A stretch of 64,000 bases of DNA. Source: Dysgonomonas sp. HDW5A (GTDB lineage Bacteria; Bacteroidota; Bacteroidia; Bacteroidales; Dysgonomonadaceae). Positions within the stretch are counted from its first letter, which is position 1, and every line of letters begins with the position of its first letter. Positions 1 to 64,000 of the stretch are shown in pieces. The notes below the pieces were generated by a model. The model was given only the letters and a program-made list of their open reading frames with translations. It was not told the origin of the DNA and did no database searches. Location: assembly GCF_011299555.1 (NCBI RefSeq), contig NZ_CP049857.1, forward strand, positions 3,720,001 to 3,784,000, given 5' to 3'. A program made the translations under genes and the position numbers.

Positions 1-184
1 TGTTATAACATTTCTTATTAATAATTTACGATTGTTATTATTCGCCAACACAATGAAAAAAAGACCTCTTTTTATTTAGTCCATTTTATAAACTTCAGTA
101 GCTGCAAATATTTATAGTATTAAATATGTATAGCTATCTGGAATAAAATTATATTTGTGGCAAATTTAGAAATATCCTTTACTT

Positions 185-1027
185 ATGGAAATTTTAGAAA
201 CCTTTTTGCTTCCTTCTGCATGGATTGCTTTATTAACATTGACTTTTCTTGAAATAGTTTTAGGGGTCGATAATATTGTCTTTCTGTCAATAATGTCTTC
301 AAAGCTGCCTCCGGAACAACAGCCCAGAGCCAGATCGGTAGGTTTGATTTGTGCCATGTTTTTCAGAATACTATTATTGTTTTGTATTTCATGGTTGATG
401 AAACTAACTCAGCCGATCATAACTATTGATACTTCCTGGTTTGATGGATCAATTTCGGGACAAAGCTTAATTATTTTCTTCGGAGGTTTGTTTCTTCTAT
501 ATAAAAGTGTAACCGAAATACACCATAAATTAGAAGGTATGGAAGATCATGACAAAGAGCCTCGCAAAACAAGTTTTATGTCTGTAATAATACAAATTAT
601 AGCACTCGATATTGTCTTTTCTTTCGACAGTGTCCTTACAGCTGTTGGATTAGTTAGCTTCAATGAATTCGGTTATGTGGGAGCCATGTCTATAATGGTA
701 ACTGCGGTAGTTGTTTCTGTTGTGGTTATGCTATTATTTTCAGGACCTGTGAGCCGATTTGTTAACACACATCCAACTATACAGATACTTGGACTTTCGT
801 TTCTTATCTTAATAGGTGTTATGTTGTTGGTTGAAGCAGCTCATCTCTCTCAGATATCGATATTTGGATCTGTTGTAGGTGAAATCCCTAAGGGCTATAT
901 ATATTTTGCCATAGCATTCTCGTTGTTAGTGGAATTCTTCAATACCAAGTTGCGAAAAAAATCAAAACCTGTTCATCTAAAAGATTCAGAACTGGTAGAA
1001 AATAATAAGACCGATATATCTAAATAA
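185..1027 (+). CDS. TerC/Alx-family integral membrane protein
   Basis: This 280-residue protein is almost entirely hydrophobic membrane segments. It carries the two conserved acidic motifs of the TerC family: GVDN at residues 27-30 in the first membrane helix and a FSFDSVLTAVGL block near residues 145-155. Family members (TerC, Alx, YkoY) are inner-membrane proteins linked to manganese export and metal stress, some under riboswitch control; I see no such riboswitch upstream. It has its own terminator and stands alone, so the context gives no further clue. A TATATTTG box at 150-157 could be its -7 element. The ATG follows directly on an AT-rich leader. The substrate is inferred from the family only. 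Confidence 0.88.
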   Translation: MEILETFLLPSAWIALLTLTFLEIVLGVDNIVFLSIMSSKLPPEQQPRARSVGLICAMFFRILLLFCISWLMKLTQPIITIDTSWFDGSISGQSLIIFFGGLFLLYKSVTEIHHKLEGMEDHDKEPRKTSFMSVIIQIIALDIVFSFDSVLTAVGLVSFNEFGYVGAMSIMVTAVVVSVVVMLLFSGPVSRFVNTHPTIQILGLSFLILIGVMLLVEAAHLSQISIFGSVVGEIPKGYIYFAIAFSLLVEFFNTKLRKKSKPVHLKDSELVENNKTDISK

Positions 1028-1068
1028 TTTTAACCCGATTTAGGAAGAATTATATTATTGGTACAGCG

Positions 1069-1106
1069 GAGTAGTTCTTTTATAAAATAAGAGCTACTCT
1101 GTTTTT
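1069..1106 (+). terminator. Rho-independent terminator after the TerC gene
   Basis: An 11-bp stem (1069-1079 with 1089-1099, one G-U pair) is followed by five T at 1102-1106. It lies 41 bases after the stop codon. Confidence 0.75.
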
Positions 1107-1206
1107 ACAAAAAGAGTATTATTTGTTAATTAGTTTGGTTGTGGTCAATCTACTTTTATTATATTTGTGATTAAGAAATAATAGAAAATAAAATACACAA
1201 AATAGT

Positions 1207-2955
1207 ATGGAAAATAAAGAACTGTTAAAGCAAGTAACATCTAAAGCTAATATTTGGTTAGCTGGAAACTATGATACCGAAACTAAAGCAGCCGTTCAAA
1301 GCATGCTTGATAATTCAGATAAGACTGAATTAATGGAATCTTTTTATAAAGATTTAGAATTTGGAACAGGAGGTCTCCGTGGAATCATGGGAGTAGGCAC
1401 AAACCGTATTAATAAATATACGATAGGTGCTGCAACTCAAGGACTATCTAATTATTTATTGAAACAGTTTACCCATCTCGATCAGATTAAGGTTGTTATA
1501 GGATACGATTGTCGCAACAACAGTAAATATTTCGGTCAGGTTGTTGCAGATATTTTCTCGGCAAATGGTATTAAAGTTTATCTTTTCGAAAATTTAAGAC
1601 CAACACCTGAGGTTTCGTTCGCAATACGTAATTTAGGTTGTCAAAGTGGGGTTATACTTACTGCGTCTCATAATCCTAAAGAATACAACGGATACAAAGC
1701 TTATTGGGATGACGGAGCACAAGTAACGCCTCCTCATGATAAAAATATTATTGATGAAGTAAACAGTATTAGCTCTGTTTCTGATATTAAATTTACAGGT
1801 AATCCCGCTCTTATCGAATCGCTGGGAGAAGATATGGATAATAAATTCATCGAATCTCTAAAAGCAATCTTATTATCTCCCGAAGCTATTAAACGCCATC
1901 ATGATATTGGTATTGTTTATACACCTATACATGGTACAGGAGGTCAGATAGTACCTAAAGCATTAAAAGCCTATGGATTTACCAATATAATACATGTGCC
2001 GGAACAAGATGTTGTGGATGGAAACTTTCCGACTGTAATATCTCCCAACCCCGAAGAGCCTGCTGCAATGGCTATGGCCGTGAAAAAGGGCATTGAAACA
2101 GGAGCAGAACTTGTATTTGCAACCGACCCTGATGCAGACCGATTCGGAGCAGGTGTTCGTGATACCAATGGAGATTTTATTCTATTGAATGGAAATCAGA
2201 CTATGATTATCCTTATTTATTATCTGGTAACACGTTGGAGAGAACTGGGAAAACTAACCGGAACTGAATATACTGTTCGTACAATTGTTACAAGTGAATT
2301 GACTCAGGTTATTTCAGAGAAAAATGGGGTTGAAATGTTCGAATGCTTTACCGGTTTCAAATGGATTGCATCTGTAATGCGTCAATTGGAAGGTAAACGT
2401 AAATATATTGGAGGTGGTGAAGAGAGCTACGGCTTTTTAGCAGAAGACTTTATTCGTGATAAAGACTCGGTTTCGGCTGCTGCTTTATTTGCTGAAATAG
2501 CTGCCTGGTGTAAAGATAATGGCAGAACTATTTACGAAATGCTTCAGGATATCTATGTAGAATATGGATTTTCAAAAGAAAAAGGTATTTCGGTAGTTAA
2601 AAAAGGAATGTCAGGAGCACAGGAGATTCAATCGATGATGGATAATTTCCGTAATAATCCGTTAGAAGAAATCGCAGGTTCTAAGGTTATATTAGTAAAA
2701 GATTTCGAAATTCTTGAAGCTAAAGATCTTATTACCGGTAAAATATCGAAATTAGATATGCCTGCTACATCTAATGTTCTTCAATACTTTACTGAAGATA
2801 AAACAAAAGTATCTATTCGTCCTTCAGGTACCGAGCCTAAGATTAAATTCTATATAGAAGTGGTTGATAAATTACCTTCTCGTGCAGATTTTGATAAAGT
2901 AGATGCTGCTACAGAAACTAAGATTGTTCAAATATGTAAAGATCTTGGAATCTAA
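1207..2955 (+). CDS. Phospho-sugar mutase (phosphoglucomutase/phosphomannomutase family)
   Basis: The 582-residue protein interconverts hexose 1- and 6-phosphates through a phosphoserine intermediate. All landmarks of the alpha-D-phosphohexomutase superfamily are visible: the active-site loop TASHNP at residues 152-157 (catalytic Ser154), the magnesium loop DPDADR at 307-312, the sugar-binding loop GGEESYG at 403-409, and the phosphate-binding RPSGTEPK near the C-terminus. The length fits the long PgcA-like subgroup of alpha-phosphoglucomutases rather than the 450-residue PMM/PGM type. It is monocistronic, with a TATATTTG promoter box at 1160-1167 and a strong terminator behind it. Glucose versus mannose preference cannot be read from the sequence. 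Confidence 0.93.
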   Translation: MENKELLKQVTSKANIWLAGNYDTETKAAVQSMLDNSDKTELMESFYKDLEFGTGGLRGIMGVGTNRINKYTIGAATQGLSNYLLKQFTHLDQIKVVIGYDCRNNSKYFGQVVADIFSANGIKVYLFENLRPTPEVSFAIRNLGCQSGVILTASHNPKEYNGYKAYWDDGAQVTPPHDKNIIDEVNSISSVSDIKFTGNPALIESLGEDMDNKFIESLKAILLSPEAIKRHHDIGIVYTPIHGTGGQIVPKALKAYGFTNIIHVPEQDVVDGNFPTVISPNPEEPAAMAMAVKKGIETGAELVFATDPDADRFGAGVRDTNGDFILLNGNQTMIILIYYLVTRWRELGKLTGTEYTVRTIVTSELTQVISEKNGVEMFECFTGFKWIASVMRQLEGKRKYIGGGEESYGFLAEDFIRDKDSVSAAALFAEIAAWCKDNGRTIYEMLQDIYVEYGFSKEKGISVVKKGMSGAQEIQSMMDNFRNNPLEEIAGSKVILVKDFEILEAKDLITGKISKLDMPATSNVLQYFTEDKTKVSIRPSGTEPKIKFYIEVVDKLPSRADFDKVDAATETKIVQICKDLGI

Positions 2956-2983
2956 CCTCTAAAATCTTCTTATTAAAATACAG

Positions 2984-3017
2984 GCGAGAACTATAATTGA
3001 TATAGTTCTCGCTTTTT
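2984..3017 (+). terminator. Rho-independent terminator after the phosphosugar mutase
   Basis: A perfect 12-bp stem (2984-2995 with 3001-3012) has a 5-base loop and is followed by five T. Confidence 0.85.
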
Positions 3018-3082
3018 CATTTCGTTTAAAACTATTACATTTGAAACTAATAAGGTTTTGAAACTATTTAGTTCATATTTGT

Positions 3083-3817
3083 ATGATACGTATTTTATAT
3101 CCGGTTTATCAGTGGTTAATATTTGTTCCATTACTTATAATAGCAACAATATGGTGTACTTTGACTATCATTATAGGCTCTACCATAGGTGACAATAAGT
3201 TTTGGGGGTATTATCCGGGAGTAATTTGGGGACGTTTTGTTTGCGTGGCTGCACTATTGCGAATAAAGGTAAACCGCAAATCTGTCTTAGACAAAAAGCA
3301 ATCATACATATTTGTAGCAAATCATCAGGGAGCTTTCGATATCTTTCTTGTTTACGGTTATTTAGGTCATAATTTTAAATGGCTAATGAAACAAAGTCTA
3401 AAAAAAATGCCATTAGTAGGACTTGCATCAGCTAAGGCAGGACATGTGTTTGTAGATCAATCGAGCAGAAAAGGAATTGTTGAAACAATGAGAAACACAA
3501 GAGATACCCTTATCGAAGGGATGTCGACTGTTGTCTTTCCTGAAGGTCATCGTACCCCTGACGGAAATATGGCAGAGTTCAAAAAAGGTGCTTTTCAGAC
3601 GGCTTTAAGTCTTAAGTTACCTATTGTTCCATTGACAATTGATGGTGCATATAAAGTGCTCCCTATACACTCTTGGCGTATGTATCCTTCGGCAATATCT
3701 TTGACATTCCATGAGCCTATTGATACTGCAAACTTATCATCGGACGATATTCCTGATTTAATAAAAAAAGTACACTCTATTATTGAATCGAGTTTATTAG
3801 AAAAAGAATCTGTCTGA
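3083..3817 (+). CDS. plsC: 1-acyl-sn-glycerol-3-phosphate acyltransferase (PlsC family)
   Basis: This 244-residue membrane-associated enzyme should acylate lysophosphatidic acid at the 2-position in phospholipid synthesis. The N-terminal 60 residues hold two hydrophobic segments. The catalytic NH(X4)D motif is NHQGAFD with His81 and Asp86, and the glycerophosphate-binding block is FPEGHR at residues 152-157. Both are typical of PlsC, and the length is normal. Neighbouring genes are not functionally linked and a terminator separates it from the upstream mutase. Related acyltransferases act on ornithine lipids or lipid A precursors, so substrate assignment is by family. Confidence 0.87.
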   Translation: MIRILYPVYQWLIFVPLLIIATIWCTLTIIIGSTIGDNKFWGYYPGVIWGRFVCVAALLRIKVNRKSVLDKKQSYIFVANHQGAFDIFLVYGYLGHNFKWLMKQSLKKMPLVGLASAKAGHVFVDQSSRKGIVETMRNTRDTLIEGMSTVVFPEGHRTPDGNMAEFKKGAFQTALSLKLPIVPLTIDGAYKVLPIHSWRMYPSAISLTFHEPIDTANLSSDDIPDLIKKVHSIIESSLLEKESV

Positions 3818-3909
3818 TCAATAGAAAAATTTCAGATTCTACCTTATTATTAATATCTTTGATTTATTATCAAGCCTTTTAGGGCTTAACCTTATATTGC
3901 TATTATCTT

Positions 3910-5409
3910 ATGAAAACACTCAAACTAATCTCTTTTACATTAGTGGGCTTGATTGTTCCTACCAAGCATAAAGCCCAAGATCAGACAAGACCTCATATTA
4001 TTTTAATTATGACCGATCAGCAGCGTTTTGATTGTGTCGGAGCTATGGGTAATCCTCACATTCAAACCCCTCATATGGATGGTCTAGCCGAAGATGGAGC
4101 CTTGTTTACGAATGGTTACTCGTCATTACCAAGTAGCACTCCTGCCAGAGCCAGTTTATTGACAGGTTATGCTCCTTGGAAACATGGTATGTTGGGATAT
4201 TACAAAGTTGCTCCCAAATATCCTCACGAAATGCCTCAAATGCTACGTGATGCAGGTTATTTTACATTTGGTATCGGTAAGATGCACTGGACTCCGCAGC
4301 GTAACTTGCATGGTTTTCATGGAACTTTTTTGGATGAATCGGGTAGGGTGGAATCTCCTGATTTTGTGAGTGATTACCGTCAATGGTTCGCAATGGAAGC
4401 TCCGGGATTGAATCCAGACTCCACCGGAATCGGTTGGAATGCCCATCAGGGAAAAGAATATGCTTTAGAAGAACGACTGCACCCCACACAATGGACAGGA
4501 AATGAGGCTATACGCTTTATTGAAAACTATAATCAAAAGCAGCCGTTATTTCTGAAAATTTCTTTTGCCAGACCTCATAGTCCTTATGATCCTCCTAAGA
4601 AATATGCAGATATGTATCGTGATAAAGAAGTAACAGTACCTTATATTGGCGATTGGTGCCAATCTTTTTCAGATAGAAAGATGACTCCTGATGCAGCTTT
4701 TGGTGATTTTGGACTTGAACATGCTCTCGAATCACGCCGATATTATTATGGGGCAATTACATTTGTAGATGATCAAATAGGCAGAATTATTGACGCTTTA
4801 AAAGAAAAAGGTATTTATGATAATGCTCTGATTGTATTTATTTCGGATCATGGAGATATGTTGGGAGATCATTATCATTGGCGAAAAACATATGCTTATG
4901 AAGGCTCGTCACATATTCCGTTTATTGTAAAACCTCCTAAAAACATGTACTTGAAAAGCAATCAGCAAATAACTCAGGTTGTTGAACTAAGGGATATTCT
5001 ACCTACATTTCTGGATGCTGCACATGTCGATAAACCACAGGAAATGGATGGGATGTCGGTTCTTCCTCTGATTAAAGATTCGAAAACGAAGTGGAGACCT
5101 TATATTGATTTGGAGCATGCTACTATTTATGAAAATGACAACTATTGGGCGGCTTTAACTGATGGTACAATGAAGTATATATGGTTCTTTCATACAGGAG
5201 AGGAACAATTATTCGATCTTCAAAAAGATAGGGGAGAAACAATAAATCTGTCTAAAAATAAAAAATATCAAAAAGAGTTAGAGCAATGGCGAAATCTAAT
5301 GATTGGACACTTAAGCGAGAGAGGTGCCCCTTATATTAAAGACGGAAAATTGAATGTCTTTAAAGAAACTATCTTGACGAGTCCTAATTATCCGGTAAAA
5401 AATGAATAA
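3910..5409 (+). CDS. Secreted Ser-type sulfatase
   Basis: The 499-residue protein begins with a signal-peptide-like segment (residues 1-22) and then a sulfatase fold. The metal-binding TDQQ lies at 35-38. The modification motif is S-T-P-A-R with Ser76 in the catalytic position, so formylglycine would have to be made by a radical-SAM anaerobic maturase (anSME), not by the oxygen-dependent FGE. A DHGDMLGDH block near residue 315 supplies further metal ligands. In Bacteroidetes such enzymes remove sulfate from host or plant glycans in the periplasm. No SusC/SusD pair or maturase gene is nearby, so the substrate is unknown. Confidence 0.87.
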   Translation: MKTLKLISFTLVGLIVPTKHKAQDQTRPHIILIMTDQQRFDCVGAMGNPHIQTPHMDGLAEDGALFTNGYSSLPSSTPARASLLTGYAPWKHGMLGYYKVAPKYPHEMPQMLRDAGYFTFGIGKMHWTPQRNLHGFHGTFLDESGRVESPDFVSDYRQWFAMEAPGLNPDSTGIGWNAHQGKEYALEERLHPTQWTGNEAIRFIENYNQKQPLFLKISFARPHSPYDPPKKYADMYRDKEVTVPYIGDWCQSFSDRKMTPDAAFGDFGLEHALESRRYYYGAITFVDDQIGRIIDALKEKGIYDNALIVFISDHGDMLGDHYHWRKTYAYEGSSHIPFIVKPPKNMYLKSNQQITQVVELRDILPTFLDAAHVDKPQEMDGMSVLPLIKDSKTKWRPYIDLEHATIYENDNYWAALTDGTMKYIWFFHTGEEQLFDLQKDRGETINLSKNKKYQKELEQWRNLMIGHLSERGAPYIKDGKLNVFKETILTSPNYPVKNE

Positions 5410-5563
5410 ATTATTGCTTTACTAAATGTAAGAATAGCTGCAAGTTATGACTGAATAAGCTATCAGATAGAATATTTACTATTCAATTCTTAGAACTATT
5501 TTCGTGCTAAAGCATTATATATAGTTAAACACTTGTTCATATAATTACAATATAAATAAGCAC

Positions 5564-6586
5564 ATGAAAAGTAATACCAGAAAAACCTTAGATGAGTTTA
5601 TTATTGAAAGACAAGATGACTTTCAGTATTCAACAGGAGAATTATCACGTCTTCTTAATTCGATACTTCTTGCAGCCCGAGTGGTAAGCTATAAAGTGAG
5701 AAAAGCTGGATTAATAGACATAATAGGATCAGTGGGGACAACTAATATACAGGGAGAAGATCAGCAAAAACTCGATTTATATGCCCACAATGTATTCGTT
5801 GAAACGCTTGTTAACAGGGAAATTGTCTGTGGTATAGCATCCGAAGAGAACGATAACTTTATAACCATACAAGGGCTTGACCAATCACACAATAATAAGT
5901 ATGTTGTACTTATGGATCCTCTGGATGGTTCTTCCAATATTGATGTAAATGTATCTGTTGGAACTATTTTTTCGGTTTACCATCGTATTTCACCGGTAGG
6001 TACACCTGTGACTATGGAAGATTTTCTACAACCGGGGGTAAATCAGGCTGCGGCAGGATATATCTTATATGGAACATCAACCATGATTGTATATACAACA
6101 GGACATGGTGTAAATGGGTTTACATTGAACTCGGCTATCGGCAGTTTCTATTTATCGCATCCTAATATGAAATGTCCCGAAGATGGCAGTGTATATTCGG
6201 TGAATGAGGGAAATTATGTTCATTTTCCACAAGGAATTAAGAATTATATAAAATACTGCCAGGAGGAAAAAGATAATCGCCCGTACACTTCCCGTTATAT
6301 AGGAAGTTTGGTTTCCGATTGTCATCGTAATTTAATCAAAGGAGGTGTATATCTATATCCTTCAACGCTAAAAACACCTAAGGGTAAGTTACGTTTACTT
6401 TATGAATGTAACCCGATGGCATTTATTACCGAACAGGCAGGAGGAAGTGCCTCTGATGGAAAAAGACGTATTCTTGAATTGGAACCTACAGAACTTCATC
6501 AGCGTACTCCTTTCTATTGTGGCAGTAAAAATATGGTAAATAAGATCGAAGAATTTATTTCGAATACAGAGGAATTAGATAAGTAA
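5564..6586 (+). CDS. fbp: Fructose-1,6-bisphosphatase, class I
   Basis: This 340-residue enzyme hydrolyses fructose 1,6-bisphosphate to fructose 6-phosphate in gluconeogenesis. The metal-binding signature DPLDGSS is at residues 118-124, followed by the [13 protein letters not shown] segment typical of class I FBPase. The C-terminal [20 protein letters not shown] block is the sugar-phosphate site. Length is as expected for bacterial class I. It is upstream of, but separate from, the trp operon, which has its own promoter in the next gap. Most Bacteroides carry a class III FBPase, so the presence of class I is mildly notable, though I cannot see whether a second FBPase exists elsewhere. Confidence 0.93.
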
Positions 6587-6650
6587 TTGCTTTAGTATTA
6601 AAATAATTAAAAGACCCAAAAAGTTATTTTTGAAAAAATGAAGAAAATTA

Positions 6651-6680
6651 TTTGTTAATTCTATTTTTTTCATAACTTTG
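6651..6680 (+). promoter_or_regulatory. trp operon promoter (Bacteroidetes -33/-7 type)
   Basis: TTTG at 6651-6654 and TAACTTTG at 6673-6680 match the Bacteroidetes primary sigma consensus (TTTG, TAnnTTTG) with an 18-base spacer, slightly under the usual 19-21. Transcription would start near 6687, just ahead of the trp leader peptide. Confidence 0.7.
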
Positions 6681-6703
6681 CAAATATCATAAAGAAATAA
6701 GAA

Positions 6704-6763
6704 ATGAATTTTCAATTGACAAATACATATTGGTGGTGGAGCTTACAACTTAAAAAGTCGTGA
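6704..6763 (+). CDS. trpL: trp operon leader peptide (attenuator)
   Basis: A 19-codon frame encodes MNFQLTNTYWWWSLQLKKS and ends with TGA at 6761-6763. Three consecutive Trp codons (6731-6739) are very unlikely by chance in a peptide this short. It sits 24 bases after the predicted promoter and 112 bases before trpB. The stop codon lies inside TCGTGAG (6758-6764), which can pair with the terminator hairpin downstream. This is the arrangement of a ribosome-mediated transcription attenuator: scarcity of charged tRNA-Trp stalls the ribosome on the Trp codons and leaves the antiterminator strand free. The codons and complementarity are seen directly; the mechanism is inferred by analogy with enteric trpL. 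Confidence 0.9.
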   Translation: MNFQLTNTYWWWSLQLKKS

Positions 6764-6831
6764 GTCAGGTCAATACGTATTAATCAGTAGAAAATGATTA
6801 TATAATAAATGAAAGCCTATCGTCCTCACGA
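6758..6831 (+). promoter_or_regulatory. trp antiterminator pairing (6758-6764 with 6825-6831)
   Basis: TCGTGAG at the end of trpL is the exact reverse complement of CTCACGA in the loop and 3' arm of the terminator. A ribosome that reaches the trpL stop codon would cover it; one stalled on the Trp codons would not. A small hairpin (TAATCA 6781-6786 with TGATTA 6795-6800) and a palindrome at 6773-6782 in between may bring the two strands together. Confidence 0.75.
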
Positions 6832-6843
6832 TAGGCTTTTTTT
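6812..6843 (+). terminator. trp attenuator terminator
   Basis: A perfect 12-bp stem (6812-6823 with 6828-6839) with a 4-base loop CCTC runs into a T tract ending at 6843. It lies between trpL and trpB, so it is a conditional terminator. Confidence 0.9.
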
Positions 6844-6875
6844 CGTGAAATAGGAAATAACAAAACAAATATATA

Positions 6876-8069
6876 ATGGGAAAATTTAATGTTGATGCGA
6901 ATGGATTTTATGGAGAGTTTGGAGGGGCTTATATTCCTGAAATTCTCTATGATAATGTAGAAAACTTAAAGAATGCATACTTACAAATACTGGATGATTC
7001 TACTTTTCAGAAAGAATACCATGATTTGCTGCGTGACTATGTAGGCAGACCTTCGCCTCTTTATTTAGCAAAAAGATTATCCGAAAAATACGGATGTAAA
7101 ATATACTTGAAACGTGAAGATCTTAATCACACAGGTGCTCATAAAATAAACAATACTATTGGCCAGATAATTTTGGCTCGCAGAATGGGTAAAACCCGTA
7201 TCATTGCAGAAACAGGAGCTGGACAGCATGGTGTTGCAACAGCCACCGTTTGTGCATTAATGGATATGGAGTGCATTGTATATATGGGTGCTACCGATGT
7301 AGAGCGTCAGAAATTGAATGTTCAGAAGATGGAAATGTTAGGGGCAAAAGTAGTACCTGTAACAAGCGGTAACATGACATTGAAAGATGCAACTAATGAG
7401 GCTATAAGGGATTGGTGTTGTAATCCTTCGGATACTTATTATATAATTGGTTCAACAGTGGGGCCACACCCATATCCCGATATGGTGGCACGCCTTCAAT
7501 CGGTTATCAGTGAAGAAACACGCAAGCAACTACTTGAAAAAGAAGGACGGGAAACACCCGATTATGTAATAGCCTGTGTTGGTGGTGGTAGTAATGCTGC
7601 GGGCATGACTTATCACTTTCTGGATGATGCCAATGTTAAGATTGTATTGGCAGAAGCAGCCGGAAAAGGGGTAAATTCAGGAGAATCGGCTGCAACTATC
7701 CATCTTGGGAAATTAGGTATTATTCATGGCAGCAAAACTTTGATAATGCAATCGGAAGATGGTCAGATCGAAGAACCTTATTCAATATCAGCAGGTTTGG
7801 ATTATCCCGGTATTGGGCCATTACATGCACATTTAGCTAAAACAGGACGATCGGAAGTATTGGCTGTTACCGATGAAGAAGCCATTGCTGCTGCATTTGA
7901 ATTAACCGAACTCGAAGGGATTATTCCCGCTATAGAATCAGCTCACGCATTAGGAGTATTTGGTCAAAAGAAATTCAAGGCAGACGATGTTATTGTACTT
8001 TGCTTGTCGGGGCGTGGAGATAAGGATATGGAAACTTATGTACGAATTAAAGAAGAATCTAAAAAATGA
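6876..8069 (+). CDS. trpB: Tryptophan synthase beta chain
   Basis: The 397-residue PLP enzyme condenses indole with serine as the beta subunit of the TrpA2B2 complex. The PLP lysine is in GAHKINN (Lys90), the phosphate-binding loop is GGGSNA near residue 236, and the [10 protein letters not shown] and AETGAGQHG blocks are canonical TrpB1. It is the first structural gene of the trp operon, directly behind the attenuator, while its partner trpA is the last gene about 8 kb away. Its stop overlaps the trpE start by 4 bases (ATGA), which suggests translational coupling. A second, TrpB2-type gene lies further down the same operon. Confidence 0.97.
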
Positions 8070-9472
8070 AAATAAAGATACAAACTCAAACAAAAAAGCT
8101 TCTGGCTGATATGCAAACCCCTGTAGGCATATATTTGAAAATTAGAGATGTATATACAGAGTCGGCATTGCTCGAAAGTTCGGATTTCCATACCAATGAC
8201 AATAGTTTTTCGTTTATAGCCGTAGATCCTATTGCCCGTTTTAAGGTGGAAAACAATCAGGTTATCAAGCAATACCCATCCGGCGAAATAGTTGAAAAGC
8301 CTTTACTAGAGTCAGATCAGCTTACATCTGTTTTTCAGGAATTTATACACGAATTTGATGTGAAAGGAGAGAATTCTACAGGCATGAATGGTTTCTTCGG
8401 ATATACATCGTATGACGCAATTCATCATTTTGAAGATGTCGATTCTGAAAACTTTAAGTTAGACAATTCAGATGTTCCTGAATTTTATTATATCCTGTAT
8501 CGTTTTATTATTGTTATCAATCATTTAAAAAATGAATTAACCATCGTAGAAAATGTGGTAGAAGGAGACACTTCTCGAACAGAAGAATTGGAAGCGATAT
8601 TAATGAACAACAATATAGCAACTTACAATTTCGAAAGCATTGGCAATGAATGTTCTTATATAACAGACGAAGAACACATTGAAATGATAAAAAAAGGTAT
8701 TGCACATTGTAAGCGTGGAGATGTCTTTCAGATTGTATTATCTCGTTGTTTCACTCAGAAATTTAAAGGAGATGAGTTCAATGTTTACAGAGCATTACGT
8801 TCTATAAACCCGTCACCTTATTTGTTTTTCTTCGATTTTGGTTCATTCCGGGTATTTGGTTCTTCTCCTGAAACACATTGTAAGATAAGTAAAGGAAAAG
8901 CATATATAGATCCTATTGCGGGAACTTACTTCCGGACAGGTGATGATGAAAAAGACCGTGTATTATCAGAAAATTTATTGAAAGACGAAAAAGAGAATGC
9001 AGAGCATGTAATGCTTGTTGATCTTGCCCGCAACGATTTGAGTCGTAATTGTCACGATGTGAAAGTTGATTTTTATAAGAATGTACAGTTTTACTCTCAT
9101 GTAATTCACCTTGTATCTCGTGTGAGTGGAACTATAGATAAGGATATTGACAGCATCAAAGTATTTGCTGATACATTCCCTGCCGGAACTTTATCTGGAG
9201 CACCCAAAGTAAGAGCTATGCAATTGATTCGTGACATCGAGAAATCAATGCGTGGAGTTTATGGTGGTTGTATCGGATATATCGGTTTTAATGGAGATCT
9301 TAATCAGGCAATAACCATTCGTACATTCCTAAGCAAAAACAATACGCTTTATTATCAGGCGGGTGGGGGAATAGTTGCAAAATCTATTCCAGAAACTGAA
9401 GTGATGGAAGTGAAAAATAAACTCGGAGCTTTAAAAAAGGCTGTTGATTTTGCTGTAACAATAAAAAATTGA
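8066..9472 (+). CDS. trpE: Anthranilate synthase component I
   Basis: The 468-residue chorismate-binding subunit makes anthranilate from chorismate with ammonia from TrpG. The N-terminal LLES motif (residues 35-38) is the tryptophan feedback-inhibition site. The catalytic half has the family blocks [18 protein letters not shown] (usually PIAGTRPRG), [21 protein letters not shown] and YYQAGGGIV. The length is typical for Bacteroidetes TrpE. It overlaps trpB by 4 bases and trpG begins 5 bases after its stop. Enzyme activity would be inhibited by Trp and expression controlled by the attenuator upstream. PabB is an alternative in this superfamily but the LLES motif and the operon favour TrpE. Confidence 0.96.
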
Positions 9473-9477
9473 ATTTT

Positions 9478-10044
9478 ATGAAAATATTAATTTTTGACAA
9501 TTACGATTCATTTACATATAATCTGGTTCATCTAGTAAAACAACTTGGATATACAGATGTAGATGTTGTTCGAAATGATAAAATAGCATTAGCCGATATA
9601 GCACAATACGATAAGATTATCTTATCACCCGGTCCGGGTATTCCATCCGAGGCAGGTTTATTATTGCCTTTAATAAAGGAATATGCTTCAACCAAACCTA
9701 TCTTGGGAGTATGCTTAGGACATCAAGCGATAGGAGAAGCATTCGGTGCTAATCTGGTAAATCTGGAAGATGTATATCATGGTATTACAACGAATGCCAA
9801 TATCGCTGCAGACGATTATATTTTGGAAGGTCTTGATAAAGAAATAGAAGTAGGTCGCTATCACTCATGGATTGTAGATTCAAAAAATCTTCCCGAATGT
9901 TTCATTGTAACTGCCTTAGATAATGACGGACAGATTATGGCTATGAAACATAAAGAATACGATGTGCATGGTGTACAGTTTCATCCCGAATCTGTATTAA
10001 CCCCTCAAGGAGCAATAATCGTAAAGAATTTTTTATCAAAATAA
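9478..10044 (+). CDS. trpG: Anthranilate synthase component II (glutamine amidotransferase)
   Basis: This 188-residue class I amidotransferase releases ammonia from glutamine for TrpE. Catalytic Cys79 is in GVCLGHQ, and the His-Glu pair is in VQFHPES near residue 170. I start it at the ATG at 9478 (MKILIFDNYDSFTYN), the canonical TrpG N-terminus; a TTG three codons earlier would overlap the trpE stop and adds nothing conserved. It is a free-standing subunit, not fused to TrpD. It may also serve p-aminobenzoate synthesis, as in Bacillus, but no pabB is in view. Confidence 0.95.
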   Translation: MKILIFDNYDSFTYNLVHLVKQLGYTDVDVVRNDKIALADIAQYDKIILSPGPGIPSEAGLLLPLIKEYASTKPILGVCLGHQAIGEAFGANLVNLEDVYHGITTNANIAADDYILEGLDKEIEVGRYHSWIVDSKNLPECFIVTALDNDGQIMAMKHKEYDVHGVQFHPESVLTPQGAIIVKNFLSK

Positions 10045-10096
10045 CTAGCATTCAATTTAAGCTAAAATCTAATATTATTTAAATAAGCAATTTGTT

Positions 10097-11452
10097 ATGT
10101 CAAAGAAGATACTTTTAAGCGAAGATGAGATTCCAAAACAATGGTATAATATTGTAGCAGATATGGTAAACAAGCCTTTACCTCCATTGAATCCTGCTAC
10201 AAAAGAGGTACTGAATGCCGAAGATTTAGAACCCATATTTGCCAAAGAACTTATCGAGCAGGAAATGTCTCAAGAGAGATGGATCGATATTCCGGAAGAA
10301 GTAAGAGAACTATATAAAATATGGAGACCAACTCCACTGGTGAGAGCAACAGGATTGGAAAAGGCTTTAGGTACGCCTGCTCATATCTATTTCAAGAACG
10401 AAAGTGTGAGCCCTATCGGATCTCATAAATTAAATTCTGCATTGCCTCAGGCATATTATAATAAGAAACAAGGGATCAAGCGTTTGACAACCGAAACGGG
10501 AGCCGGACAATGGGGAGCAGCATTAAGTTTTGCCTCGAGTGTATTCGGTCTGGATTTGGAAGTATATATGGTAAAGGTGAGCTATGAGCAAAAGCCATAC
10601 AGACGGATGATGATGCAAACATGGGGTGCCAATGTAATAGCTTCGCCAAGTAATAAAACCGAATCAGGAAAAAGTGTACTAGCTAAAGACCCCAATAATT
10701 CGGGAAGTTTAGGTATTGCTATTTCGGAAGCGGTAGAAATGGCGGCCAAAGATCCCGATACCCGATATACCTTAGGTAGTGTTTTGAATCATGTTTCATT
10801 ACACCAAACTGTAATTGGTCTGGAGAGCGAAAAGCAAATGGAAATCGCAGGAGAATATCCTGATATAGTTGTCGGATGTTTTGGTGGCGGTTCTAACTTT
10901 TCCGGAATAAGTTTTCCTTTTCTTCGTCATAAAATACTTGATGGAAAAGGTATTCGTATCATTGCATCTGAGCCTGCCTCATGTCCTAAATTATCGAGAG
11001 GTAAATTTGAGTATGACTTTGGTGATTCAGTTGGTTTAACTCCTCTTTTACCCATGTACACGCTTGGCCATGACTTTCAACCGGCTGATATACATGCTGG
11101 AGGATTGAGATATCATGGAGCAGGAACTATTGTTAGTCAATTACGCAAAGACGGATTGATAGAAGTTCAGGATATTCCTCAATTGGAAACATTCGAAGCT
11201 GGTAAACTATTCGCAAATACAGAAGGAATTATTCCTGCACCCGAATCAACACACGCTATTGCGACCGTAATACGTGAGGCTTTGAAAGCTAAAGAGGAAG
11301 GTGTCCAAAAAAACATACTATTTTGTTTGTCAGGACATGGTTTAATCGATATGACAGCTTACGATCAGTATTTAACAGGAAATATGTCGAATTACAAGCT
11401 GACAGATGAAGAAATCAGTAAAACGACAAAAACATTAGAAAAATTAGCCTAA
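10097..11452 (+). CDS. trpB2: TrpB2-type tryptophan synthase beta-like protein
   Basis: The 451-residue protein belongs to the TrpB2 branch of PLP fold-type II enzymes: it is about 50 residues longer than TrpB1, with an extended N-terminus, and reads GSHKLNSA around the PLP lysine (Lys111), AETGAGQWG-like TETGAGQWG and CFGGGSN for the phosphate loop. TrpB2 proteins generally lack the TrpA-contact features of TrpB1; they act as stand-alone indole-salvage tryptophan synthases or, in some archaea, with TrpA2. It lies between trpG and trpD, only 5 bases ahead of trpD, so it is expressed with the pathway. Its presence beside a normal trpB suggests indole salvage or use of scavenged indole, which is inference. 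Confidence 0.92.
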
Positions 11453-11457
11453 AAACG

Positions 11458-12456
11458 ATGAAACAAGTATTAAATAGATTATTCAATCACCAACAGTTGA
11501 GCCGTGTAGAATCGAAAGATATACTGACTCGCATATCGAACGGTGAATACAACCACTCTCAGATCGCTGCCTTTATTAGTGTTTATCTGATGCGCAGTAT
11601 CAGTATAGATGAGTTTCTCGGTTTTACCGATGCACTGCTCGAATTGTGTGCGGATGTAACACCTTTGGCATCTTACAATCCGGTAGATATTGTAGGTACG
11701 GGAGGAGATAATAAGAACACATTCAATATATCGACCTTGTCATGTTTTACAGTGGCAGCGGCAGGATATAAGGTCGCTAAACATGGTAACTACGGGGCAA
11801 CATCCGTTAGTGGTGCTTCAACCGTGATGGAACAGCACGGTGTGAAGTTTACAGCAGATGTAAGTAAGTTGGAGAAATCATTAGCTGAAATTAATATTGC
11901 TTATCTGCATGCTCCTTTATTCAACAATGCGTTGAAAGAAGTTGCACCTGTCCGTAAGGCTTTAGGAGTACGTACTTTCTTTAATATGTTGGGGCCTGTA
12001 GCTAATCCGATTCGTCCTAAGAGAAGCGTGCTAGGGGTATTCAATCTTAAAATGGCTCGTATGTATTATTATATGTATCAACAGACTGATGTTGATTATG
12101 CAATTGTACATGGTTTGGATGGTTACGATGAAATATCCTTAACCGGCGATTTTAAAGTAATAAACAGATATTCTGAAAGTATTTATTCACCGGAATTATT
12201 GGGATTTGAAAGATGTTCGGAACTTGATCTGGATGGTGGTAAAACCCCCGAAGACGCATCGGATATTTTTGATAACGTAATCAATAATACAGCAACAAAA
12301 GCACAGAAGAATGCAGTAATTGCCAATTCGGCAATAGCTATTCAAACGATTGACCCGACTCTTTCTATTGAAGAATGTATTGCACAAGCTACAGAAGCCA
12401 TAGAAAGTGGTAGATTAAAATCGACCTTTAAACGATTCTTAGAGCTAAACAGTTAA
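11458..12456 (+). CDS. trpD: Anthranilate phosphoribosyltransferase
   Basis: The 332-residue enzyme transfers phosphoribosyl from PRPP to anthranilate. The PRPP-binding GTGGD motif is at residues 80-84, KHGN at 108-111, and the anthranilate-site block VAPVRKALGVRTFFNMLGPVANP is present. Length is normal and there is no fused amidotransferase domain. It follows trpB2 by 5 bases and is followed after 19 bases by a small chorismate-mutase-like gene. Confidence 0.95.
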   Translation: MKQVLNRLFNHQQLSRVESKDILTRISNGEYNHSQIAAFISVYLMRSISIDEFLGFTDALLELCADVTPLASYNPVDIVGTGGDNKNTFNISTLSCFTVAAAGYKVAKHGNYGATSVSGASTVMEQHGVKFTADVSKLEKSLAEINIAYLHAPLFNNALKEVAPVRKALGVRTFFNMLGPVANPIRPKRSVLGVFNLKMARMYYYMYQQTDVDYAIVHGLDGYDEISLTGDFKVINRYSESIYSPELLGFERCSELDLDGGKTPEDASDIFDNVINNTATKAQKNAVIANSAIAIQTIDPTLSIEECIAQATEAIESGRLKSTFKRFLELNS

Positions 12457-12475
12457 TCGGATAAAACGTCTCAAT

Positions 12476-12775
12476 ATGAAAGTAATTACTTGCCAATCTT
12501 TAGATGATGTTCGTGCAAATATTGATCGTATTGATCAAGAACTCATTCGACTGATCTCAGAAAGAAGTACCTTTGTTGATCAGGCTGCACAATTTAAGAA
12601 AACGGAATCGGAAGTTGAAGCCCCTAAACGGGTAGAGCAAGTAATAACTAAAGTTAGAGGTTTAGCTCAAAAAGAAAATCTTGATCCTGATATTGCAGAA
12701 TCTATTTATAGAGAGATGATTAAAGCATTTATTCAGCAAGAAAAATCTAAATTAAAAGAATTAGAAGATGAGTAA
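12476..12775 (+). CDS. AroQ-fold chorismate mutase / PchB-like protein
   Basis: This 99-residue all-helical protein matches the AroQ chorismate mutase fold. Active-site residues align by position with PchB and EcCM: Arg13 (in DVRANIDRID), Arg30 (ISER), Lys41 (FKK), Arg52 (APKRV) and Gln87 or Gln88 near the C-terminus. The spacing and loop (FKKTESEVEAPKRV) resemble PchB, the isochorismate-pyruvate lyase with weak mutase activity, more than monofunctional CM. It overlaps the next gene by 8 bases within the trp operon. The likely reaction is chorismate to prephenate, but a lyase role cannot be excluded. Having a chorismate-consuming competitor inside the trp operon is unusual. Confidence 0.8.
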   Translation: MKVITCQSLDDVRANIDRIDQELIRLISERSTFVDQAAQFKKTESEVEAPKRVEQVITKVRGLAQKENLDPDIAESIYREMIKAFIQQEKSKLKELEDE

Positions 12776-13559
12776 TTATATAGAAATAAATAAGAATGCT
12801 TGGAATTTAAAGACAGAGATACATATACAATCTGATTTTTATGAAAACGAAGCTTTTTTAAATGGAAAAAACTCATTAAAGGAGATCGAATTAAGTTTAC
12901 TTGGTGATATTAAAGGAAAATCGATATTACATCTTCAATGCCATTTCGGTCAGGATAGTATCTCACTTAGTCGAATGGGAGCTAAGGTTACAGGTATTGA
13001 TTTATCGGATAAAGCGATTGAGAAAGCTAAAGAATTTGCACAGCAAGCAAATGTAGATACTCAATTTATCTGTTGTAATATTTTTGATCTGCCTAATCAT
13101 TTAGATAAACAATACGATATTATTTTTACTAGTTATGGCACTATCGGTTGGCTTCCCGATTTAGATAAATGGGCGGCAATTGTATCAAAATATCTTAAGT
13201 CCGGAGGCAAATTTATTTTTGTTGAATTTCATCCTTTTATTTGGATGTTTGATAATGATTTTAAAAAGATTGACTATAATTATTTTAATTCGGGAGAGAT
13301 TGTAGAAGTAAACGAAGGTTCTTATGCGGATAGAAATGCAAACATCGAATATTCCACAGTTAACTGGAACCATAGTACAAGTGAGGTTTTAAATAGCTTG
13401 ATTAAGCATAATATTGAAATCAATTCATTTGATGAGTATAATTACTCACCCTATAATTGCTTTAATCATACAATTAAAATTGATGTAGATAAGTATCAGA
13501 TTGACGTGTTAGGAGATAAAGTGCCTATGACTTTTTCTATTGTTGGAACTAAGAAATAA
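12768..13559 (+). CDS. Class I SAM-dependent methyltransferase of unknown substrate
   Basis: The 263-residue protein has a Rossmann methyltransferase core: glycine-poor motif I HLQCHFGQDSISLSRMGAKVTGIDLS near residues 57-82, an acidic residue after beta-2 (GIDLS) and a Tyr-rich C-terminal half. It overlaps the preceding chorismate-mutase-like gene by 8 bases and sits 14 bases ahead of trpC, so it is co-transcribed with tryptophan biosynthesis. No known tryptophan step needs methylation. The substrate is not evident; the family (methyltransferase type 11/25 type) is broad. Slightly higher AT content than trpD hints at later insertion, but weakly. Confidence 0.8.
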   Translation: MSNYIEINKNAWNLKTEIHIQSDFYENEAFLNGKNSLKEIELSLLGDIKGKSILHLQCHFGQDSISLSRMGAKVTGIDLSDKAIEKAKEFAQQANVDTQFICCNIFDLPNHLDKQYDIIFTSYGTIGWLPDLDKWAAIVSKYLKSGGKFIFVEFHPFIWMFDNDFKKIDYNYFNSGEIVEVNEGSYADRNANIEYSTVNWNHSTSEVLNSLIKHNIEINSFDEYNYSPYNCFNHTIKIDVDKYQIDVLGDKVPMTFSIVGTKK

Positions 13560-13573
13560 ATGAGATTAAGATT

Positions 13574-14359
13574 ATGACTAATATTTTAGATAAAATAGTT
13601 GCTAATAAACGTATTGAGGTAGAGCAGCAAAAGAAAGAAGTTAGTATAGATCAATTGCTTAAACAAATAGCGAATGTTGATCGTAAGCAGGGATTATTTA
13701 AGCAATCTCTTATAAATTCTTCGACAGGAATAATTGCCGAATTTAAAAGACGCTCACCTTCTCGTGGTTGGATTTTCGAAAATGCAAAAATAGAAGAAGT
13801 AGTTCCTCTGTACTCAAATGGAGGTGCAAGTGCCATTTCTGTTCTAACCGATACAGAATTCTTTGGAGGTACTTTTGCAGATCTTACTTTGGCTAGTTCC
13901 TTAACTCAGACTCCTCTGCTTCGCAAAGATTTTATGGTAGATGAATATCAGTTTTATCAGGCTGCTGCAATGGAAGCCAGTGCCGTATTATTGATTGCGT
14001 CATCGCTTACTATTCAAGAGACTAAGCAATTTGCTACAAAAGCAAAAGAATTGGGCTTAGATGTTTTGCTTGAGGTTCATAATGAAAAAGAACTCGGACA
14101 CATCAATGAATATGTAGATGTTGTGGGCGTAAATAATCGCAATCTGGGAACATTTGTTACAGATATACAGGCTTCATTTGATTTAGTTGATAAAATACCT
14201 GATGAATTTGTAAAGATATCAGAAAGTGGAATTTCCTCACCTCAAACAGTGATTGATCTTCGGCAAGTAGGATATAGAGGCTTCTTAATGGGTGAGAATT
14301 TTATGAAAACTGATAATCCGGGGAAAGCTTTGGCTAATTTCATTCAAGAGTTGTCATGA
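13574..14359 (+). CDS. trpC: Indole-3-glycerol phosphate synthase
   Basis: The 261-residue TIM-barrel enzyme closes the indole ring. The N-terminal ILDKIVANKRIEVEQQK helix is typical, the catalytic lysine sits in IIAEFKRRSPSRGWI, LLRKDFMVDEYQ holds the second lysine, and GVNNRNLGTF and KISESGISSP are the C-terminal phosphate-site blocks. It is monofunctional, unlike the TrpC-TrpF fusion of enterics. The stop overlaps the trpF start by 4 bases. Confidence 0.96.
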   Translation: MTNILDKIVANKRIEVEQQKKEVSIDQLLKQIANVDRKQGLFKQSLINSSTGIIAEFKRRSPSRGWIFENAKIEEVVPLYSNGGASAISVLTDTEFFGGTFADLTLASSLTQTPLLRKDFMVDEYQFYQAAAMEASAVLLIASSLTIQETKQFATKAKELGLDVLLEVHNEKELGHINEYVDVVGVNNRNLGTFVTDIQASFDLVDKIPDEFVKISESGISSPQTVIDLRQVGYRGFLMGENFMKTDNPGKALANFIQELS

Positions 14360-14985
14360 AGATTAAAGTTTGCGGGATGAAAAATCCTGAGAATATTCAG
14401 GCTTTAGCTCAATTGCCTATTGATTATATGGGGTTGATATTTTATCCAAAATCGCCTCGATATATTCAAGATTTGGAATCTTCGCTATTAGATATTTTAC
14501 CCAATACAATAAGTAGGGTAGGTGTTTTCGTGAATGAAGATATTTCATCACTTTTAAGGCTGATTGAAAAGTATAAACTATCAGTAGTACAGTTACATGG
14601 GAATGAGTCTCTAGAGTACTGCTCGAATATAAAGAATAAGTATCCGAAACTTATTATAATTAAAGCTTTTAATGTTTCTGAATCTTCAGACTTCATTAAA
14701 ATGGATCAGTATGTTGATGTTTGTGACTACTTTCTTTTTGATACAAAAACGTCTCAGCATGGAGGTTCTGGCTTAAAATTTGATTGGAATATTCTTGATG
14801 AATATATGGGAAATACTCCCTTCTTTTTAAGTGGAGGTATTTCAGCAGAAGATGTAGAAGCTATCCGGAAAATATCTCATCCTAAACTATATGCTCTGGA
14901 TCTGAATAGTAAATTCGAATTAGAACCGGGCTTGAAAAATATAACACTATTAGAACAATTTATAAATCAATTGAAAAATGAATAG
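14356..14985 (+). CDS. trpF: Phosphoribosylanthranilate isomerase
   Basis: The 209-residue TIM-barrel enzyme carries out the Amadori rearrangement before TrpC. The catalytic cysteine is in the N-terminal [11 protein letters not shown], the VQLHGNES block and [17 protein letters not shown] hold substrate contacts with the catalytic Asp, and [11 protein letters not shown] is the phosphate site. It overlaps trpC by 4 and trpA by 8 bases, indicating coupled translation of the last three genes. Confidence 0.95.
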
Positions 14986-15751
14986 AATAAAACAACTTTT
15001 CGAAACGAAGCAAAAGGATATACTATCTATATATTTTACAGCAGGTTTCCCTAACATAGATGATACTGTTGATGTCATAAAAGAGTTGGAAGCAAATGGT
15101 ATAGACTTAATCGAAATAGGTATTCCTTTTTCGGATCCGATGGCCGACGGTCCTACTATACAAGCCAGCGGTACTGTAGCTTTACAAAATGGTATGACTT
15201 TATCAAAGCTATTCGAACAATTAACAGATATACGTAAAGAGGTATCTATTCCACTTATATTGATGGGATATTTGAATCCGATTATGCAGTATGGTTTCGA
15301 GAATTTCTGTAAGAAATGTCAAGAAGTTGGTATTGATGGAACTATTATTCCCGATCTGCCATTCAATGATTACATCAAAGAATACAAACCGATTGCTGAT
15401 AAATATAATGTGAAGGTAGTCATGCTAATTACTCCTGAGACTTCTGATGAACGAATTCGTTTCATAGACGAGCATACGGATGGCTTTATCTATATGGTAT
15501 CATCCGCAGCTACAACAGGCGCTCAGAAAAGTTTTGATGATCAGAAACAGGCTTATTTCAAGAGAATAAATGCTATGAATCTCAGAAACCCTCGTCTGAT
15601 AGGGTTCGGTATATCAAACAAAGCCACTTTAGATGCTGCTCAGGCAAATGCCAGTGGTGCAATCATTGGTAGTAAATTTATTACTTTGTTACAAGAGGCT
15701 AAAAATATAAAAGAAGCTGTTGCGGATTTAAAGTCAAGCTTAGAGAAGTAA
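14978..15751 (+). CDS. trpA: Tryptophan synthase alpha chain
   Basis: The 257-residue subunit splits indole-3-glycerol phosphate and channels indole to TrpB. The catalytic Glu and Asp are in [19 protein letters not shown], and the GFGISNKA and GAIIGSKF phosphate-binding loops are present. [12 protein letters not shown] at the start matches the family. It is the last gene of the operon; a weak hairpin overlaps its stop codon. Confidence 0.96.
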
Positions 15752-15770
15752 GCTAATAGTTTCTCTTTTT
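15742..15770 (+). terminator. Possible weak terminator at the end of the trp operon
   Basis: AGAGAA at 15742-15747 can pair with TTCTCT at 15761-15766, followed by a T-rich run. The stem is only 6 bp and overlaps the trpA stop, so read-through into the lipoprotein gene is plausible. Confidence 0.35.
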
Positions 15771-15840
15771 CTCTTTATTTATGGATTACAGGATGAATGA
15801 AAATCTTTATCTTTGGGTAGTCCTAACAAACAGAAATTTA

Positions 15841-16356
15841 ATGGTTCGAAATATATCTTTTATTCTTATTATAAGCTTATTTATAGGTACGAGTGTCTTT
15901 TTCTCTTGCACAAAGATCGATGATGGCGATCACACACCTCCCACCATAGAGGTATTTTCACCTGTGGCAGGTGATACTTTATATGTATATAGAGAAACAG
16001 ATACAGTATTTCCAATATTTAATGCACGATTTACAGACGATACTGCATTATCATCTTATACCTTCAGAATAAGACACGCAAAAGATAGTATTAAGCTGGC
16101 ACCGGGAGATACTACTGCATATTTTTATAGAAATTATCAAAGTGTATCGATATTCGATACTACCCAGATAACAATTTCTCAGATATTTAGAATTGATTCT
16201 CTGATGACTGTTACCATAGATGGGACTTCAAAAACTGTTCCGATATGGGAAGGTGTATATCAGTTAGATGCATCTGTCGTGGATATGCAAGGAAATGTAG
16301 CTAAGTTCGATTCTATTCCTGTTTTTATAAAATACCGAAGCAGTAAAAAGAAGTAA
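15841..16356 (+). CDS. DUF4625-type lipoprotein
   Basis: I start this at the ATG at 15841, which gives a 171-residue protein with a clean lipoprotein signal: charged MVR, a hydrophobic stretch and a lipobox ending SVFFSC. An in-frame ATG 60 bases upstream would bury the signal peptide. After the lipobox comes one beta-rich domain starting TPPTIEVFSPVAGD, with the FTDDTALSSYTFRIRH segment typical of DUF4625, a Bacteroidetes outer-membrane lipoprotein domain of unknown function. It follows trpA by about 90 bases and may get some trp operon read-through. Its stop codon directly abuts the stop codon of the convergent next gene. Confidence 0.75.
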   Translation: MVRNISFILIISLFIGTSVFFSCTKIDDGDHTPPTIEVFSPVAGDTLYVYRETDTVFPIFNARFTDDTALSSYTFRIRHAKDSIKLAPGDTTAYFYRNYQSVSIFDTTQITISQIFRIDSLMTVTIDGTSKTVPIWEGVYQLDASVVDMQGNVAKFDSIPVFIKYRSSKKK

Positions 16357-17571
16357 TTAACTATTGTTGATTAAAACATAAGCCCTGTATTTAGTTGTTT
16401 CATTTACAGGACATAGTGATAAATATCCTGATTTTATTCTTCCATCCGAAAATAAAACAGGATATTTCTTTTTCATTTCAATGTGCCTGACTTCTTGTTC
16501 TCCTTCAATAGAGCTAAAGTCTGTAAAAAAAGTACCTTCAGCACCTGTTTCCAAATAATTTTCACTAAACCGAAGAGCCAGTAACCCCATATTGTCTCTT
16601 ACATTGATCTCTACACAAGGATGCAATTTATATTCTTCATTTTCTTGATAAATCATCATATCAACACCTATACAGCCGGAGTAAAACTTACCAAATTTCT
16701 CTTGGATAATCTTTGATAGCTGTCTTTTTACTTCCTCCAGAAGAGTATAATCAATAAAACTATTGACCTTTTCTACTAAGTTTCTTTGTGAACCAATATA
16801 ATTGCCTAGATATGCACCTTTGTTATTTGTTTCGAATAAAGAATATCCTTCAAAGCGAATATTATTATCTTCTAAAATAAATTCCATAGCAAAATCAAGC
16901 TTCTTATTGAGAACTTTCTCTATAGAAACAATCTTTTGTTTATTTAGAATTCCTTGTAAAATCTGGCGTTCAGTCTGTGTTAACTCACCTATAGGTAACC
17001 ATAATAACCCTCTTCCCGAAGAAGAGTAGGGGGCTTTAGCTAAAAATTGATATTGTTTTTCTTGAACAAGACTTTCGATCTCATTCAATGTTGTGTAAAA
17101 GTAGGGAATGATATCTGGTGAAATAGCTGAAATTCTACTACACAGATCGGTTAAGCATTCTTTGGCAGTTTCTCTACTTGACAATTGTCTTAATTCATCT
17201 TTCCATTCAGGCAGTTTAAATTCTAAATGATATTTATCACCCAACTTCTCAAAATAGTTAATAGATTGCGGAGAGATGCCCCATAAATGCACCTCTTCTA
17301 AAGACCTATTCAAATTATTTTCAGTAAATCCTTGTGCAATAGGTCGTAAATTTTTGGATAAGTATTTCTTAAACTTAAGTGGTAATTCAGCTTGTAACAA
17401 TACAAAATCAATTGGCTTTGCATACCAAGCAGGCAAGTATGCTAAATCGTTTTGCAGATTTACCATATTAGCAGGCGGCGTATAATAAGGCGATGAACTT
17501 AATATTGCACCCTCATGTCCGGGATTGAAATAATATAACTTCCTTTTAATTGATGTATCCACCGATTTCAA
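16357..17571 (-). CDS. ATP-grasp-like protein of unknown function
   Basis: The 404-residue protein has no name I recognise. The middle and C-terminal parts look like an ATP-grasp ligase: FLAKAPYSSSGRGLLWLP resembles the glycine-rich ATP loop, FAMEFILEDNNIRFEGYSLF fits the hinge and central strand, and CIGVDMMIY followed by HPCVEINVRDNMG gives the paired acidic/Asn magnesium ligands. The N-terminal NPGHEGAILSSSPYYTPPANM block is probably family-specific. It ends exactly one base after the convergent lipoprotein gene. proC lies upstream on the same strand 51 bases away but is separated enough that co-transcription is uncertain. A peptide- or amino-acid-ligase role is inference. Confidence 0.55.
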   Translation of the reverse strand: MKSVDTSIKRKLYYFNPGHEGAILSSSPYYTPPANMVNLQNDLAYLPAWYAKPIDFVLLQAELPLKFKKYLSKNLRPIAQGFTENNLNRSLEEVHLWGISPQSINYFEKLGDKYHLEFKLPEWKDELRQLSSRETAKECLTDLCSRISAISPDIIPYFYTTLNEIESLVQEKQYQFLAKAPYSSSGRGLLWLPIGELTQTERQILQGILNKQKIVSIEKVLNKKLDFAMEFILEDNNIRFEGYSLFETNNKGAYLGNYIGSQRNLVEKVNSFIDYTLLEEVKRQLSKIIQEKFGKFYSGCIGVDMMIYQENEEYKLHPCVEINVRDNMGLLALRFSENYLETGAEGTFFTDFSSIEGEQEVRHIEMKKKYPVLFSDGRIKSGYLSLCPVNETTKYRAYVLINNS

Positions 17572-17622
17572 TTATCGCGTTTTATATTTCTCTGTTTCTT
17601 TAAGAATTTCTCAATCCCTCTT

Positions 17623-18399
17623 CTACTTGACATAGCTGGCTTTTAATCCCTTAATGACTGCAGTCGTAAATCCTGCGTTTTCCATTTCATTTAATCCTTT
17701 AATCGTTATTCCTCCAGGTGTGGTAACCTTATCTATCTCAACTTCGGGATGACTGTTGTTAGCTTCCAGTAAGTTTGCTGCCCCTCTGAGTGTTTGAATA
17801 ATGGCTTCTTTGGCTTGATCGGATTTTAATCCCATTTCGATTCCACCTTCCATTGCTGCACGTATGTACCTGAAAGCAAAAGCTATTCCGCATGAAGCAA
17901 GTGAGGTTGCAGCAGCAAATAATTTTTCGTCAATAAACTCGGCCTTTCCTAGTTCACTAAATATTCTGAGGATTAGTTCATCTTTTTCTTTTGTAGTATT
18001 ATGTGATGCAACAAAACTCATACTCTCTTTTATTGCAATGGCTGTATTTGGCATGACTCTGTATATAGCAGAATCCGGAATAATCCACTCCGAAAGTTGA
18101 TTTAGTGAAATACCACCTGCAATAGATATAATAATTTGCTTTGAGTTAAACGATTTTGCATGTTTAGCTAATACCTCTTCAATAAACCAAGGCTTAACAG
18201 CTAAAACTATTATATCGGCCTCAGATAATGATGAATAATCATTAATTACTCCGTTAATATTAGCCTTTGCAAGAGCATCGATATTTTTTTGATTACGATC
18301 TATAACTGTAATATTTTGTGGGGCAAATATAGTTCCAGATGCTAATCCCGAAGCAATAGCTCCTCCCATATTACCACCACCTATAATTGATATTTTCAT
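17623..18399 (-). CDS. proC: Pyrroline-5-carboxylate reductase
   Basis: The 258-residue enzyme reduces pyrroline-5-carboxylate to proline with NAD(P)H. The N-terminal IIGGGNMGGAIASGL is the dinucleotide-binding loop, VMPNTAIAIKESMS is the conserved central block, and the C-terminal VTTPGGITIKGLNEMENAGF is the P5CR signature that forms the substrate site. Length is typical. The gene reads into the ATP-grasp-like gene. Confidence 0.94.
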   Translation of the reverse strand: MKISIIGGGNMGGAIASGLASGTIFAPQNITVIDRNQKNIDALAKANINGVINDYSSLSEADIIVLAVKPWFIEEVLAKHAKSFNSKQIIISIAGGISLNQLSEWIIPDSAIYRVMPNTAIAIKESMSFVASHNTTKEKDELILRIFSELGKAEFIDEKLFAAATSLASCGIAFAFRYIRAAMEGGIEMGLKSDQAKEAIIQTLRGAANLLEANNSHPEVEIDKVTTPGGITIKGLNEMENAGFTTAVIKGLKASYVK

Positions 18400-18513
18400 A
18401 ACTGATATATTTATAAGTTTAATTAAGTAAAAGAAAATATTTAATAATACATTTAAAGAACATAACTATCTATGATGATTTTGCTTACCAAAAGAATAAA
18501 TAGTTCTGTAAAA

Positions 18514-19113
18514 TTAATCTGTTTGTGGGAAATGTAAACTCTCGACTTTTTCTAATCTGGATATGAGTTGGTCGTATAATCCCTTACGTATTTTTAATGT
18601 CATGAAACAATCTGTATCATATTGCTGATTTAAAATTGCAGGTTCTAAGTCTTTTACAATTTTCATTACATCATTCATAAAAGGATATTCGAACTGAAAA
18701 CTGATCTCCAAATCTACAGTTTTTTCTATAATTTCGGCATTGGCTATAGCTTCAATAGCGGCCTCTTTATAGGCAACAATTAATCCGCTAGTACCTAGTT
18801 TAACTCCTCCAAAATAACGAATCACAACGATGAGTATATTAGTTAATTCATTCGAATTTATTTGTCCTAATATAGGCTTACCTGCTGTTCCCGAAGGCTC
18901 TCCGTCATCGTTTGATCTAAATTCATCTCTTCCGGAACCAAGCATGTATGCCCAACAAACATGTCGGGCATCATAATATTCTTTTCGGTATTTTTCAACT
19001 TCGATTTTTACATCTTCTACAGTTTGAACAGGAATCGCAAAGGATATAAATTTACTTTTTTTCTCAGTAAATAATCCTTTGGAAGTTTCTTTCACTGTTT
19101 TGAATGTATCCAT
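18514..19113 (-). CDS. YigZ/IMPACT (UPF0029) family protein
   Basis: The 199-residue protein carries the UPF0029 signature SNDDGEPSGTAGKP near residue 70 and RYFGGVKLGTSGL near residue 95, followed by the shorter C-terminal DUF1949-type domain. Family members (E. coli YigZ, eukaryotic IMPACT) resemble elongation-factor domains; the biochemical role is unsettled. It begins 6 bases after the stop of the upstream pseudouridine synthase gene on the same strand, so the two form an operon and a translation- or RNA-linked role is plausible. Confidence 0.88.
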   Translation of the reverse strand: MDTFKTVKETSKGLFTEKKSKFISFAIPVQTVEDVKIEVEKYRKEYYDARHVCWAYMLGSGRDEFRSNDDGEPSGTAGKPILGQINSNELTNILIVVIRYFGGVKLGTSGLIVAYKEAAIEAIANAEIIEKTVDLEISFQFEYPFMNDVMKIVKDLEPAILNQQYDTDCFMTLKIRKGLYDQLISRLEKVESLHFPQTD

Positions 19114-19119
19114 TTACTC

Positions 19120-20052
19120 TTACTCCTCCGAAACTTCTTTCTTTTTAGGTTGAATAGCATCGACCATTACTTGCATTTTTTTAGGCAGTGGCGATGATAA
19201 TTGTATTTTTTCTTTTGTTCTGGGATGCGTAAACTCTAACTCATCGGCATGTAAAGCTATCCGACGTAATGGGCTTATTTTCGAGCCGTATTTTTTATCA
19301 CCAACAATAGGATGACCTATAAATTGCAATTGAACTCGCAACTGATTTTTACGGGAAGTAGTAGGAGTTAGTCTGATAACCGAATATCTACTATTTGATT
19401 TGATTGTTTCGTATTCGGTAATAGCCTCCAAACCTCCATTGTCTGTTTTAGATGCAAATACTACAAAATTCTTATTCTCTGTTAACCAATGAGTAATCGT
19501 ACCCTTTGCCGGAACTAAAGGTCCTTCTATTACACCCAGATAAGAACGTTTGGGTGGATGTAATATCCATTCGTGCTGTAAGTCTTCTTGTATTTCAGGA
19601 TTTTTGGCAAAAACCATTAAACCGGATGTTTCTCTATCCAAGCGAAATAATACATAAGCTTTCTCTTTTGCATTTTTCCCTTTTACATAATCATTTATAA
19701 TATTATACGCTGTTTCTTTTAACAGTTCTTTTCCTGTTGAAACAGATAATAGCCCGGATTCTTTATCTACAACCAGAAGATCCTTATCTTCATATATAAC
19801 AGTAAGTCCTTTCAGTTTCTTTTGTTCAAGCTTATGATCTTGTTTATGTATTGAAACTGTATCTCCCGGCTTTAATTCATGATTATGTTGTGATACGACC
19901 TTGTTGTTTACCTTGATTTGTTTGTGAACCAATAGTGACTTAGTCGCATTTCTACTTTTTCTTACATTTTTTTCCACTAAGAAATTCAGTAACTCGGCAT
20001 TCTCGGTTACTTTTATTTCTGATAACAGTGTATTCTTAGGCTTTTCTTTCAT
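19120..20052 (-). CDS. RluA-family pseudouridine synthase
   Basis: The 310-residue enzyme converts specific uridines in rRNA or tRNA to pseudouridine. An S4 RNA-binding domain occupies about residues 15-75 (LVEKNVRKSRNATKSLLVHKQ). The catalytic domain follows: VIYEDKDLLVVDKESGLL, then FRLDRETSGLMVFAK with the catalytic Asp in RLDRETSG, and HPIVGDKKYG. This is the RluA/RluC/RluD group. The exact RNA target cannot be told from sequence. It sits directly ahead of the YigZ gene. Confidence 0.9.
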   Translation of the reverse strand: MKEKPKNTLLSEIKVTENAELLNFLVEKNVRKSRNATKSLLVHKQIKVNNKVVSQHNHELKPGDTVSIHKQDHKLEQKKLKGLTVIYEDKDLLVVDKESGLLSVSTGKELLKETAYNIINDYVKGKNAKEKAYVLFRLDRETSGLMVFAKNPEIQEDLQHEWILHPPKRSYLGVIEGPLVPAKGTITHWLTENKNFVVFASKTDNGGLEAITEYETIKSNSRYSVIRLTPTTSRKNQLRVQLQFIGHPIVGDKKYGSKISPLRRIALHADELEFTHPRTKEKIQLSSPLPKKMQVMVDAIQPKKKEVSEE

Positions 20053-20141
20053 ATATTTTTTATTCTGTTACAAAGGTATGATTTTTTATAGAGTTTTGTA
20101 TTTGTATACCTCTAATAGAATGAAGATTGTGCATAATTTGA

Positions 20142-20582
20142 TTATAAAAAAATACTTTTATAGTATATTAAATACCATTTTCCTTTTATCAGCTTGTATT
20201 TTAGCAATATATCAGTGTCCGAATTTTCTATATATATTCGATGAGTAACCACAGTCGATGTCTTGGTTATCTTTACTTTATATATACTTCGATCCACTTG
20301 ACTAATGGGTACTTTCATCGGAATCCAATCATTTGCTTCTATAATCTTCAGATTTCTGCCAGGTTCCGATATGTCACACTTTAGAGGAAAAGTTACCCTT
20401 GATTTTTGAAATTTGGCATCAGACATGAATTTTGAGTAAAAGCTGTCAAAATCTTCGCCTTTCTTTTTGGATATTCCTTCTGTTTTCACTTTAAGGTTTT
20501 GTTTTTCTTTTGTTGTTTTGCAACTTAAAAGAAATATACAGCATAACCCAACTATAATAAATAAGATATGATGATTTCTCAT
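20142..20582 (-). CDS. DUF4348-like lipoprotein
   Basis: Starting at the ATG at 20582 gives a 146-residue protein with a lipoprotein signal (MRNHHILFIIVGLCCIFLLSC, lipobox LLSC). An in-frame ATG 84 bases upstream would place the signal peptide internally and overlaps the leu terminator, so I reject it. The mature part begins with a Lys-rich linker and then a compact domain (DFDSFYSKFMSDAKFQKSRVTFPL) that resembles DUF4348, a Bacteroidales domain of unknown function related to NTF2-like folds. It lies just after the leu operon terminator and is probably transcribed alone. Confidence 0.62.
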   Translation of the reverse strand: MRNHHILFIIVGLCCIFLLSCKTTKEKQNLKVKTEGISKKKGEDFDSFYSKFMSDAKFQKSRVTFPLKCDISEPGRNLKIIEANDWIPMKVPISQVDRSIYKVKITKTSTVVTHRIYIENSDTDILLKYKLIKGKWYLIYYKSIFL

Positions 20583-20639
20583 ATAAAAAATATATTTGTT
20601 TGACCAGAATTTGGCATTTGAGCCAAAATATAGAAATAA

Positions 20640-20670
20640 AAAAGTGAGTGACAAAAAATCACTCACTTTT
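20640..20670 (-). terminator. Terminator of the leu operon
   Basis: A perfect 12-bp stem (20640-20651 with 20659-20670) lies 28 bases beyond the leuB stop. On the minus strand it is followed by a TTTTTTATTT tract. Confidence 0.85.
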
Positions 20671-20698
20671 TAAGTTTTATTCCTTTTTATTTAAAGGG

Positions 20699-21766
20699 CT
20701 ATCTTTTTACAAAATCAACAATCCAATCTCCAACTTCAGATGTCGTATAGGATTTTCCGTTAGAAGCAATATCTTCCGTTACAATGCCTTCTTCTAAAGA
20801 CGCATTTACTGCATCACGAATGATTTTTCCTTCTTTTTGTAAATCAAAAGCATACTCGAACATCATCGCTGCCGATAATATGGTAGCCACAGGATTCGCA
20901 ATATTCTTGCCTGCTGCCTGAGGATAAGACCCGTGAATAGGTTCAAATACCGATGTGTGTATACCAATGGATGCCGATGGCAACATACCTAATGAACCTG
21001 TAATAACAGAAGATTCGTCAGTAAGAATATCACCGAATAAGTTTTCTGTAACTAATACATCAAAACGTTTTGGCCATTGAATAATCTGCATAGCAGCATT
21101 ATCAACAAACATATATTCTGTTTCAACATCAGGATACTGTTTCTCGATTTCTTGAGCTACTTCTCTCCATAAACGAGAAGTACAAAGCACATTTGCTTTA
21201 TCTACAACTGTCACTTTTTTGCGACGTTGGCGTGCATATTTGTAAGATAGATGAAGTATGCGTTCTACTTCTTCACGAGTATACACACAAGTGTCATACG
21301 CAGTATTTCCATCCTCGCTTCTTCCTTGAGGACGTCCAAAATAAAGACCTCCTGTTAGTTCACGTATGCACATAAAATCAGCACCGTCAACTAGTTCTGC
21401 ACGAAGAGGCGATTTGTGTATTAACGATGGGAATGTATTGATAGGACGAAGATTTGCATATAATCCCAGATCTTTGCGCATTTTCAATAAACCTTGCTCG
21501 GGTCTAACTTTTGCCGATGGGTTGTTATCATATTTAGGATCTCCGATAGCACCAAATAAAACAGCATCAGATTCCATACAAAGTTCGTGTGTAGCATCAG
21601 GGTAGGGGCTTCCCACTTCATCAATGGCACATGCTCCTACAATACCATATTCATATGATAATTCGTGACCGAATTTCTCGCAAACAGCTTCAGTAACTCT
21701 TAAAGCTTGTCCAATAATCTCAGGACCAATACCATCTCCGGGTAGTACCGCAATATTTAATTTCAT
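20699..21766 (-). CDS. leuB: 3-isopropylmalate dehydrogenase
   Basis: The 355-residue enzyme oxidatively decarboxylates 3-isopropylmalate in leucine synthesis; it can often also act on the citramalate-derived 3-methylmalate for isoleucine. The N-terminal [10 protein letters not shown], the substrate block [11 protein letters not shown] (usual for IPMDH), [22 protein letters not shown], and the NAD-binding [17 protein letters not shown] motif are all present. It is the last gene of the minus-strand leu operon, ahead of a strong terminator. Confidence 0.95.
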
Positions 21767-21833
21767 ATCCTAATTGTTTTTTGAAATATGTGTTTTATAT
21801 GTTTTTATTTTCTTCTACGTATCTGTAATAAGA

Positions 21834-21848
21834 AAGGTCTGTGACCTT
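21834..21848. repeat. GGTC-N3-GACC palindrome, copy at the synthase stop codon
   Basis: AAGGTC-TGT-GACCTT is a perfect inverted repeat whose edge overlaps the stop codon of the upstream minus-strand synthase gene. Similar copies lie at 24071-24083, 37438-37452 and 57446-57461. Confidence 0.55.
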
Positions 21849-23358
21849 ACATATCTTCAATAATATTCAACATCTTTTCTGTAGCTTTTACAGCTGCTTC
21901 CGTTTGATCAGCATCTAATCCTCTTGTCTTAAACACTTTATCATTGAATTTCCATGAGATAACAGTTTGCACCAAAGCATCTGTGCGTCCTCCCGGAGGA
22001 ATAATTACTGAGTAGTTTACCAGATCGGGTTTAGGCTTATCTAATTTTGTGTAAATTTTCCACAATGCTTTCGAGAATGCATGATATTGTCCGTCACCCG
22101 GTGCCGTTTCTTCGTATTCTTTTCCATTTATCTCGATGCGAACAGAAGCCGAAGGACGTACTCCTTTTGACAATATAAAGGCAAAAGCTATTATTTTTAC
22201 TTGTTTGTCTTTTTCGCTGTTTCTCAGAACATCAGAGATTATATAAGGTAGGTCTTCCTGGGTGATGACTTCTTTCTTGTCACCCAATTCTATGACCCGA
22301 TTGGTAACCTTTGCCATTTCGGTTTCATCCAGCTCTATGCCTAAAGCTTCGATATTTTTTCGAATATTGGCTTTACCAGACAATTTGCCTAAGGCATATT
22401 CTCTCACCCTGCCAAATCGTTCGGGGTATAAATCGTTATAATACAAATTGTTTTTATTATCTCCATCTGCGTGAATTCCGGCACATTGAGTAAAAACATT
22501 CTCTCCTACAATAGGCTGATTCGCAGATATTGTTAAGCCAGAATAGGTTTCAACAACACGGCTTACACGATTTAATTTTTCTTCCTTGATTGTGGTTTCA
22601 ACATTCAAATGATCATGCAAAACAGCAATAACACTCGATAAGCTTGCATTTCCGGCACGCTCACCTAAACCATTCATCGTAACATGTACACCTTGTACTC
22701 CAACTTCCACAGCTACCATAACATTGGCAACTGCTAAATCATAATCATTGTGTGCATGAAAATCAAAATGTAGTTTCGGATATCGTTTAGTCATTCTGCG
22801 ACATGCCCTCCAAGTGGTATGTGGATTGAGTATACCCAAAGTATCAGGAAGCATAAAACGTTTGATTGGCATATCTTTTAGGTTATCAACCATAAAGTAT
22901 ACGTAATCTTCCGAATTAAGAATACCATTAGACCAATCTTCAAGGTAAATATTCACATTCAACCCCATCTCTTGTGCCAAATATACTTCGGCTTTTATAT
23001 CATCAAGATGTTCTTGGGGTGTTTTGCGTAGTTGCTCAGTTACATGCTTGTAAGAACCTTTAGTTAAAAGGTTTACTGTATTACATCCAACATCTTTAAT
23101 CCATTGTAGAGAAGCCCCTTTATCGATAAAACCTAAAATTTCGATCTGATCGATATATCCGGCACCTCTAGCCCAATCCGTAATTTTTTTTACTGTTTTA
23201 AATTCACCATCCGATACACGGGCTGATGCAATTTCGATGCGGTTGACTCCCAGATCAACCAACAACAGGTGGGCAATACTTAATTTCTCTTGCGAGGAAA
23301 ACGAAACTCCTGAAGTTTGTTCACCGTCACGCAAGGTGGTATCCATTATTTCTAACAT
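21847..23358 (-). CDS. cimA: Alpha-isopropylmalate/citramalate synthase family (CimA-like)
   Basis: The 503-residue protein is a DRE-TIM metallolyase. It starts [17 protein letters not shown] (the DTTLRDGEQ catalytic motif) and has the HxH metal ligands in FDFHAHNDYDLAVAN and the GLGERAGN loop, followed by a C-terminal regulatory domain (LKGVRPSASVRIEINGKEYEE region). It is a clear paralogue of leuA in the same operon, but the two are divergent. A citramalate synthase making the isoleucine precursor from pyruvate and acetyl-CoA, with LeuCD and LeuB doing the next steps, would explain its place. A second 2-isopropylmalate synthase is the alternative; substrate specificity is inferred from context. 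Confidence 0.72.
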   Translation of the reverse strand: MLEIMDTTLRDGEQTSGVSFSSQEKLSIAHLLLVDLGVNRIEIASARVSDGEFKTVKKITDWARGAGYIDQIEILGFIDKGASLQWIKDVGCNTVNLLTKGSYKHVTEQLRKTPQEHLDDIKAEVYLAQEMGLNVNIYLEDWSNGILNSEDYVYFMVDNLKDMPIKRFMLPDTLGILNPHTTWRACRRMTKRYPKLHFDFHAHNDYDLAVANVMVAVEVGVQGVHVTMNGLGERAGNASLSSVIAVLHDHLNVETTIKEEKLNRVSRVVETYSGLTISANQPIVGENVFTQCAGIHADGDNKNNLYYNDLYPERFGRVREYALGKLSGKANIRKNIEALGIELDETEMAKVTNRVIELGDKKEVITQEDLPYIISDVLRNSEKDKQVKIIAFAFILSKGVRPSASVRIEINGKEYEETAPGDGQYHAFSKALWKIYTKLDKPKPDLVNYSVIIPPGGRTDALVQTVISWKFNDKVFKTRGLDADQTEAAVKATEKMLNIIEDM

Positions 23359-23438
23359 AGGCGTAAGTTAAGTATTCTGCAAAAAAGAATCAATGTGCCT
23401 ATTCAATTTAAAACAGGCACATATCAAATTAATCTGAT

Positions 23439-24029
23439 TTATAATATCTGATCTTTTTCGTATTCTTCTATAAGGGCTTTTTTTGATAGTAGATAATCAA
23501 TATCATCTAAGCCTTTAAGTAAACACTCTTTTTTATAAGGGTTTATTTCAAAAGATTCTGATTTTCCTGTAGCATTATTGGTTATCGTCTGTTTTTCCAG
23601 ATTGATTGTTAGAGTTGCTTTAGGATCTTTATTTACACTGTCAAATATTTCAGCTAAAAATTCAGAGCTAACAATAACAGGCAATAGACCGTTATTCAAT
23701 GAATTATTTTTAAAAATATCAGCAAAAAAACTAGATACTACAGCTTTAAATCCATATCCCACGATAGCCCATGCAGCATGCTCACGACTAGAGCCGCTAC
23801 CGAAGTTTTTTCCTGCTACCAAAATTTCACCACTGTATGTTAGGTTATTCAATACAAAGTCAGCTTTAGGTTTTCCTTCTTTGTCATAACGCCAGTCAGC
23901 AAATAAATTGTCTCCAAAGCCTTCTTTTGTTGTAGCTTTTAAGAAACGGGCAGGTATAATTTGATCTGTGTCCACATTCTCAATGGGTAGTGGAACATAT
24001 GTTGATGTTAATGTTTGAAACTTTTCCAT
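23439..24029 (-). CDS. leuD: 3-isopropylmalate dehydratase small subunit
   Basis: The 196-residue subunit pairs with LeuC to isomerise 2- to 3-isopropylmalate. The N-terminal [20 protein letters not shown] and the [16 protein letters not shown] swivel-domain motif are diagnostic for LeuD. It lies 53 bases after leuC on the minus strand, with a short palindrome in the gap. Confidence 0.95.
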
Positions 24030-24070
24030 TTTATATTTTACTTTTATTAGAAAATTAAGTAATGTAAAAT

Positions 24071-24083
24071 AGGTCTTCGACCT
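24071..24083. repeat. GGTC-N3-GACC palindrome, copy at the leuC stop codon
   Basis: AGGTC-TTC-GACCT is a perfect inverted repeat adjoining the leuC stop codon. On the minus strand it is followed after 8 bases by TTACTTAATT, a box also seen near the copy at 57446 and after purH. Confidence 0.5.
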
Positions 24084-25474
24084 TAAAACGTTCTTGGGTC
24101 TGTTATCTTCCCTGTAATTGCTGCTGCTGCCGCAACTAATGGACCAGCCAAAATAGTACGTGCTCCGGGACCTTGGCGACCTTCGAAGTTACGGTTTGAT
24201 GTTGAAATTGCATATTTGCCTGCGGGAACTTTATCATCGTTCATGGCCAGACAAGCCGAGCATCCGGGTTGACGCAAAGCAAAACCTGCTTCAATAAGAA
24301 TGTCGTATAAACCTTCTTCACGTATTTGTTGTTCAACCATCCAACTTCCGGGAACAAGCCAAGCTATAACATTTTCGGCTTTTTTCTTTCCTTTAATAAA
24401 ATTAGTAAATGCACGGAAATCTTCGATACGACCATTCGTACAGCTACCTAAAAATACGTAGTCAATTGGTTTCCCTTCCAATTTCTCTCCCGGTTTGAAA
24501 CCCATATAATCCATTGATTTCTGGAACGAGATACGACCTGCTTCGTCTATTTCATCTAATGTAGGAATAGTGTCATTTACAGCCATCCCCATACCCGGAT
24601 TGGTTCCGTAGGTAATCATTGGTTGAATATCAGCCGCATCGTATACTAATTCTTTATCGAATTTTGCACCTTCATCTGTTTTCAATGTTTTCCAATACGC
24701 TAAAGCTTTATCCCAAGCTTCTCCTTTAGGTGCAAATTCACGACCTTTTACATAAGCAAAGGTAGTCTCGTCCGGAGCAATTAATCCTCCACGAGCACCC
24801 ATTTCGATACTTAAGTTACAAAGGGTCATTCTTTCTTCCATCGACATATTGCGAATAGCTTCTCCTGCATACTCAACAAAATAGCCGGTAGCTCCACCTG
24901 TAGTAAGTTTAGCAATCATATAAAGAGCTAAGTCTTTAGCTGTAACGTCTTTATTTAATTTGCCATTAAAGGTGATACGCATCGTTTTAGGACGACTTTG
25001 TAATATACACTGAGTGGCAAGTACCATTTCAACTTCGGAAGTGCCGATACCAAAAGCAATTGAACCAAAAGCTCCGTGTGTAGAAGTATGACTGTCTCCA
25101 CAAACGATAGTCATCCCCGGTTGAGTATAACCGTTTTCCGGCCCGATGATATGAACAACACCATTCTTTTTATTTCCCAAAGCATATAATGTCAATCCAA
25201 ATTCAGCAGCGTTTTTAGACAACGTATCCAGCTGATTTCTTGAAATCGGATCTTTAACCGGTTGGTCTTGATTAATTGTTGGGGTATTGTGGTCTGCTGT
25301 TAAAGTTGTTTTGTCAGGACGGAGCACTGTAAGTCCTCTGGTTCTTAATCCATTAAAAGCTTGCGGGCTTGTTACCTCATGGCAGAAATGTCTGTCAATA
25401 TACAATTGAGTGGGGCCGTCTTCTACGGTTGATACTGTGTGGGCATCCCAAATTTTGTCGAATAATGTTTTCAT
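24083..25474 (-). CDS. leuC: 3-isopropylmalate dehydratase large subunit
   Basis: The 463-residue aconitase-family subunit carries the catalytic 4Fe-4S cluster. The three cluster cysteines are in GSCTNGR and [10 protein letters not shown], and the N-terminal DKIWDAHTV and [21 protein letters not shown] blocks match LeuC. Length is typical. Its start overlaps the stop of the membrane acyltransferase gene by 4 bases, so that gene is part of the operon. Confidence 0.96.
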
Positions 25475-26556
25475 GCTGAAATATTATTTGTTGATCTTTT
25501 TTTGATTAGTTTTTTTCCTAGATTTTGTCCGGGAACTTCTATAAATTTATATGAGAAATAAGAAATTGTATAAGTTAAAACGGAAACTAAAATATATAAA
25601 AGGATATAGTTTATTATGGACGTAAATAAATTGGTAACAGGTATAATACGTCCTATTCCAAAGCTATTCATCATTATAATAAGAAAGAAATGCACAATAT
25701 ACATACTAAAACTCACTTGACCGACTTTAGACAACCATTTATTACAAAGTATTTTGTATGGTTTCTTTTGCAATACGAAAATAGCGATACAAAATATGAT
25801 TGTGTAAAATAAATAATAGGGTACTCCCATATAAGTAAATAGAAACAATGCTATTATGAGTAGTAACCATGTCTTGTTATTTATCTTAGTATAACTCTCT
25901 TTAGTTAACCAATAAGCAAATATTCCGATAAAGAATACAGGTAATTGGTAATAGAAGCTTATCTGATGAAAATCTAATTGGAAAAATACAAACCTATCCT
26001 TAACAATATACATAAACAGTGTTGCAACTATCAGACTGGTAAACAGGGCAACCGCTGACATATTTATATTCTTGATCCGTGATGCGATAAATGGAAATAT
26101 AATGTAAAATAAAAACTCTACCGAAATAGACCATCCTCCGGGTACTATAGTTTTGATCCAATAAGGATTAAGTGTATTTAAGAATAAGAAATTACTTATG
26201 TACCACGGTGTTGTTAAAGTATCCCAGTTTTGTGCATCTAAGTGAATGTAATATGCTGTTATAACTAATATAGCCAAATAATACATGGGAGCTATTCTGA
26301 AAAAACGCCTGATATAAAAATTTGATGTTCCGTTCTTTTCACCAGCTCTTCTCTCAAAAGAAAACATTAGAGTAAAAGAACTGATTATGAAAAATAATTG
26401 AACGCCAATTCTCCCATTATATAGAATCCCAAATAGTAAATCAGGAAAATATTCGGTTGTTGAAATCTTGAAGAAATTACCAACATGTACCATTAAAACC
26501 ATTAATACGGCAATTCCTCGTAAACTATCTATGTATTCGTATTTTTTAGTTTCCAC
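25471..26556 (-). CDS. Acyltransferase-3 family membrane protein
   Basis: The 361-residue protein has about ten membrane helices and begins [20 protein letters not shown], the RGIA/H signature of acyltransferase family 3 (OafA, OatA, NodX). The [13 protein letters not shown] and [16 protein letters not shown] blocks are also family motifs. Such enzymes O-acetylate sugars of lipopolysaccharide, peptidoglycan or exopolysaccharide. It is unexpected between leuA (15-base gap) and leuC (4-base overlap) and should be under leucine attenuation. A role in leucine synthesis is not suggested by the family; it may be a late insertion that preserved operon structure. Confidence 0.85.
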
Positions 26557-26571
26557 TAATTAGCGATTGGT

Positions 26572-28062
26572 TTATTTTACAAATTTATTAATTGCATTGA
26601 TAAATGCTTCAACAGATGCTGCTACAATATCGGTATTTGCTGAAAAACCATAATAATTTAGTCCTTCGTGCTCTACTTGCATATGTACCTTACCTACATC
26701 ATCGCTTCCTTTATTGATAGCCTGAATTAAAAATTCCTGTATAATAGTTTCGCGACGAATTATCTGTTTTACCGCTTTAATTGCTGCATCAACAGGTCCA
26801 TTACCTGAAGCTGATGCCTCGAATTTTTCACCGGCAATATCAATGCCAACGTTAGCAATACAGCGAACTCCGATACCTGATGTTACTTGCAGATAGTCTA
26901 ACTTAATGCGATGCATTTTATCAGTTTCTTTTCCGGCAAGAATCAGAATATCTTCATCCGTAATATCTTTCTTTCGGTCTGCAAGTTCTAAAAAACGCTG
27001 ATATATTTCGGCTAATTCACTATCATTAACTTCAATTCCTAAAATACTCAATCTATTCTTTAAAGCTGCACGTCCGCTACGGGCAGTAAGTACAATCGCA
27101 TTATCATCTATACCGACATCTTTGGGGTCGATAATTTCATAAGTCGACATATTTTTAAGTACTCCATCCTGATGTATTCCCGATGAATGTGCAAATGCAT
27201 TTCTACCTACAATAGCTTTATTGGGCTGCACAGGCATATTCATTAAACTGGATATCATACGACTCATAGGATATATCTTTTGAGTATTGATATTCATTTC
27301 GATATCCAATTCCTTATGACTCTTTATTGCCATAACAACTTCTTCTAAAGAGGTGTTTCCTGCACGTTCGCCAATTCCATTAATCGTAACTTCAACCTGA
27401 CGTGCACCATTCAATACTCCCATAATAGAATTGGCTGTTGCCATTCCTAGATCTTGGTGACAATGTGTCGAAAGGATGGCATTTTTCATGTCTACATGAT
27501 CGATCAGGTATTTAATTTTCGCACCATATTCTGTTGGTAAACAATAGCCTGTTGTATCAGGAATATTTACTACAGTGGCTCCTGCATTGATAACAGCTTG
27601 TACCACTCTTGCCAAATAAGCATTATCGGTTCTGCCTGCATCTTCTGCATAAAATTCAACATCTTCTACAAAGCGTTTTGCATATTTTACGGCAGCAATG
27701 GCACGTTCTACAATTTCGTCCTGTGTAGAGTTAAACTTATGTTTTATATGGAAATCAGAAGTTCCGATTCCTGTATGTATACGTTTTTTCTTGGCATACT
27801 TGAGAGCTTCGGCAGCAACTTCTATATCTTTTTCAACGGCACGTGTGAGTGCACAGATAGTAGGCCATGTAACGGCTTTAGAAATTTCCACTACTGAATT
27901 GAAGTCTCCGGGACTTGATACGGGAAAACCAGCTTCTATAACATCAACACCGAGAGCTTCGAGAGATTTGGCTACTTCTATTTTTTCAATAGTATTCAAC
28001 TGGCAACCGGGAACCTGCTCTCCATCTCTTAATGTCGTGTCAAAAATAAATAATTTGTCCAT
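26572..28062 (-). CDS. leuA: 2-isopropylmalate synthase
   Basis: The 496-residue enzyme condenses 2-oxoisovalerate with acetyl-CoA, the committed leucine step. The [15 protein letters not shown] motif, the metal-binding [11 protein letters not shown] (HxH) and [14 protein letters not shown] are in the TIM barrel, and the C-terminal LeuA dimer/allosteric domain ([12 protein letters not shown]) is complete, consistent with leucine feedback inhibition. It is the first structural gene behind an attenuator with its own leader peptide, about 118 bases from the leader stop. Confidence 0.95.
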
Positions 28063-28119
28063 ATATAATTTGTCTAAAGTATGTTTCTATTGTTAGCAAA
28101 CCGCTGATCTATTTAATAA

Positions 28120-28152
28120 AATAGCCCTTCTCTTAGAGTGAGAAAGGCTATT
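28120..28152 (-). terminator. leu attenuator terminator
   Basis: On the minus strand a 13-bp stem (28140-28152 with 28120-28132, one G-U pair) encloses a 7-base loop and is followed by TTTTATT. It lies between the leader peptide and leuA. Confidence 0.85.
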
Positions 28153-28204
28153 GCTATATCTGTTTTAATTATTCAACTACTACGCAACACTACTCACTCT
28201 AAGA
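28131..28204 (-). promoter_or_regulatory. leu antiterminator pairing (28193-28204 with 28131-28142)
   Basis: Twelve bases in the last third of the leader-peptide frame are the exact reverse complement of twelve bases covering the terminator loop and its flanks. Pairing would break the terminator. The position near the end of the leader frame means a ribosome finishing translation masks it, while one stalled at the Ile/Leu codons upstream exposes it. Confidence 0.78.
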
Positions 28205-28254
28205 TTTTCCCAGAGCAGAATGATAGAGCTAAGAATGTTCGTGAATAATTTCAT
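28180..28254 (-). CDS. leuL: Branched-chain amino acid leader peptide of the leu operon
   Basis: A 24-codon frame reads from the ATG at 28254 to TAG at 28182-28180. Codons 7-8 are Ile-Leu, 11-14 are Ile-Ile-Leu-Leu and 18 is Leu, so regulatory codons for the operon's end products are concentrated in the middle. It lies 29 bases after a near-perfect promoter. The end of the frame carries the 12-base strand that pairs with the terminator. The arrangement is that of a translation-controlled attenuator; the mixture of Ile and Leu codons fits an operon that also holds a probable citramalate synthase. The peptide itself should have no other function. Confidence 0.85.
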   Translation of the reverse strand: MKLFTNILSSIILLWENLRVSSVA

Positions 28255-28282
28255 TTCGATTTGAATTTTTATTTAGTAAGAG

Positions 28283-28313
28283 CAAAAATATAACATATTT
28301 CTTTAATTGCAAA
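28283..28313 (-). promoter_or_regulatory. leu operon promoter (Bacteroidetes -33/-7 type)
   Basis: On the minus strand, TTTG (28313-28310) and TATTTTTG (28290-28283) are separated by 19 bases, matching the Bacteroidetes consensus exactly. Confidence 0.82.
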
Positions 28314-28433
28314 TAAAAAGACATATTATTTGCAATAATTGATGTTTTATTAGGTGGAGAGGAACAAAAACAGATAGAAAATATTTTTATTATCTTCGTT
28401 GTGATAAGACAGGGATCAATACTCAACAGAATT

Positions 28434-29012
28434 ATGAAAGATATAGAATATCACCCTTTACCTTTTTTCTTGCCCGCTGATACTCAGTTAATCATGTTGG
28501 GAAGCTTTCCGCCTAAACAAGAACGCTGGTCGATGAACTTCTTCTATCCCAATTTCCAGAATGACATGTGGAGAATATTCGGATTGATTTTTTTTCAGAA
28601 TAAAGATCATTTTTTACTTGCTGACAGAAAAGCTTTTAATGAAGAAAGTATAAGAGAGTTTCTCTCCTATAAAAAAATAGGCATAGGAGATACAGCAAGA
28701 GCAGTAATAAGACACAAAGATAATGCATCGGATAATTTTCTGGAAGTAGTAGAAGTAACCGATTTAGGTGCTATTCTGCATCAAGTATCAACATGCAGGG
28801 CTATTGTTACGACCGGACAAAAAGCTACCGATACATTAATCTCTTTTGTTCAGACTACCGAACCTAAAATCGGAGACTTTTCATCTTTCGAATTTCAAGG
28901 AAGACCAATGCGTTTATATCGTATGCCGTCATCATCAAGAGCCTATCCAAAATCGTTAGCAGGAAAAGCCGAAATATACCAAAGTATGTTTGAGCAGTTG
29001 GGAATGCTTTGA
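28434..29012 (+). CDS. Uracil-DNA glycosylase superfamily protein
   Basis: The 192-residue protein (start at the ATG at 28434; an upstream GTG in frame adds a non-conserved tail inside the leu promoter zone) has motif I LGSFPPKQERWSMNFFYPNFQNDMWRIFG and motif II MPSSSRAYPKS. This is close to the hypoxanthine/uracil glycosylase branch (family 6 or Mug-like) rather than family 1 UDG. It would excise deaminated bases in base-excision repair. It is transcribed divergently from the leu operon and is followed by a redox repair gene. The exact lesion is not certain. Confidence 0.8.
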   Translation: MKDIEYHPLPFFLPADTQLIMLGSFPPKQERWSMNFFYPNFQNDMWRIFGLIFFQNKDHFLLADRKAFNEESIREFLSYKKIGIGDTARAVIRHKDNASDNFLEVVEVTDLGAILHQVSTCRAIVTTGQKATDTLISFVQTTEPKIGDFSSFEFQGRPMRLYRMPSSSRAYPKSLAGKAEIYQSMFEQLGML

Positions 29013-29075
29013 TTTTCTTATTTAAAATAGACTTTGAGACTTTAGTAATTTTATAAAAAGCAATATCTTTATAGC

Positions 29076-29561
29076 ATGGCTGAAAAAATAGATGTATTAA
29101 AAGATGGTTCCAGAGAGGAGCAATATCAAAATATCCTACCTCAAATAAAAGCATTACTCGAAGGGGAGTCAGATACTATTGCCAATTTGGCTAATATATC
29201 GGCTGTTTTAAAAGAAGCTTTTAGTTTTCTCTGGGTGGGTTTTTACATAGTTAAAGGAGAGCAATTGGTATTAGGTCCTTTTCAGGGACGGATAGCTTGC
29301 ACCCGCATAAATTATGGCAAAGGAGTATGCGGAACGGCATGGAAAGAGAATCGCACGATAACAGTTGCAGATGTTAATACTTTTGCCGGACATATTGCTT
29401 GTGATAGTGAATCACGTTCGGAAATTGTAATACCAATACAAAAACAAGGCAAGGTTGTAGCTGTACTTGACGTTGACAGTGAGATAGAAGCCAATTTTTC
29501 GGAAGTAGATGCTAAATATCTACAGGAAATAGTCTGTATCTTAGAAAATATATATTCTTAA
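29076..29561 (+). CDS. msrC: Free methionine-(R)-sulfoxide reductase (GAF domain)
   Basis: This 161-residue single GAF-domain protein matches fRMsr (E. coli YebR). The three redox cysteines are Cys75, Cys85 and Cys109, within ACTRINYGKGVCGTAW and HIACDSESRSEIVIP, the latter being the fRMsr signature. It reduces free Met-R-sulfoxide using thioredoxin. It follows the DNA glycosylase by 63 bases; both are repair functions. A short AT-rich box after its stop resembles boxes after other operon genes. Confidence 0.9.
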   Translation: MAEKIDVLKDGSREEQYQNILPQIKALLEGESDTIANLANISAVLKEAFSFLWVGFYIVKGEQLVLGPFQGRIACTRINYGKGVCGTAWKENRTITVADVNTFAGHIACDSESRSEIVIPIQKQGKVVAVLDVDSEIEANFSEVDAKYLQEIVCILENIYS

Positions 29562-29662
29562 GATTTCATTCCTTTTATCGCTTTAGGAGTAGGGACGAAA
29601 GTTTATGTCTGTAGATACAACCGAAATATATCATTAAATATTTTCAATTACTAAATTATATC

Positions 29663-31921
29663 ATGAGAAAAACATTCCTTTATTTATTTTTAGGTTGTTT
29701 CAGTATAGTTGCTGCTCAAACAGAACCGGTTGATTATGTCAATCCGTTCATCGGTACAACTAATTACGGAACAACAAACCCGGGAGCCATGTGCCCTCAA
29801 AGTTTTATGTCGGTGACCCCTTTTAATGTAATGGGCTCAGACTTAAATAAAAGAGATAAAGATACCGGATGGTGGTCTACACCATATAGTTTCGATAACA
29901 AATACTTTACAGGGTATGCTCATGTAAACCTCAGTGGGGTAGGTTGCCCCGATATGAGCAGCCTTTTATTGATGCCTACATCAGGCGATTTGGAAGTCGA
30001 TTATCGAAAATACGGAAGTGAATATAAAAACGAAACTGCATCGCCCGGATATTACTCGAATTTACTGACAAAATATAATATCAAAACAGAGGTAAGTGCA
30101 ACCCCACGTGTTGGAATTGCACGTTTTACTTTTCCCAAAGGGCAAGCTAATATATTATTAAATCTAGGAGAAGGGCTTACTAACGAATCGGGTGCTATGA
30201 TTCGTAGAGTAAGTCCTACAGAAATAGAAGGAACTAAGCTTTTAGGTACATTCTGTTATACAGCTTCGCAAGCAGTATTTCCAATCTATTTTGTTATGAG
30301 GGTTAATAAGACGCCAGAAAATACAGGATATTGGAAATTACAGCGTCCCGGTGAAAAATGGGAACGTGAATGGAATTCCGATGCCGGAAAATACAAGTTG
30401 TATACAAGATATGACAAGGAAATCGCCGGGGATGATGTGGGTGCTTATTTTACTTTCGATGCAAAAGAAGGCGAAACTATCGAAGTTCAGATGGGTGTTT
30501 CTTTTGTTAGTATCGAAAATGCACGATTAAATTTGGAGACAGAGCAACCTAAAGCAGATTTTGACGCAGTGCATAAGGCTGCTCGTAAAAGCTGGAATGA
30601 TGATCTTTCCCGAATAATAGTAGAGGGTGGAACTGATGATCAAAAAACAGTATTTTATACAGGGCTTTATCATGCACTGGTACATCCGAATATTCTGCAA
30701 GACGTAAACGGACAATATCCGGCTATGGAAAGTTCTGAAATTAAAACGACCAATGAGAATCGTTATACAGTATTTTCTCTTTGGGATACATATCGCAATG
30801 TACACCAATTGATGACACTGGTATATCCTGAGCGTCAGATTCAAATGATGCATACCATGATAGATATGTACAAAGAACACGGATGGTTACCTAAGTGGGA
30901 GTTGTACGGACGTGAGACTTATACAATGGAGGGTGACCCTTCGATCCCTGTTATTGTAGATGCTTGGTTTAAAGGATTGAAAGATTTTGATGTGAATACA
31001 GCTTATGAGGCAATGTATAAATCGGCAACCTTACCAAGTAAAGAAAATTTGATGCGTCCTGATAATGACGATTATATGAAGCTTGGTTTTGTTCCTTTGC
31101 GTGGCGAGTTTGATAACTCGGTATCTCATGCTTTGGAATACTACATTGCAGACTGGAACTTAGCTCGTTTTGCTGAAGCTTTAGGTAAAAAAGAGGACGC
31201 AAAACTATTTTATAAAAGATCGTTGGGCTATAAACATTATTACGATAAAGAAACGGGGGCATTCCGTCCGATATTACCCGATGGAACATTCTTAACGCCG
31301 TTTAATCCTACTCAGGGAATGAATTTCGAACCAAATCCCGGATTTCACGAGGGATCTTCTTGGAATTATACATTTGCTGTACCGCATGATATACCCGGAT
31401 TAGCCAAGATTATGGGAGGCGACAAAGCTTTTGTCAATAAATTACAGTCGGTATTCGACAAAGGATATTTCGATGTTACTAATGAACCTGATATAAATTA
31501 CCCTCATTTCTTTAGTAATTTTAAAGGAGAAGAGTGGAGAACTCAAAAATTGGTAAAACAACTGTTAAACGATCACTTCACCAATTCACCCGGAGGATTA
31601 CCCGGAAATGATGATACAGGAACATTATCAACATGGGCTGTATTTAATATGATGGGTTTTTACCCCGAATGTCCGGGGCGACCTGATTATACTTTGGTAA
31701 CACCTACGTTTGACAAAATAACGATCAAACTGAATCCTGACTATTATAAGTCCGATAAAGTAGTTATAGAATCCGTAAAACCAATGGATACAGCCAATGC
31801 AAATTATATCGGTAGCCTTCGAATTGATGGAAAAGAGCATAATAGCTTTAGAATTACTCATGATGAGTTAACCGGAGCTAAAGAAATAAGATATTTATTA
31901 AAACCAATAGCCGATAAATAA
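29663..31921 (+). CDS. GH92 family alpha-mannosidase
   Basis: The 752-residue protein starts with a signal peptide (residues 1-18) and then VDYVNPFIGTTNYGTTNPGA, the GH92 N-terminal signature. The C-terminal GGLPGNDDTGTLSTWAVFNMMGFYPECPG block contains the conserved catalytic acids and the calcium site of the family. GH92 enzymes are calcium-dependent inverting exo-alpha-mannosidases that trim N-glycan or yeast mannan mannose. It is periplasmic or outer-membrane facing. A sialidase-like fusion protein follows 208 bases later, and a GH29 fucosidase lies 8 kb on, pointing to host-type glycan use. No SusC/SusD pair is nearby. Confidence 0.93.
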   Translation: MRKTFLYLFLGCFSIVAAQTEPVDYVNPFIGTTNYGTTNPGAMCPQSFMSVTPFNVMGSDLNKRDKDTGWWSTPYSFDNKYFTGYAHVNLSGVGCPDMSSLLLMPTSGDLEVDYRKYGSEYKNETASPGYYSNLLTKYNIKTEVSATPRVGIARFTFPKGQANILLNLGEGLTNESGAMIRRVSPTEIEGTKLLGTFCYTASQAVFPIYFVMRVNKTPENTGYWKLQRPGEKWEREWNSDAGKYKLYTRYDKEIAGDDVGAYFTFDAKEGETIEVQMGVSFVSIENARLNLETEQPKADFDAVHKAARKSWNDDLSRIIVEGGTDDQKTVFYTGLYHALVHPNILQDVNGQYPAMESSEIKTTNENRYTVFSLWDTYRNVHQLMTLVYPERQIQMMHTMIDMYKEHGWLPKWELYGRETYTMEGDPSIPVIVDAWFKGLKDFDVNTAYEAMYKSATLPSKENLMRPDNDDYMKLGFVPLRGEFDNSVSHALEYYIADWNLARFAEALGKKEDAKLFYKRSLGYKHYYDKETGAFRPILPDGTFLTPFNPTQGMNFEPNPGFHEGSSWNYTFAVPHDIPGLAKIMGGDKAFVNKLQSVFDKGYFDVTNEPDINYPHFFSNFKGEEWRTQKLVKQLLNDHFTNSPGGLPGNDDTGTLSTWAVFNMMGFYPECPGRPDYTLVTPTFDKITIKLNPDYYKSDKVVIESVKPMDTANANYIGSLRIDGKEHNSFRITHDELTGAKEIRYLLKPIADK

Positions 31922-32040
31922 AATAAGTCCACAGAACTATTTATTGCTTTGGGAAGCAAAACAACAATAGGTTGTTATGCTTTTAAAATGTATCATTAAA
32001 TATTTTCTTTTACTTATTATAATTTATTATTGATAAATTT

Positions 32041-32075
32041 AAAGACTCATATCTCAATTGCAGGTATGAGTCTTT
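32041..32075 (+). terminator. Terminator after the GH92 gene
   Basis: An 11-bp perfect stem (32041-32051 with 32065-32075) is followed by a T-rich run. It separates GH92 from the sialidase fusion. Confidence 0.7.
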
Positions 32076-32129
32076 ATTCTTAAAAAGAAACTCTCAAACT
32101 GAGAAATAAGTCTAATACTTTTTCATATT

Positions 32130-34127
32130 ATGAATAGAATCATCTTATTATTTATAGCTGTTTCTTTGCATGTCGGAATTTATGCACAAACCGAAAAGAA
32201 TAGTGTAGGAATAGACCTGATTCAGATTCCTGCGGGTTATTTTTGGATGGGGTCCGAAGGTAAAGGTGAAAACTATGATGAAGCACCTATGCACAAAGTA
32301 ATTATCAGTAAGCCTTTTAAAATGGGAGTAACTGAGGTGACAAATGTACAATACGAGCAGTTTGATCCATCGCATTCTAAATACAGGGGACGATATGGAT
32401 TATCTGAAAGTGACGATGATGCTGTTATATATGTCAATTATCATGAGGCAGTAGAATTCTGTAAATGGCTATCCGAGAAAGAGGGTAAAACATACCGCTT
32501 ACCAACAGAAGTAGAATGGGAATATGCGTGTCGTGCGGGTACTTATTCTCTCTTTTATACAGGTGATTACTTGCCGGACTCTTTCCTTAAAAACCAAAAA
32601 TTATATCGTGATCCAGTAGCTGTTTCTTTACAAGTAGGCCAAACCAAACCCAATAATTTAGGTCTGTATGATATGCATGGAAATGTCGAGGAATGGTGTT
32701 TAGACTGGTATGCACCATATAGTAAAAACGACAATCAAACTGATCCATTGGGCGGAAAAGATGGTTTATTTAGAGTTACCCGTGGTGGAAGCCACGGCAC
32801 ACCCACTGAATACCTTCGATCGGCAAATCGCATAGCAATGATTCCCGAAGATAAGCATTGGCTTACAGGGTTTAGAATCGTGCAGGCCGAATATCCTAGT
32901 AGTAACGATTATGTCGATCAGATTTCAATACCAATCAATATGTTGAATGTAAATCAGAGTCAACATATTTGGACAAAAGAGACAAAGGCTATATTCAAAG
33001 AACCAGTAAGATACGTTGTTGCTCCCGATTGCAAATCAGGCACTCCATTTTATTCACATAACCATTGCCCGACTATAACATGGTGTAATAATGGTGACTT
33101 ATTAGCTGTCTGGTTTACAGCAGAACAAGAAAACGGACGGGGAATAGAAATTATTGGAAGCAGATTACGAAAAGGACAAAGCGAATGGGAAGCTGCCTCG
33201 CGTTTTTTTAAAGTACCCGATCGTAATATGACAGGGTCAGCCTTATTTAATAAAGGAGGTGATACCCTGATGTACTTCAATGGGGTAGAAGCTGCCGGAG
33301 ATTGGCAGAATCTGGCAATAGTTCAACGAATCAGTACTGATAATGGGGCAACTTGGAGCAAACCACAAATAATAGCTTCTGAACATGGCAAACGTAATCA
33401 GGTTATATCAGGCACTATCCGGACTTCTAAAGGATGGCTGATACAGGCTGCCGATGCAACTCCTGAGGGTGAGGGAGGTACGGCAATTCATATAAGTAAA
33501 GACGGTGATAAAACATGGTGTGATCCGAATAGTGGTATCCCGAATAATTTTACAGAAGGTGGAACAGGCAGTAATATTGCAGGTATACATGCCGGAATAG
33601 TAGAGTTGAAAAATGGTGATCTTATGGCTTTAGGACGTGGTGATGCTATCAAAAACAAAGAAGGATTGCTTCGTATGCCTATGAGTATTTCAACCAATAT
33701 GGGGCAAACTTGGCAATACACCGCATCAGAATTACCTCCAATAGATGGAGGACAGCGTTTGGTATTAATGAGGCTAAATGAAGGTCCACTAATCGTGATA
33801 TCTTTTACCCATCATCCATATCGTTTAAAAAACAATGGCGAAGAAGGCATGACATTTATTGATTCTGAAGGTAAAGAGTTTATCGGATACGGGGCTTATG
33901 CTGCATTATCTTGGGATGAAGGTAAAACATGGCCTGTAAAGAAACTAATTACAGACGGAAAAGAACGATTATTATATGGGCAAGCATGGACCGGACATTT
34001 CTTAATGGACAAAACTCATGCTGAACCTCGTGGCTATCTTGCTGCGACACAGTCTCCTGATAATATGATACATCTGATAAGTAGTGGGATACATTATCAG
34101 TTTAACCTAAAGTGGCTTATTGAATAA
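32130..34127 (+). CDS. SUMF1/FGE-like domain fused to a sialidase-like BNR domain
   Basis: The 665-residue secreted protein (signal peptide 1-19) has two parts. Residues about 25-265 form a formylglycine-generating-enzyme-like (SUMF1) domain: MGSEG, VTNVQYEQF, LPTEVEWEYACRAGT, GLYDMHGNVEEWCLDWY and GGSHG. The usual Cys pair near its C-terminus is absent (the segment reads GTPTEYLRSANR), so it is unlikely to make formylglycine and may bind glycans instead. Residues about 300-660 form a six-bladed sialidase-superfamily propeller with Asp-box repeats (STDNGATW, SKDGDKTW, STNMGQTW, SWDEGKTW). Sialidase activity is plausible but the catalytic Arg triad was not mapped. Confidence 0.8.
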   Translation: MNRIILLFIAVSLHVGIYAQTEKNSVGIDLIQIPAGYFWMGSEGKGENYDEAPMHKVIISKPFKMGVTEVTNVQYEQFDPSHSKYRGRYGLSESDDDAVIYVNYHEAVEFCKWLSEKEGKTYRLPTEVEWEYACRAGTYSLFYTGDYLPDSFLKNQKLYRDPVAVSLQVGQTKPNNLGLYDMHGNVEEWCLDWYAPYSKNDNQTDPLGGKDGLFRVTRGGSHGTPTEYLRSANRIAMIPEDKHWLTGFRIVQAEYPSSNDYVDQISIPINMLNVNQSQHIWTKETKAIFKEPVRYVVAPDCKSGTPFYSHNHCPTITWCNNGDLLAVWFTAEQENGRGIEIIGSRLRKGQSEWEAASRFFKVPDRNMTGSALFNKGGDTLMYFNGVEAAGDWQNLAIVQRISTDNGATWSKPQIIASEHGKRNQVISGTIRTSKGWLIQAADATPEGEGGTAIHISKDGDKTWCDPNSGIPNNFTEGGTGSNIAGIHAGIVELKNGDLMALGRGDAIKNKEGLLRMPMSISTNMGQTWQYTASELPPIDGGQRLVLMRLNEGPLIVISFTHHPYRLKNNGEEGMTFIDSEGKEFIGYGAYAALSWDEGKTWPVKKLITDGKERLLYGQAWTGHFLMDKTHAEPRGYLAATQSPDNMIHLISSGIHYQFNLKWLIE

Positions 34128-34146
34128 ATCAATATAAAACTTTAGT

Positions 34147-34187
34147 AAGAGCAACTGTTATATATGCTTGTTTCACAGTTGCTTTTC
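34147..34187 (+). terminator. Terminator after the sialidase fusion gene
   Basis: A stem of about 12 bp (34147-34158 with 34175-34186) has a 16-base loop and ends in a T-rich run. Confidence 0.65.
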
Positions 34188-34199
34188 TTAATTAACACT

Positions 34200-34268
34200 T
34201 ATAGATGTCAAGCTTATGTAAACTTAACTTTTTTGCATAAAATGCAACTATACAATTAGATAGTTTTG
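34200..34268 (+). repeat. Duplicated promoter region, copy 1
   Basis: This 69-base block matches the block at 34854-34922 without any gap and with a highly conserved first half. Both end in TAGTTTTG, a perfect TAnnTTTG -7 box, 22-24 bases before the ATG of the two paralogous genes. The usual TTTG -33 box would be 25 bases upstream, which is too far, so activation by another factor is possible. Confidence 0.75.
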
Positions 34269-34291
34269 TGAAAATATCTAATTACACTGTG

Positions 34292-34828
34292 ATGATACTT
34301 CTAAAACCTTATTCTTATACAACAATTACATTCTGTATTATAACTATATCGATTCAAGCTCAATCGTTATCAATAAACGATGACCGAAAACGATTCCTTT
34401 TAGAAGATATTAAACCGCCTCAGACAAAATCAAAGCTCATTTTAGAACAAGATAAATCATCTTCTAAAGCTATAAGTAATGAAGATTTATTAGGCATTAG
34501 TAAAAAATATAAATCGGGAGGTGAAAAGTTTGATGATAAATACGATACAAAGACTCTGGAATCAACAATGAAAGGCTTTAATTTTCTTGAAAATGACAGT
34601 TGTACGTCTACAAAGACCGTTCTTAACGGAGGGAAAGCATATCTTATTCCCGTAAAAGACTCCGATCGTCAGCTAGACAAACTATCTCAAAAAGAACGTA
34701 TGCAAGGTGTCATGATAAATGCTACTGTTGGTGGGTTTAATTTTAGCGGATGGGAGAAAAAGAAGCTATCTAAAAAGTCGAAGGAAATATTGCAAAACCT
34801 TTACAGAATACAAGTTCAAGAAGAATAA
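34292..34828 (+). CDS. Small secreted protein of unknown function, paralogue 1
   Basis: I start at the ATG at 34292, giving 178 residues; an in-frame GTG at 34268 lies within the predicted promoter box and is unlikely. A signal peptide (about residues 1-24, ending SIQAQS) precedes a Lys/Ser-rich, low-complexity chain. It shares with the next gene the stretches SIQAQ, KKYKSGG and a C-terminal KKLSKKSKEIL. I do not recognise the family. It is probably periplasmic or surface-exposed. The two copies arose by tandem duplication including the promoter. Confidence 0.65.
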   Translation: MILLKPYSYTTITFCIITISIQAQSLSINDDRKRFLLEDIKPPQTKSKLILEQDKSSSKAISNEDLLGISKKYKSGGEKFDDKYDTKTLESTMKGFNFLENDSCTSTKTVLNGGKAYLIPVKDSDRQLDKLSQKERMQGVMINATVGGFNFSGWEKKKLSKKSKEILQNLYRIQVQEE

Positions 34829-34853
34829 AAGCTTCATGAACTTAATTAATATT

Positions 34854-34922
34854 TATAGATGTAAAGCTTATGTAACCTTAACGTTTTTGTATATAAAGCA
34901 ACATTCCCTTTTAGTAGTTTTG
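34854..34922 (+). repeat. Duplicated promoter region, copy 2
   Basis: Second copy of the 69-base block at 34200-34268, again ending with TAGTTTTG and placed 22 bases before its ATG. Confidence 0.75.
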
Positions 34923-34943
34923 CACAAATAGAAAATCAAGGGA

Positions 34944-35441
34944 ATGGATCTCCGTCAGAAATATGTTACAAGTTTTGTTTTTGTAGTTATATCAATATCG
35001 ATACAAGCACAAAATCTTAAATCTTCCATTAAAGATGATATAAAGAAAGATCTGTTGAAACAGATAAAACCAACACTTTCGACTCCCGGTTCCACCATGG
35101 AGAAATCTCCTTTAAACTCGAAAGCTGTACAGGAAGACAATCTTCTTGAGTTTTACAAAAAATACAAATCAGGTTCAGGAGGCGCTGAATTCGAAACAAA
35201 ATACCAGATTAGTCCTAACGTAACTACATATAACGGAAAAGATCCCATTAATAAGCAATCGGATGGTCATGTTGAACCTGTATTCCAAGGTGGACATTGG
35301 ATTTTAGCAAATCCAACAAGGCGAGTTGATGGATTAGTTGTACCTTCCGGAATGGATCTTGCAGGAGGTGGTAAAAAGAAATTATCAAAAAAATCAAGAG
35401 ATATTCTAACAAATGTTTTGGGTATGTCAATAGATGAATAA
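34944..35441 (+). CDS. Small secreted protein of unknown function, paralogue 2
   Basis: The 165-residue protein has a signal peptide ending SIQAQ and a mature chain with DDIKKDLLKQIKPT, FYKKYKSGSGGAEF and the C-terminal KKKLSKKSRDIL, which align with the upstream paralogue; the middle (about residues 75-140) has diverged, with Gly-rich GGHW and AGGGKKK segments. I know no function. The fixed spacing to a duplicated promoter shows that it is an expressed gene, not a shadow. It converges on the U32 gene 21 bases beyond. Confidence 0.65.
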   Translation: MDLRQKYVTSFVFVVISISIQAQNLKSSIKDDIKKDLLKQIKPTLSTPGSTMEKSPLNSKAVQEDNLLEFYKKYKSGSGGAEFETKYQISPNVTTYNGKDPINKQSDGHVEPVFQGGHWILANPTRRVDGLVVPSGMDLAGGGKKKLSKKSRDILTNVLGMSIDE

Positions 35442-35461
35442 TCACGATTATTGATACATTA

Positions 35462-37285
35462 TTAATCATTGAAAACTTTCATCTCACAATTTTTACAATC
35501 AAACTCAAGCCTCAATTTGGTTGCATTGTATAATAAATGAAATGGTTCTTGATAGGGTGGGCGAGTAGACGTTTCTTTAGGACAACATCCCATTGATTGC
35601 TTAATACAATGGCGTGTAAACATCAATGGTACACCTTTCTGAGCTTTCTTTTCGAAAGCAACTTGTTCTATTGTAGATTGATGCTGTATATAAAATTGTT
35701 TACTCTTATCATTCGAGACATTGCCTAAATAAGTAATTTTTTTTGTCGGAAAAGAATGAGATGTTTGGATATGAATCACCTCTTCTTGTGGATATTCTTC
35801 CAAACGTTTTTCTAAAAGCAAATCGGTTAAACTTCGTCTCCATTCCGAAATTACAGAAGCAGGAATAAACCAATTATCAGTTAATCTTATTTTGACATCA
35901 GTTACCCTGAAAATAGTATTACCTGTTTTACTCAGGTTATTCTTTATATTTTCGGTTTGATCTTTTTGGGCTAGTTCTTTATTATAATTGATGTCTAAAG
36001 AAGTCTCAATACCATCTTCGTCTTCTATAGTCAGTTTAAATCCATCCTTCGTTTCTGAAAGAACTATATCAGCATTAATTTTACGGTCTGCCGATTTTTT
36101 ATTCAAGACTTTCTCAAATTCGTGATCATAGTTTCTATAAACGAAAGTGCCTTTTCTCAAAGACAAATGACTTTCAGCCGGAAAAACCTTCTCTCCTTCG
36201 ATCTTATTAACTCGTAAGCCTTGTAATTCTTTCGCATCATTCAAAAAACAAAGACCATCTCCATTATTAAGCTGTTTCGTTCCTGATAAAGTAAAAAAAC
36301 GATCAAACACTTCTTTTATTTTACCAATAGGTTCACCTATCGATTTTGGAGAATCTATAGACCACATATCGGGAGTCCGACCATTAAAAAAGTACTCGGT
36401 ATATCCTCTGTTGAAACTTTTTTCGAGATTAGGAGTAAATGTATAAGTACTTTTCCCTGTAGAAGCTCGTATATATTGTTTGCGATGAGCTAATATTTCA
36501 TCTAATTTCTGTCTATAATAGGTTACTACATTTTTCACATACGACAAATCTTTTAACCGCCCTTCAATCTTAAGAGAGCTGACTCCGGCATCTATCATTT
36601 CTTCAAGATGATCCGATAAATTCAGATCTTTCATTGAGAGCAAATGCTTCTTTTGTACGACACTCTTTCCCTCATTATCCGTAAGAGTATAAGGCAAACG
36701 GCAAAATTGTGCACACGAACCCCTATTGGCACTTCGGTTTGATATCGCTTCACTCAAATAACATTGTCCACTATAACATACGCACAGGGCTCCATGTACA
36801 AATGCTTCCAGAGGGGTAGATATTTCTGATGCAATTTCCTTAATTTCAGACATTGTCAATTCACGGGCTAATACAATCTGAGAAAAACCGGCTTGTTCCA
36901 GAAATTTAGCTTTTTCAGCAGTTCTGTTATCATTTTGAGTACTCGCATGCAAAGGAATAGGAGGGAGGTTGAGCATCATAATACCCATATCCTGTATAAT
37001 CAGAGCATCAACTTTAGCATTGTATAATTCCCAAATCAGCTTTTCCGTTTCAGCCAATTCATCATCTTTTATAATAGTATTTAAAGCAACATAAACCCGT
37101 GCTTTAAATTGATGTGCATACTTAGCTAAAGCCTCTATATCCTCTAAAGTATTTCCTGCATTGGCACGTGCACTAAACTTAGGTGCACCGATGTATACAG
37201 CATCAGCACCATGGTTAATAGCCTCAATTCCACATTCCAAGTTTTTGGCAGGAGCAAGTAATTCTATTTTTCGAGCGTTTATCAA
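35462..37285 (-). CDS. Peptidase U32 family protein (RlhA/YegQ-type) with DUF3656
   Basis: The 607-residue protein starts with the U32 barrel: ELLAPAKNLECGIEAINHGADAVYIG. The conserved Cys region CVCYSGQCYLSEAISNRSANRGSCAQFCR provides the four cysteines proposed to hold an iron-sulfur cluster, and SMKDLNL and GVSSLKIEGRLK follow. The C-terminal 230 residues are a DUF3656-type extension. Although labelled a collagenase-like peptidase, E. coli homologues (RlhA, YegQ/TrhP, UbiU) act in RNA hydroxylation or ubiquinone synthesis; an RlhA-like 23S rRNA hydroxylation role is the best guess for this long form. It is monocistronic. Confidence 0.85.
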   Translation of the reverse strand: MINARKIELLAPAKNLECGIEAINHGADAVYIGAPKFSARANAGNTLEDIEALAKYAHQFKARVYVALNTIIKDDELAETEKLIWELYNAKVDALIIQDMGIMMLNLPPIPLHASTQNDNRTAEKAKFLEQAGFSQIVLARELTMSEIKEIASEISTPLEAFVHGALCVCYSGQCYLSEAISNRSANRGSCAQFCRLPYTLTDNEGKSVVQKKHLLSMKDLNLSDHLEEMIDAGVSSLKIEGRLKDLSYVKNVVTYYRQKLDEILAHRKQYIRASTGKSTYTFTPNLEKSFNRGYTEYFFNGRTPDMWSIDSPKSIGEPIGKIKEVFDRFFTLSGTKQLNNGDGLCFLNDAKELQGLRVNKIEGEKVFPAESHLSLRKGTFVYRNYDHEFEKVLNKKSADRKINADIVLSETKDGFKLTIEDEDGIETSLDINYNKELAQKDQTENIKNNLSKTGNTIFRVTDVKIRLTDNWFIPASVISEWRRSLTDLLLEKRLEEYPQEEVIHIQTSHSFPTKKITYLGNVSNDKSKQFYIQHQSTIEQVAFEKKAQKGVPLMFTRHCIKQSMGCCPKETSTRPPYQEPFHLLYNATKLRLEFDCKNCEMKVFND

Positions 37286-37437
37286 TTGATTCGTATTTAT
37301 GAAACGACAAAGATACTAAATATTGGATTCTTATAATAGCATTTTATTTCTACCTAGTTCTATTTTCGACTAAATCGAGAGACCTTTATTTCTTTTTTGT
37401 TAGTCTCGTAAATAAATTTTGTACTTTTGTCCGCAAT

Positions 37438-37452
37438 AAGGTCTTAGACCTT
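37438..37452. repeat. GGTC-N3-GACC palindrome upstream of coaA
   Basis: AAGGTC-TTA-GACCTT is a perfect inverted repeat. Unlike the other copies it is not at a stop codon; it lies just after a TACTTTTG box (37422-37429) and so near the 5' end of the coaA transcript. Confidence 0.5.
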
Positions 37453-37544
37453 TTTATTGCTTTGGTAAGCACTATTAATTAGTCCTGAGAAATATAGCAA
37501 TAGATAGTTTGTAAAATTAGTATCGAAACCTGAGACAATAATAA

Positions 37545-38486
37545 ATGGATATTTCTTCTCAGAGCCCTTATATGCTGTTTAATCGCGACAAGTGGGCTGC
37601 TCTAAGACAATCGGAACCAATGACTCTTACCCAAGAAGAACTGGAAGAATTAAAAGGTATAAATGAAGAACTATCGATGGAGGAAGTTCAGGATATATAC
37701 CTGCCTTTGACCCGATTGTTGAGTTATTATGTAAATGCAACAAAAAGCAGGCAAGCTGCCATGATGGAATTTCTGAATGAAAAGGCATTGAAAATTCCAT
37801 TTATTATAGGTGTCGCAGGAAGTGTCTCTGTTGGGAAGAGTACTACAGCCCGTGTGCTCGAAGCATTAATAAGCCGCTGGAAAGAAAACTCAAAAGTTGC
37901 ACTTATTACGACTGATGGTTTTTTATATCCTAATGCTATTCTCGAGGAAAAAGGATTGATGTTGAAAAAAGGTTTCCCCCAATCATATGATATACATCGC
38001 TTACTTCAATTTGTAAGTGATGTTAAGTCAGGAAAACCGGAAGTCAAAGCACCCAAATACTCACATCTTATCTATGATGTTATCCCCGATGAGTATGAGA
38101 TAATTAAACAACCTGATATTTTGATAATAGAAGGGTTAAATGTTTTGCAAAGCGGAATGGATTATCCCAAAAGCAAACCCAGAGTTTTCGTGTCTGACTA
38201 TCTGAATTTTTCGATTTACGTAGATGCCGAAGAAGATATGCTTGAACAGTGGTATGTATCTCGATTTATGAAATTCAGAAACGGAGCATTTACTGATCCA
38301 AAATCATATTTTTACAGTTTTACCCAACTTACAGATGCCAATGCTATCAATATGGCCAAAAGTATTTGGAGAGAAATAAACCGAAAAAATCTGAGGAAAA
38401 ATATACTTCCCACACGTGAACGTGCAAGTCTTATCTTACATAAGAGTGAAGACCATAGGGTCGATTATGTTCGATTAAGAAAGTAA
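37545..38486 (+). CDS. coaA: Type I pantothenate kinase
   Basis: The 313-residue P-loop kinase phosphorylates pantothenate, the first step of CoA synthesis. The N-terminal [15 protein letters not shown] and [33 protein letters not shown] are CoaA hallmarks, [15 protein letters not shown] is the P-loop, and DGFLYPN and KGFPQSYD the substrate blocks. Feedback by CoA is known in this family. The type I enzyme is uncommon in Bacteroidetes, which usually rely on type III CoaX; I cannot see whether coaX exists elsewhere. Candidate -7 box TACTTTTG lies 116 bases upstream. Confidence 0.94.
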
Positions 38487-38542
38487 TGTAAAAGGCTACA
38501 TTTAGTAATATAAATAATTCATAATACAATAAATCTCAGAAT

Positions 38543-39094
38543 ATGACTTATTGCGAATTTGTAAATAATCTATCAAAAGAAGATAATAATCCGAATAAAG
38601 ATTACCACGATAATCATTATGGCTTTCCGATCATTGATGATAATGAACTTTTCGAAAGGTTAGTTCTCGAGATTAATCAAGCCGGATTAAGTTGGCTTAC
38701 GATTCTGAAAAAACAGAATAATTTTAGAGAGGCATATAGCTATTTTGATATAAAAACCGTAGCGAATTATAGTGATAAGGATATAGAACGGCTACTTAAT
38801 GATACGGGAATCATAAGAAACAAATTGAAGATTAATGCTGCAATACATAATGCTAAAGTTATTGTAGAATTACAGAATGAATTTGGTTCCTTTAAAAACT
38901 GGATAGATGCGTATCATCCTAAAACAAAGGAAGAATGGGTGAAAATATTCAAGAAAACGTTTAAGTTCACCGGTGGTGAAATAGTTAATGAGTTCTTGAT
39001 GAGTACTGGATATTTAGCAGGTGCCCATGACCTTAATTGCCCAATTCACAGTAAAGTGCTGGCGTTAAAACCAGCATGGAATGTAAAAGTATAG
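38543..39094 (+). CDS. tag: DNA-3-methyladenine glycosylase I
   Basis: The 183-residue helix-hairpin-helix-like enzyme removes 3-methyladenine from DNA. Conserved features are the N-terminal Cys4 (zinc ligand in MTYC), Glu in FERLVLEINQAGLSWLTILKKQNNFREAY and the C-terminal His and Cys of AGAHDLNCPIH that complete the zinc site. It follows coaA by 56 bases and metA follows 60 bases later with a possible TATATTTG box in between, so co-transcription is uncertain. Confidence 0.92.
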   Translation: MTYCEFVNNLSKEDNNPNKDYHDNHYGFPIIDDNELFERLVLEINQAGLSWLTILKKQNNFREAYSYFDIKTVANYSDKDIERLLNDTGIIRNKLKINAAIHNAKVIVELQNEFGSFKNWIDAYHPKTKEEWVKIFKKTFKFTGGEIVNEFLMSTGYLAGAHDLNCPIHSKVLALKPAWNVKV

Positions 39095-39154
39095 TTATAT
39101 TTGATACCTTTTTATATCTTTATTGTTTCAATTGACTAAAAGACCAAATAGGAT

Positions 39155-40108
39155 ATGCCCGTAACACTACCAGATAACTTACCTGCAATAGAAATTCTTA
39201 AGAAAGAGAATATATTTGTCATGACTCAGCTTAGAGCCAAAGAGCAAGATATACGTCCTTTAAAGGTACTTATACTTAATCTGATGCCTATCAAAATAGC
39301 TGCAGAAACAGACTTGGTTCGCCTGTTGTCGAATACTCCATTGCAAATAGAGGTTGATTTTCTGAAACTCTCGACTCATCAATCTAAAAATACACCTATA
39401 GAGCATATGGAAACGTTTTATAAGGAATTTAGTGAGGTTAGTCAAAGTAATTACGATGGTCTTATAGTAACTGGTGCTCCTGTTGAACTGATGGAATTTG
39501 AAGAGGTTAACTATTGGCCGGAAGTTTCTGCTGTCTTTAATTGGGCACGTAATCACGTGACATCTACTTTCTATATATGCTGGGCTGCACAGGCAGCATT
39601 GTATAACTTTTATGGAGTGCCTAAATATCTTATGGACGAAAAGATATTCGGTGTATTTAAGCATACCATAAACGATAGAAGTTTCCCTTTATTCAGGGGG
39701 TTTGATGATGAGTTTTATGCTCCTCATAGCCGTCACACAGAAATACATAGGGAGGATATTGAAAAACATCCCGATCTGAAGATATTAGCTGAGTCGGATG
39801 AAGCCGGAATCTATATTGTTGTTGGACGTGGCGGACGAGAGTTTTACGTAACAGGTCATTCGGAATATTCACTTTATACTCTTCATAATGAGTATATAAG
39901 AGATTTGGAAAAGAATTTACCGATAAATATTCCAAAACATTATTACAGGCAGGACAACCCTGATTTAAAGCCCATTTCACGTTGGACGGGGCATGGGAAT
40001 CTGTTATTTAATAATTGGATTAATTATTTCTTATACCAAGAAACTCCATTCGATTTATCTCAAGTACCTCAATTGGAAAGTCTCGAACTCAAGCGAGAAT
40101 CAGAATAA
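39155..40108 (+). CDS. metAA: Homoserine O-acetyltransferase (MetA family)
   Basis: The 317-residue MetA-family enzyme activates homoserine for methionine synthesis. The catalytic Cys142 is in FYICWAAQAA, the catalytic His and Glu in YVTGHSEYS, and the oxyanion region is conserved. Position 111 is Glu (in TGAPVELMEF), where the succinyl-CoA enzyme of E. coli has Gly; in characterised MetA proteins Glu111 specifies acetyl-CoA. I therefore call an acetyltransferase. It is followed by a 25-bp bidirectional terminator shared with the convergent fucosidase gene. I see no SAM riboswitch in the 60-base leader. Confidence 0.93.
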   Translation: MPVTLPDNLPAIEILKKENIFVMTQLRAKEQDIRPLKVLILNLMPIKIAAETDLVRLLSNTPLQIEVDFLKLSTHQSKNTPIEHMETFYKEFSEVSQSNYDGLIVTGAPVELMEFEEVNYWPEVSAVFNWARNHVTSTFYICWAAQAALYNFYGVPKYLMDEKIFGVFKHTINDRSFPLFRGFDDEFYAPHSRHTEIHREDIEKHPDLKILAESDEAGIYIVVGRGGREFYVTGHSEYSLYTLHNEYIRDLEKNLPINIPKHYYRQDNPDLKPISRWTGHGNLLFNNWINYFLYQETPFDLSQVPQLESLELKRESE

Positions 40109-40118
40109 GCATAGTAAG

Positions 40119-40172
40119 TCTATAAAATAAAAGGCTGTTCGAAATACTTCGAACAGCCTTTTATTTTATAGA
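40119..40172. terminator. Bidirectional terminator between metA and the fucosidase
   Basis: A perfect 25-bp stem with the 4-base loop ATAC at 40144-40147; T runs are on both sides. It serves both convergent genes. Confidence 0.9.
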
Positions 40173-40180
40173 ATGTGTTA

Positions 40181-41524
40181 TTATAATTCTTTAGATACTT
40201 CTGCTTTTAATACTTGTACAGAACAATCTTTAAATAAACTTTGAGGTATATTGAAAGTTACTCCGTCATTTTCTTTGGAAAACGAAATCGGCATATTAGA
40301 TTCTAATACAGCACAATTTTTAATGGTAGAAACATCAAAAGGTAAATGAACTTTATCTGTAGCGTTAGTCAAACTTATATACAAATAATGTTTGCTATTC
40401 TCTGATTTCTGAGCCAGATATACTCCGACAGAAGTCTCTACCTTTACAGGTTTTGTTCCATATATAGATTCTTGATTAGGAATCATCCATGCACCCATTT
40501 CTCTCAATCGACGAGTAGCTGCCTTAGGGAATGTACCATCGGGTTTAGGACCTATATTTAAAAGGTAGTTACCTCCTTTTGATACATTATTCACTAAATA
40601 ACCCAACATTTCAGAAGATGGCTTCCACGCATAGTCCTTGGCATGCCATCCCCATGAATGTACCATCGTTGCAGGGGTTTGCCAAGGTTTATCTAACATT
40701 TTATCAGGATACTGATTGTCGTGCATTTCAAGAAAATCAATATTATCTCCCGGATTTAAATAAGATATACGTCCGTTTATCAAGCATTTTGAGCTGTTTT
40801 CACGCACAAGAGCAATGAGTTCATCACGACGTTTATCGGTTATATGAGTTGGCCAGTCCCACGTATCGAACCATAATAAATCGGGATCAAAATTGACCAA
40901 TAATTCTTTTACTTGTGGTAAAGATTTCTCTTGCCAATATTTTTCAAACTGATCATCGGGAACCATCGGCATCCAGTTTGGCATACCTCCACCCGGGTAT
41001 TCCCAGTCTTGCCAATGTGAATAGTAAAAACCGTACTTAATTCCATATTTTTTGCAAGCGGCTACCAATTCGGCTAAAATATCTCTTTTGAAAGGAGTAT
41101 TAGTCACTTTAAAATCAGAAACTTTGGTATCCCATAACGCAAAACCATCGTGATGTTTTGAAGTTATTACAAAATAGCGCATTCCAGCATTCTTAGCTTC
41201 TGAAATCCATGCATCAGCATCAAAGTTGACAGGATTAAAAGTCTTGGCAAGCGTTTTATATTCATTACTCGGAACTTCTAATCGCATCTGAATCCATTCT
41301 GCATACCAGGTGTTTCCGTTTTCTAAGGTGCTGTCCGGTAATGTCCTATTTTTATAACTGCCTTCGAGCATCGAATAAAGTCCCCAGTGGATAAACATTC
41401 CAAACTTTGCATCCTTGAACCATTCTGCTTTTTGAGGATCAAGAGATAAAGATTTATTCTGAGCAAATGTCAAATTTGCACACATACATAAACCAAGAAT
41501 AATACAAAATAATTGTCGCATCAT
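40181..41524 (-). CDS. GH29 alpha-L-fucosidase
   Basis: The 447-residue protein has a signal peptide (1-21, ending ANLTFAQ) and a GH29 barrel: WFKDAKFGMFIHWGLYS at the start, ITSKHHDGFALWDTKVSDF, and DPDLLWFDTWDW containing the catalytic nucleophile Asp. GGNYLLNIGPKPDGTFP closes the barrel, followed by a small beta domain. It should release fucose from host or plant glycans in the periplasm. Together with GH92 and the sialidase-like protein it suggests foraging on glycoproteins. It is monocistronic. Confidence 0.94.
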   Translation of the reverse strand: MMRQLFCIILGLCMCANLTFAQNKSLSLDPQKAEWFKDAKFGMFIHWGLYSMLEGSYKNRTLPDSTLENGNTWYAEWIQMRLEVPSNEYKTLAKTFNPVNFDADAWISEAKNAGMRYFVITSKHHDGFALWDTKVSDFKVTNTPFKRDILAELVAACKKYGIKYGFYYSHWQDWEYPGGGMPNWMPMVPDDQFEKYWQEKSLPQVKELLVNFDPDLLWFDTWDWPTHITDKRRDELIALVRENSSKCLINGRISYLNPGDNIDFLEMHDNQYPDKMLDKPWQTPATMVHSWGWHAKDYAWKPSSEMLGYLVNNVSKGGNYLLNIGPKPDGTFPKAATRRLREMGAWMIPNQESIYGTKPVKVETSVGVYLAQKSENSKHYLYISLTNATDKVHLPFDVSTIKNCAVLESNMPISFSKENDGVTFNIPQSLFKDCSVQVLKAEVSKEL

Positions 41525-41668
41525 TAATTTATTGTTTTAGAATTTAAAGTTAAGATTTCATACTTTCATTACTTTTATAAGAGGATTATATCAAGAAACC
41601 TTGATAATCGAAGTAATAGAATAAAGATAAATCAAAATCTGATCATATAGAAAATATAAGCTTATAAT

Positions 41669-42481
41669 TTATAACGCAAACTTTGTACTCAATCCATCTA
41701 CATGAATTCCTTTAGATAGAGAAACATATAGTTTTATACTTTCCGAAAGGTTATAAATTTCACCATCCTGAAATTTAGCATCTTTGCCTATTATATGTGA
41801 ACTGATATTTAAAATCATTCGATACAAGCGATTTGCATCAAGTGGAGACCCAATAATCTCAATTTCATTTTTATTGAAATTAAACATACCATAGGTATAT
41901 GCATCAATTCCCAAAGGTGTTTGTCTCATTCCAATATATATCCATGCAGGTACAGGTATTCTGTTCATTTTTAAATCATCTACAGCTGCCAAATAATGAT
42001 CTTTATGTAATAATAGAGTCTCATTTCCCTGATAGATAGCAATACAATTTTCACAAGTTATCAAAATTGAACATAACAATTTACTCAAAATAGTAAAACG
42101 CTCTACAGGAGTTTTGTTTCCTCCCAAAATTGATACTATAGCATGTCCTGTTTGCTTTTCGAGTTCTTTTGAAGCATTAACCCAAGTGTAAGCATAGGGA
42201 ATCACTTCATCCAGCTCTTCTTTGGGAATGGGAATAGGCATATTGCCAAGAGCAACCATTACCCCATCAATATCAAAAGATGCAGCATCATTATCTCCCT
42301 CGATATTAATAACACTAAGTCCCCAAAAACTTCTAAGGTTATCTACCACTTTGTTTAATTTAAGAGAACCTCCGTTTATAAAAATGGGCATTGCCAGGAG
42401 AACTGTTTTTTCACTTTCTTTGTTTTCTGTTTGTGTTTCGACCTCGTTACTTTTTCTTCTAAAAAAACTTAATAATCTCAT
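41669..42481 (-). CDS. DUF4261-domain protein
   Basis: The 270-residue protein begins with a short basic N-terminus (MRLLSFFRRKSNEVE) and then a soluble alpha/beta domain. Segments LLAMPIFINGG, GVMVALGNMPIPIP, TWVNASKELEKQTGHAIVSILG and PAWIYIGMRQTPLGIDAYTYGMFNFNKNEIEIIGS are consistent with DUF4261, a domain of unknown function often next to toxin-immunity or suppressor-type loci. There are no such partners here. It is monocistronic with no clear promoter. Confidence 0.6.
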   Translation of the reverse strand: MRLLSFFRRKSNEVETQTENKESEKTVLLAMPIFINGGSLKLNKVVDNLRSFWGLSVINIEGDNDAASFDIDGVMVALGNMPIPIPKEELDEVIPYAYTWVNASKELEKQTGHAIVSILGGNKTPVERFTILSKLLCSILITCENCIAIYQGNETLLLHKDHYLAAVDDLKMNRIPVPAWIYIGMRQTPLGIDAYTYGMFNFNKNEIEIIGSPLDANRLYRMILNISSHIIGKDAKFQDGEIYNLSESIKLYVSLSKGIHVDGLSTKFAL

Positions 42482-42719
42482 AATTCATGTGTAATTTTGA
42501 ATAAACCGATGCTTAAAGAGATACTCAATAAACAATTTATCAGCCTAAGGTAATAAATATTTATCAGAAATTTAAGATTCCTTATTATAAGAAAGTCAAT
42601 CAGTTAATGACAATCTTTATTATTTGTTAAATAAAAGCTTATTATTAAACATTTTGTCTTCGTATACTGTTTTTTAATTAAACTACAGGTAATAGATTTC
42701 TAACTTATACAATTTTGCT

Positions 42720-42974
42720 ATGAAGACAAATGATCCCAAAAAGATAAAAGAAGGGGATATTTTATTTAGCGTTGATCCTCAAAAATTAATTATCGTAAAA
42801 GCGAATGTGAAAGAAGTGAAAAATGGATATGGAAAAGTTTCCATTAAAAATAGCTCATCTTCAGAAGAACAGTCAATTTCTATAGATAAATTCCCTGCTG
42901 AATGTTGCGGTATTCTTTTTTTTAAGACTCAAAATGAAGCTGAAGAATTTATAAAGACACAGATTGGTATTTAA
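42720..42974 (+). CDS. Small conserved-looking protein of unknown function
   Basis: This 84-residue protein is compact and mixed-charge, with a KOW- or SH3-like pattern: KEGDILFSVDPQKLIIVKANVKEV, then alternating hydrophobic strands and a C-terminal helix ending EEFIKTQIGI. Two adjacent Cys lie at PAECCGILFF. It has its own terminator 11 bases after the stop, which supports a real gene. I do not recognise the family. Confidence 0.6.
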   Translation: MKTNDPKKIKEGDILFSVDPQKLIIVKANVKEVKNGYGKVSIKNSSSSEEQSISIDKFPAECCGILFFKTQNEAEEFIKTQIGI

Positions 42975-42984
42975 GCTTTAATAG

Positions 42985-43017
42985 AAATGTCTCCCAATAT
43001 AAATCGGGGGACATTTT
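42985..43017 (+). terminator. Terminator after the 84-residue protein gene
   Basis: An 11-bp stem with one G-U pair (42985-42995 with 43006-43016) is followed by a T run. Confidence 0.8.
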
Positions 43018-43143
43018 TGTCTAAAAGAGGTTCATACTCTTTTTCTTCCCTATAAGATTCGTCCAACTTTTGTATTATTCATTATTATATATGTCTTACC
43101 TTTGCACGCTTAAATATTATTTCAGATTTAAATAATCTCGGCA

Positions 43144-44346
43144 ATGAAAGGTAACGAAAAGGGATCGGTATTTTCAATTTTGATTTTACTGGGTGTTTCT
43201 CATATGTTTAATGACACACTACAAAATTTAGTACAAGCTGTATATCCTATGATTAAGGAGTCACTTGCACTGAATTTTAGTCAGATTGGCATTATTACGT
43301 TGGTATATCAGATGGCTGCATCCATATTTCAACCTATTATTGGAGCATATACCGATAAAAAACCACAACCATACTCTCTTCCTATCGGAATGACATTTAG
43401 CTTAATCGGAATTTTCGCTTTGGCTTTTGCTTCCGAATTCAGCCATGTATTATTTGCTGTATTCTTTGCAGGTATTGGATCATCTATATTCCACCCTGAA
43501 GCAAGTCGGCTGGCACATATGGCATCCGGTGGAAAACGAGGCTTAGCACAATCTATTTTTCAGGTAGGCGGCAATTTTGGGGGTTCTTTAGGTCCTTTAT
43601 TAGCTGCACTGTTAATTGCACCGTATGGACAAAAAAACATAGCCTGGTTTTCAATTGTAGCTTTAGTTGCTATCGGGGTTATGTTATATATAAGTAAATG
43701 GTATAAACATCGCTTACTTTATATCAGAGCAAAATCCGTTACTCTTGAAAAAACAAAGGAAGTAAAATCAAAACCTGTTCTTACTCAGAAAGTAGTATTT
43801 ACCCTTATTATTTTATTACTTCTTATTTTTTCCAAATATGTATACATGTCAAGCTTGACTAGTTTTTATACATTTTATTTAATTGAAAAATTCGGAGTCA
43901 GTATTCGTGACTCTCAAGTATACCTATTTATTTTTTTATTTGCAGTTGCTGCCGGAACTGTTTTAGGTGGTCCGATAGGGGATCGCTTTGGTCGTAAGTA
44001 TGTCATTTGGTTTTCAATACTTGGTGCTGCTCCCTTTGCTCTTATAATGCCATATGCTGATTTAATGTGGACTTGTATTCTGAGTGTTATAATAGGTTTG
44101 GTATTGTCTTCTGCTTTTTCAGCTATACTTGTTTACGCCCAAGAACTTCTCCCCGGAAAAGAAGGTCTAATCGGAGGATTATTCTTTGGACTAGCTTTTG
44201 GTATAGCAGGAATTTCATCTGCCATTTTTGGTAATATGGCAGATAAACATGGTATTGAGTATATTTATCATATAGCAGCATTTATGCCTCTTATCGGATT
44301 GATTGCAGGATTATTACCCAATATAAAGAAGATGGGGACAGAGTAA
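43144..44346 (+). CDS. MFS transporter, fosmidomycin-resistance (Fsr) type
   Basis: The 400-residue protein has about twelve membrane helices. The N-terminal LLGVSHMFNDTLQNLVQAVYPMIKESLALNFSQIGIITLVYQ and the FHPEASRLAHMASGGKRGLAQSIFQVGGNFGGSLGP block are highly typical of Fsr-type drug/H+ antiporters. GDRFGRKYVIW is the MFS loop motif. Natural substrates are unknown; in E. coli, overexpression gives fosmidomycin resistance. A TACCTTTG box sits upstream. It converges with the DUF418 gene. Confidence 0.88.
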   Translation: MKGNEKGSVFSILILLGVSHMFNDTLQNLVQAVYPMIKESLALNFSQIGIITLVYQMAASIFQPIIGAYTDKKPQPYSLPIGMTFSLIGIFALAFASEFSHVLFAVFFAGIGSSIFHPEASRLAHMASGGKRGLAQSIFQVGGNFGGSLGPLLAALLIAPYGQKNIAWFSIVALVAIGVMLYISKWYKHRLLYIRAKSVTLEKTKEVKSKPVLTQKVVFTLIILLLLIFSKYVYMSSLTSFYTFYLIEKFGVSIRDSQVYLFIFLFAVAAGTVLGGPIGDRFGRKYVIWFSILGAAPFALIMPYADLMWTCILSVIIGLVLSSAFSAILVYAQELLPGKEGLIGGLFFGLAFGIAGISSAIFGNMADKHGIEYIYHIAAFMPLIGLIAGLLPNIKKMGTE

Positions 44347-44365
44347 CTCCTGCAAATAGTAGACT

Positions 44366-45535
44366 TTAATCTTTTTTTGCTCCAATCCAAGTTGCTTTTC
44401 TCCAGATATATTCCAAAGGACCGTGCTTATGGCGTTTCATCCACCAGCAAGCAAAGCTATATTGAATTAAGAATAAGACAACTCCGAGTAAAAATGAGTA
44501 TGTGATACATAATTTATCATGCAAGCCTAATCCCCAATTATAAAATAAGAACGAACCAATCATCGATTGAGTCACATAAGCAGTTAAACTCATTTTACCA
44601 TATGGAGCCAGCTTTCCTAATATCTTATGAAAATCAGTAGTATAATATAGATTTATGATAAGCGAAATCATAAAAATCATAAACATAAGGTTGGCTAAAG
44701 GATTAAGTATTATTTTCAGAGACTTAAGTACCGGTTCATTCTCTATAAATTGTGGTAATAGGTTTGCCAGCCCACTTAAAGGAAAGAAACATAGAATGGA
44801 TATAACTAAAGCTTTTTTCCAAAACCGGAGGTTTTCTTCTGTATTTAAGAATAGTTTGGTACGCCCAACCAGCATTCCAAACATGAATAGCGAAGCTGTT
44901 TGAAAAACACGACCATATTCCCATGCATATGAAAAATTGGCTAGCTGCCCTTCTTTTAGATTCATTTTGACTGTTTCCAGAAAGGTTCCGTTCATTTGTA
45001 CTTTATATGCCTCTCCAAAATAATAAGACACTAAACTTTCTCCTGCAATATAATCGGGATTAAGTAATGCATAAACGAGTTTATACCATTCGAAGGGTTG
45101 CAGCATTAGAATAGTTGCAATTATGAAAACTGTTTTTGTTGATAACCGACAAACAAAGAGTAAAACAAATCCCATTATCGAAAAGAATACCAATATTTCG
45201 CCGGTAAAAAACATTGCATTTATATTCCCCCAAATAAACAGAAGTATTAATCTCCAGGCAAAACGAGGTCTGAAATCAGAACCTTTTTCAAGTCGGTTAT
45301 TATCCTGAATGAAGAAACTAAACCCAAATAAGAGGGCAAAGATACCATATGCTTTACCCGAAAAGATAAAGAAAACCGAATCCCAAATAGCTTTATCTGT
45401 AAATTTAAGCCATTCGTTATCTACTTCAGGGAAAGAATAAAAATTAAAATGTTCAATGGTATGAATAAGAAATATTCCCATTACAGCAAAACCGCGCAAA
45501 ACATCTGCGACATCAATTCGTTTAGCTTCACTCAT
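44366..45535 (-). CDS. DUF418 (YeiB-type) membrane protein
   Basis: The 389-residue protein has around ten membrane helices. RIDVADVLRGFAVMGIFLIHTIEHFNFY at the start resembles the acyltransferase/YeiB N-terminus, and the C-terminal YGKMSLTAYVTQSMIGSFLFYNWGLGL with FACWWMKRHKHGPLEYIWRKATW is the DUF418 signature. Members are thought to be membrane acyltransferase-like proteins of unknown substrate. It is monocistronic with 19 bases to the convergent MFS gene. Confidence 0.85.
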   Translation of the reverse strand: MSEAKRIDVADVLRGFAVMGIFLIHTIEHFNFYSFPEVDNEWLKFTDKAIWDSVFFIFSGKAYGIFALLFGFSFFIQDNNRLEKGSDFRPRFAWRLILLFIWGNINAMFFTGEILVFFSIMGFVLLFVCRLSTKTVFIIATILMLQPFEWYKLVYALLNPDYIAGESLVSYYFGEAYKVQMNGTFLETVKMNLKEGQLANFSYAWEYGRVFQTASLFMFGMLVGRTKLFLNTEENLRFWKKALVISILCFFPLSGLANLLPQFIENEPVLKSLKIILNPLANLMFMIFMISLIINLYYTTDFHKILGKLAPYGKMSLTAYVTQSMIGSFLFYNWGLGLHDKLCITYSFLLGVVLFLIQYSFACWWMKRHKHGPLEYIWRKATWIGAKKD

Positions 45536-45763
45536 AATATTAGATTGATAAATAATTAATGTTTACTTTTGCAAAAGTATTATATTATATCTGATATAAG
45601 AACAAAAGATCATTTTGTTCTTATAAAATGTGATAATCTCAGACAGAATAAAATATCTGTATTGACATTTCTTTAGAGTATCAAAATAATACTTAACCAT
45701 AATGCAATATTGCTTTGTGAACTTTTTTACATCAAATGTGTTTCAACAAGTAAATTATCATCA

Positions 45764-46843
45764 ATGAATCTAGGACAGAAGATTAATAACATCAGACGAG
45801 CTATAATGCATAGTTTAACCCAAAACATTGGCAATTCTAATATAAATAACAAAATTGCATGGAATGATGATACAATTAAAAATGTTCTAATTTGCAGACC
45901 GAATAATCGACTTGGAAATCAGCTATTAATAACACCACTAGTAAAAGATATTTTTGAAATTTTCCCAAATTGTAAAATTGATTTGTTTGTAAGAGGGAAT
46001 CTAGCTCCTATTATATTTGAAAATTATGAGAATATAGATCGTATTATCAAATTACCTAGAAAACCATTTAAGGAGCTTGCTAACTATATAAAAGTTTGGA
46101 TTTCATTGAGAAAACATCACTATGATATGGTGATCAATGTAGATAGAAACTCTTCTTCGGGGAGGCTTTCCACTAAGTTTACAAATGCCCGGTTTAAATT
46201 TTTCAATGATGTAGATGAAGAGCTTCAAGCCCAATATGAAGACTATGTACATATCGCCAAATTCCCAGTCTATAACCTTCGAAAATATTTAAATCAGTTA
46301 GGGTTACCTATTATTGATAAGCCTTTGCCATCATTAGATCTCAAGCTTAACACTGCTGAAATAATTAAAGGTAAAGAGATTTTAGATGCTATTGTTAGCA
46401 GTAAAAAGAAAACTATTTGCTTGTATACCTTTGCAACCGGAGATAAATGTTATTCTGAAAATTGGTGGGCAGACACTTATGAAAAAATAAAAAATGAATA
46501 TGAAGAGACATATAATATACTGGAAGTTTTACCTATTGAAAATGTTTCTCAAATAGGTTTTAAAGCAACCTCATATTATAGTAAAGACATTCGTGAAATG
46601 GGGGCTTTAATAGCAAATACAGAATTGTTTATTGCAGCCGATAGTGGTATTATGCATCTAGCCAGTTCTGTTAAGATAACAACTGTAGGATTGTTTTCGG
46701 TTACAGATATAAATAAATATCAACCATACAACAATAATAGTATAGCAATAAATACTAATATTACTACAACTGAAGATTTAATAAAGGAGATAAACAGTGT
46801 TCTTCAGAAGAAAGATAAAGTTCAACTAGATTACGCAATATAA
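45764..46843 (+). CDS. Heptosyltransferase-like glycosyltransferase (GT9 family)
   Basis: Starting at the ATG at 45764 gives 359 residues; an in-frame TTG 54 bases upstream is not needed. The N-terminal NVLICRPNNRLGNQLLITPLVKDIFEIFPNCKIDLFVRG is the GT9 donor/acceptor loop, and the C-terminal EMGALIANTELFIAADSGIMHLASS is the ADP-heptose-binding motif (usual DSGxMHxA). It probably adds a sugar to LPS core or a surface glycan. It stands alone, outside any obvious glycan cluster. AT content is high, as is common for such genes. Confidence 0.85.
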   Translation: MNLGQKINNIRRAIMHSLTQNIGNSNINNKIAWNDDTIKNVLICRPNNRLGNQLLITPLVKDIFEIFPNCKIDLFVRGNLAPIIFENYENIDRIIKLPRKPFKELANYIKVWISLRKHHYDMVINVDRNSSSGRLSTKFTNARFKFFNDVDEELQAQYEDYVHIAKFPVYNLRKYLNQLGLPIIDKPLPSLDLKLNTAEIIKGKEILDAIVSSKKKTICLYTFATGDKCYSENWWADTYEKIKNEYEETYNILEVLPIENVSQIGFKATSYYSKDIREMGALIANTELFIAADSGIMHLASSVKITTVGLFSVTDINKYQPYNNNSIAINTNITTTEDLIKEINSVLQKKDKVQLDYAI

Positions 46844-46852
46844 AATTATAGG

Positions 46853-47410
46853 TCAGCTCAGTTTCTGAGCTATTTGGTAGATTTTAGAGACAGAAGCCCA
46901 TCCTCGTGTAGTAGCTACGACTTTCAGGTTGTTTTCGAAAAAAGTATTTGTAAGCTTCGTTTTACCATACCCATTGGAACAAAACAGATATATAGTTGAT
47001 TTATAAAGAACGAATATATCTTCTTCCGATTTTTTTGCTATTTGATCAATCACATATTGGTCAGGATCATCCGATAAGAAGATAGTATATAGTTTTTGAG
47101 TATCCATATTCTGCTTTAGAAATGGATTATTTTCATATATATATTGGAACTCTGTAATGCTCTTCACAATTACAGGAACGGGAAAACCAAATTGCTTATT
47201 TAGTTCTCCGGATATTACGTCTGATAAATACTTACAATTATTGAAAGAAGTCTGGAATACGATATTTCCACTTTGGATATAGGTACGGACATTTTGAAAT
47301 TGAAGTCCTTCATATAAAGTTTTTAATTCCTCCATCTTGACTTTTCGATGTCCACCCACATTAATGCCTCTCAACAGGGAAATATAGGTCTGTATTGAAG
47401 GATCACCCAT
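46853..47410 (-). CDS. DUF1697-domain protein
   Basis: The 185-residue protein starts QTYISLLRGINVGGHRKVKMEELKTLYEGLQFQNVRTYIQSGNIVF, the unmistakable DUF1697 N-terminus, and ends with TTRGWASVSKIYQIA. Function is unknown; the fold is a pair of ferredoxin-like domains. It begins 18 bases after the stop of the GNAT gene upstream on the same strand, so these two are probably co-transcribed. Confidence 0.88.
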   Translation of the reverse strand: MGDPSIQTYISLLRGINVGGHRKVKMEELKTLYEGLQFQNVRTYIQSGNIVFQTSFNNCKYLSDVISGELNKQFGFPVPVIVKSITEFQYIYENNPFLKQNMDTQKLYTIFLSDDPDQYVIDQIAKKSEEDIFVLYKSTIYLFCSNGYGKTKLTNTFFENNLKVVATTRGWASVSKIYQIAQKLS

Positions 47411-47428
47411 TTTTTCTAGACTTTATGG

Positions 47429-47872
47429 TTATCTAATTTCATAATTGCAATTCAGATTATCATCACCTACAGTTGCTCCAAGCTTCTTATAAAATGCGAT
47501 GGCTTCCTTATTCCAATCTAAAACCTGCCATTGAAGCGACTTGCAATTAGTTTGCCGAGCCAAATCGATTAATGCACATGCCAGCATTGTACCCACTGAA
47601 AAGCGTCTATATTTCTCTTTTACATATAGATCATCCAGATAAATCGCTTTCCCTGACCATGTGTGATATGTATAGCAATACAATGCGTATCCGATTGCTT
47701 CTCCTTTTTCATTTTCGGCAAGATAGCAATGATAACTTTCCTTATCTCTTGTTAAATCATCGATACTTATTTTCACTTTTTCTGATTTGCCCAAGTAAGT
47801 AGCAAATTCCTTAATCATATTAAATAATACAGGTATATCTTTTTCGGTGGTTTTTCGGATGCTAATGTTCAT
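47429..47872 (-). CDS. GNAT-family N-acetyltransferase
   Basis: The 147-residue protein matches the diamine/spermidine-acetyltransferase-like GNAT branch: IRKTTEKDIPVLFNMIKEFA at the N-terminus, IYLDDLYVKEKYRRFSVGTMLACALIDLA (acetyl-CoA binding, with R-x-x-x-x-G-T) and WQVLDWNKEAIAFYKKLGA at the C-terminus. The substrate is unknown. Operon with the DUF1697 gene. Confidence 0.87.
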   Translation of the reverse strand: MNISIRKTTEKDIPVLFNMIKEFATYLGKSEKVKISIDDLTRDKESYHCYLAENEKGEAIGYALYCYTYHTWSGKAIYLDDLYVKEKYRRFSVGTMLACALIDLARQTNCKSLQWQVLDWNKEAIAFYKKLGATVGDDNLNCNYEIR

Positions 47873-47924
47873 CTGTGCGGTGTTTATTTTTAAAAATAAA
47901 TGATTGAAGTCTCTTTATTTTTAC

Positions 47925-48187
47925 TAGAAAAGGCAGACCATATTTAAATGATCTACCTTTTAGTATGAGAGAGCCGTACCGATGGATAAAGACGAAACTC
48001 CGTTAAACAGGATTTGAGTGCCTCCATCCCTTTGTAATTCACTGCGCCTAAGCAATCCCGAAGGATGTGACCCGCCATTAGAATAGAGAAGCTTGTCTCG
48101 GAATTCGTATGTAATTGATGAGTTTCCCAATCGACCAGTACGACTCAATATTTTAAAGAAGACTCTTCTTCTATTTGTTCTTAATTG
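47925..48187 (-). ncRNA. Candidate structured ncRNA, possibly 6S-like
   Basis: A stretch of about 260 bases between the feo locus and a GNAT gene has no convincing protein gene but has its own promoter (48194-48225), distinctly higher GC than its flanks, and a terminator hairpin (47928-47961). On the minus strand, GAGTCGTAC at 48146-48138 can pair with GTACGGCTC at 47979-47971, closing a structure of 176 bases; inside, GAAACTC pairs with GAGTTTC, CGAT with ATCG, and ATCC-TTCG-GGAT forms an apical UUCG tetraloop. A long closed rod with internal bubbles and this size fits 6S RNA. The 62-codon frame across it starts with TTG and is not persuasive. Family identity is inference. Confidence 0.5.
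47928..47961 (-). terminator. Terminator of the candidate ncRNA
   Basis: A 14-bp stem with two G-U pairs on the minus strand (47948-47961 with 47928-47941) has a 6-base loop and ends in four T. Confidence 0.7.
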
Positions 48188-48193
48188 CTAATT

Positions 48194-48225
48194 CAAAAAT
48201 AGAATATATTCTCGAAATATGCAAG
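48194..48225 (-). promoter_or_regulatory. Promoter of the candidate ncRNA
   Basis: On the minus strand, CTTG (48225-48222) and TATTTTTG (48201-48194) are 20 bases apart, a good Bacteroidetes -33/-7 match. It lies just beyond the stop of the small feo-associated gene. Confidence 0.6.
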
Positions 48226-48236
48226 TTTTACACGAG

Positions 48237-48389
48237 TTATTTAATTTTCTTAGAAACATTACAATGACAACTCGAACATCCGCATGGTCCTCCCGACTTC
48301 TCTTTCACAAAGAAAAAAGTATACATTTTATAACCAACAGTTCCTGCAACTGTTAGTCCTATTATTGCCACAATTATTTCTTGTATCAT
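48237..48389 (-). CDS. FeoB-associated Cys-rich membrane protein
   Basis: A 50-residue protein begins at the ATG at 48389. It has one membrane helix (about residues 4-19, IIVAIIGLTVAGTVGY) followed by a basic patch and a cysteine cluster with Cys36, Cys38, Cys41 and Cys43 (PCGCSSCHC). This is the FeoB-associated Cys-rich small membrane protein family, possibly the Bacteroidetes counterpart of FeoC. It lies 73 bases downstream of feoAB on the same strand. The role in ferrous-iron uptake is inferred from the family and position. Confidence 0.82.
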   Translation of the reverse strand: MIQEIIVAIIGLTVAGTVGYKMYTFFFVKEKSGGPCGCSSCHCNVSKKIK

Positions 48390-48462
48390 AATTCATAACT
48401 TTATTCTATAATTCTATCTTCTATATATAAAACAGATAGTTATTATACAAGGTTCAACATTT

Positions 48463-50943
48463 TCAAAAAAATAAACTTCCGATTTGAAATACCGAAAAGG
48501 ATATGAGCCAAGCTAGCAGGGTAGTATATACTATGCTGAAAAGTCCCCATTTCCACGATCCGGATTCTTCCTTAATGGCTGCTATAGTTGCAATACATGG
48601 GAAGTATATCAAAATAAATAATAATAAACTGACTACCACTAAAGGTGTAAATGTGGGAGTACCATCGGGATTTGTACTACTTAATAAACGTTCTTGTAGA
48701 GATGATTGATCTTCATCTGCATTTCCGGTATATAAAACAGCCAAGGTACTAACAACAACTTCTTTCGCAGCACTTCCCGTAAGAAGACTTACGCCAATTT
48801 TCCAGTCAAAGCCCAAAGGTCTCATAACAGGCTCAATAAATTTACCGAGACGACCGATATAAGAATACTCTGTATGATCTGTCATCTTTAATGCTTCTTG
48901 CTCATCTATTTGTTCAGTCTTTACTTCTTCACTTATCAACCCATTCGTATAGTTTTCTTCTATTTGTCCTATTTGAGAATCTATCTGTTGATTTTCAATA
49001 TTATTCTGAGGGAAATATCCCAAAAACCAGATAATAATTGAAGCGATCAGAATAACACCTCCCATTTTACGAAGATATTGTCTAGATTTATCCCACATGT
49101 GTCTGCAGACCGATTTGATGGTGGGCATACGATAGGGTGGTAATTCCATAACAAAAGGAGCATCTTCGCCCGCAAATAAAAAGCGTTTGAATAATCGTGC
49201 TGATATTACAGCCAGAAGTATTCCTATTATATACAGGCTAAATAGAGCTAAACCTGCATGAGATTGGAAAAATACACCGACAAAAAGTAAATACACGGGC
49301 AAACGAGCACTACATGACATAAACGGGTTGATAAGCATGGTGATCATCCGACTATTACGGCTTTCAATTGTACGTGTAGCCAATATCGCAGGCACATTAC
49401 AACCGAATCCCATAATCAGAGGAATAAAAGATTTACCATGTAATCCCATTTTATGCATAACCTTATCCATGATAAATGCTGCACGAGACATATAACCGGA
49501 ATCTTCCATAAATGAAATGAAAGCATATAGGATAACAATGTTAGGTAAGAATACAATAACACCACCAACTCCACCTATGATACCATCTACAATCAAATCT
49601 TTAAGTATACCATCGGGCATATATCCCCGAATAATATTACCTAACCATTCTACAGCAGATTCAATCCATCCCATAGGATAATCACCCAAGCGGAATGTGC
49701 ATTCAAACATGACCCACATAAATATAAAGAAAAGCGGAAATCCCAAGTATTTATTAGTGACAATGGCATCAATAACACGGGTAGCATCCGATTCTTTCAA
49801 CTTCTCTTTGAATGTTTCTTTCAACCCTCCCGCTACAAAACCATAACGGGCGTTAGTTATAGCCGATTCGGTATCTTCCTGAAGAGTGCTCTCGATATTT
49901 TTTACTTCTTGAGAAGTTGCTTGTAATATCTGATCAGCAGTTTGATAGGCATGTTTTATATATTTAGTTATTTCAACATCCTTCTCCAATAATTTAATCG
50001 ATAAATATCGTGTAGGAAATATACGATCTATGCCTTTTTCTTTGTCTAATAAGATATTCGTTTTGCTAATAGCATTCTCGATAGTATGTCCATAATATAT
50101 CTTGATGCGACGTACTACAGGCTCTTTGTTTTCATATACCCGAATTACGGCATCAAACAGATCAGGGATACCCATTCCTGATCGGCAAACAGTTGGAACA
50201 ATCGGAATACCTAAGAGTTTAGACAACTTAATATGATCAAATTCGCTTCCACTTTCGCGAAGTTCGTCATACATATTTAAATCTATAACCATCGGAACTT
50301 CCATATCTATCAGTTCAGTAGTCAGATATAAATTACGTTCCAAATTAGAAGCTGCAATAACATTGATAACAACATCGGGCTTTTCTTCAATTAGAAACTT
50401 TCGGACATACAATTCTTCAGGGGTATATGCTGAAATAGAATAAGTTCCCGGTAAATCTACAATTTTGATCTGATATCCATTGTGCTTGAAGTTTCCCTCT
50501 TTAGAGTCAACCGTTACACCTCCATAATTACCCACATGCTCATGAGATCCCGATGCAATATTAAACAATGAAGTTTTTCCTGCATTTGGGTTTCCAACCA
50601 GTGCTATAGTTATTTGTTTTGTTCCGTTAGGAGCTTTTTTAAGAACGCACTCTTCGCAATCGTAATTATTTTCGAATGAATATTTTTCTTCAACAAGAGA
50701 TTTTTTTTCTACTTTATCTTTAGGATATATTACTTCGATCAATTTAGCTTCGCTTCTTCTTAGCGAAACCTCATAGTCCATTATTTTATACTTAATCGGA
50801 TCTTTGAGAGGAGCATTAAGGATGACTTTTATTGCTTTTCCTTTGATAAATCCCATTTCCAGAATTCGCTTACGGAAAGCACCACTGCCATTTACTTTTA
50901 CAATAACACCAATCTCCCCGGTTTTGAGGTCAGATAGAAACAT
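48463..50943 (-). CDS. feoB: FeoA-FeoB fusion ferrous iron transporter
   Basis: The 826-residue protein takes up Fe2+ across the inner membrane. An N-terminal FeoA SH3-like domain (residues about 1-72, with GAFRKRILEMGF) is fused via a linker carrying a CEEC cysteine pair (96-99) to a G domain: G1 GNPNAGKT at 117-124, G3 DLPGTYS, G4-like NMYD (canonical NKxD varies in FeoB). The transmembrane part has the gate motifs GFGCNVPAI and CSARLPVYLL. The C-terminus is complete. The gene is followed by the Cys-rich small protein. FeoAB fusions are usual in Bacteroidetes. No Fur box was identified. Confidence 0.96.
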   Translation of the reverse strand: MFLSDLKTGEIGVIVKVNGSGAFRKRILEMGFIKGKAIKVILNAPLKDPIKYKIMDYEVSLRRSEAKLIEVIYPKDKVEKKSLVEEKYSFENNYDCEECVLKKAPNGTKQITIALVGNPNAGKTSLFNIASGSHEHVGNYGGVTVDSKEGNFKHNGYQIKIVDLPGTYSISAYTPEELYVRKFLIEEKPDVVINVIAASNLERNLYLTTELIDMEVPMVIDLNMYDELRESGSEFDHIKLSKLLGIPIVPTVCRSGMGIPDLFDAVIRVYENKEPVVRRIKIYYGHTIENAISKTNILLDKEKGIDRIFPTRYLSIKLLEKDVEITKYIKHAYQTADQILQATSQEVKNIESTLQEDTESAITNARYGFVAGGLKETFKEKLKESDATRVIDAIVTNKYLGFPLFFIFMWVMFECTFRLGDYPMGWIESAVEWLGNIIRGYMPDGILKDLIVDGIIGGVGGVIVFLPNIVILYAFISFMEDSGYMSRAAFIMDKVMHKMGLHGKSFIPLIMGFGCNVPAILATRTIESRNSRMITMLINPFMSCSARLPVYLLFVGVFFQSHAGLALFSLYIIGILLAVISARLFKRFLFAGEDAPFVMELPPYRMPTIKSVCRHMWDKSRQYLRKMGGVILIASIIIWFLGYFPQNNIENQQIDSQIGQIEENYTNGLISEEVKTEQIDEQEALKMTDHTEYSYIGRLGKFIEPVMRPLGFDWKIGVSLLTGSAAKEVVVSTLAVLYTGNADEDQSSLQERLLSSTNPDGTPTFTPLVVVSLLLFILIYFPCIATIAAIKEESGSWKWGLFSIVYTTLLAWLISFSVFQIGSLFF

Positions 50944-51282
50944 GTCTTCACATTATTTTAGAGATTACAAAGATGCTTATTTTTGCTGACAATATTCTTT
51001 ACTATTTATAATAATTTTAAATAAGAACGTGTTTTTAAGGACTAATAGGTAATTTTATATATTCAAATAAATATCAGCTTTTTCTTTATTTATATATGAT
51101 TTTGAAATCAAATATGCTATATTTATCTATTGTTTATTACCTTATGGAATAATTTTTATATAATTAGACACTGCGTGACATCTTTTATTCGAGAATATTT
51201 GTTATAAAAGATATCGATAATAGATGGTACAGTTTTTGATACTATTTATCACTAAAGTATAATCACCTAATGAAATTAGTTT
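50944..51282. other. Divergent intergenic region of 339 bases
   Basis: This very AT-rich gap separates the divergent feoB and the 251-residue hypothetical gene, so it must hold both promoters. I see no clear TTTG/TAnnTTTG pair, no RNA gene, no small frame with coding character and no repeat. Confidence 0.5.
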
Positions 51283-52038
51283 ATGAAAGAATTTGAAAAA
51301 ATGCTTAATCAGTTGAGAGATTCATCGGGTGAATTAAAAGCTAATATGCACCTGCTGAATGAGATTGTTCCGGTGGAAGAACAAATGAAATACTTTGAAT
51401 ATTCGAAATATGTACAATCGAATAAGGAAAATACAGGGCTTGATCGCAATTATTTAATCGCAAAGCTTTTTACCCCTGAAATTGATATCGAAGACAGGCG
51501 CTATTACCTATCGGCATTAGCTGGAATTGTTGATGTTTCCGCTTATAGAGCGATCGAAACATATCATAGCAGTCCTCTTGAACCCGAATTGGCCAATTGG
51601 TCGGCTATGGCATTAGCCGAAAGTAAAATATTACTGGATGCCGATTTGTCAGGTGAGAAACAGTTTTTCGTGTCTACCGGATTAGGTGGAAAACAAGGCA
51701 AATTGCGTTATTTTTCGGTAATAGCATCTTCTGACCGTTCGGATTTTAATGATTTTCAAAAAGAAACTCTCTTGAGAGAATTACAATTTGCATTTAAAAC
51801 CCATAATATAGAAGTTGAAAACATTGAAATTAAAACCAATTATCTGAAGATGTTTCTTCTCTGTGGTTTGAATCAGGATGGACACATTTGTATTGAAAAT
51901 GCAATAAAAGAATGTAATGAGATGGGACATTTTGTTGATGATCAGTTTTTATTGACCAATGTAAAGAAAATAGAGGATTTCGAAATAGAGGAACTACTAA
52001 AAAGGAAAAACTCTGGATCTGATTCTAAAAGCGAGTAA
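51283..52038 (+). CDS. Conserved-looking soluble protein of unknown function
   Basis: The 251-residue protein is soluble and acidic, mostly helical in the first half (ELKANMHLLNEIVPVEEQMKYFEYSKYVQ, then DIEDRRYYLSALAGIVDVSAYRAIETYHSSPLEPELANWSAMALAESK, which resembles HEAT-like repeats) with a beta-alpha second half (QFFVSTGLGGKQGKLRYFSVIASS). I do not recognise the family. No signal peptide or membrane segment is visible. It has a strong terminator and is monocistronic. Confidence 0.7.
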   Translation: MKEFEKMLNQLRDSSGELKANMHLLNEIVPVEEQMKYFEYSKYVQSNKENTGLDRNYLIAKLFTPEIDIEDRRYYLSALAGIVDVSAYRAIETYHSSPLEPELANWSAMALAESKILLDADLSGEKQFFVSTGLGGKQGKLRYFSVIASSDRSDFNDFQKETLLRELQFAFKTHNIEVENIEIKTNYLKMFLLCGLNQDGHICIENAIKECNEMGHFVDDQFLLTNVKKIEDFEIEELLKRKNSGSDSKSE

Positions 52039-52057
52039 CTGATTAAGGTGACATATT

Positions 52058-52099
52058 TATAAAAACGGGGGTAGATGACTATCTACCCCCGTTTTTATA
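52058..52099. terminator. Bidirectional terminator
   Basis: A perfect stem of about 19 bp with the GACT loop (52077-52080) and A/T runs on each side separates the hypothetical gene from the convergent MFS gene. Confidence 0.92.
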
Positions 52100-52132
52100 T
52101 TCTTAATGTGATCACCGATAAAATATCAGATT

Positions 52133-53542
52133 TTATTTGTGTCCCGACATTTGTTCTCCATCATTGCTCTTTAATTGGCTAAAAACACCTGATGCCAGTA
52201 ACGTTATTACTCCCAATATGAGGAATGTATATCTGAATGAAGATTCAATATCTCCGCCTGTTAACCAATTTGAAGATTCTGTTGTACGTAAAATTAAAGC
52301 ACCTACCGATACTCCAAAGCTCATTGATAATTGCTGTGTAATTGCCAATAAACTATTTCCTCCACTGGCAACATCCGGAGTTAAGTCGGCTAATGAAATA
52401 GTATTCATAGACGACATTTGTATCGAATTTACTCCTCCATACATTACAAGTATAGGAATCAATAAATAGAGTGGGGTGGTCTTATCAGGTAAAGCAAACA
52501 TAGCAATAACAAACCCCAGTATAATTGTATTTACAATCAATATATTTTTGTATCCAAATCGATGCACAAGGCGAACGACCTGAGATTTAGCTATAATAGT
52601 AGAGATAGCTGACACCATCATAATCAGACCCGATTCTGTGGATGTATGAAGAAATGCAATCTGTAACATCTGAGGGAGAAGAAACGGAACACTGCCAATC
52701 CCCAAACGCGTAAGCAGATTACCCAACAAACCTATCCTGAGAGTTCGTATAGAGAATAAATTTAAATTTATCAACGGGTAATTAACTTTTCTTGCATATA
52801 AGATATATAGCCCTCCGAACAGTACAGCCAAACCTAATATACCCAATATCAGCCACCAGGATATGGAGCTGTCTTCTCCAATTTCAAGGAATAATGATAA
52901 GCCAATAATTGCCGATGAGAATAAAACAAAACCTATAATATCAAAATTTTTACCTCCCCGAGTGAAATTAGGCATTACATATTGTGCGAAAAACAATCCA
53001 ACCACTCCTATAGGAATATTAATCAAAAATATCCAATGCCATGTCGATACATCAACAATCCAGCCACCAAGCAATGGTCCAATAAGAGGCCCCACTAACC
53101 CCGGCATGGTAACAAAATTCATTACACTTAACAATTTACTCTTTGGATAAGCATATAGAAGTGCTAAGCGCGACACAGGTACCATCATAGAACCTCCAAT
53201 AGCTTGTAATATACGAGAATATACTAAAAAGGAATAAGTGGTAGACAGTGCACACGATAACGAACCCAAGGTAAATAGAAAGACAGCAATACTGAAAATT
53301 CGTTTTGTACCATACTTGTCCGATAGCCATCCACTCACAGGAATCAGCAATGCCAGAGTCAAAGCATAGCTGACTACAACCGCCTGCATAGATAATGGTG
53401 AATGATTTAAATCTTTAGCTATAGTAGGCAAAGCTGTGTTTAAAATAGTTGCGTCTAGTGATTGCATAAACATAGCCATAGCCGCTAACCACGGTAACTT
53501 GGGTGATATATTGAGGGGCTGATTACTATCGTCCGATGACAT
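52133..53542 (-). CDS. MFS multidrug transporter, DHA2 (EmrB/HsrA-like) family
   Basis: The 469-residue protein has about fourteen membrane helices, as expected for DHA2. MQSLDATILNTALPTIAKDLN is the family motif D1, GWLSDKYGTKRIF the loop 2-3 motif and RILQAIGGSMMVPVSRL motif B; GPLIGPLLGGWIVD is the antiporter motif C. It most resembles HsrA/EmrB exporters. No EmrA-like or TolC-like partner is adjacent. Substrate is unknown. Confidence 0.9.
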   Translation of the reverse strand: MSSDDSNQPLNISPKLPWLAAMAMFMQSLDATILNTALPTIAKDLNHSPLSMQAVVVSYALTLALLIPVSGWLSDKYGTKRIFSIAVFLFTLGSLSCALSTTYSFLVYSRILQAIGGSMMVPVSRLALLYAYPKSKLLSVMNFVTMPGLVGPLIGPLLGGWIVDVSTWHWIFLINIPIGVVGLFFAQYVMPNFTRGGKNFDIIGFVLFSSAIIGLSLFLEIGEDSSISWWLILGILGLAVLFGGLYILYARKVNYPLINLNLFSIRTLRIGLLGNLLTRLGIGSVPFLLPQMLQIAFLHTSTESGLIMMVSAISTIIAKSQVVRLVHRFGYKNILIVNTIILGFVIAMFALPDKTTPLYLLIPILVMYGGVNSIQMSSMNTISLADLTPDVASGGNSLLAITQQLSMSFGVSVGALILRTTESSNWLTGGDIESSFRYTFLILGVITLLASGVFSQLKSNDGEQMSGHK

Positions 53543-53687
53543 ATTATTTAATTACATTTTAATCCGGAGCTTACAACTCTCTTTTATTTTTGACAAAATT
53601 ACGACTTATTCGAGTTAAAACTGTTACATTTTATATGCAAATGTCGATAATTTATAGCACCTTTGTATACGAAACAGGTAAAAGATT

Positions 53688-54092
53688 ATGTCATATTCGT
53701 TAATTAGGTATTCAATTGTACCTATCATTATTTCGCTTGTTATTTTATACTTGTGTTGCTTTATTCCGGCAAATGATATCCCTGAGGTATCATTTGATTT
53801 TTTCATACCTATGGATAAGATAGTCCATTTTTGTATGTATCTTGGTTTGTCCGGAGCAACGGCAATAAATTATATACATGGAGAAAGAGGTTTTGTGAAT
53901 ACCCGCAAACTACTGATCGTTGCATTTTTACTTCCTATATTCTATGGTGGATTGATTGAAGTATTGCAACATTATTTTTTCCCTCCAAGAGCAGGGGATT
54001 GGTACGATTTTCTAGCAGATGCATTAGGTTCGCTAACAGCTTTACCTATTGCATTTCAATATAAAAATTACTTAAGAAAAAAACCTATATAA
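53688..54092 (+). CDS. VanZ-like family protein
   Basis: The 134-residue membrane protein has four hydrophobic segments and the VanZ-like signature DKIVHFCMYLGLSG plus YGGLIEVLQHYFFPPRAGDWYDFLADALG. Functions are poorly known; VanZ itself gives teicoplanin resistance. Its stop shares one base with the start of the TlpA-like gene (54092), so it heads a tightly packed run leading into the his genes. Confidence 0.86.
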   Translation: MSYSLIRYSIVPIIISLVILYLCCFIPANDIPEVSFDFFIPMDKIVHFCMYLGLSGATAINYIHGERGFVNTRKLLIVAFLLPIFYGGLIEVLQHYFFPPRAGDWYDFLADALGSLTALPIAFQYKNYLRKKPI

Positions 54093-54616
54093 TGAAGACC
54101 ATTTTTTTGACATTTATCGTAACTTTGATATCTTTGAATATATATGCTCAGGATGATGACCGTAAATATCTTGTAAAAGTAGGAGATATGACTCCCGACT
54201 TTGAAATGGCAGTAGCAGATGGCACAACAATGAAACTCTCGGATCTTCGGGGTAAAGTTGTGATGCTTCAATTTACTGCTAGCTGGTGTGGAGTATGCAG
54301 AAAAGAAATGCCATTTATCGAATCGGATATCTGGCAAAGACATAAGAATAATTCTGATTTTGCTTTATTCGGAATTGATCGAGACGAACCCATTGAAACA
54401 ATACTATCATTCGCGAAAAAAACAGGAGTTACTTATCCTATCGGATTAGACCCCAAAGCTGCTATTTTTGAGCTTTATGCTGAAAAAGATGCAGGTATTA
54501 CGCGTAATGTAATTATAGGAAAAGACGGTAGGATAGTTATGCTCACCCGCCTATATGATCCTGAAGAGTTCAAAGAAATGGTAAAAGTAATTGATGACCT
54601 TTTAATCGAAAAATAA
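54092..54616 (+). CDS. TlpA/ResA-like thioredoxin-fold lipoprotein-type reductase
   Basis: The 174-residue secreted protein has a signal peptide (1-19, ending NIYAQ) and a peroxiredoxin/TlpA-type thioredoxin fold: VGDMTPDFEMAVADGTTMKLSDLRGKVVMLQFTASWCGVCRKEMP with the redox WCGVC motif. The cis-proline region is GITRNVIIGKDGRI. It is probably a periplasmic disulfide reductase in respiration or cytochrome maturation, or in protein folding. It overlaps VanZ by one base and ends 2 bases before the SMR gene. Confidence 0.88.
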   Translation: MKTIFLTFIVTLISLNIYAQDDDRKYLVKVGDMTPDFEMAVADGTTMKLSDLRGKVVMLQFTASWCGVCRKEMPFIESDIWQRHKNNSDFALFGIDRDEPIETILSFAKKTGVTYPIGLDPKAAIFELYAEKDAGITRNVIIGKDGRIVMLTRLYDPEEFKEMVKVIDDLLIEK

Positions 54617-54618
54617 AT

Positions 54619-54966
54619 ATGGCTTGGTTATATCTCATATTAGCAGGAATTTCCGAAATAGTTTGGGCATATGGCTTAAAAGCAGCACATGGCTTTACTG
54701 ATTTAAAGTGGAGTTTAATAACTCTGGGTTTTATGTTCGTTAGCTTTTACCTTTTTGCACATGCTATGCGTAAAATTCCTATTGGAACAGCTTATGCGGT
54801 TTTTACCGGAATAGGAGCAGCAGGTACCGCTGTAATAGGTATACTTTTCTTGAATGAGGGAACTGATTTCTTGAAAATTTGTTCATTAATAATCTTAATA
54901 TTCGGCATCATCGGTCTAAAGCTGGTGAAAGAGGATAAAAAAGAAAATATAAAAGAAGAATTATGA
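54619..54966 (+). CDS. SMR efflux subunit, SugE/Gdx type
   Basis: This 115-residue four-helix SMR protein has the membrane-embedded Glu13 (LAGISEIVWAYGLKAAHGF), and the W-A-Y-G-L-K pattern resembles SugE/Gdx guanidinium exporters more than EmrE. It overlaps the next SMR gene by 4 bases, so the two probably form a heterodimer like YkkC/YkkD. A charged tail (KEDKKENIKEEL) is present. The substrate could be guanidinium or small quaternary amines; no guanidine riboswitch was seen. Confidence 0.85.
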   Translation: MAWLYLILAGISEIVWAYGLKAAHGFTDLKWSLITLGFMFVSFYLFAHAMRKIPIGTAYAVFTGIGAAGTAVIGILFLNEGTDFLKICSLIILIFGIIGLKLVKEDKKENIKEEL

Positions 54967-55283
54967 TTCCATGGATATTCCTCTTGATAGGAGGTGTTTG
55001 CGAAATCGGTTTCGTTACAATGATGAAGCTATCTGACGGCTTCAGAAAACTTAAATATTCAATATTAACTGTAGCCTTTATGGCGGTCAGTTTCTACTCA
55101 TTATCTCATGCGTTAAAAACTATTCCTATTGGAACCGGGTATGCTGTTTGGTCAGGCATAGGTGCAGTAGGCAGTGTTATTATTGGCATGTTCTTTTTTA
55201 AAGAATCGAAAAGCTTTTTGAAAATAATATTCATTCTGATGATTATTATCGGCATTACAGGTTTAAAACTCTCTAGCAATTAA
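54963..55283 (+). CDS. SMR efflux subunit, second member of the pair
   Basis: The 106-residue protein has four helices with Glu13 (LIGGVCEIGFVTMMKLSDGF) and the GTGYAVWSGIGAVGSVIIGM third-helix motif. It differs from its partner in the first-helix signature, as in obligate heterodimers. The overlap with the upstream SMR gene and a 1-base gap to hisH put it in the operon that makes histidine. Confidence 0.85.
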   Translation: MIPWIFLLIGGVCEIGFVTMMKLSDGFRKLKYSILTVAFMAVSFYSLSHALKTIPIGTGYAVWSGIGAVGSVIIGMFFFKESKSFLKIIFILMIIIGITGLKLSSN

Positions 55284-55284
55284 A

Positions 55285-55875
55285 ATGGGAATAGTAATTA
55301 TTAAATATAACGCAGGTAACATTTTTTCGGTCGATTCAGCTATGAAACGTTTAAATGTAGATGCCATAGTTACAGACGATATAGAACTTATCAGAAAAGC
55401 CGATAAAGTTATATTTCCCGGTGTAGGAGAAGCCAGTACTACCATGAACTATCTTAGAAGTACGGGGCTTGATAAGGTAATTAAAGACCTCAAACAACCC
55501 GTATTGGGCATTTGTTTAGGTATGCAATTGATGTGTAAACATTCCGAAGAGGGAAATGCCGATTGTTTGAATATATTTGATGTTGATGTAAAACGTTTTA
55601 TTTCTCAAAAACATGAGGATAAAATACCACATATGGGGTGGAATACCATTACTGATGTAAAAAATCCACTTTTTGATACTTCCTTAGAAAATCAGTACGT
55701 TTATTTTGTTCATAGCTATTACGTACCGATCAATTCTAATACGGCTGCCACTACCGACTATATTTTGCCCTTTAGTGCAGCACTTCATACTGAGAATTTT
55801 TATGCTACGCAGTTCCACCCAGAAAAAAGTGGTAGTGTAGGCGAATATATACTAACCAATTTCTTAAAATTATGA
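55285..55875 (+). CDS. hisH: Imidazole glycerol phosphate synthase, glutaminase subunit
   Basis: The 196-residue amidotransferase supplies ammonia to HisF. Catalytic Cys77 is in VLGICLGMQL and the His-Glu pair in TQFHPEKSG near residue 178. FPGVGEA is the oxyanion-strand motif. It starts one base after the SMR gene and overlaps hisA by 4 bases. Confidence 0.96.
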   Translation: MGIVIIKYNAGNIFSVDSAMKRLNVDAIVTDDIELIRKADKVIFPGVGEASTTMNYLRSTGLDKVIKDLKQPVLGICLGMQLMCKHSEEGNADCLNIFDVDVKRFISQKHEDKIPHMGWNTITDVKNPLFDTSLENQYVYFVHSYYVPINSNTAATTDYILPFSAALHTENFYATQFHPEKSGSVGEYILTNFLKL

Positions 55876-56597
55876 TAGAAATAATTCCGGCTATAGACAT
55901 TATTGATGGAAAATGTGTACGTCTCTCCCAAGGAGATTACGGAGCCAAAACCATATATAATGAGAATCCACTTGAGGTAGCTAAGATGTTTGAAGATGCA
56001 GGTATTCATCGCCTACATTTGGTTGATTTAGATGGAGCTAAAGCCAAACGCGTAATCAACAATAAAGTATTGGAGGATATAGCAACACATACTTCACTTA
56101 TTATTGATTTTGGAGGAGGTATTCAAAGCGAACAAGACATAGATATTGCATTTGCATCCGGTGCAGCCATGGTTACAGGAGGTAGTGTAGCTGCAAAAAA
56201 CAGACAATTATTTGTTACCTGGATCAAAAAATATGGAGGTGATAAAATCATCTTAGGAGCTGATAGCAAGAACCGACATATAGCTGTTTCAGGTTGGCAG
56301 GAAGCTACAAGTCTGGATGTAGTTCCTTACATACGTAACTATATGCAATATGGTGTACAAAAAGTGGTTTGTACCGATATTACTAAAGACGGAATGTTAG
56401 GCGGTCCGGCGATTGATTTGTATAAGTTAATTATGAATCAAGTGCCTGATGTTTATCTTATTGCGAGCGGTGGTGTATCATGTAAACAAGATATATTGGA
56501 TTTAGAAGCAGCAGGTATACCTGCCATCATAATGGGTAAAGCTATTTATGAAAACAAAGTAACTTTGAAAGAACTTGCTGAAATTCAAAATTCATAA
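55872..56597 (+). CDS. hisA: Phosphoribosylformimino-AICAR-phosphate isomerase
   Basis: The 241-residue TIM barrel catalyses the ProFAR isomerisation. The first catalytic Asp is Asp9 (IIPAIDIIDGKCVRLSQGDY), the second is in CTDITKDGMLGGP, and GGGIQSEQDI and IASGGVSC are the phosphate-binding loops. It overlaps hisH by 4 bases. The gap of 96 bases to hisF holds an imperfect GGTC-type hairpin and AT-rich sequence. Confidence 0.96.
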   Translation: MIEIIPAIDIIDGKCVRLSQGDYGAKTIYNENPLEVAKMFEDAGIHRLHLVDLDGAKAKRVINNKVLEDIATHTSLIIDFGGGIQSEQDIDIAFASGAAMVTGGSVAAKNRQLFVTWIKKYGGDKIILGADSKNRHIAVSGWQEATSLDVVPYIRNYMQYGVQKVVCTDITKDGMLGGPAIDLYKLIMNQVPDVYLIASGGVSCKQDILDLEAAGIPAIIMGKAIYENKVTLKELAEIQNS

Positions 56598-56693
56598 AAG
56601 GTCTAAGCCCTTTATGAATTTTGAAGTGTTGATAAGGTTCTATATCATTAAATACTTTCAATTACTTATTATATTCGATTCAATTAATAAATT

Positions 56694-57446
56694 ATGCTGG
56701 CAAAGAGAATAATTCCCTGCTTGGATATTAAAGACGGCACTACAGTAAAAGGGATAAACTTCGTCAATTTACGTGACGCAGGTGATCCCGTTGAACTTGG
56801 CATCAAATATAGTAAAGAGGGAGCCGACGAATTGGTTTTTCTAGATATAACAGCTTCGCATGAAGGACGAAAGACATTTACCGAATTGGTAGAACGAATC
56901 GCTCTAAATATAAGTATTCCGTTTACCGTTGGTGGTGGAATCAATGAATTAAAAGATGTAGACAGGCTATTGAGTGCCGGAGCTGATAAAGTTTCGGTTA
57001 ATTCGACAGCTATACGCAATCCATTTTTAATAGATGAAATAGCTAAGAATTTCGGATCTCAGGTATGTGTTTGTGCTATTGATGCCCGTTTCGATGGTAA
57101 GCAATGGATGTGTTACACTAGTGGAGGACGTAACTTAACTGATAAAGAGCTATTCTCATGGGCGAAAGAAGTCGAAAATAGAGGAGCAGGCGAAATTTTA
57201 TTTACCAGTATGAATCACGATGGAGTAAAGCAAGGCTATGCTAACGAAGCTCTATGCCATTTGTCCGAATCATTAAATATCCCCATAATAGCCTCCGGTG
57301 GAGCAGGAAATCTGCAACATTTTTCGGATGTCTTTAAAGATGGAAAAGCAGATGCAGCATTGGCTGCAAGCGTTTTTCATTTTGGCGAAATTGCCATAAA
57401 AGATTTAAAACACTATCTTCGTAATGAGGGGATAAATGTGAGATAA
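56694..57446 (+). CDS. hisF: Imidazole glycerol phosphate synthase, cyclase subunit
   Basis: The 250-residue TIM barrel forms imidazole glycerol phosphate and AICAR with HisH. Catalytic Asp11 ([20 protein letters not shown]) and the second Asp near residue 130 ([10 protein letters not shown]) are present, with PFTVGGGI and IIASGGAG phosphate loops. Its stop codon is part of a GGTC-N6-GACC palindrome. Confidence 0.96.
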
Positions 57447-57461
57447 GGTCTGTTATGACCT
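57446..57461. repeat. GGTC-N6-GACC palindrome at the hisF stop codon
   Basis: AGGTC-TGTTAT-GACCT begins with the last base of the hisF stop codon; TTTACTTAATT lies 25 bases further on. Confidence 0.5.
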
Positions 57462-57503
57462 CGAAGTACATCACTATAACTCTCATTTACTTAATTTAAT
57501 AAC

Positions 57504-58106
57504 ATGGTTATGAACTTAGATTTTGATAAAGTTGGCGGATTAATACCAGCTATCATACAAGATAATGAGACAAATAAAGTCTTAATGTTAGGCTATATGA
57601 ATCAAGAAGCTTTAGATAAAACTAAAGAACTTGGTCGAGTTACTTTTTATAGCCGTACAAAGCAAAGACTTTGGACTAAAGGAGAAGAAAGCGGTAATTT
57701 TTTAAACGTTATCAGCATTCAGGAAGATTGCGATCAGGATACTTTATTAATCAAAGTAAATCCGGTTGGTCCCGTTTGCCATACAGGTGATGATACCTGC
57801 TTCAAAGAAGTGAATCGGGAGGATGTTATGTTCTTTAAACACTTGCAACGATTTATAGAAAAACGCCATCAGGAAATGCCGGAGGGATCTTATACAACAT
57901 CACTTTTTCAATCGGGAGTGAATAGAATGGCTCAAAAGGTAGGAGAAGAAGCAATAGAATCGGTAATTGAAGCGTGCAACGGAACAGACGACAGATTAGT
58001 TTATGAGTCTGCCGATATGTTGTATCACTTAATTGTATTACTTACTTCAAAAGGCCTTAGTATTGAAGACCTATCAAGAGAATTACAAAAAAGGCATAAA
58101 AAGTAA
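57504..58106 (+). CDS. hisIE: Bifunctional phosphoribosyl-AMP cyclohydrolase / phosphoribosyl-ATP pyrophosphatase
   Basis: The 200-residue fusion does steps 2 and 3 of histidine synthesis. The N-terminal HisI part (to about residue 110) has GRVTFYSRTKQRLWTKGEESGN and the zinc motif PVCHTGDDTCF; the C-terminal HisE part has GSYTTSLFQSGVNRMAQKVGEEAIESVIEA, with the acidic metal ligands. The start could be Met1 or Met3. It is 5 bases ahead of ftsE. hisG, hisD, hisC and hisB are not in the window. Confidence 0.95.
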   Translation: MVMNLDFDKVGGLIPAIIQDNETNKVLMLGYMNQEALDKTKELGRVTFYSRTKQRLWTKGEESGNFLNVISIQEDCDQDTLLIKVNPVGPVCHTGDDTCFKEVNREDVMFFKHLQRFIEKRHQEMPEGSYTTSLFQSGVNRMAQKVGEEAIESVIEACNGTDDRLVYESADMLYHLIVLLTSKGLSIEDLSRELQKRHKK

Positions 58107-58111
58107 TAGCC

Positions 58112-58798
58112 ATGGGAGAAGTCATCGTAGATTATAAAAGAGTAGGCCTAAGCCGAGATGGTAATTCGATATTACAAGATTTGAATCTTCAAATATCAGA
58201 AGGCGATTTTGTATACCTGATCGGAAAAGTAGGATCAGGTAAGAGCACTTTTTTAAAAAGTCTCTACTGTGAAGTCCTAATAGATGGTGGAACCGGCTAT
58301 ATTCTAGATTATTGCTTAAATGATATTAAAAGGAATCAAATTCCATTCCTGAGAAGAAAAATTGGAATTGTGTTCCAAGATTTTCAATTACTAATTGATA
58401 GATCTGCAGAAAAAAATCTGGAATTCGTTCTGAAAGCTACAGGATGGGATAGTCAGGATGCTATAGACAATCGTATCCGCGAAGTTTTAACTCAAGTTGG
58501 AATGCAAAACAAAGGTTATAAAATGCCTCATGAATTATCGGGCGGAGAGCAACAGCGTATCGTTATAGCACGAGCTTTGCTTAATTCTCCGGCTTTGATT
58601 CTTGCTGATGAACCAACCGGAAACTTAGATCCTGAAACCGGTACACAGATCGTCAAATTATTGCATGAAATTTCGGAAAAAGGAACTACTGTAATAATGT
58701 CAACACATAATTACGCCATAGTACAAAAATTTCATGGCAGAATAATTAAATGTGACGACGGATCGATGAAAGAGGTTATGATTTCATCTCATTCTTGA
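58112..58798 (+). CDS. ftsE: Cell division ABC ATPase FtsE-like
   Basis: The 228-residue ABC ATPase has Walker A GKVGSGKST (38-46), signature LSGGEQQRI and Walker B LILADEPTGNLDPETG, and the FRRKIGIVFQDFQLLIDRSAEKNLEF region close to FtsE. FtsEX activates septal peptidoglycan hydrolases. No FtsX permease follows, so the partner must be elsewhere. It sits 5 bases after hisIE. A LolD-type ATPase is the main alternative. Confidence 0.83.
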   Translation: MGEVIVDYKRVGLSRDGNSILQDLNLQISEGDFVYLIGKVGSGKSTFLKSLYCEVLIDGGTGYILDYCLNDIKRNQIPFLRRKIGIVFQDFQLLIDRSAEKNLEFVLKATGWDSQDAIDNRIREVLTQVGMQNKGYKMPHELSGGEQQRIVIARALLNSPALILADEPTGNLDPETGTQIVKLLHEISEKGTTVIMSTHNYAIVQKFHGRIIKCDDGSMKEVMISSHS

Positions 58799-58936
58799 AA
58801 ACTTGTATTTTTTGAAAATATAGTATTTAGAGATATAGTTTATTTATGATAAATTCCACAAATATTACTGACTCCTAAATACTTACTAAAATAATAATAA
58901 AAAGGTTTAGCGATCTTTATTAAATAAGAAAGTAAG

Positions 58937-59479
58937 ATGATTTTAAAAAAAGTAACCCTTGATAATAAATCGGACTTAGAATTTATAGAGAAACTATATA
59001 TTGAAAGTTTTCCCCGTAGCGAAAGACGACCCATATTAGAGATGCATCATCTGATGGAAGACGAAAGCAGATTTAATATGTTCTTATTGGAAACAAAAGA
59101 AAACACCAAAGTTGGCTTTGTAACATATTGGAATCTTGGGGATTTTATTTTTATAGATCACTTTGCTATTAGCTCCGAACAAAGGAGTGGCGGATATGGA
59201 CAAAAAGCAGTTCAAGAGCTTATAAAGCAAACATCACTTCCTCTGATTGGAGAAATAGAATTACCAACAGTTTCGGATCTTGCTCGCAGACGTGTTAAAT
59301 TCTATGAAAAGCAAGGCTTTCAAATATGGGATCTTCCATATCAACAACCTCCTTATGAAGAGGGGTTTGATCCTATTCCAATGCTGACTATAACGTATAG
59401 AGATCTTAATTTTCCAACGAATTTTGAGACAGTACGAAACACTATATATTCAGAAGTTTATAAAAAGAAATACAAATGA
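58937..59479 (+). CDS. GNAT-family acetyltransferase
   Basis: The 180-residue protein has a GNAT core: FIEKLYIESFPRSERRP, then FIDHFAISSEQRSGGYGQKAVQELI (acetyl-CoA loop R-S-G-G-Y-G) and RRRVKFYEKQGFQIWDLPYQQPPYEEG. The PPY-containing tail is typical of a Bacteroidetes subgroup. Substrate is unknown. It is separated from ftsE by 138 AT-rich bases. Confidence 0.83.
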   Translation: MILKKVTLDNKSDLEFIEKLYIESFPRSERRPILEMHHLMEDESRFNMFLLETKENTKVGFVTYWNLGDFIFIDHFAISSEQRSGGYGQKAVQELIKQTSLPLIGEIELPTVSDLARRRVKFYEKQGFQIWDLPYQQPPYEEGFDPIPMLTITYRDLNFPTNFETVRNTIYSEVYKKKYK

Positions 59480-59546
59480 TTGTTAAATTGACATATGATT
59501 ACTGTATTATTTATAACTTTGAAACATCAATATAAAGTTAAAGACA

Positions 59547-59945
59547 ATGAAAAAAATTAGTTTTATTCTATTGGCAATGGTTTTGAGTATCGGTTTGATA
59601 TCGGCTCAGCAAAATAAAGAGCAAAATGGCGATGCTAAATTCACGGCTTTAGTACATGATTTTGGCAAAGTAGCAGAGGAAGTAGGTTCGGTTAGCTGTG
59701 AGTTTCAATTTACAAATACCGGAAAGAAACCTATTATTATCCAAGATATAAGAACTAGCTGTGGATGTACAACTCCTTCTTATACCAAAGATCCTGTATT
59801 ACCAGGAAAAACAGGAACAATCAAGATTTCTTATTCAACAATTGGAAGAATCGGAAGCTTTGATAAAAAAATTACCATTTTTACAAATGAACCTGATAAT
59901 GTATATACTTTAACTATTAAAGGAGAAGTATTACCTCGCAAATAA
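59547..59945 (+). CDS. DUF1573 secreted protein
   Basis: The 132-residue protein has a signal peptide (1-20, ending GLISAQ) and one Ig-like DUF1573 domain with HDFGKVAEEVGSVSCEFQFTNTG and the RTSCGCTTPSYTKDPVLPGKTGTIKISY block. The ASH/MSP-like fold is common in periplasmic Bacteroidetes proteins; function is unknown. A TAACTTTG box lies upstream and a strong terminator behind. Confidence 0.9.
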   Translation: MKKISFILLAMVLSIGLISAQQNKEQNGDAKFTALVHDFGKVAEEVGSVSCEFQFTNTGKKPIIIQDIRTSCGCTTPSYTKDPVLPGKTGTIKISYSTIGRIGSFDKKITIFTNEPDNVYTLTIKGEVLPRK

Positions 59946-59967
59946 TTTGTGATTGAGAAATTATACG

Positions 59968-60022
59968 AAAGACTAAATAAGAGTATGTTTTATAACTGAA
60001 TCTTATTTAGTCTTTCTTTTTT
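59968..60022 (+). terminator. Terminator after the DUF1573 gene
   Basis: A perfect 15-bp stem (59968-59982 with 60001-60015) has an 18-base loop and is followed by a C-interrupted T run to 60022. Confidence 0.85.
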
Positions 60023-60058
60023 GTTATATCTTTACAGATATAAAGATTAAAAAGAAGA

Positions 60059-61156
60059 ATGATGGAACATCCTGAAAACGACGATCATTTTCACGCACTG
60101 CAAGTAAATGAGGGAACGTCAGATAAGCCAACAGTAAATCCTTATCTGAAAGATTTTAGGCGTTTTAAAAAGAAATCATACACCGTTGAAGAATATGTTA
60201 ATGGTATTCTTAAAGGTGATATTTCGATACTTAGCCAAGCCGTAACTTTAGTTGAAAGTTCGAAATTAGAACATCAGATAATTGCACAAGAAATAATCGA
60301 AAAATGCTTACCTCATTCGGGAGACTCTATTCGAATTGGTTTAACAGGAGTTCCCGGTGCAGGAAAAAGTACTTCAATAGATGCATTCGGTATGCATTTA
60401 TTGAAAGATACCAATGTTAAACTGGCTGTATTAGCAATAGACCCATCAAGTGAATTAAGCAAAGGAAGCATACTCGGTGATAAAACCCGTATGGAACGTT
60501 TAAGTGTAGCTAAGAATGCATTCATACGCCCTTCTCCATCAGCAGGTTCATTAGGTGGTGTTGCACGTAAGACTCGTGAAATAATTATACTCTGCGAAGC
60601 TGCCGGATTTAATCGAATAATAATAGAAACAGTAGGAGTGGGGCAATCCGAAACTGCTGTACATTCTATGGTCGATTTTTTTCTTTTGATACAACTCGCC
60701 GGAACAGGTGATGAACTCCAAGGTATTAAACGGGGAATCATGGAAATGGCTGATGGCATCATCATCAATAAAGCGGATGGTGATAATGTTGATAAAGCAA
60801 AATTAGCTCAAGCTCATTTTAAGAATGCATTGCATTTATTTCCGATGCCTGAATCGGGCTGGGAACCTAAAGTCTTGCTATATTCCGGTTACTATGAATA
60901 TGGGATCAAGGAAATATGGGATATGGTGGATGACTACATGAAATTTGTCGTCAAAAATGGATATTTTGCACATAGACGTAACGAGCAATCTAAATTCTGG
61001 ATGTATGAAACAATAAACGAGCAACTAAAATCCAGATTTTATAATAATAAAGATGTACAATCGGAGTTAAAAGTTTGCGAACAACAAGTTTTAAGTTCAC
61101 AAATGAGTTCGTTTGCAGCAGCAAAAAAGGTACTAAGTTTATACTTTAAAGAATAA
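60059..61156 (+). CDS. meaB: Methylmalonyl-CoA mutase-associated GTPase MeaB
   Basis: The 365-residue SIMIBI-class GTPase protects and reloads B12 in methylmalonyl-CoA mutase. Walker A is GLTGVPGAGKST, followed by AIDPSSELSKGSILGDKTRM, SPSAGSLGGVARKTRE (family-specific), ETVGVGQSE (Walker B region) and NKADGDN (base recognition). The start may be Met1 or Met2. No mutase subunits are adjacent, so mutA/mutB must be elsewhere. Bacteroidetes use the pathway for succinate to propionate. Confidence 0.93.
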   Translation: MMEHPENDDHFHALQVNEGTSDKPTVNPYLKDFRRFKKKSYTVEEYVNGILKGDISILSQAVTLVESSKLEHQIIAQEIIEKCLPHSGDSIRIGLTGVPGAGKSTSIDAFGMHLLKDTNVKLAVLAIDPSSELSKGSILGDKTRMERLSVAKNAFIRPSPSAGSLGGVARKTREIIILCEAAGFNRIIIETVGVGQSETAVHSMVDFFLLIQLAGTGDELQGIKRGIMEMADGIIINKADGDNVDKAKLAQAHFKNALHLFPMPESGWEPKVLLYSGYYEYGIKEIWDMVDDYMKFVVKNGYFAHRRNEQSKFWMYETINEQLKSRFYNNKDVQSELKVCEQQVLSSQMSSFAAAKKVLSLYFKE

Positions 61157-61279
61157 ACACGACCAAAAGATGCACAATTCTACAATATTAAATGATTATT
61201 TATAAAGAATAATAATTTATATTTGTAGACACTTAAGGAAAAACTAGTCATTGTTGAATTAAATATATTAAGTTTTATC

Positions 61280-62245
61280 ATGGAAAAACCATATGCAATT
61301 GGTATTGATATCGGTGGTACTAACACTGTCTTTGGAGTTGTAGACAAAAGAGGTCATATTATAGCTCAAGGCTCTATTAAGACAGCAGTTCATAAAGAAA
61401 TCAACGAATATGTTAATAATTTAGCTATTGCTTTGCAAGAAGTAATGGATCAAGTTGGTGGTCCTGCCAATATTAAAGGTGTAGGTGTAGGGGCCCCGAA
61501 TGGTAATTTCTTTACCGGTTGTATAGAATTTGCTCCAAACTTACCTTGGAAAGGAATGATTCCATTGGCACAAATGCTGACTGATCGTATCAAAGTACCT
61601 GTTGCTTTGACAAATGATGCTAATGCTGCTGCGATTGGAGAAATGACCTATGGTGCTGCACGTGGAATGAAAGATTTCATTGTTATCACACTTGGTACAG
61701 GGGTTGGTAGCGGGATTGTTGTTAACGGACAATTAGTTTATGGTCACGATGGCTTTGCAGGTGAACTTGGACATACTACTATTCGTCGCACAAACGGACG
61801 TATGTGTGGTTGTGGTAGAAAAGGTTGTCTTGAGACTTACACATCTGCAACAGGTGTAGCTCGTACTGCCAAAGAATTCTTATCGACACGTCAAGATCCT
61901 AGTTTGTTACGTAATATAGCAATCGACGAAATAACTTCTAAAGATGTTGCAGAAGCTGCACAACAAGGAGATTCTTTAGCGAAAGAAATATTTGAATATA
62001 CAGGACAACTTTTAGGGGAAGCATTTGCTGACTTTATAGCATTCTCTAGTCCTGAAGCTATTATCCTATTTGGTGGTCTGACTAAGGCCGGTAGCTTGAT
62101 TTTTGACCCTGTAAAAAAACACATGGAAGACAATCTGTTGCCAATCTTCAAAAATAAAGTAAAACTGCTAATGTCGGAACTTAAAGAAAGTGATGCAGCA
62201 GTATTAGGTGCGAGTGCTCTAGGTTGGGAAGTGAAAGAACTTTAA
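61280..62245 (+). CDS. ROK-family glucokinase
   Basis: The 321-residue sugar kinase has the ATP phosphate loop AIGIDIGGTNTVFGVVD, the catalytic Asp in LTNDANAAAIGE, the zinc motif CGCGRKGCLE that defines the ROK family, and GHDGFAGELGH. It probably phosphorylates glucose; N-acetylglucosamine or mannose are alternatives. It lacks an N-terminal DNA-binding domain, so it is an enzyme rather than a ROK repressor. A TATATTTG box lies 56 bases upstream and a hairpin terminator follows. Confidence 0.92.
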   Translation: MEKPYAIGIDIGGTNTVFGVVDKRGHIIAQGSIKTAVHKEINEYVNNLAIALQEVMDQVGGPANIKGVGVGAPNGNFFTGCIEFAPNLPWKGMIPLAQMLTDRIKVPVALTNDANAAAIGEMTYGAARGMKDFIVITLGTGVGSGIVVNGQLVYGHDGFAGELGHTTIRRTNGRMCGCGRKGCLETYTSATGVARTAKEFLSTRQDPSLLRNIAIDEITSKDVAEAAQQGDSLAKEIFEYTGQLLGEAFADFIAFSSPEAIILFGGLTKAGSLIFDPVKKHMEDNLLPIFKNKVKLLMSELKESDAAVLGASALGWEVKEL

Positions 62246-62278
62246 TAGTTACATCAGTTTTCCAATTTCATATATTAG

Positions 62279-62308
62279 GCTCTTATAGCAACATTTTGCT
62301 ATAAGAGC
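62279..62308 (+). terminator. Terminator after the ROK kinase
   Basis: A perfect 13-bp stem (62279-62291 with 62296-62308) with loop CATT; the T run behind it is interrupted. Confidence 0.7.
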
Positions 62309-62419
62309 ATTCTATTTATAAACGATTGTAAAAATTCTAAAATCTTTCATTGCTTAACTGAAGTATATGAGATAGATTTTATACCTTTGTGAACCAAAAA
62401 AAGTTACACTATTAGTTCT

Positions 62420-63943
62420 ATGTCTTCTACTAAAAAAATTAAAACAGCATTAGTCTCTGTCTATCATAAAGATGGATTAGATGAAATACTAAAAAAGTTA
62501 AACTCATTAGGAGTTTCATTTATTTCAACGGGAGGTACTCGTGAGTTTATAGAATCACTCGGATTTCCTTGTCAAGCAGTTGAAAATATAACAGGTTATC
62601 CATCCATATTAGGGGGGCGTGTTAAGACACTTCATCCCAAAATTTTTGGAGGAATATTAAGTAGAAGAGAACTTCCCGAAGACATTAAGCAGACTAAAGC
62701 TTATGATATTACAGAAATAGATCTTGTTATTGTAGATTTATATCCTTTTCAAGAAACGGTTGCTTCTGGAGCTGAAGAAAAAGACATTATCGAAAAGATA
62801 GATATAGGCGGCATATCATTAATCAGAGCTGCTGCTAAAAATTTTAAAGATGTTGTCATTGTTCCTTCTAAAAGCCAATATAGTGCACTTTCTTCTTTAC
62901 TAGATAACAAACAAGGATCATCGGATATTGATGATCGTAAATGGTTTGCAAAAGAAGCATTTGGTGTATCTTCAGAGTATGACTCTGCCATTTTCAATTA
63001 CATGGATAAAGACGAATGTACTGCATTCCGTAAAACTGAAAATAAAGTAAAACATCTCCGTTATGGTGAAAACCCTCACCAAAAAGGTTCTTTCTATGGA
63101 GACTTTGAAAGTTTGTTCGAACAGTTACATGGTCGTGAGATATCGTATAACAATCTTTTGGATATAGATGCTGCAGTATCGCTTATCAGCGAGTTTAATG
63201 AAACGACAGTAGCTATATTAAAGCACAATAATGCTTGTGGTATAGCATCTAAAAGTTCGGTGTTAGAAGCTTGGAATACAGCATTAGCAGCTGATCCGGT
63301 ATCTGCTTTTGGAGGAATCATCGTTTCCAATTCTAAAATTGATAAAGAAGCGGCAGAAGCCATTAATACTATATTTTTTGAAATTATAATAGCACCTGCC
63401 TATGATGCAGATGCTTTAGAAATATTGACTCAAAAGAAAAATCGTATAATACTTATACAAAAGGGAGAAATACAAGAAACAACTCAGTTCCGTTCTCTTT
63501 TAAATGGGGTATTAGTTCAAGATAGAGATCTTAGTATACAGAATAAAGAAGATTTAACTTTGGTTACTCGCCGTCAATTAGAAGGCACTGAACTAGAAGA
63601 TTTATTATTTGCAAACAAACTTGTGAAGCATACTAAATCAAATGCGATTATTTTGGTAAAAGACAAACAATTATTGGCGAGTGGAACAGGTCAAACGTCA
63701 AGAGTTGATGCTCTGAAACAGGCTATAGAGAAATCTCATACATTCGGATTCAGTTTGCAAGGAGCTGTTATGGCATCTGATGCATTCTTTCCTTTTCCTG
63801 ATTGTGTAGAGATTGCCGGTAATAGTGGGATAACTGCTGTTATACAGCCTGGAGGTTCGGTAAAAGACGATCTGTCAATTGAGTATTGTAATGAACACAA
63901 TATTTCGATGGTTATGACAGGCATCCGTCATTTTAAACATTAA
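62420..63943 (+). CDS. purH: Bifunctional AICAR formyltransferase / IMP cyclohydrolase
   Basis: The 507-residue protein does the last two steps of IMP synthesis. The N-terminal IMP cyclohydrolase part has ISTGGTREFIESLG and VKTLHPKIFGG, with DLYPF following. The C-terminal transformylase part has LRYGENPHQKGSFYG, ISYNNLLDIDAA, and the catalytic Lys-His pair in AILKHNNACGIA. The protein ends EHNISMVMTGIRHFKH, as usual. It uses AICAR, which HisF also releases, linking it to the his genes nearby. A TACCTTTG box lies upstream. Confidence 0.96.
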   Translation: MSSTKKIKTALVSVYHKDGLDEILKKLNSLGVSFISTGGTREFIESLGFPCQAVENITGYPSILGGRVKTLHPKIFGGILSRRELPEDIKQTKAYDITEIDLVIVDLYPFQETVASGAEEKDIIEKIDIGGISLIRAAAKNFKDVVIVPSKSQYSALSSLLDNKQGSSDIDDRKWFAKEAFGVSSEYDSAIFNYMDKDECTAFRKTENKVKHLRYGENPHQKGSFYGDFESLFEQLHGREISYNNLLDIDAAVSLISEFNETTVAILKHNNACGIASKSSVLEAWNTALAADPVSAFGGIIVSNSKIDKEAAEAINTIFFEIIIAPAYDADALEILTQKKNRIILIQKGEIQETTQFRSLLNGVLVQDRDLSIQNKEDLTLVTRRQLEGTELEDLLFANKLVKHTKSNAIILVKDKQLLASGTGQTSRVDALKQAIEKSHTFGFSLQGAVMASDAFFPFPDCVEIAGNSGITAVIQPGGSVKDDLSIEYCNEHNISMVMTGIRHFKH

Positions 63944-64000
63944 GTTAAGGAATGAGACCTTAATTTGCTATTACTTAATTATTAAATGTATTAGTTTAAA

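Follow-up and report, generated by a model that had tools for sequence, protein, structure and literature searches.

A putative leucine/isoleucine attenuator upstream of the leu operon of Dysgonomonas sp. HDW5A, with a core common to the ilvD leader

The leu operon and its leader region

The window analysed here, a stretch of 64,000 nt from Dysgonomonas sp. HDW5A, carries on its minus strand a leu operon in the order leuA-(acyltransferase)-leuC-leuD-cimA-like-leuB, preceded by a putative attenuator region at 28313-28120 (Table 1). The best matches of its LeuA are in Dysgonomonas sp. HGC4 and D. alginatilytica (99% protein identity). Between leuA and leuC, within the operon, lies an acyltransferase family 3 gene. 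Further downstream, a paralogue of LeuA has as its best NCBIfam model the citramalate synthase CimA, with a score that stays under the model's own cut-off. Citramalate leads to isoleucine via LeuCD and LeuB, so a leader containing both Ile and Leu codons fits this operon, in agreement with the first-pass annotation, which had related the mixed codons to a citramalate-type synthase.

Table 1. Features of the leu operon, its leader and two further loci in the window
Feature	Position	Strand	Details	Basis
Promoter	28283-28313	-	-33 TTTG 28313-28310, 19-nt spacer, -7 TATTTTTG 28290-28283	direct reading
Leader ORF	28180-28254	-	24 codons, MKLFTNILSSIILLWENLRVSSVA; ATG 28254, stop TAG 28182-28180	sequence
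Main control codons	28213-28224	-	ATC ATT CTG CTC (Ile-Ile-Leu-Leu)	direct reading
Predicted protector hairpin (region 1:2)	28197-28215	-	CTCTGGGA 28215-28208 with TCTTAGAG 28204-28197	fold, reading
Antiterminator 5' strand (region 2)	28193-28204	-	TCTTAGAGTGAG; conserved core GTGAG 28197-28193	
Antiterminator 3' strand (region 3)	28131-28142	-	CTCACTCTAAGA	
Second antiterminator helix	28184-28189 (5' strand)	-	TGTTGC 28184-28189 with GCAATA 28154-28149	minimum-free-energy fold
Intrinsic terminator hairpin (regions 3:4)	28120-28152	-	AATAGCCTTTCTC-7 nt-GAGAAGGGCTATT, then short interrupted U-run	
leuA, 2-isopropylmalate synthase, operon gene 1	26572-28062	-		NCBIfam TIGR00973, 653.4 bits, over cut-off
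Acyltransferase family 3 gene (Acyl_transf_3)	25471-26556	-		Pfam PF01757, 107.8 bits; no NCBIfam match
leuC	24083-25474	-		NCBIfam TIGR00170, over cut-off
leuD	23439-24029	-		NCBIfam TIGR00171, over cut-off
cimA-like LeuA paralogue	21847-23358	-	503 aa	best NCBIfam NF042433, 657.6 bits, below cut-off of 950
leuB	20699-21766	-		NCBIfam TIGR00169, over cut-off
trp leader and operon	6650-6850 (leader); 6876-12456 (operon)	+	MNFQLTNTYWWWSLQLKKS; promoter TTTG-N18-TAACTTTG	
Bacteroidales-1 RNA (6S suggested)	47966-48145	-		Rfam RF01693, 141.3 bits

The promoter, leader frame, terminator and 12-base complement that the first-pass annotation described were all found on the minus strand where it had placed them. 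TTTG-N19-TATTTTTG reads as a Bacteroidetes-type promoter. The leader peptide, 24 residues by direct reading, carries the I-L and I-I-L-L runs that had been reported. The terminator is indeed a helix of 13 bp, including one U-G pair, with a 7-nt loop and a predicted energy of -17.7 kcal/mol for the isolated 45-nt piece; an intrinsic terminator before the first structural gene, as expected of an attenuator, is present. The U-run that follows is weak in the window (longest T run 4), where a T run of at least 5 is seen in 63 of the 72 leaders compared below. The complement of region 2 had been assigned to the terminator loop; the match is exact, but its partner covers, besides the whole loop, 3 nt of the terminator 5' arm and 2 nt of the 3' arm. 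The terminator and antiterminator pairings therefore overlap and are mutually exclusive, the second feature that would be expected of an attenuator. Folded in isolation, the antiterminator piece (28215-28131) reaches a minimum free energy of -24.1 kcal/mol and so exceeds the terminator piece in stability.

Alternative pairings and leader peptides among relatives

A LeuA scan yielded 80 loci, of which 71 were aligned with the window to give 72 leaders; thinning of near-duplicates gave a subset of 52 rows. Left out were one locus at a contig end (L017), one with the same leader as L039 (L040), two false pattern matches (L035, L050), one with a variant core (L070) and four (L058, L061, L067, L082) that lack the motif over the 300 nt ahead of leuA. 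The 71 loci were chosen by a region-3 pattern containing CCTTT and CTC[AG]C (or CCTTTTTCG), with region 2 unselected; some of the constancy of region 3 therefore reflects the way the loci were chosen. At L070, a leuA locus outside the alignment, region 3 has CCTTTCCTGCTT and region 2 has GAAGCAGG, which are complementary by eye and would be a further compensation. Four loci in records labelled Apibacter and Flavobacteriaceae (L024, L025, L074, L075) combine LeuA of 82-86% protein identity with a Dysgonomonas-type leader, which suggests either transfer of the operon together with its attenuator or mislabelled MAGs.

The strict promoter pattern TTTG-N17-23-TAnnTTTG precedes the leader in the window, in all 20 aligned Dysgonomonas-group relatives (L003-L023), and in 34 of the 72 leaders overall, 29 of these with a 19-nt spacer. 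It is absent from the other 38, six of which have the -7 box only. In the stretch examined 3' of the leader stop, the pattern was found in none of the 72.

The exact 12-nt complement (28204-28193 with 28142-28131) is the sole one of such length in the 271-nt stretch tested, and a complement of 12 nt or longer, its halves 20 nt or more apart, arose in 7 of 2000 dinucleotide shuffles of a 214-nt region. The earlier claim that the match is hard to explain by chance is borne out to this extent, but its length had been overrated: the close relatives L003 and L004 have 6 contiguous antiterminator pairs. Since the closest relatives do not keep 12, the long match was dropped as the main evidence in favour of the conserved core, of which it is a lineage-specific extension. 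This 5-nt core (GUGAG:CUCAC in the window) matches G[UC]G[AG]G with CUC[AG]C or UUCGC, and each of its five pairs is standard in every one of the 72 leaders.

With no structure supplied, RNAalifold predicted a single helix for the 72 leaders, which is the antiterminator (6 pairs). One pair is U-A in 63 leaders and C-G in 9, without a break, and another pair also changes on both sides (G-C/A-U/G-U/U-A). Among the 52 thinned leaders, 98.4% of the 312 antiterminator cells and 96.3% of the 520 terminator cells are paired, and sliding the antiterminator partner strand by 1-3 columns lowers pairing to 38-75%. Double-changed cells numbered 25 in the antiterminator (shuffle mean 7.0) and 17 in the terminator (5.3), with 0 of 500 shuffles as high in either case, the shuffles being of a kind that does not preserve relatedness. 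Other measures were not above the shuffles: pairs changed on both sides numbered 2 in the antiterminator (314/500 as high) and 1 in the terminator (325/500), and pair-type counts were matched in 431/500 and 117/500, respectively. Covariation, which the first-pass annotation had proposed to look for, is thus present at two antiterminator pairs, with only some measures beating the shuffles.

A swap test compared mean duplex energies of the 72 native leaders with 1000 permutations, which likewise do not preserve relatedness. Native values were lower for the antiterminator (-12.15 vs -10.04, sd 0.24), for the terminator (-19.22 vs -17.01, sd 0.21), for region 1, made up of early leader codons, with the stretch after GUGAG (-9.69 vs -7.23, sd 0.28) and for the protector (-6.59 vs -5.75, sd 0.16). 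An unrelated spacer control also differed by about 2.5 sd (-4.76 vs -4.30, sd 0.18), which gauges how far relatedness inflates the test.

All 72 leaders have a short Ile/Leu-rich ORF of 17-28 aa in the corresponding position, with a median of 45% Ile/Leu/Val, a fraction biased upward because the ORF at each locus was chosen as the richest in these residues. Ile and Leu occur in all 72 and Val in 41, and the longest Ile/Leu/Val run is 4-7; a run of codons for the operon's own amino acids, typical of attenuators, is present throughout. In 45 of the 72 leaders the UGA stop falls within GUGAG. The codon usage of the leaders as a set is unlike that of the leuA genes, with CTA making up 27% of Leu codons (3% in leuA) and GTC 62% of Val codons (12%), a bias that is confounded by the base-pairing of the same nucleotides. 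Less subject to the bias in ORF choice are nearest-neighbour comparisons, in which Ile/Leu/Val positions keep their class in 343 of 355 cases and other residues are identical in 300 of 415, the two measures being different ones. Changes at codon positions 1, 2 and 3 number 83, 66 and 101, and the leader ORF looks like coding sequence.

Beyond these loci, LeuA matched in 35 of 89 genomes of the order searched at E 1e-150. A fixed-rule caller (ORF, terminator and antiterminator) was run on 33 of the 34 non-own matches, G230 being left out as already seen (L101), and on 27, from other orders, of the 58 non-own matches of a phylum-wide LeuA search. Among the 33 leuA upstream regions from the order it called 16, compared with 2 calls in 300 shuffled sequences; it found nothing in the remaining 17 nor in any of the 27 from other orders. 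Three of the 17 negatives (L138, L140, L142) resemble attenuators by eye and stay outside the counts. In five positives (L147, L149, L150, L159, L161) region 3 reads GCCATTCT(C) with a matching region 2, a further compensation.

Related leaders in the genome, family and phylum

A second branched-chain leader lies before ilvD in the same genome (G000:C1:1884801-1884922; L084, L127; 49.3 bits with model R1), with the peptide MSNCILHVLILDILLVGQSK and a hairpin, CCTTTCTCATTAGATGAGAAAGG, whose core is that of the leuA leaders; the first-pass annotation, which had a single window, could not see this resemblance. A search for the exact hairpin CCTTTCTCA...GAGAAAGG, as the pattern CCTTTCTCAN{2,20}GAGAAAGG, gave hits in 2 genomes of a 118-genome sample of the phylum (this ilvD leader and an unrelated site) and in 21 of the 41 family genomes. 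The family holds 24 distinct sites, each of them in front of leuA (17) or ilvD (7) and after an Ile/Leu/Val-rich ORF; some of the genomes with these sites are also among the 80 LeuA loci. As a control, the pattern written backwards had 9 strand hits in these 41 genomes, so that the bare pattern is not free of chance matches and it is the gene context that counts. The leuA hairpin of the window, GAGAAGGG, does not itself fit the exact pattern. Within the family, the exact hairpin is dedicated to branched-chain attenuators. To our knowledge, attenuators of different operons would not be expected to share sequence, and it is unusual for leuA and ilvD to have a dedicated hairpin in common.

Across 395 genomes of the phylum, model R1 had matches in 101 (E 0.01 or better), a figure that is not a count of attenuators. 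Of 29 loci inspected by eye (L098-L126), 19 were judged to be leaders with a fitting gene and nine (L111, L113-L117, L119, L121, L126) were rejected as ordinary terminators or nothing; L098 stands at a contig start and was not properly read. The leaders precede ilvE, ilvD, aspartokinase, trpE, acetolactate-synthase small subunit and O-acetylhomoserine sulfhydrylase genes, one gene of each kind being checked by NCBIfam or Pfam and the others named by resemblance. Those before aspartokinase genes carry Thr/Ile runs (L107, gene assigned by NCBIfam; L112 and L125, by resemblance). A Met/Cys-run leader, MMPMCMMMCCCCAKSTCENVLHKL, stands before the O-acetylhomoserine sulfhydrylase gene in G288 (L103, L132), and its GUGUGAGAAUG and CGUUCUCACAC are complementary by eye. 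For Actinobacteria, Cys leaders have been described without clear terminators (PMC1262725).

In the Dysgonomonas sp. HDW5A genome itself, 12 weak R1 matches were examined and only the trp locus (L091) was leader-like. The trp leader has a terminator AAAGCCTATCG...CGATAGGCTTTTTTT and an antiterminator UCGUGAG:CUCACGA, and precedes trpB (NCBIfam) and apparent trpE, trpG, second trpB and trpD genes. When the downstream leader is folded as a whole, the terminator is favoured, and the antiterminator emerges when region 4 is omitted. A His leader, MTRQLHHHHLYFSSFGK (G000:C1:302200-302375; L196), with promoter, terminator and a GGUAAGU:ACUUACC antiterminator, precedes hisG, which was identified by Pfam PF01634; a 100-aa piece of hisG in L196 had no NCBIfam match at E 1e-60. 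In both leaders the UGA stop lies in a GUGAG, which is part of the antiterminator in trp and adjoins it in his. Upstream of the genome's own aspartokinase-homoserine dehydrogenase, a search for Thr/Ile/Met/Lys-rich ORFs found no Thr leader.

Proposed mechanism, alternative explanations and significance

The leader of leuA-leuCD-cimA-leuB is very probably (about 90%) a classical ribosome-mediated transcription attenuator that senses the supply of leucine and isoleucine. As far as sequence and comparison go, this interpretation, already proposed by the first-pass annotation, is supported by established parts and positions, by the alternative pairings with their covariation and by the composition of the peptide; we infer the transcription start, the amino-acid dependence, pausing and coupling. 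RNA polymerase would start a few bases after 28283, and the short ORF would be translated without a Shine-Dalgarno site. At low levels of charged Leu or Ile tRNA, the ribosome would stall on the Ile-Leu or Ile-Ile-Leu-Leu codons and mask the 5' arm of the protector hairpin, leaving region 2 (AGAGUGAG) free. Region 2 would then pair with region 3 (CUCACU...) ahead of the synthesis of region 4, which would keep the terminator from forming and let the operon be read. With plentiful supply, the ribosome would reach the stop codon and mask region 2; region 3 would then pair with region 4 and transcription would end before leuA.

In a stall model that masks 12 nt from the A site and stops short of region 4, as yet untranscribed, the probability of the antiterminator core averaged 0.88 over 657 Ile/Leu/Val codons and 0.56 over 783 others, a difference that reflects the place of the codons in the ORF, as it is distance upstream of GUGAG that counts and not codon identity. 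The value of 0 at the stop codon is by construction. With no ribosome, the antiterminator probability is 0.75 in the window and has a median of 0.07 over the 72 leaders. Given this value and the greater stability of the isolated antiterminator, untranslated leader RNA of the window may terminate poorly. For the protector (1:2), the swap test backs the helix, yet the no-ribosome state of the window favours the antiterminator.

Three other explanations can be weighed against attenuation. A leader that binds a ligand or tRNA (a T-box or an unknown leucine riboswitch), with the short ORF incidental, would account for the riboswitch-like conservation of CCTTTCTC and GTGAG, and for a region-3 UUU that is invariant across the 72 leaders, with partners in region 4 that can be either A or G, a constancy that is partly selected through the CCTTT of the picking pattern. 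It would leave aside the Ile/Leu-rich ORF found in every leader with its residue class kept, and the similar leaders in which His, Trp, Thr/Ile or Met/Cys runs precede matching operons. Moreover, Rfam at gathering thresholds finds no family other than Bacteroidales-1 in the whole window and, at E 0.1 or better, none at the leuA leader locus (L083), and the T-box covariance model has no match in the window (gathering) or at the leuA leader locus (E 0.1). The Bacteroid-trp RNA (RF01692), which is linked to trp operons and Trp codons, was unmatched in the window (gathering) and in the leuA, ilvD, trpE and trpB leader loci (E 0.1). Sub-threshold matches were limited to Thr_leader at the aspartokinase leaders L107 and L125 and rnk_leader at the ilvD locus, and an Rfam identity for the leuA leader was rejected, as no family describes it. 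A binding leader of this kind is thus very unlikely.

Little can be said, too, for a constitutive terminator, or the 3' end of a small RNA, with leuA read from a second promoter after the hairpin: a TTTG-N15-TACTTTAG does lie between hairpin and leuA in the window (a weak match, by eye), but it fits the consensus poorly, the strict pattern lies upstream in 34 of the 72 leaders and, in the stretch examined, downstream of the leader stop in none, and such a terminator would leave the conserved antiterminator pairing unexplained, making this reading highly improbable. Nor is it at all probable that a trans-acting protein or RNA binds the GUGAG/CCUUUCUCA element shared by the leuA and ilvD leaders, with the peptide secondary. 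The restriction of all 24 exact-hairpin sites of the family to leuA and ilvD would suit such a factor, but in other genomes of the order this position is taken by another pair, likewise complementary (GAGAAUGGU:GCCAUUCUC and the like; L147, L149, L159, L161), which points to pairing rather than recognition, and the leader peptides track the amino acid of the operon. The constancy of the region-3 UUU as a sign of protein binding is weakened by the CCTTT-based picking and by other genomes of the order with GCCATTCTC and a fully matching region 2.

The closest known counterparts are peptide-leader attenuators of leu and ilv operons in Proteobacteria, where a short leader peptide with runs of cognate codons is combined with mutually exclusive antiterminator and terminator and the terminating ribosome masks region 2. 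The Dysgonomonas leader is predicted to be similar in all these respects. It differs in that its terminator and antiterminator sequences are conserved across genera and common to ilvD, in that the UGA stop often (45/72) lies inside the antiterminator element, and in that it sits in a phylum, the Bacteroidota, whose ribosomes do not recognise Shine-Dalgarno sites (PMC9976891). In the same phylum, strong clues for leader-peptide attenuation before amino-acid operons, by the same proposed mechanism, have been reported for Flavobacterium psychrophilum; that account is a general statement, with neither a shared leuA/ilvD core nor covariation in the passages concerned (PMC9723704). Short ORFs in long 5' UTRs, reminiscent of leader peptides, have been described in Bacteroides thetaiotaomicron (PMC7366714). 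Bacteroid-trp, like the Dysgonomonas leader, is a presumed cis-regulatory RNA of Bacteroidetes (PMC2864571), but differs in that its covariance model is unmatched here. The LEU element of Actinobacteria is likewise a conserved RNA with a leucine-codon ORF before leuA, but is described with a pseudoknot and a base stem that pairs leucine codons with the Shine-Dalgarno box; its authors considered classical attenuation unlikely, and the terminator architecture in Dysgonomonas differs from it as described (PMC1262725). The ilvB-II and ilvB-OMG uORF motifs are also attenuators with uORFs rich in branched-chain amino acids that were found as conserved RNA motifs, but they concern ilvB genes and are likened here by description (PMC10272879). 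In the literature searched no description of the leuA/ilvD element was found, and older surveys may hold predictions for the phylum. What is new is an unusually sequence-conserved attenuator with a core common to leuA and ilvD, the class of mechanism being already known.

It is conceivable, if doubtful, that the attenuators of Bacteroidota form one homologous family and did not evolve independently, the switch having been copied between leuA and ilvD, possibly with ilvE, his and trp included as well, and then adapted through an exchange of codons. What was copied would, just as tentatively, be a UGA stop inside GUGAG that pairs with the CUCAC of the CCUUUCUCA terminator. If true, interchangeable leuA and ilvD strands could let terminated leader RNA of one operon act in trans on the other, and transcription and translation would be tightly coupled in Bacteroidota.

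Of most interest are the hairpin dedicated to leuA and ilvD and the number of attenuator leaders in one genome. The attenuator reading provides a well-defined, testable regulatory RNA and a searchable motif in a phylum on whose amino-acid regulation little was found in print. Ribosome-mediated attenuation requires a ribosome close behind RNA polymerase, and a single genome with several conserved attenuators, for Leu, Ilv, His and Trp, would therefore argue for coupling of transcription and translation in Bacteroidota, a coupling that would extend to leader ORFs starting without a Shine-Dalgarno site.
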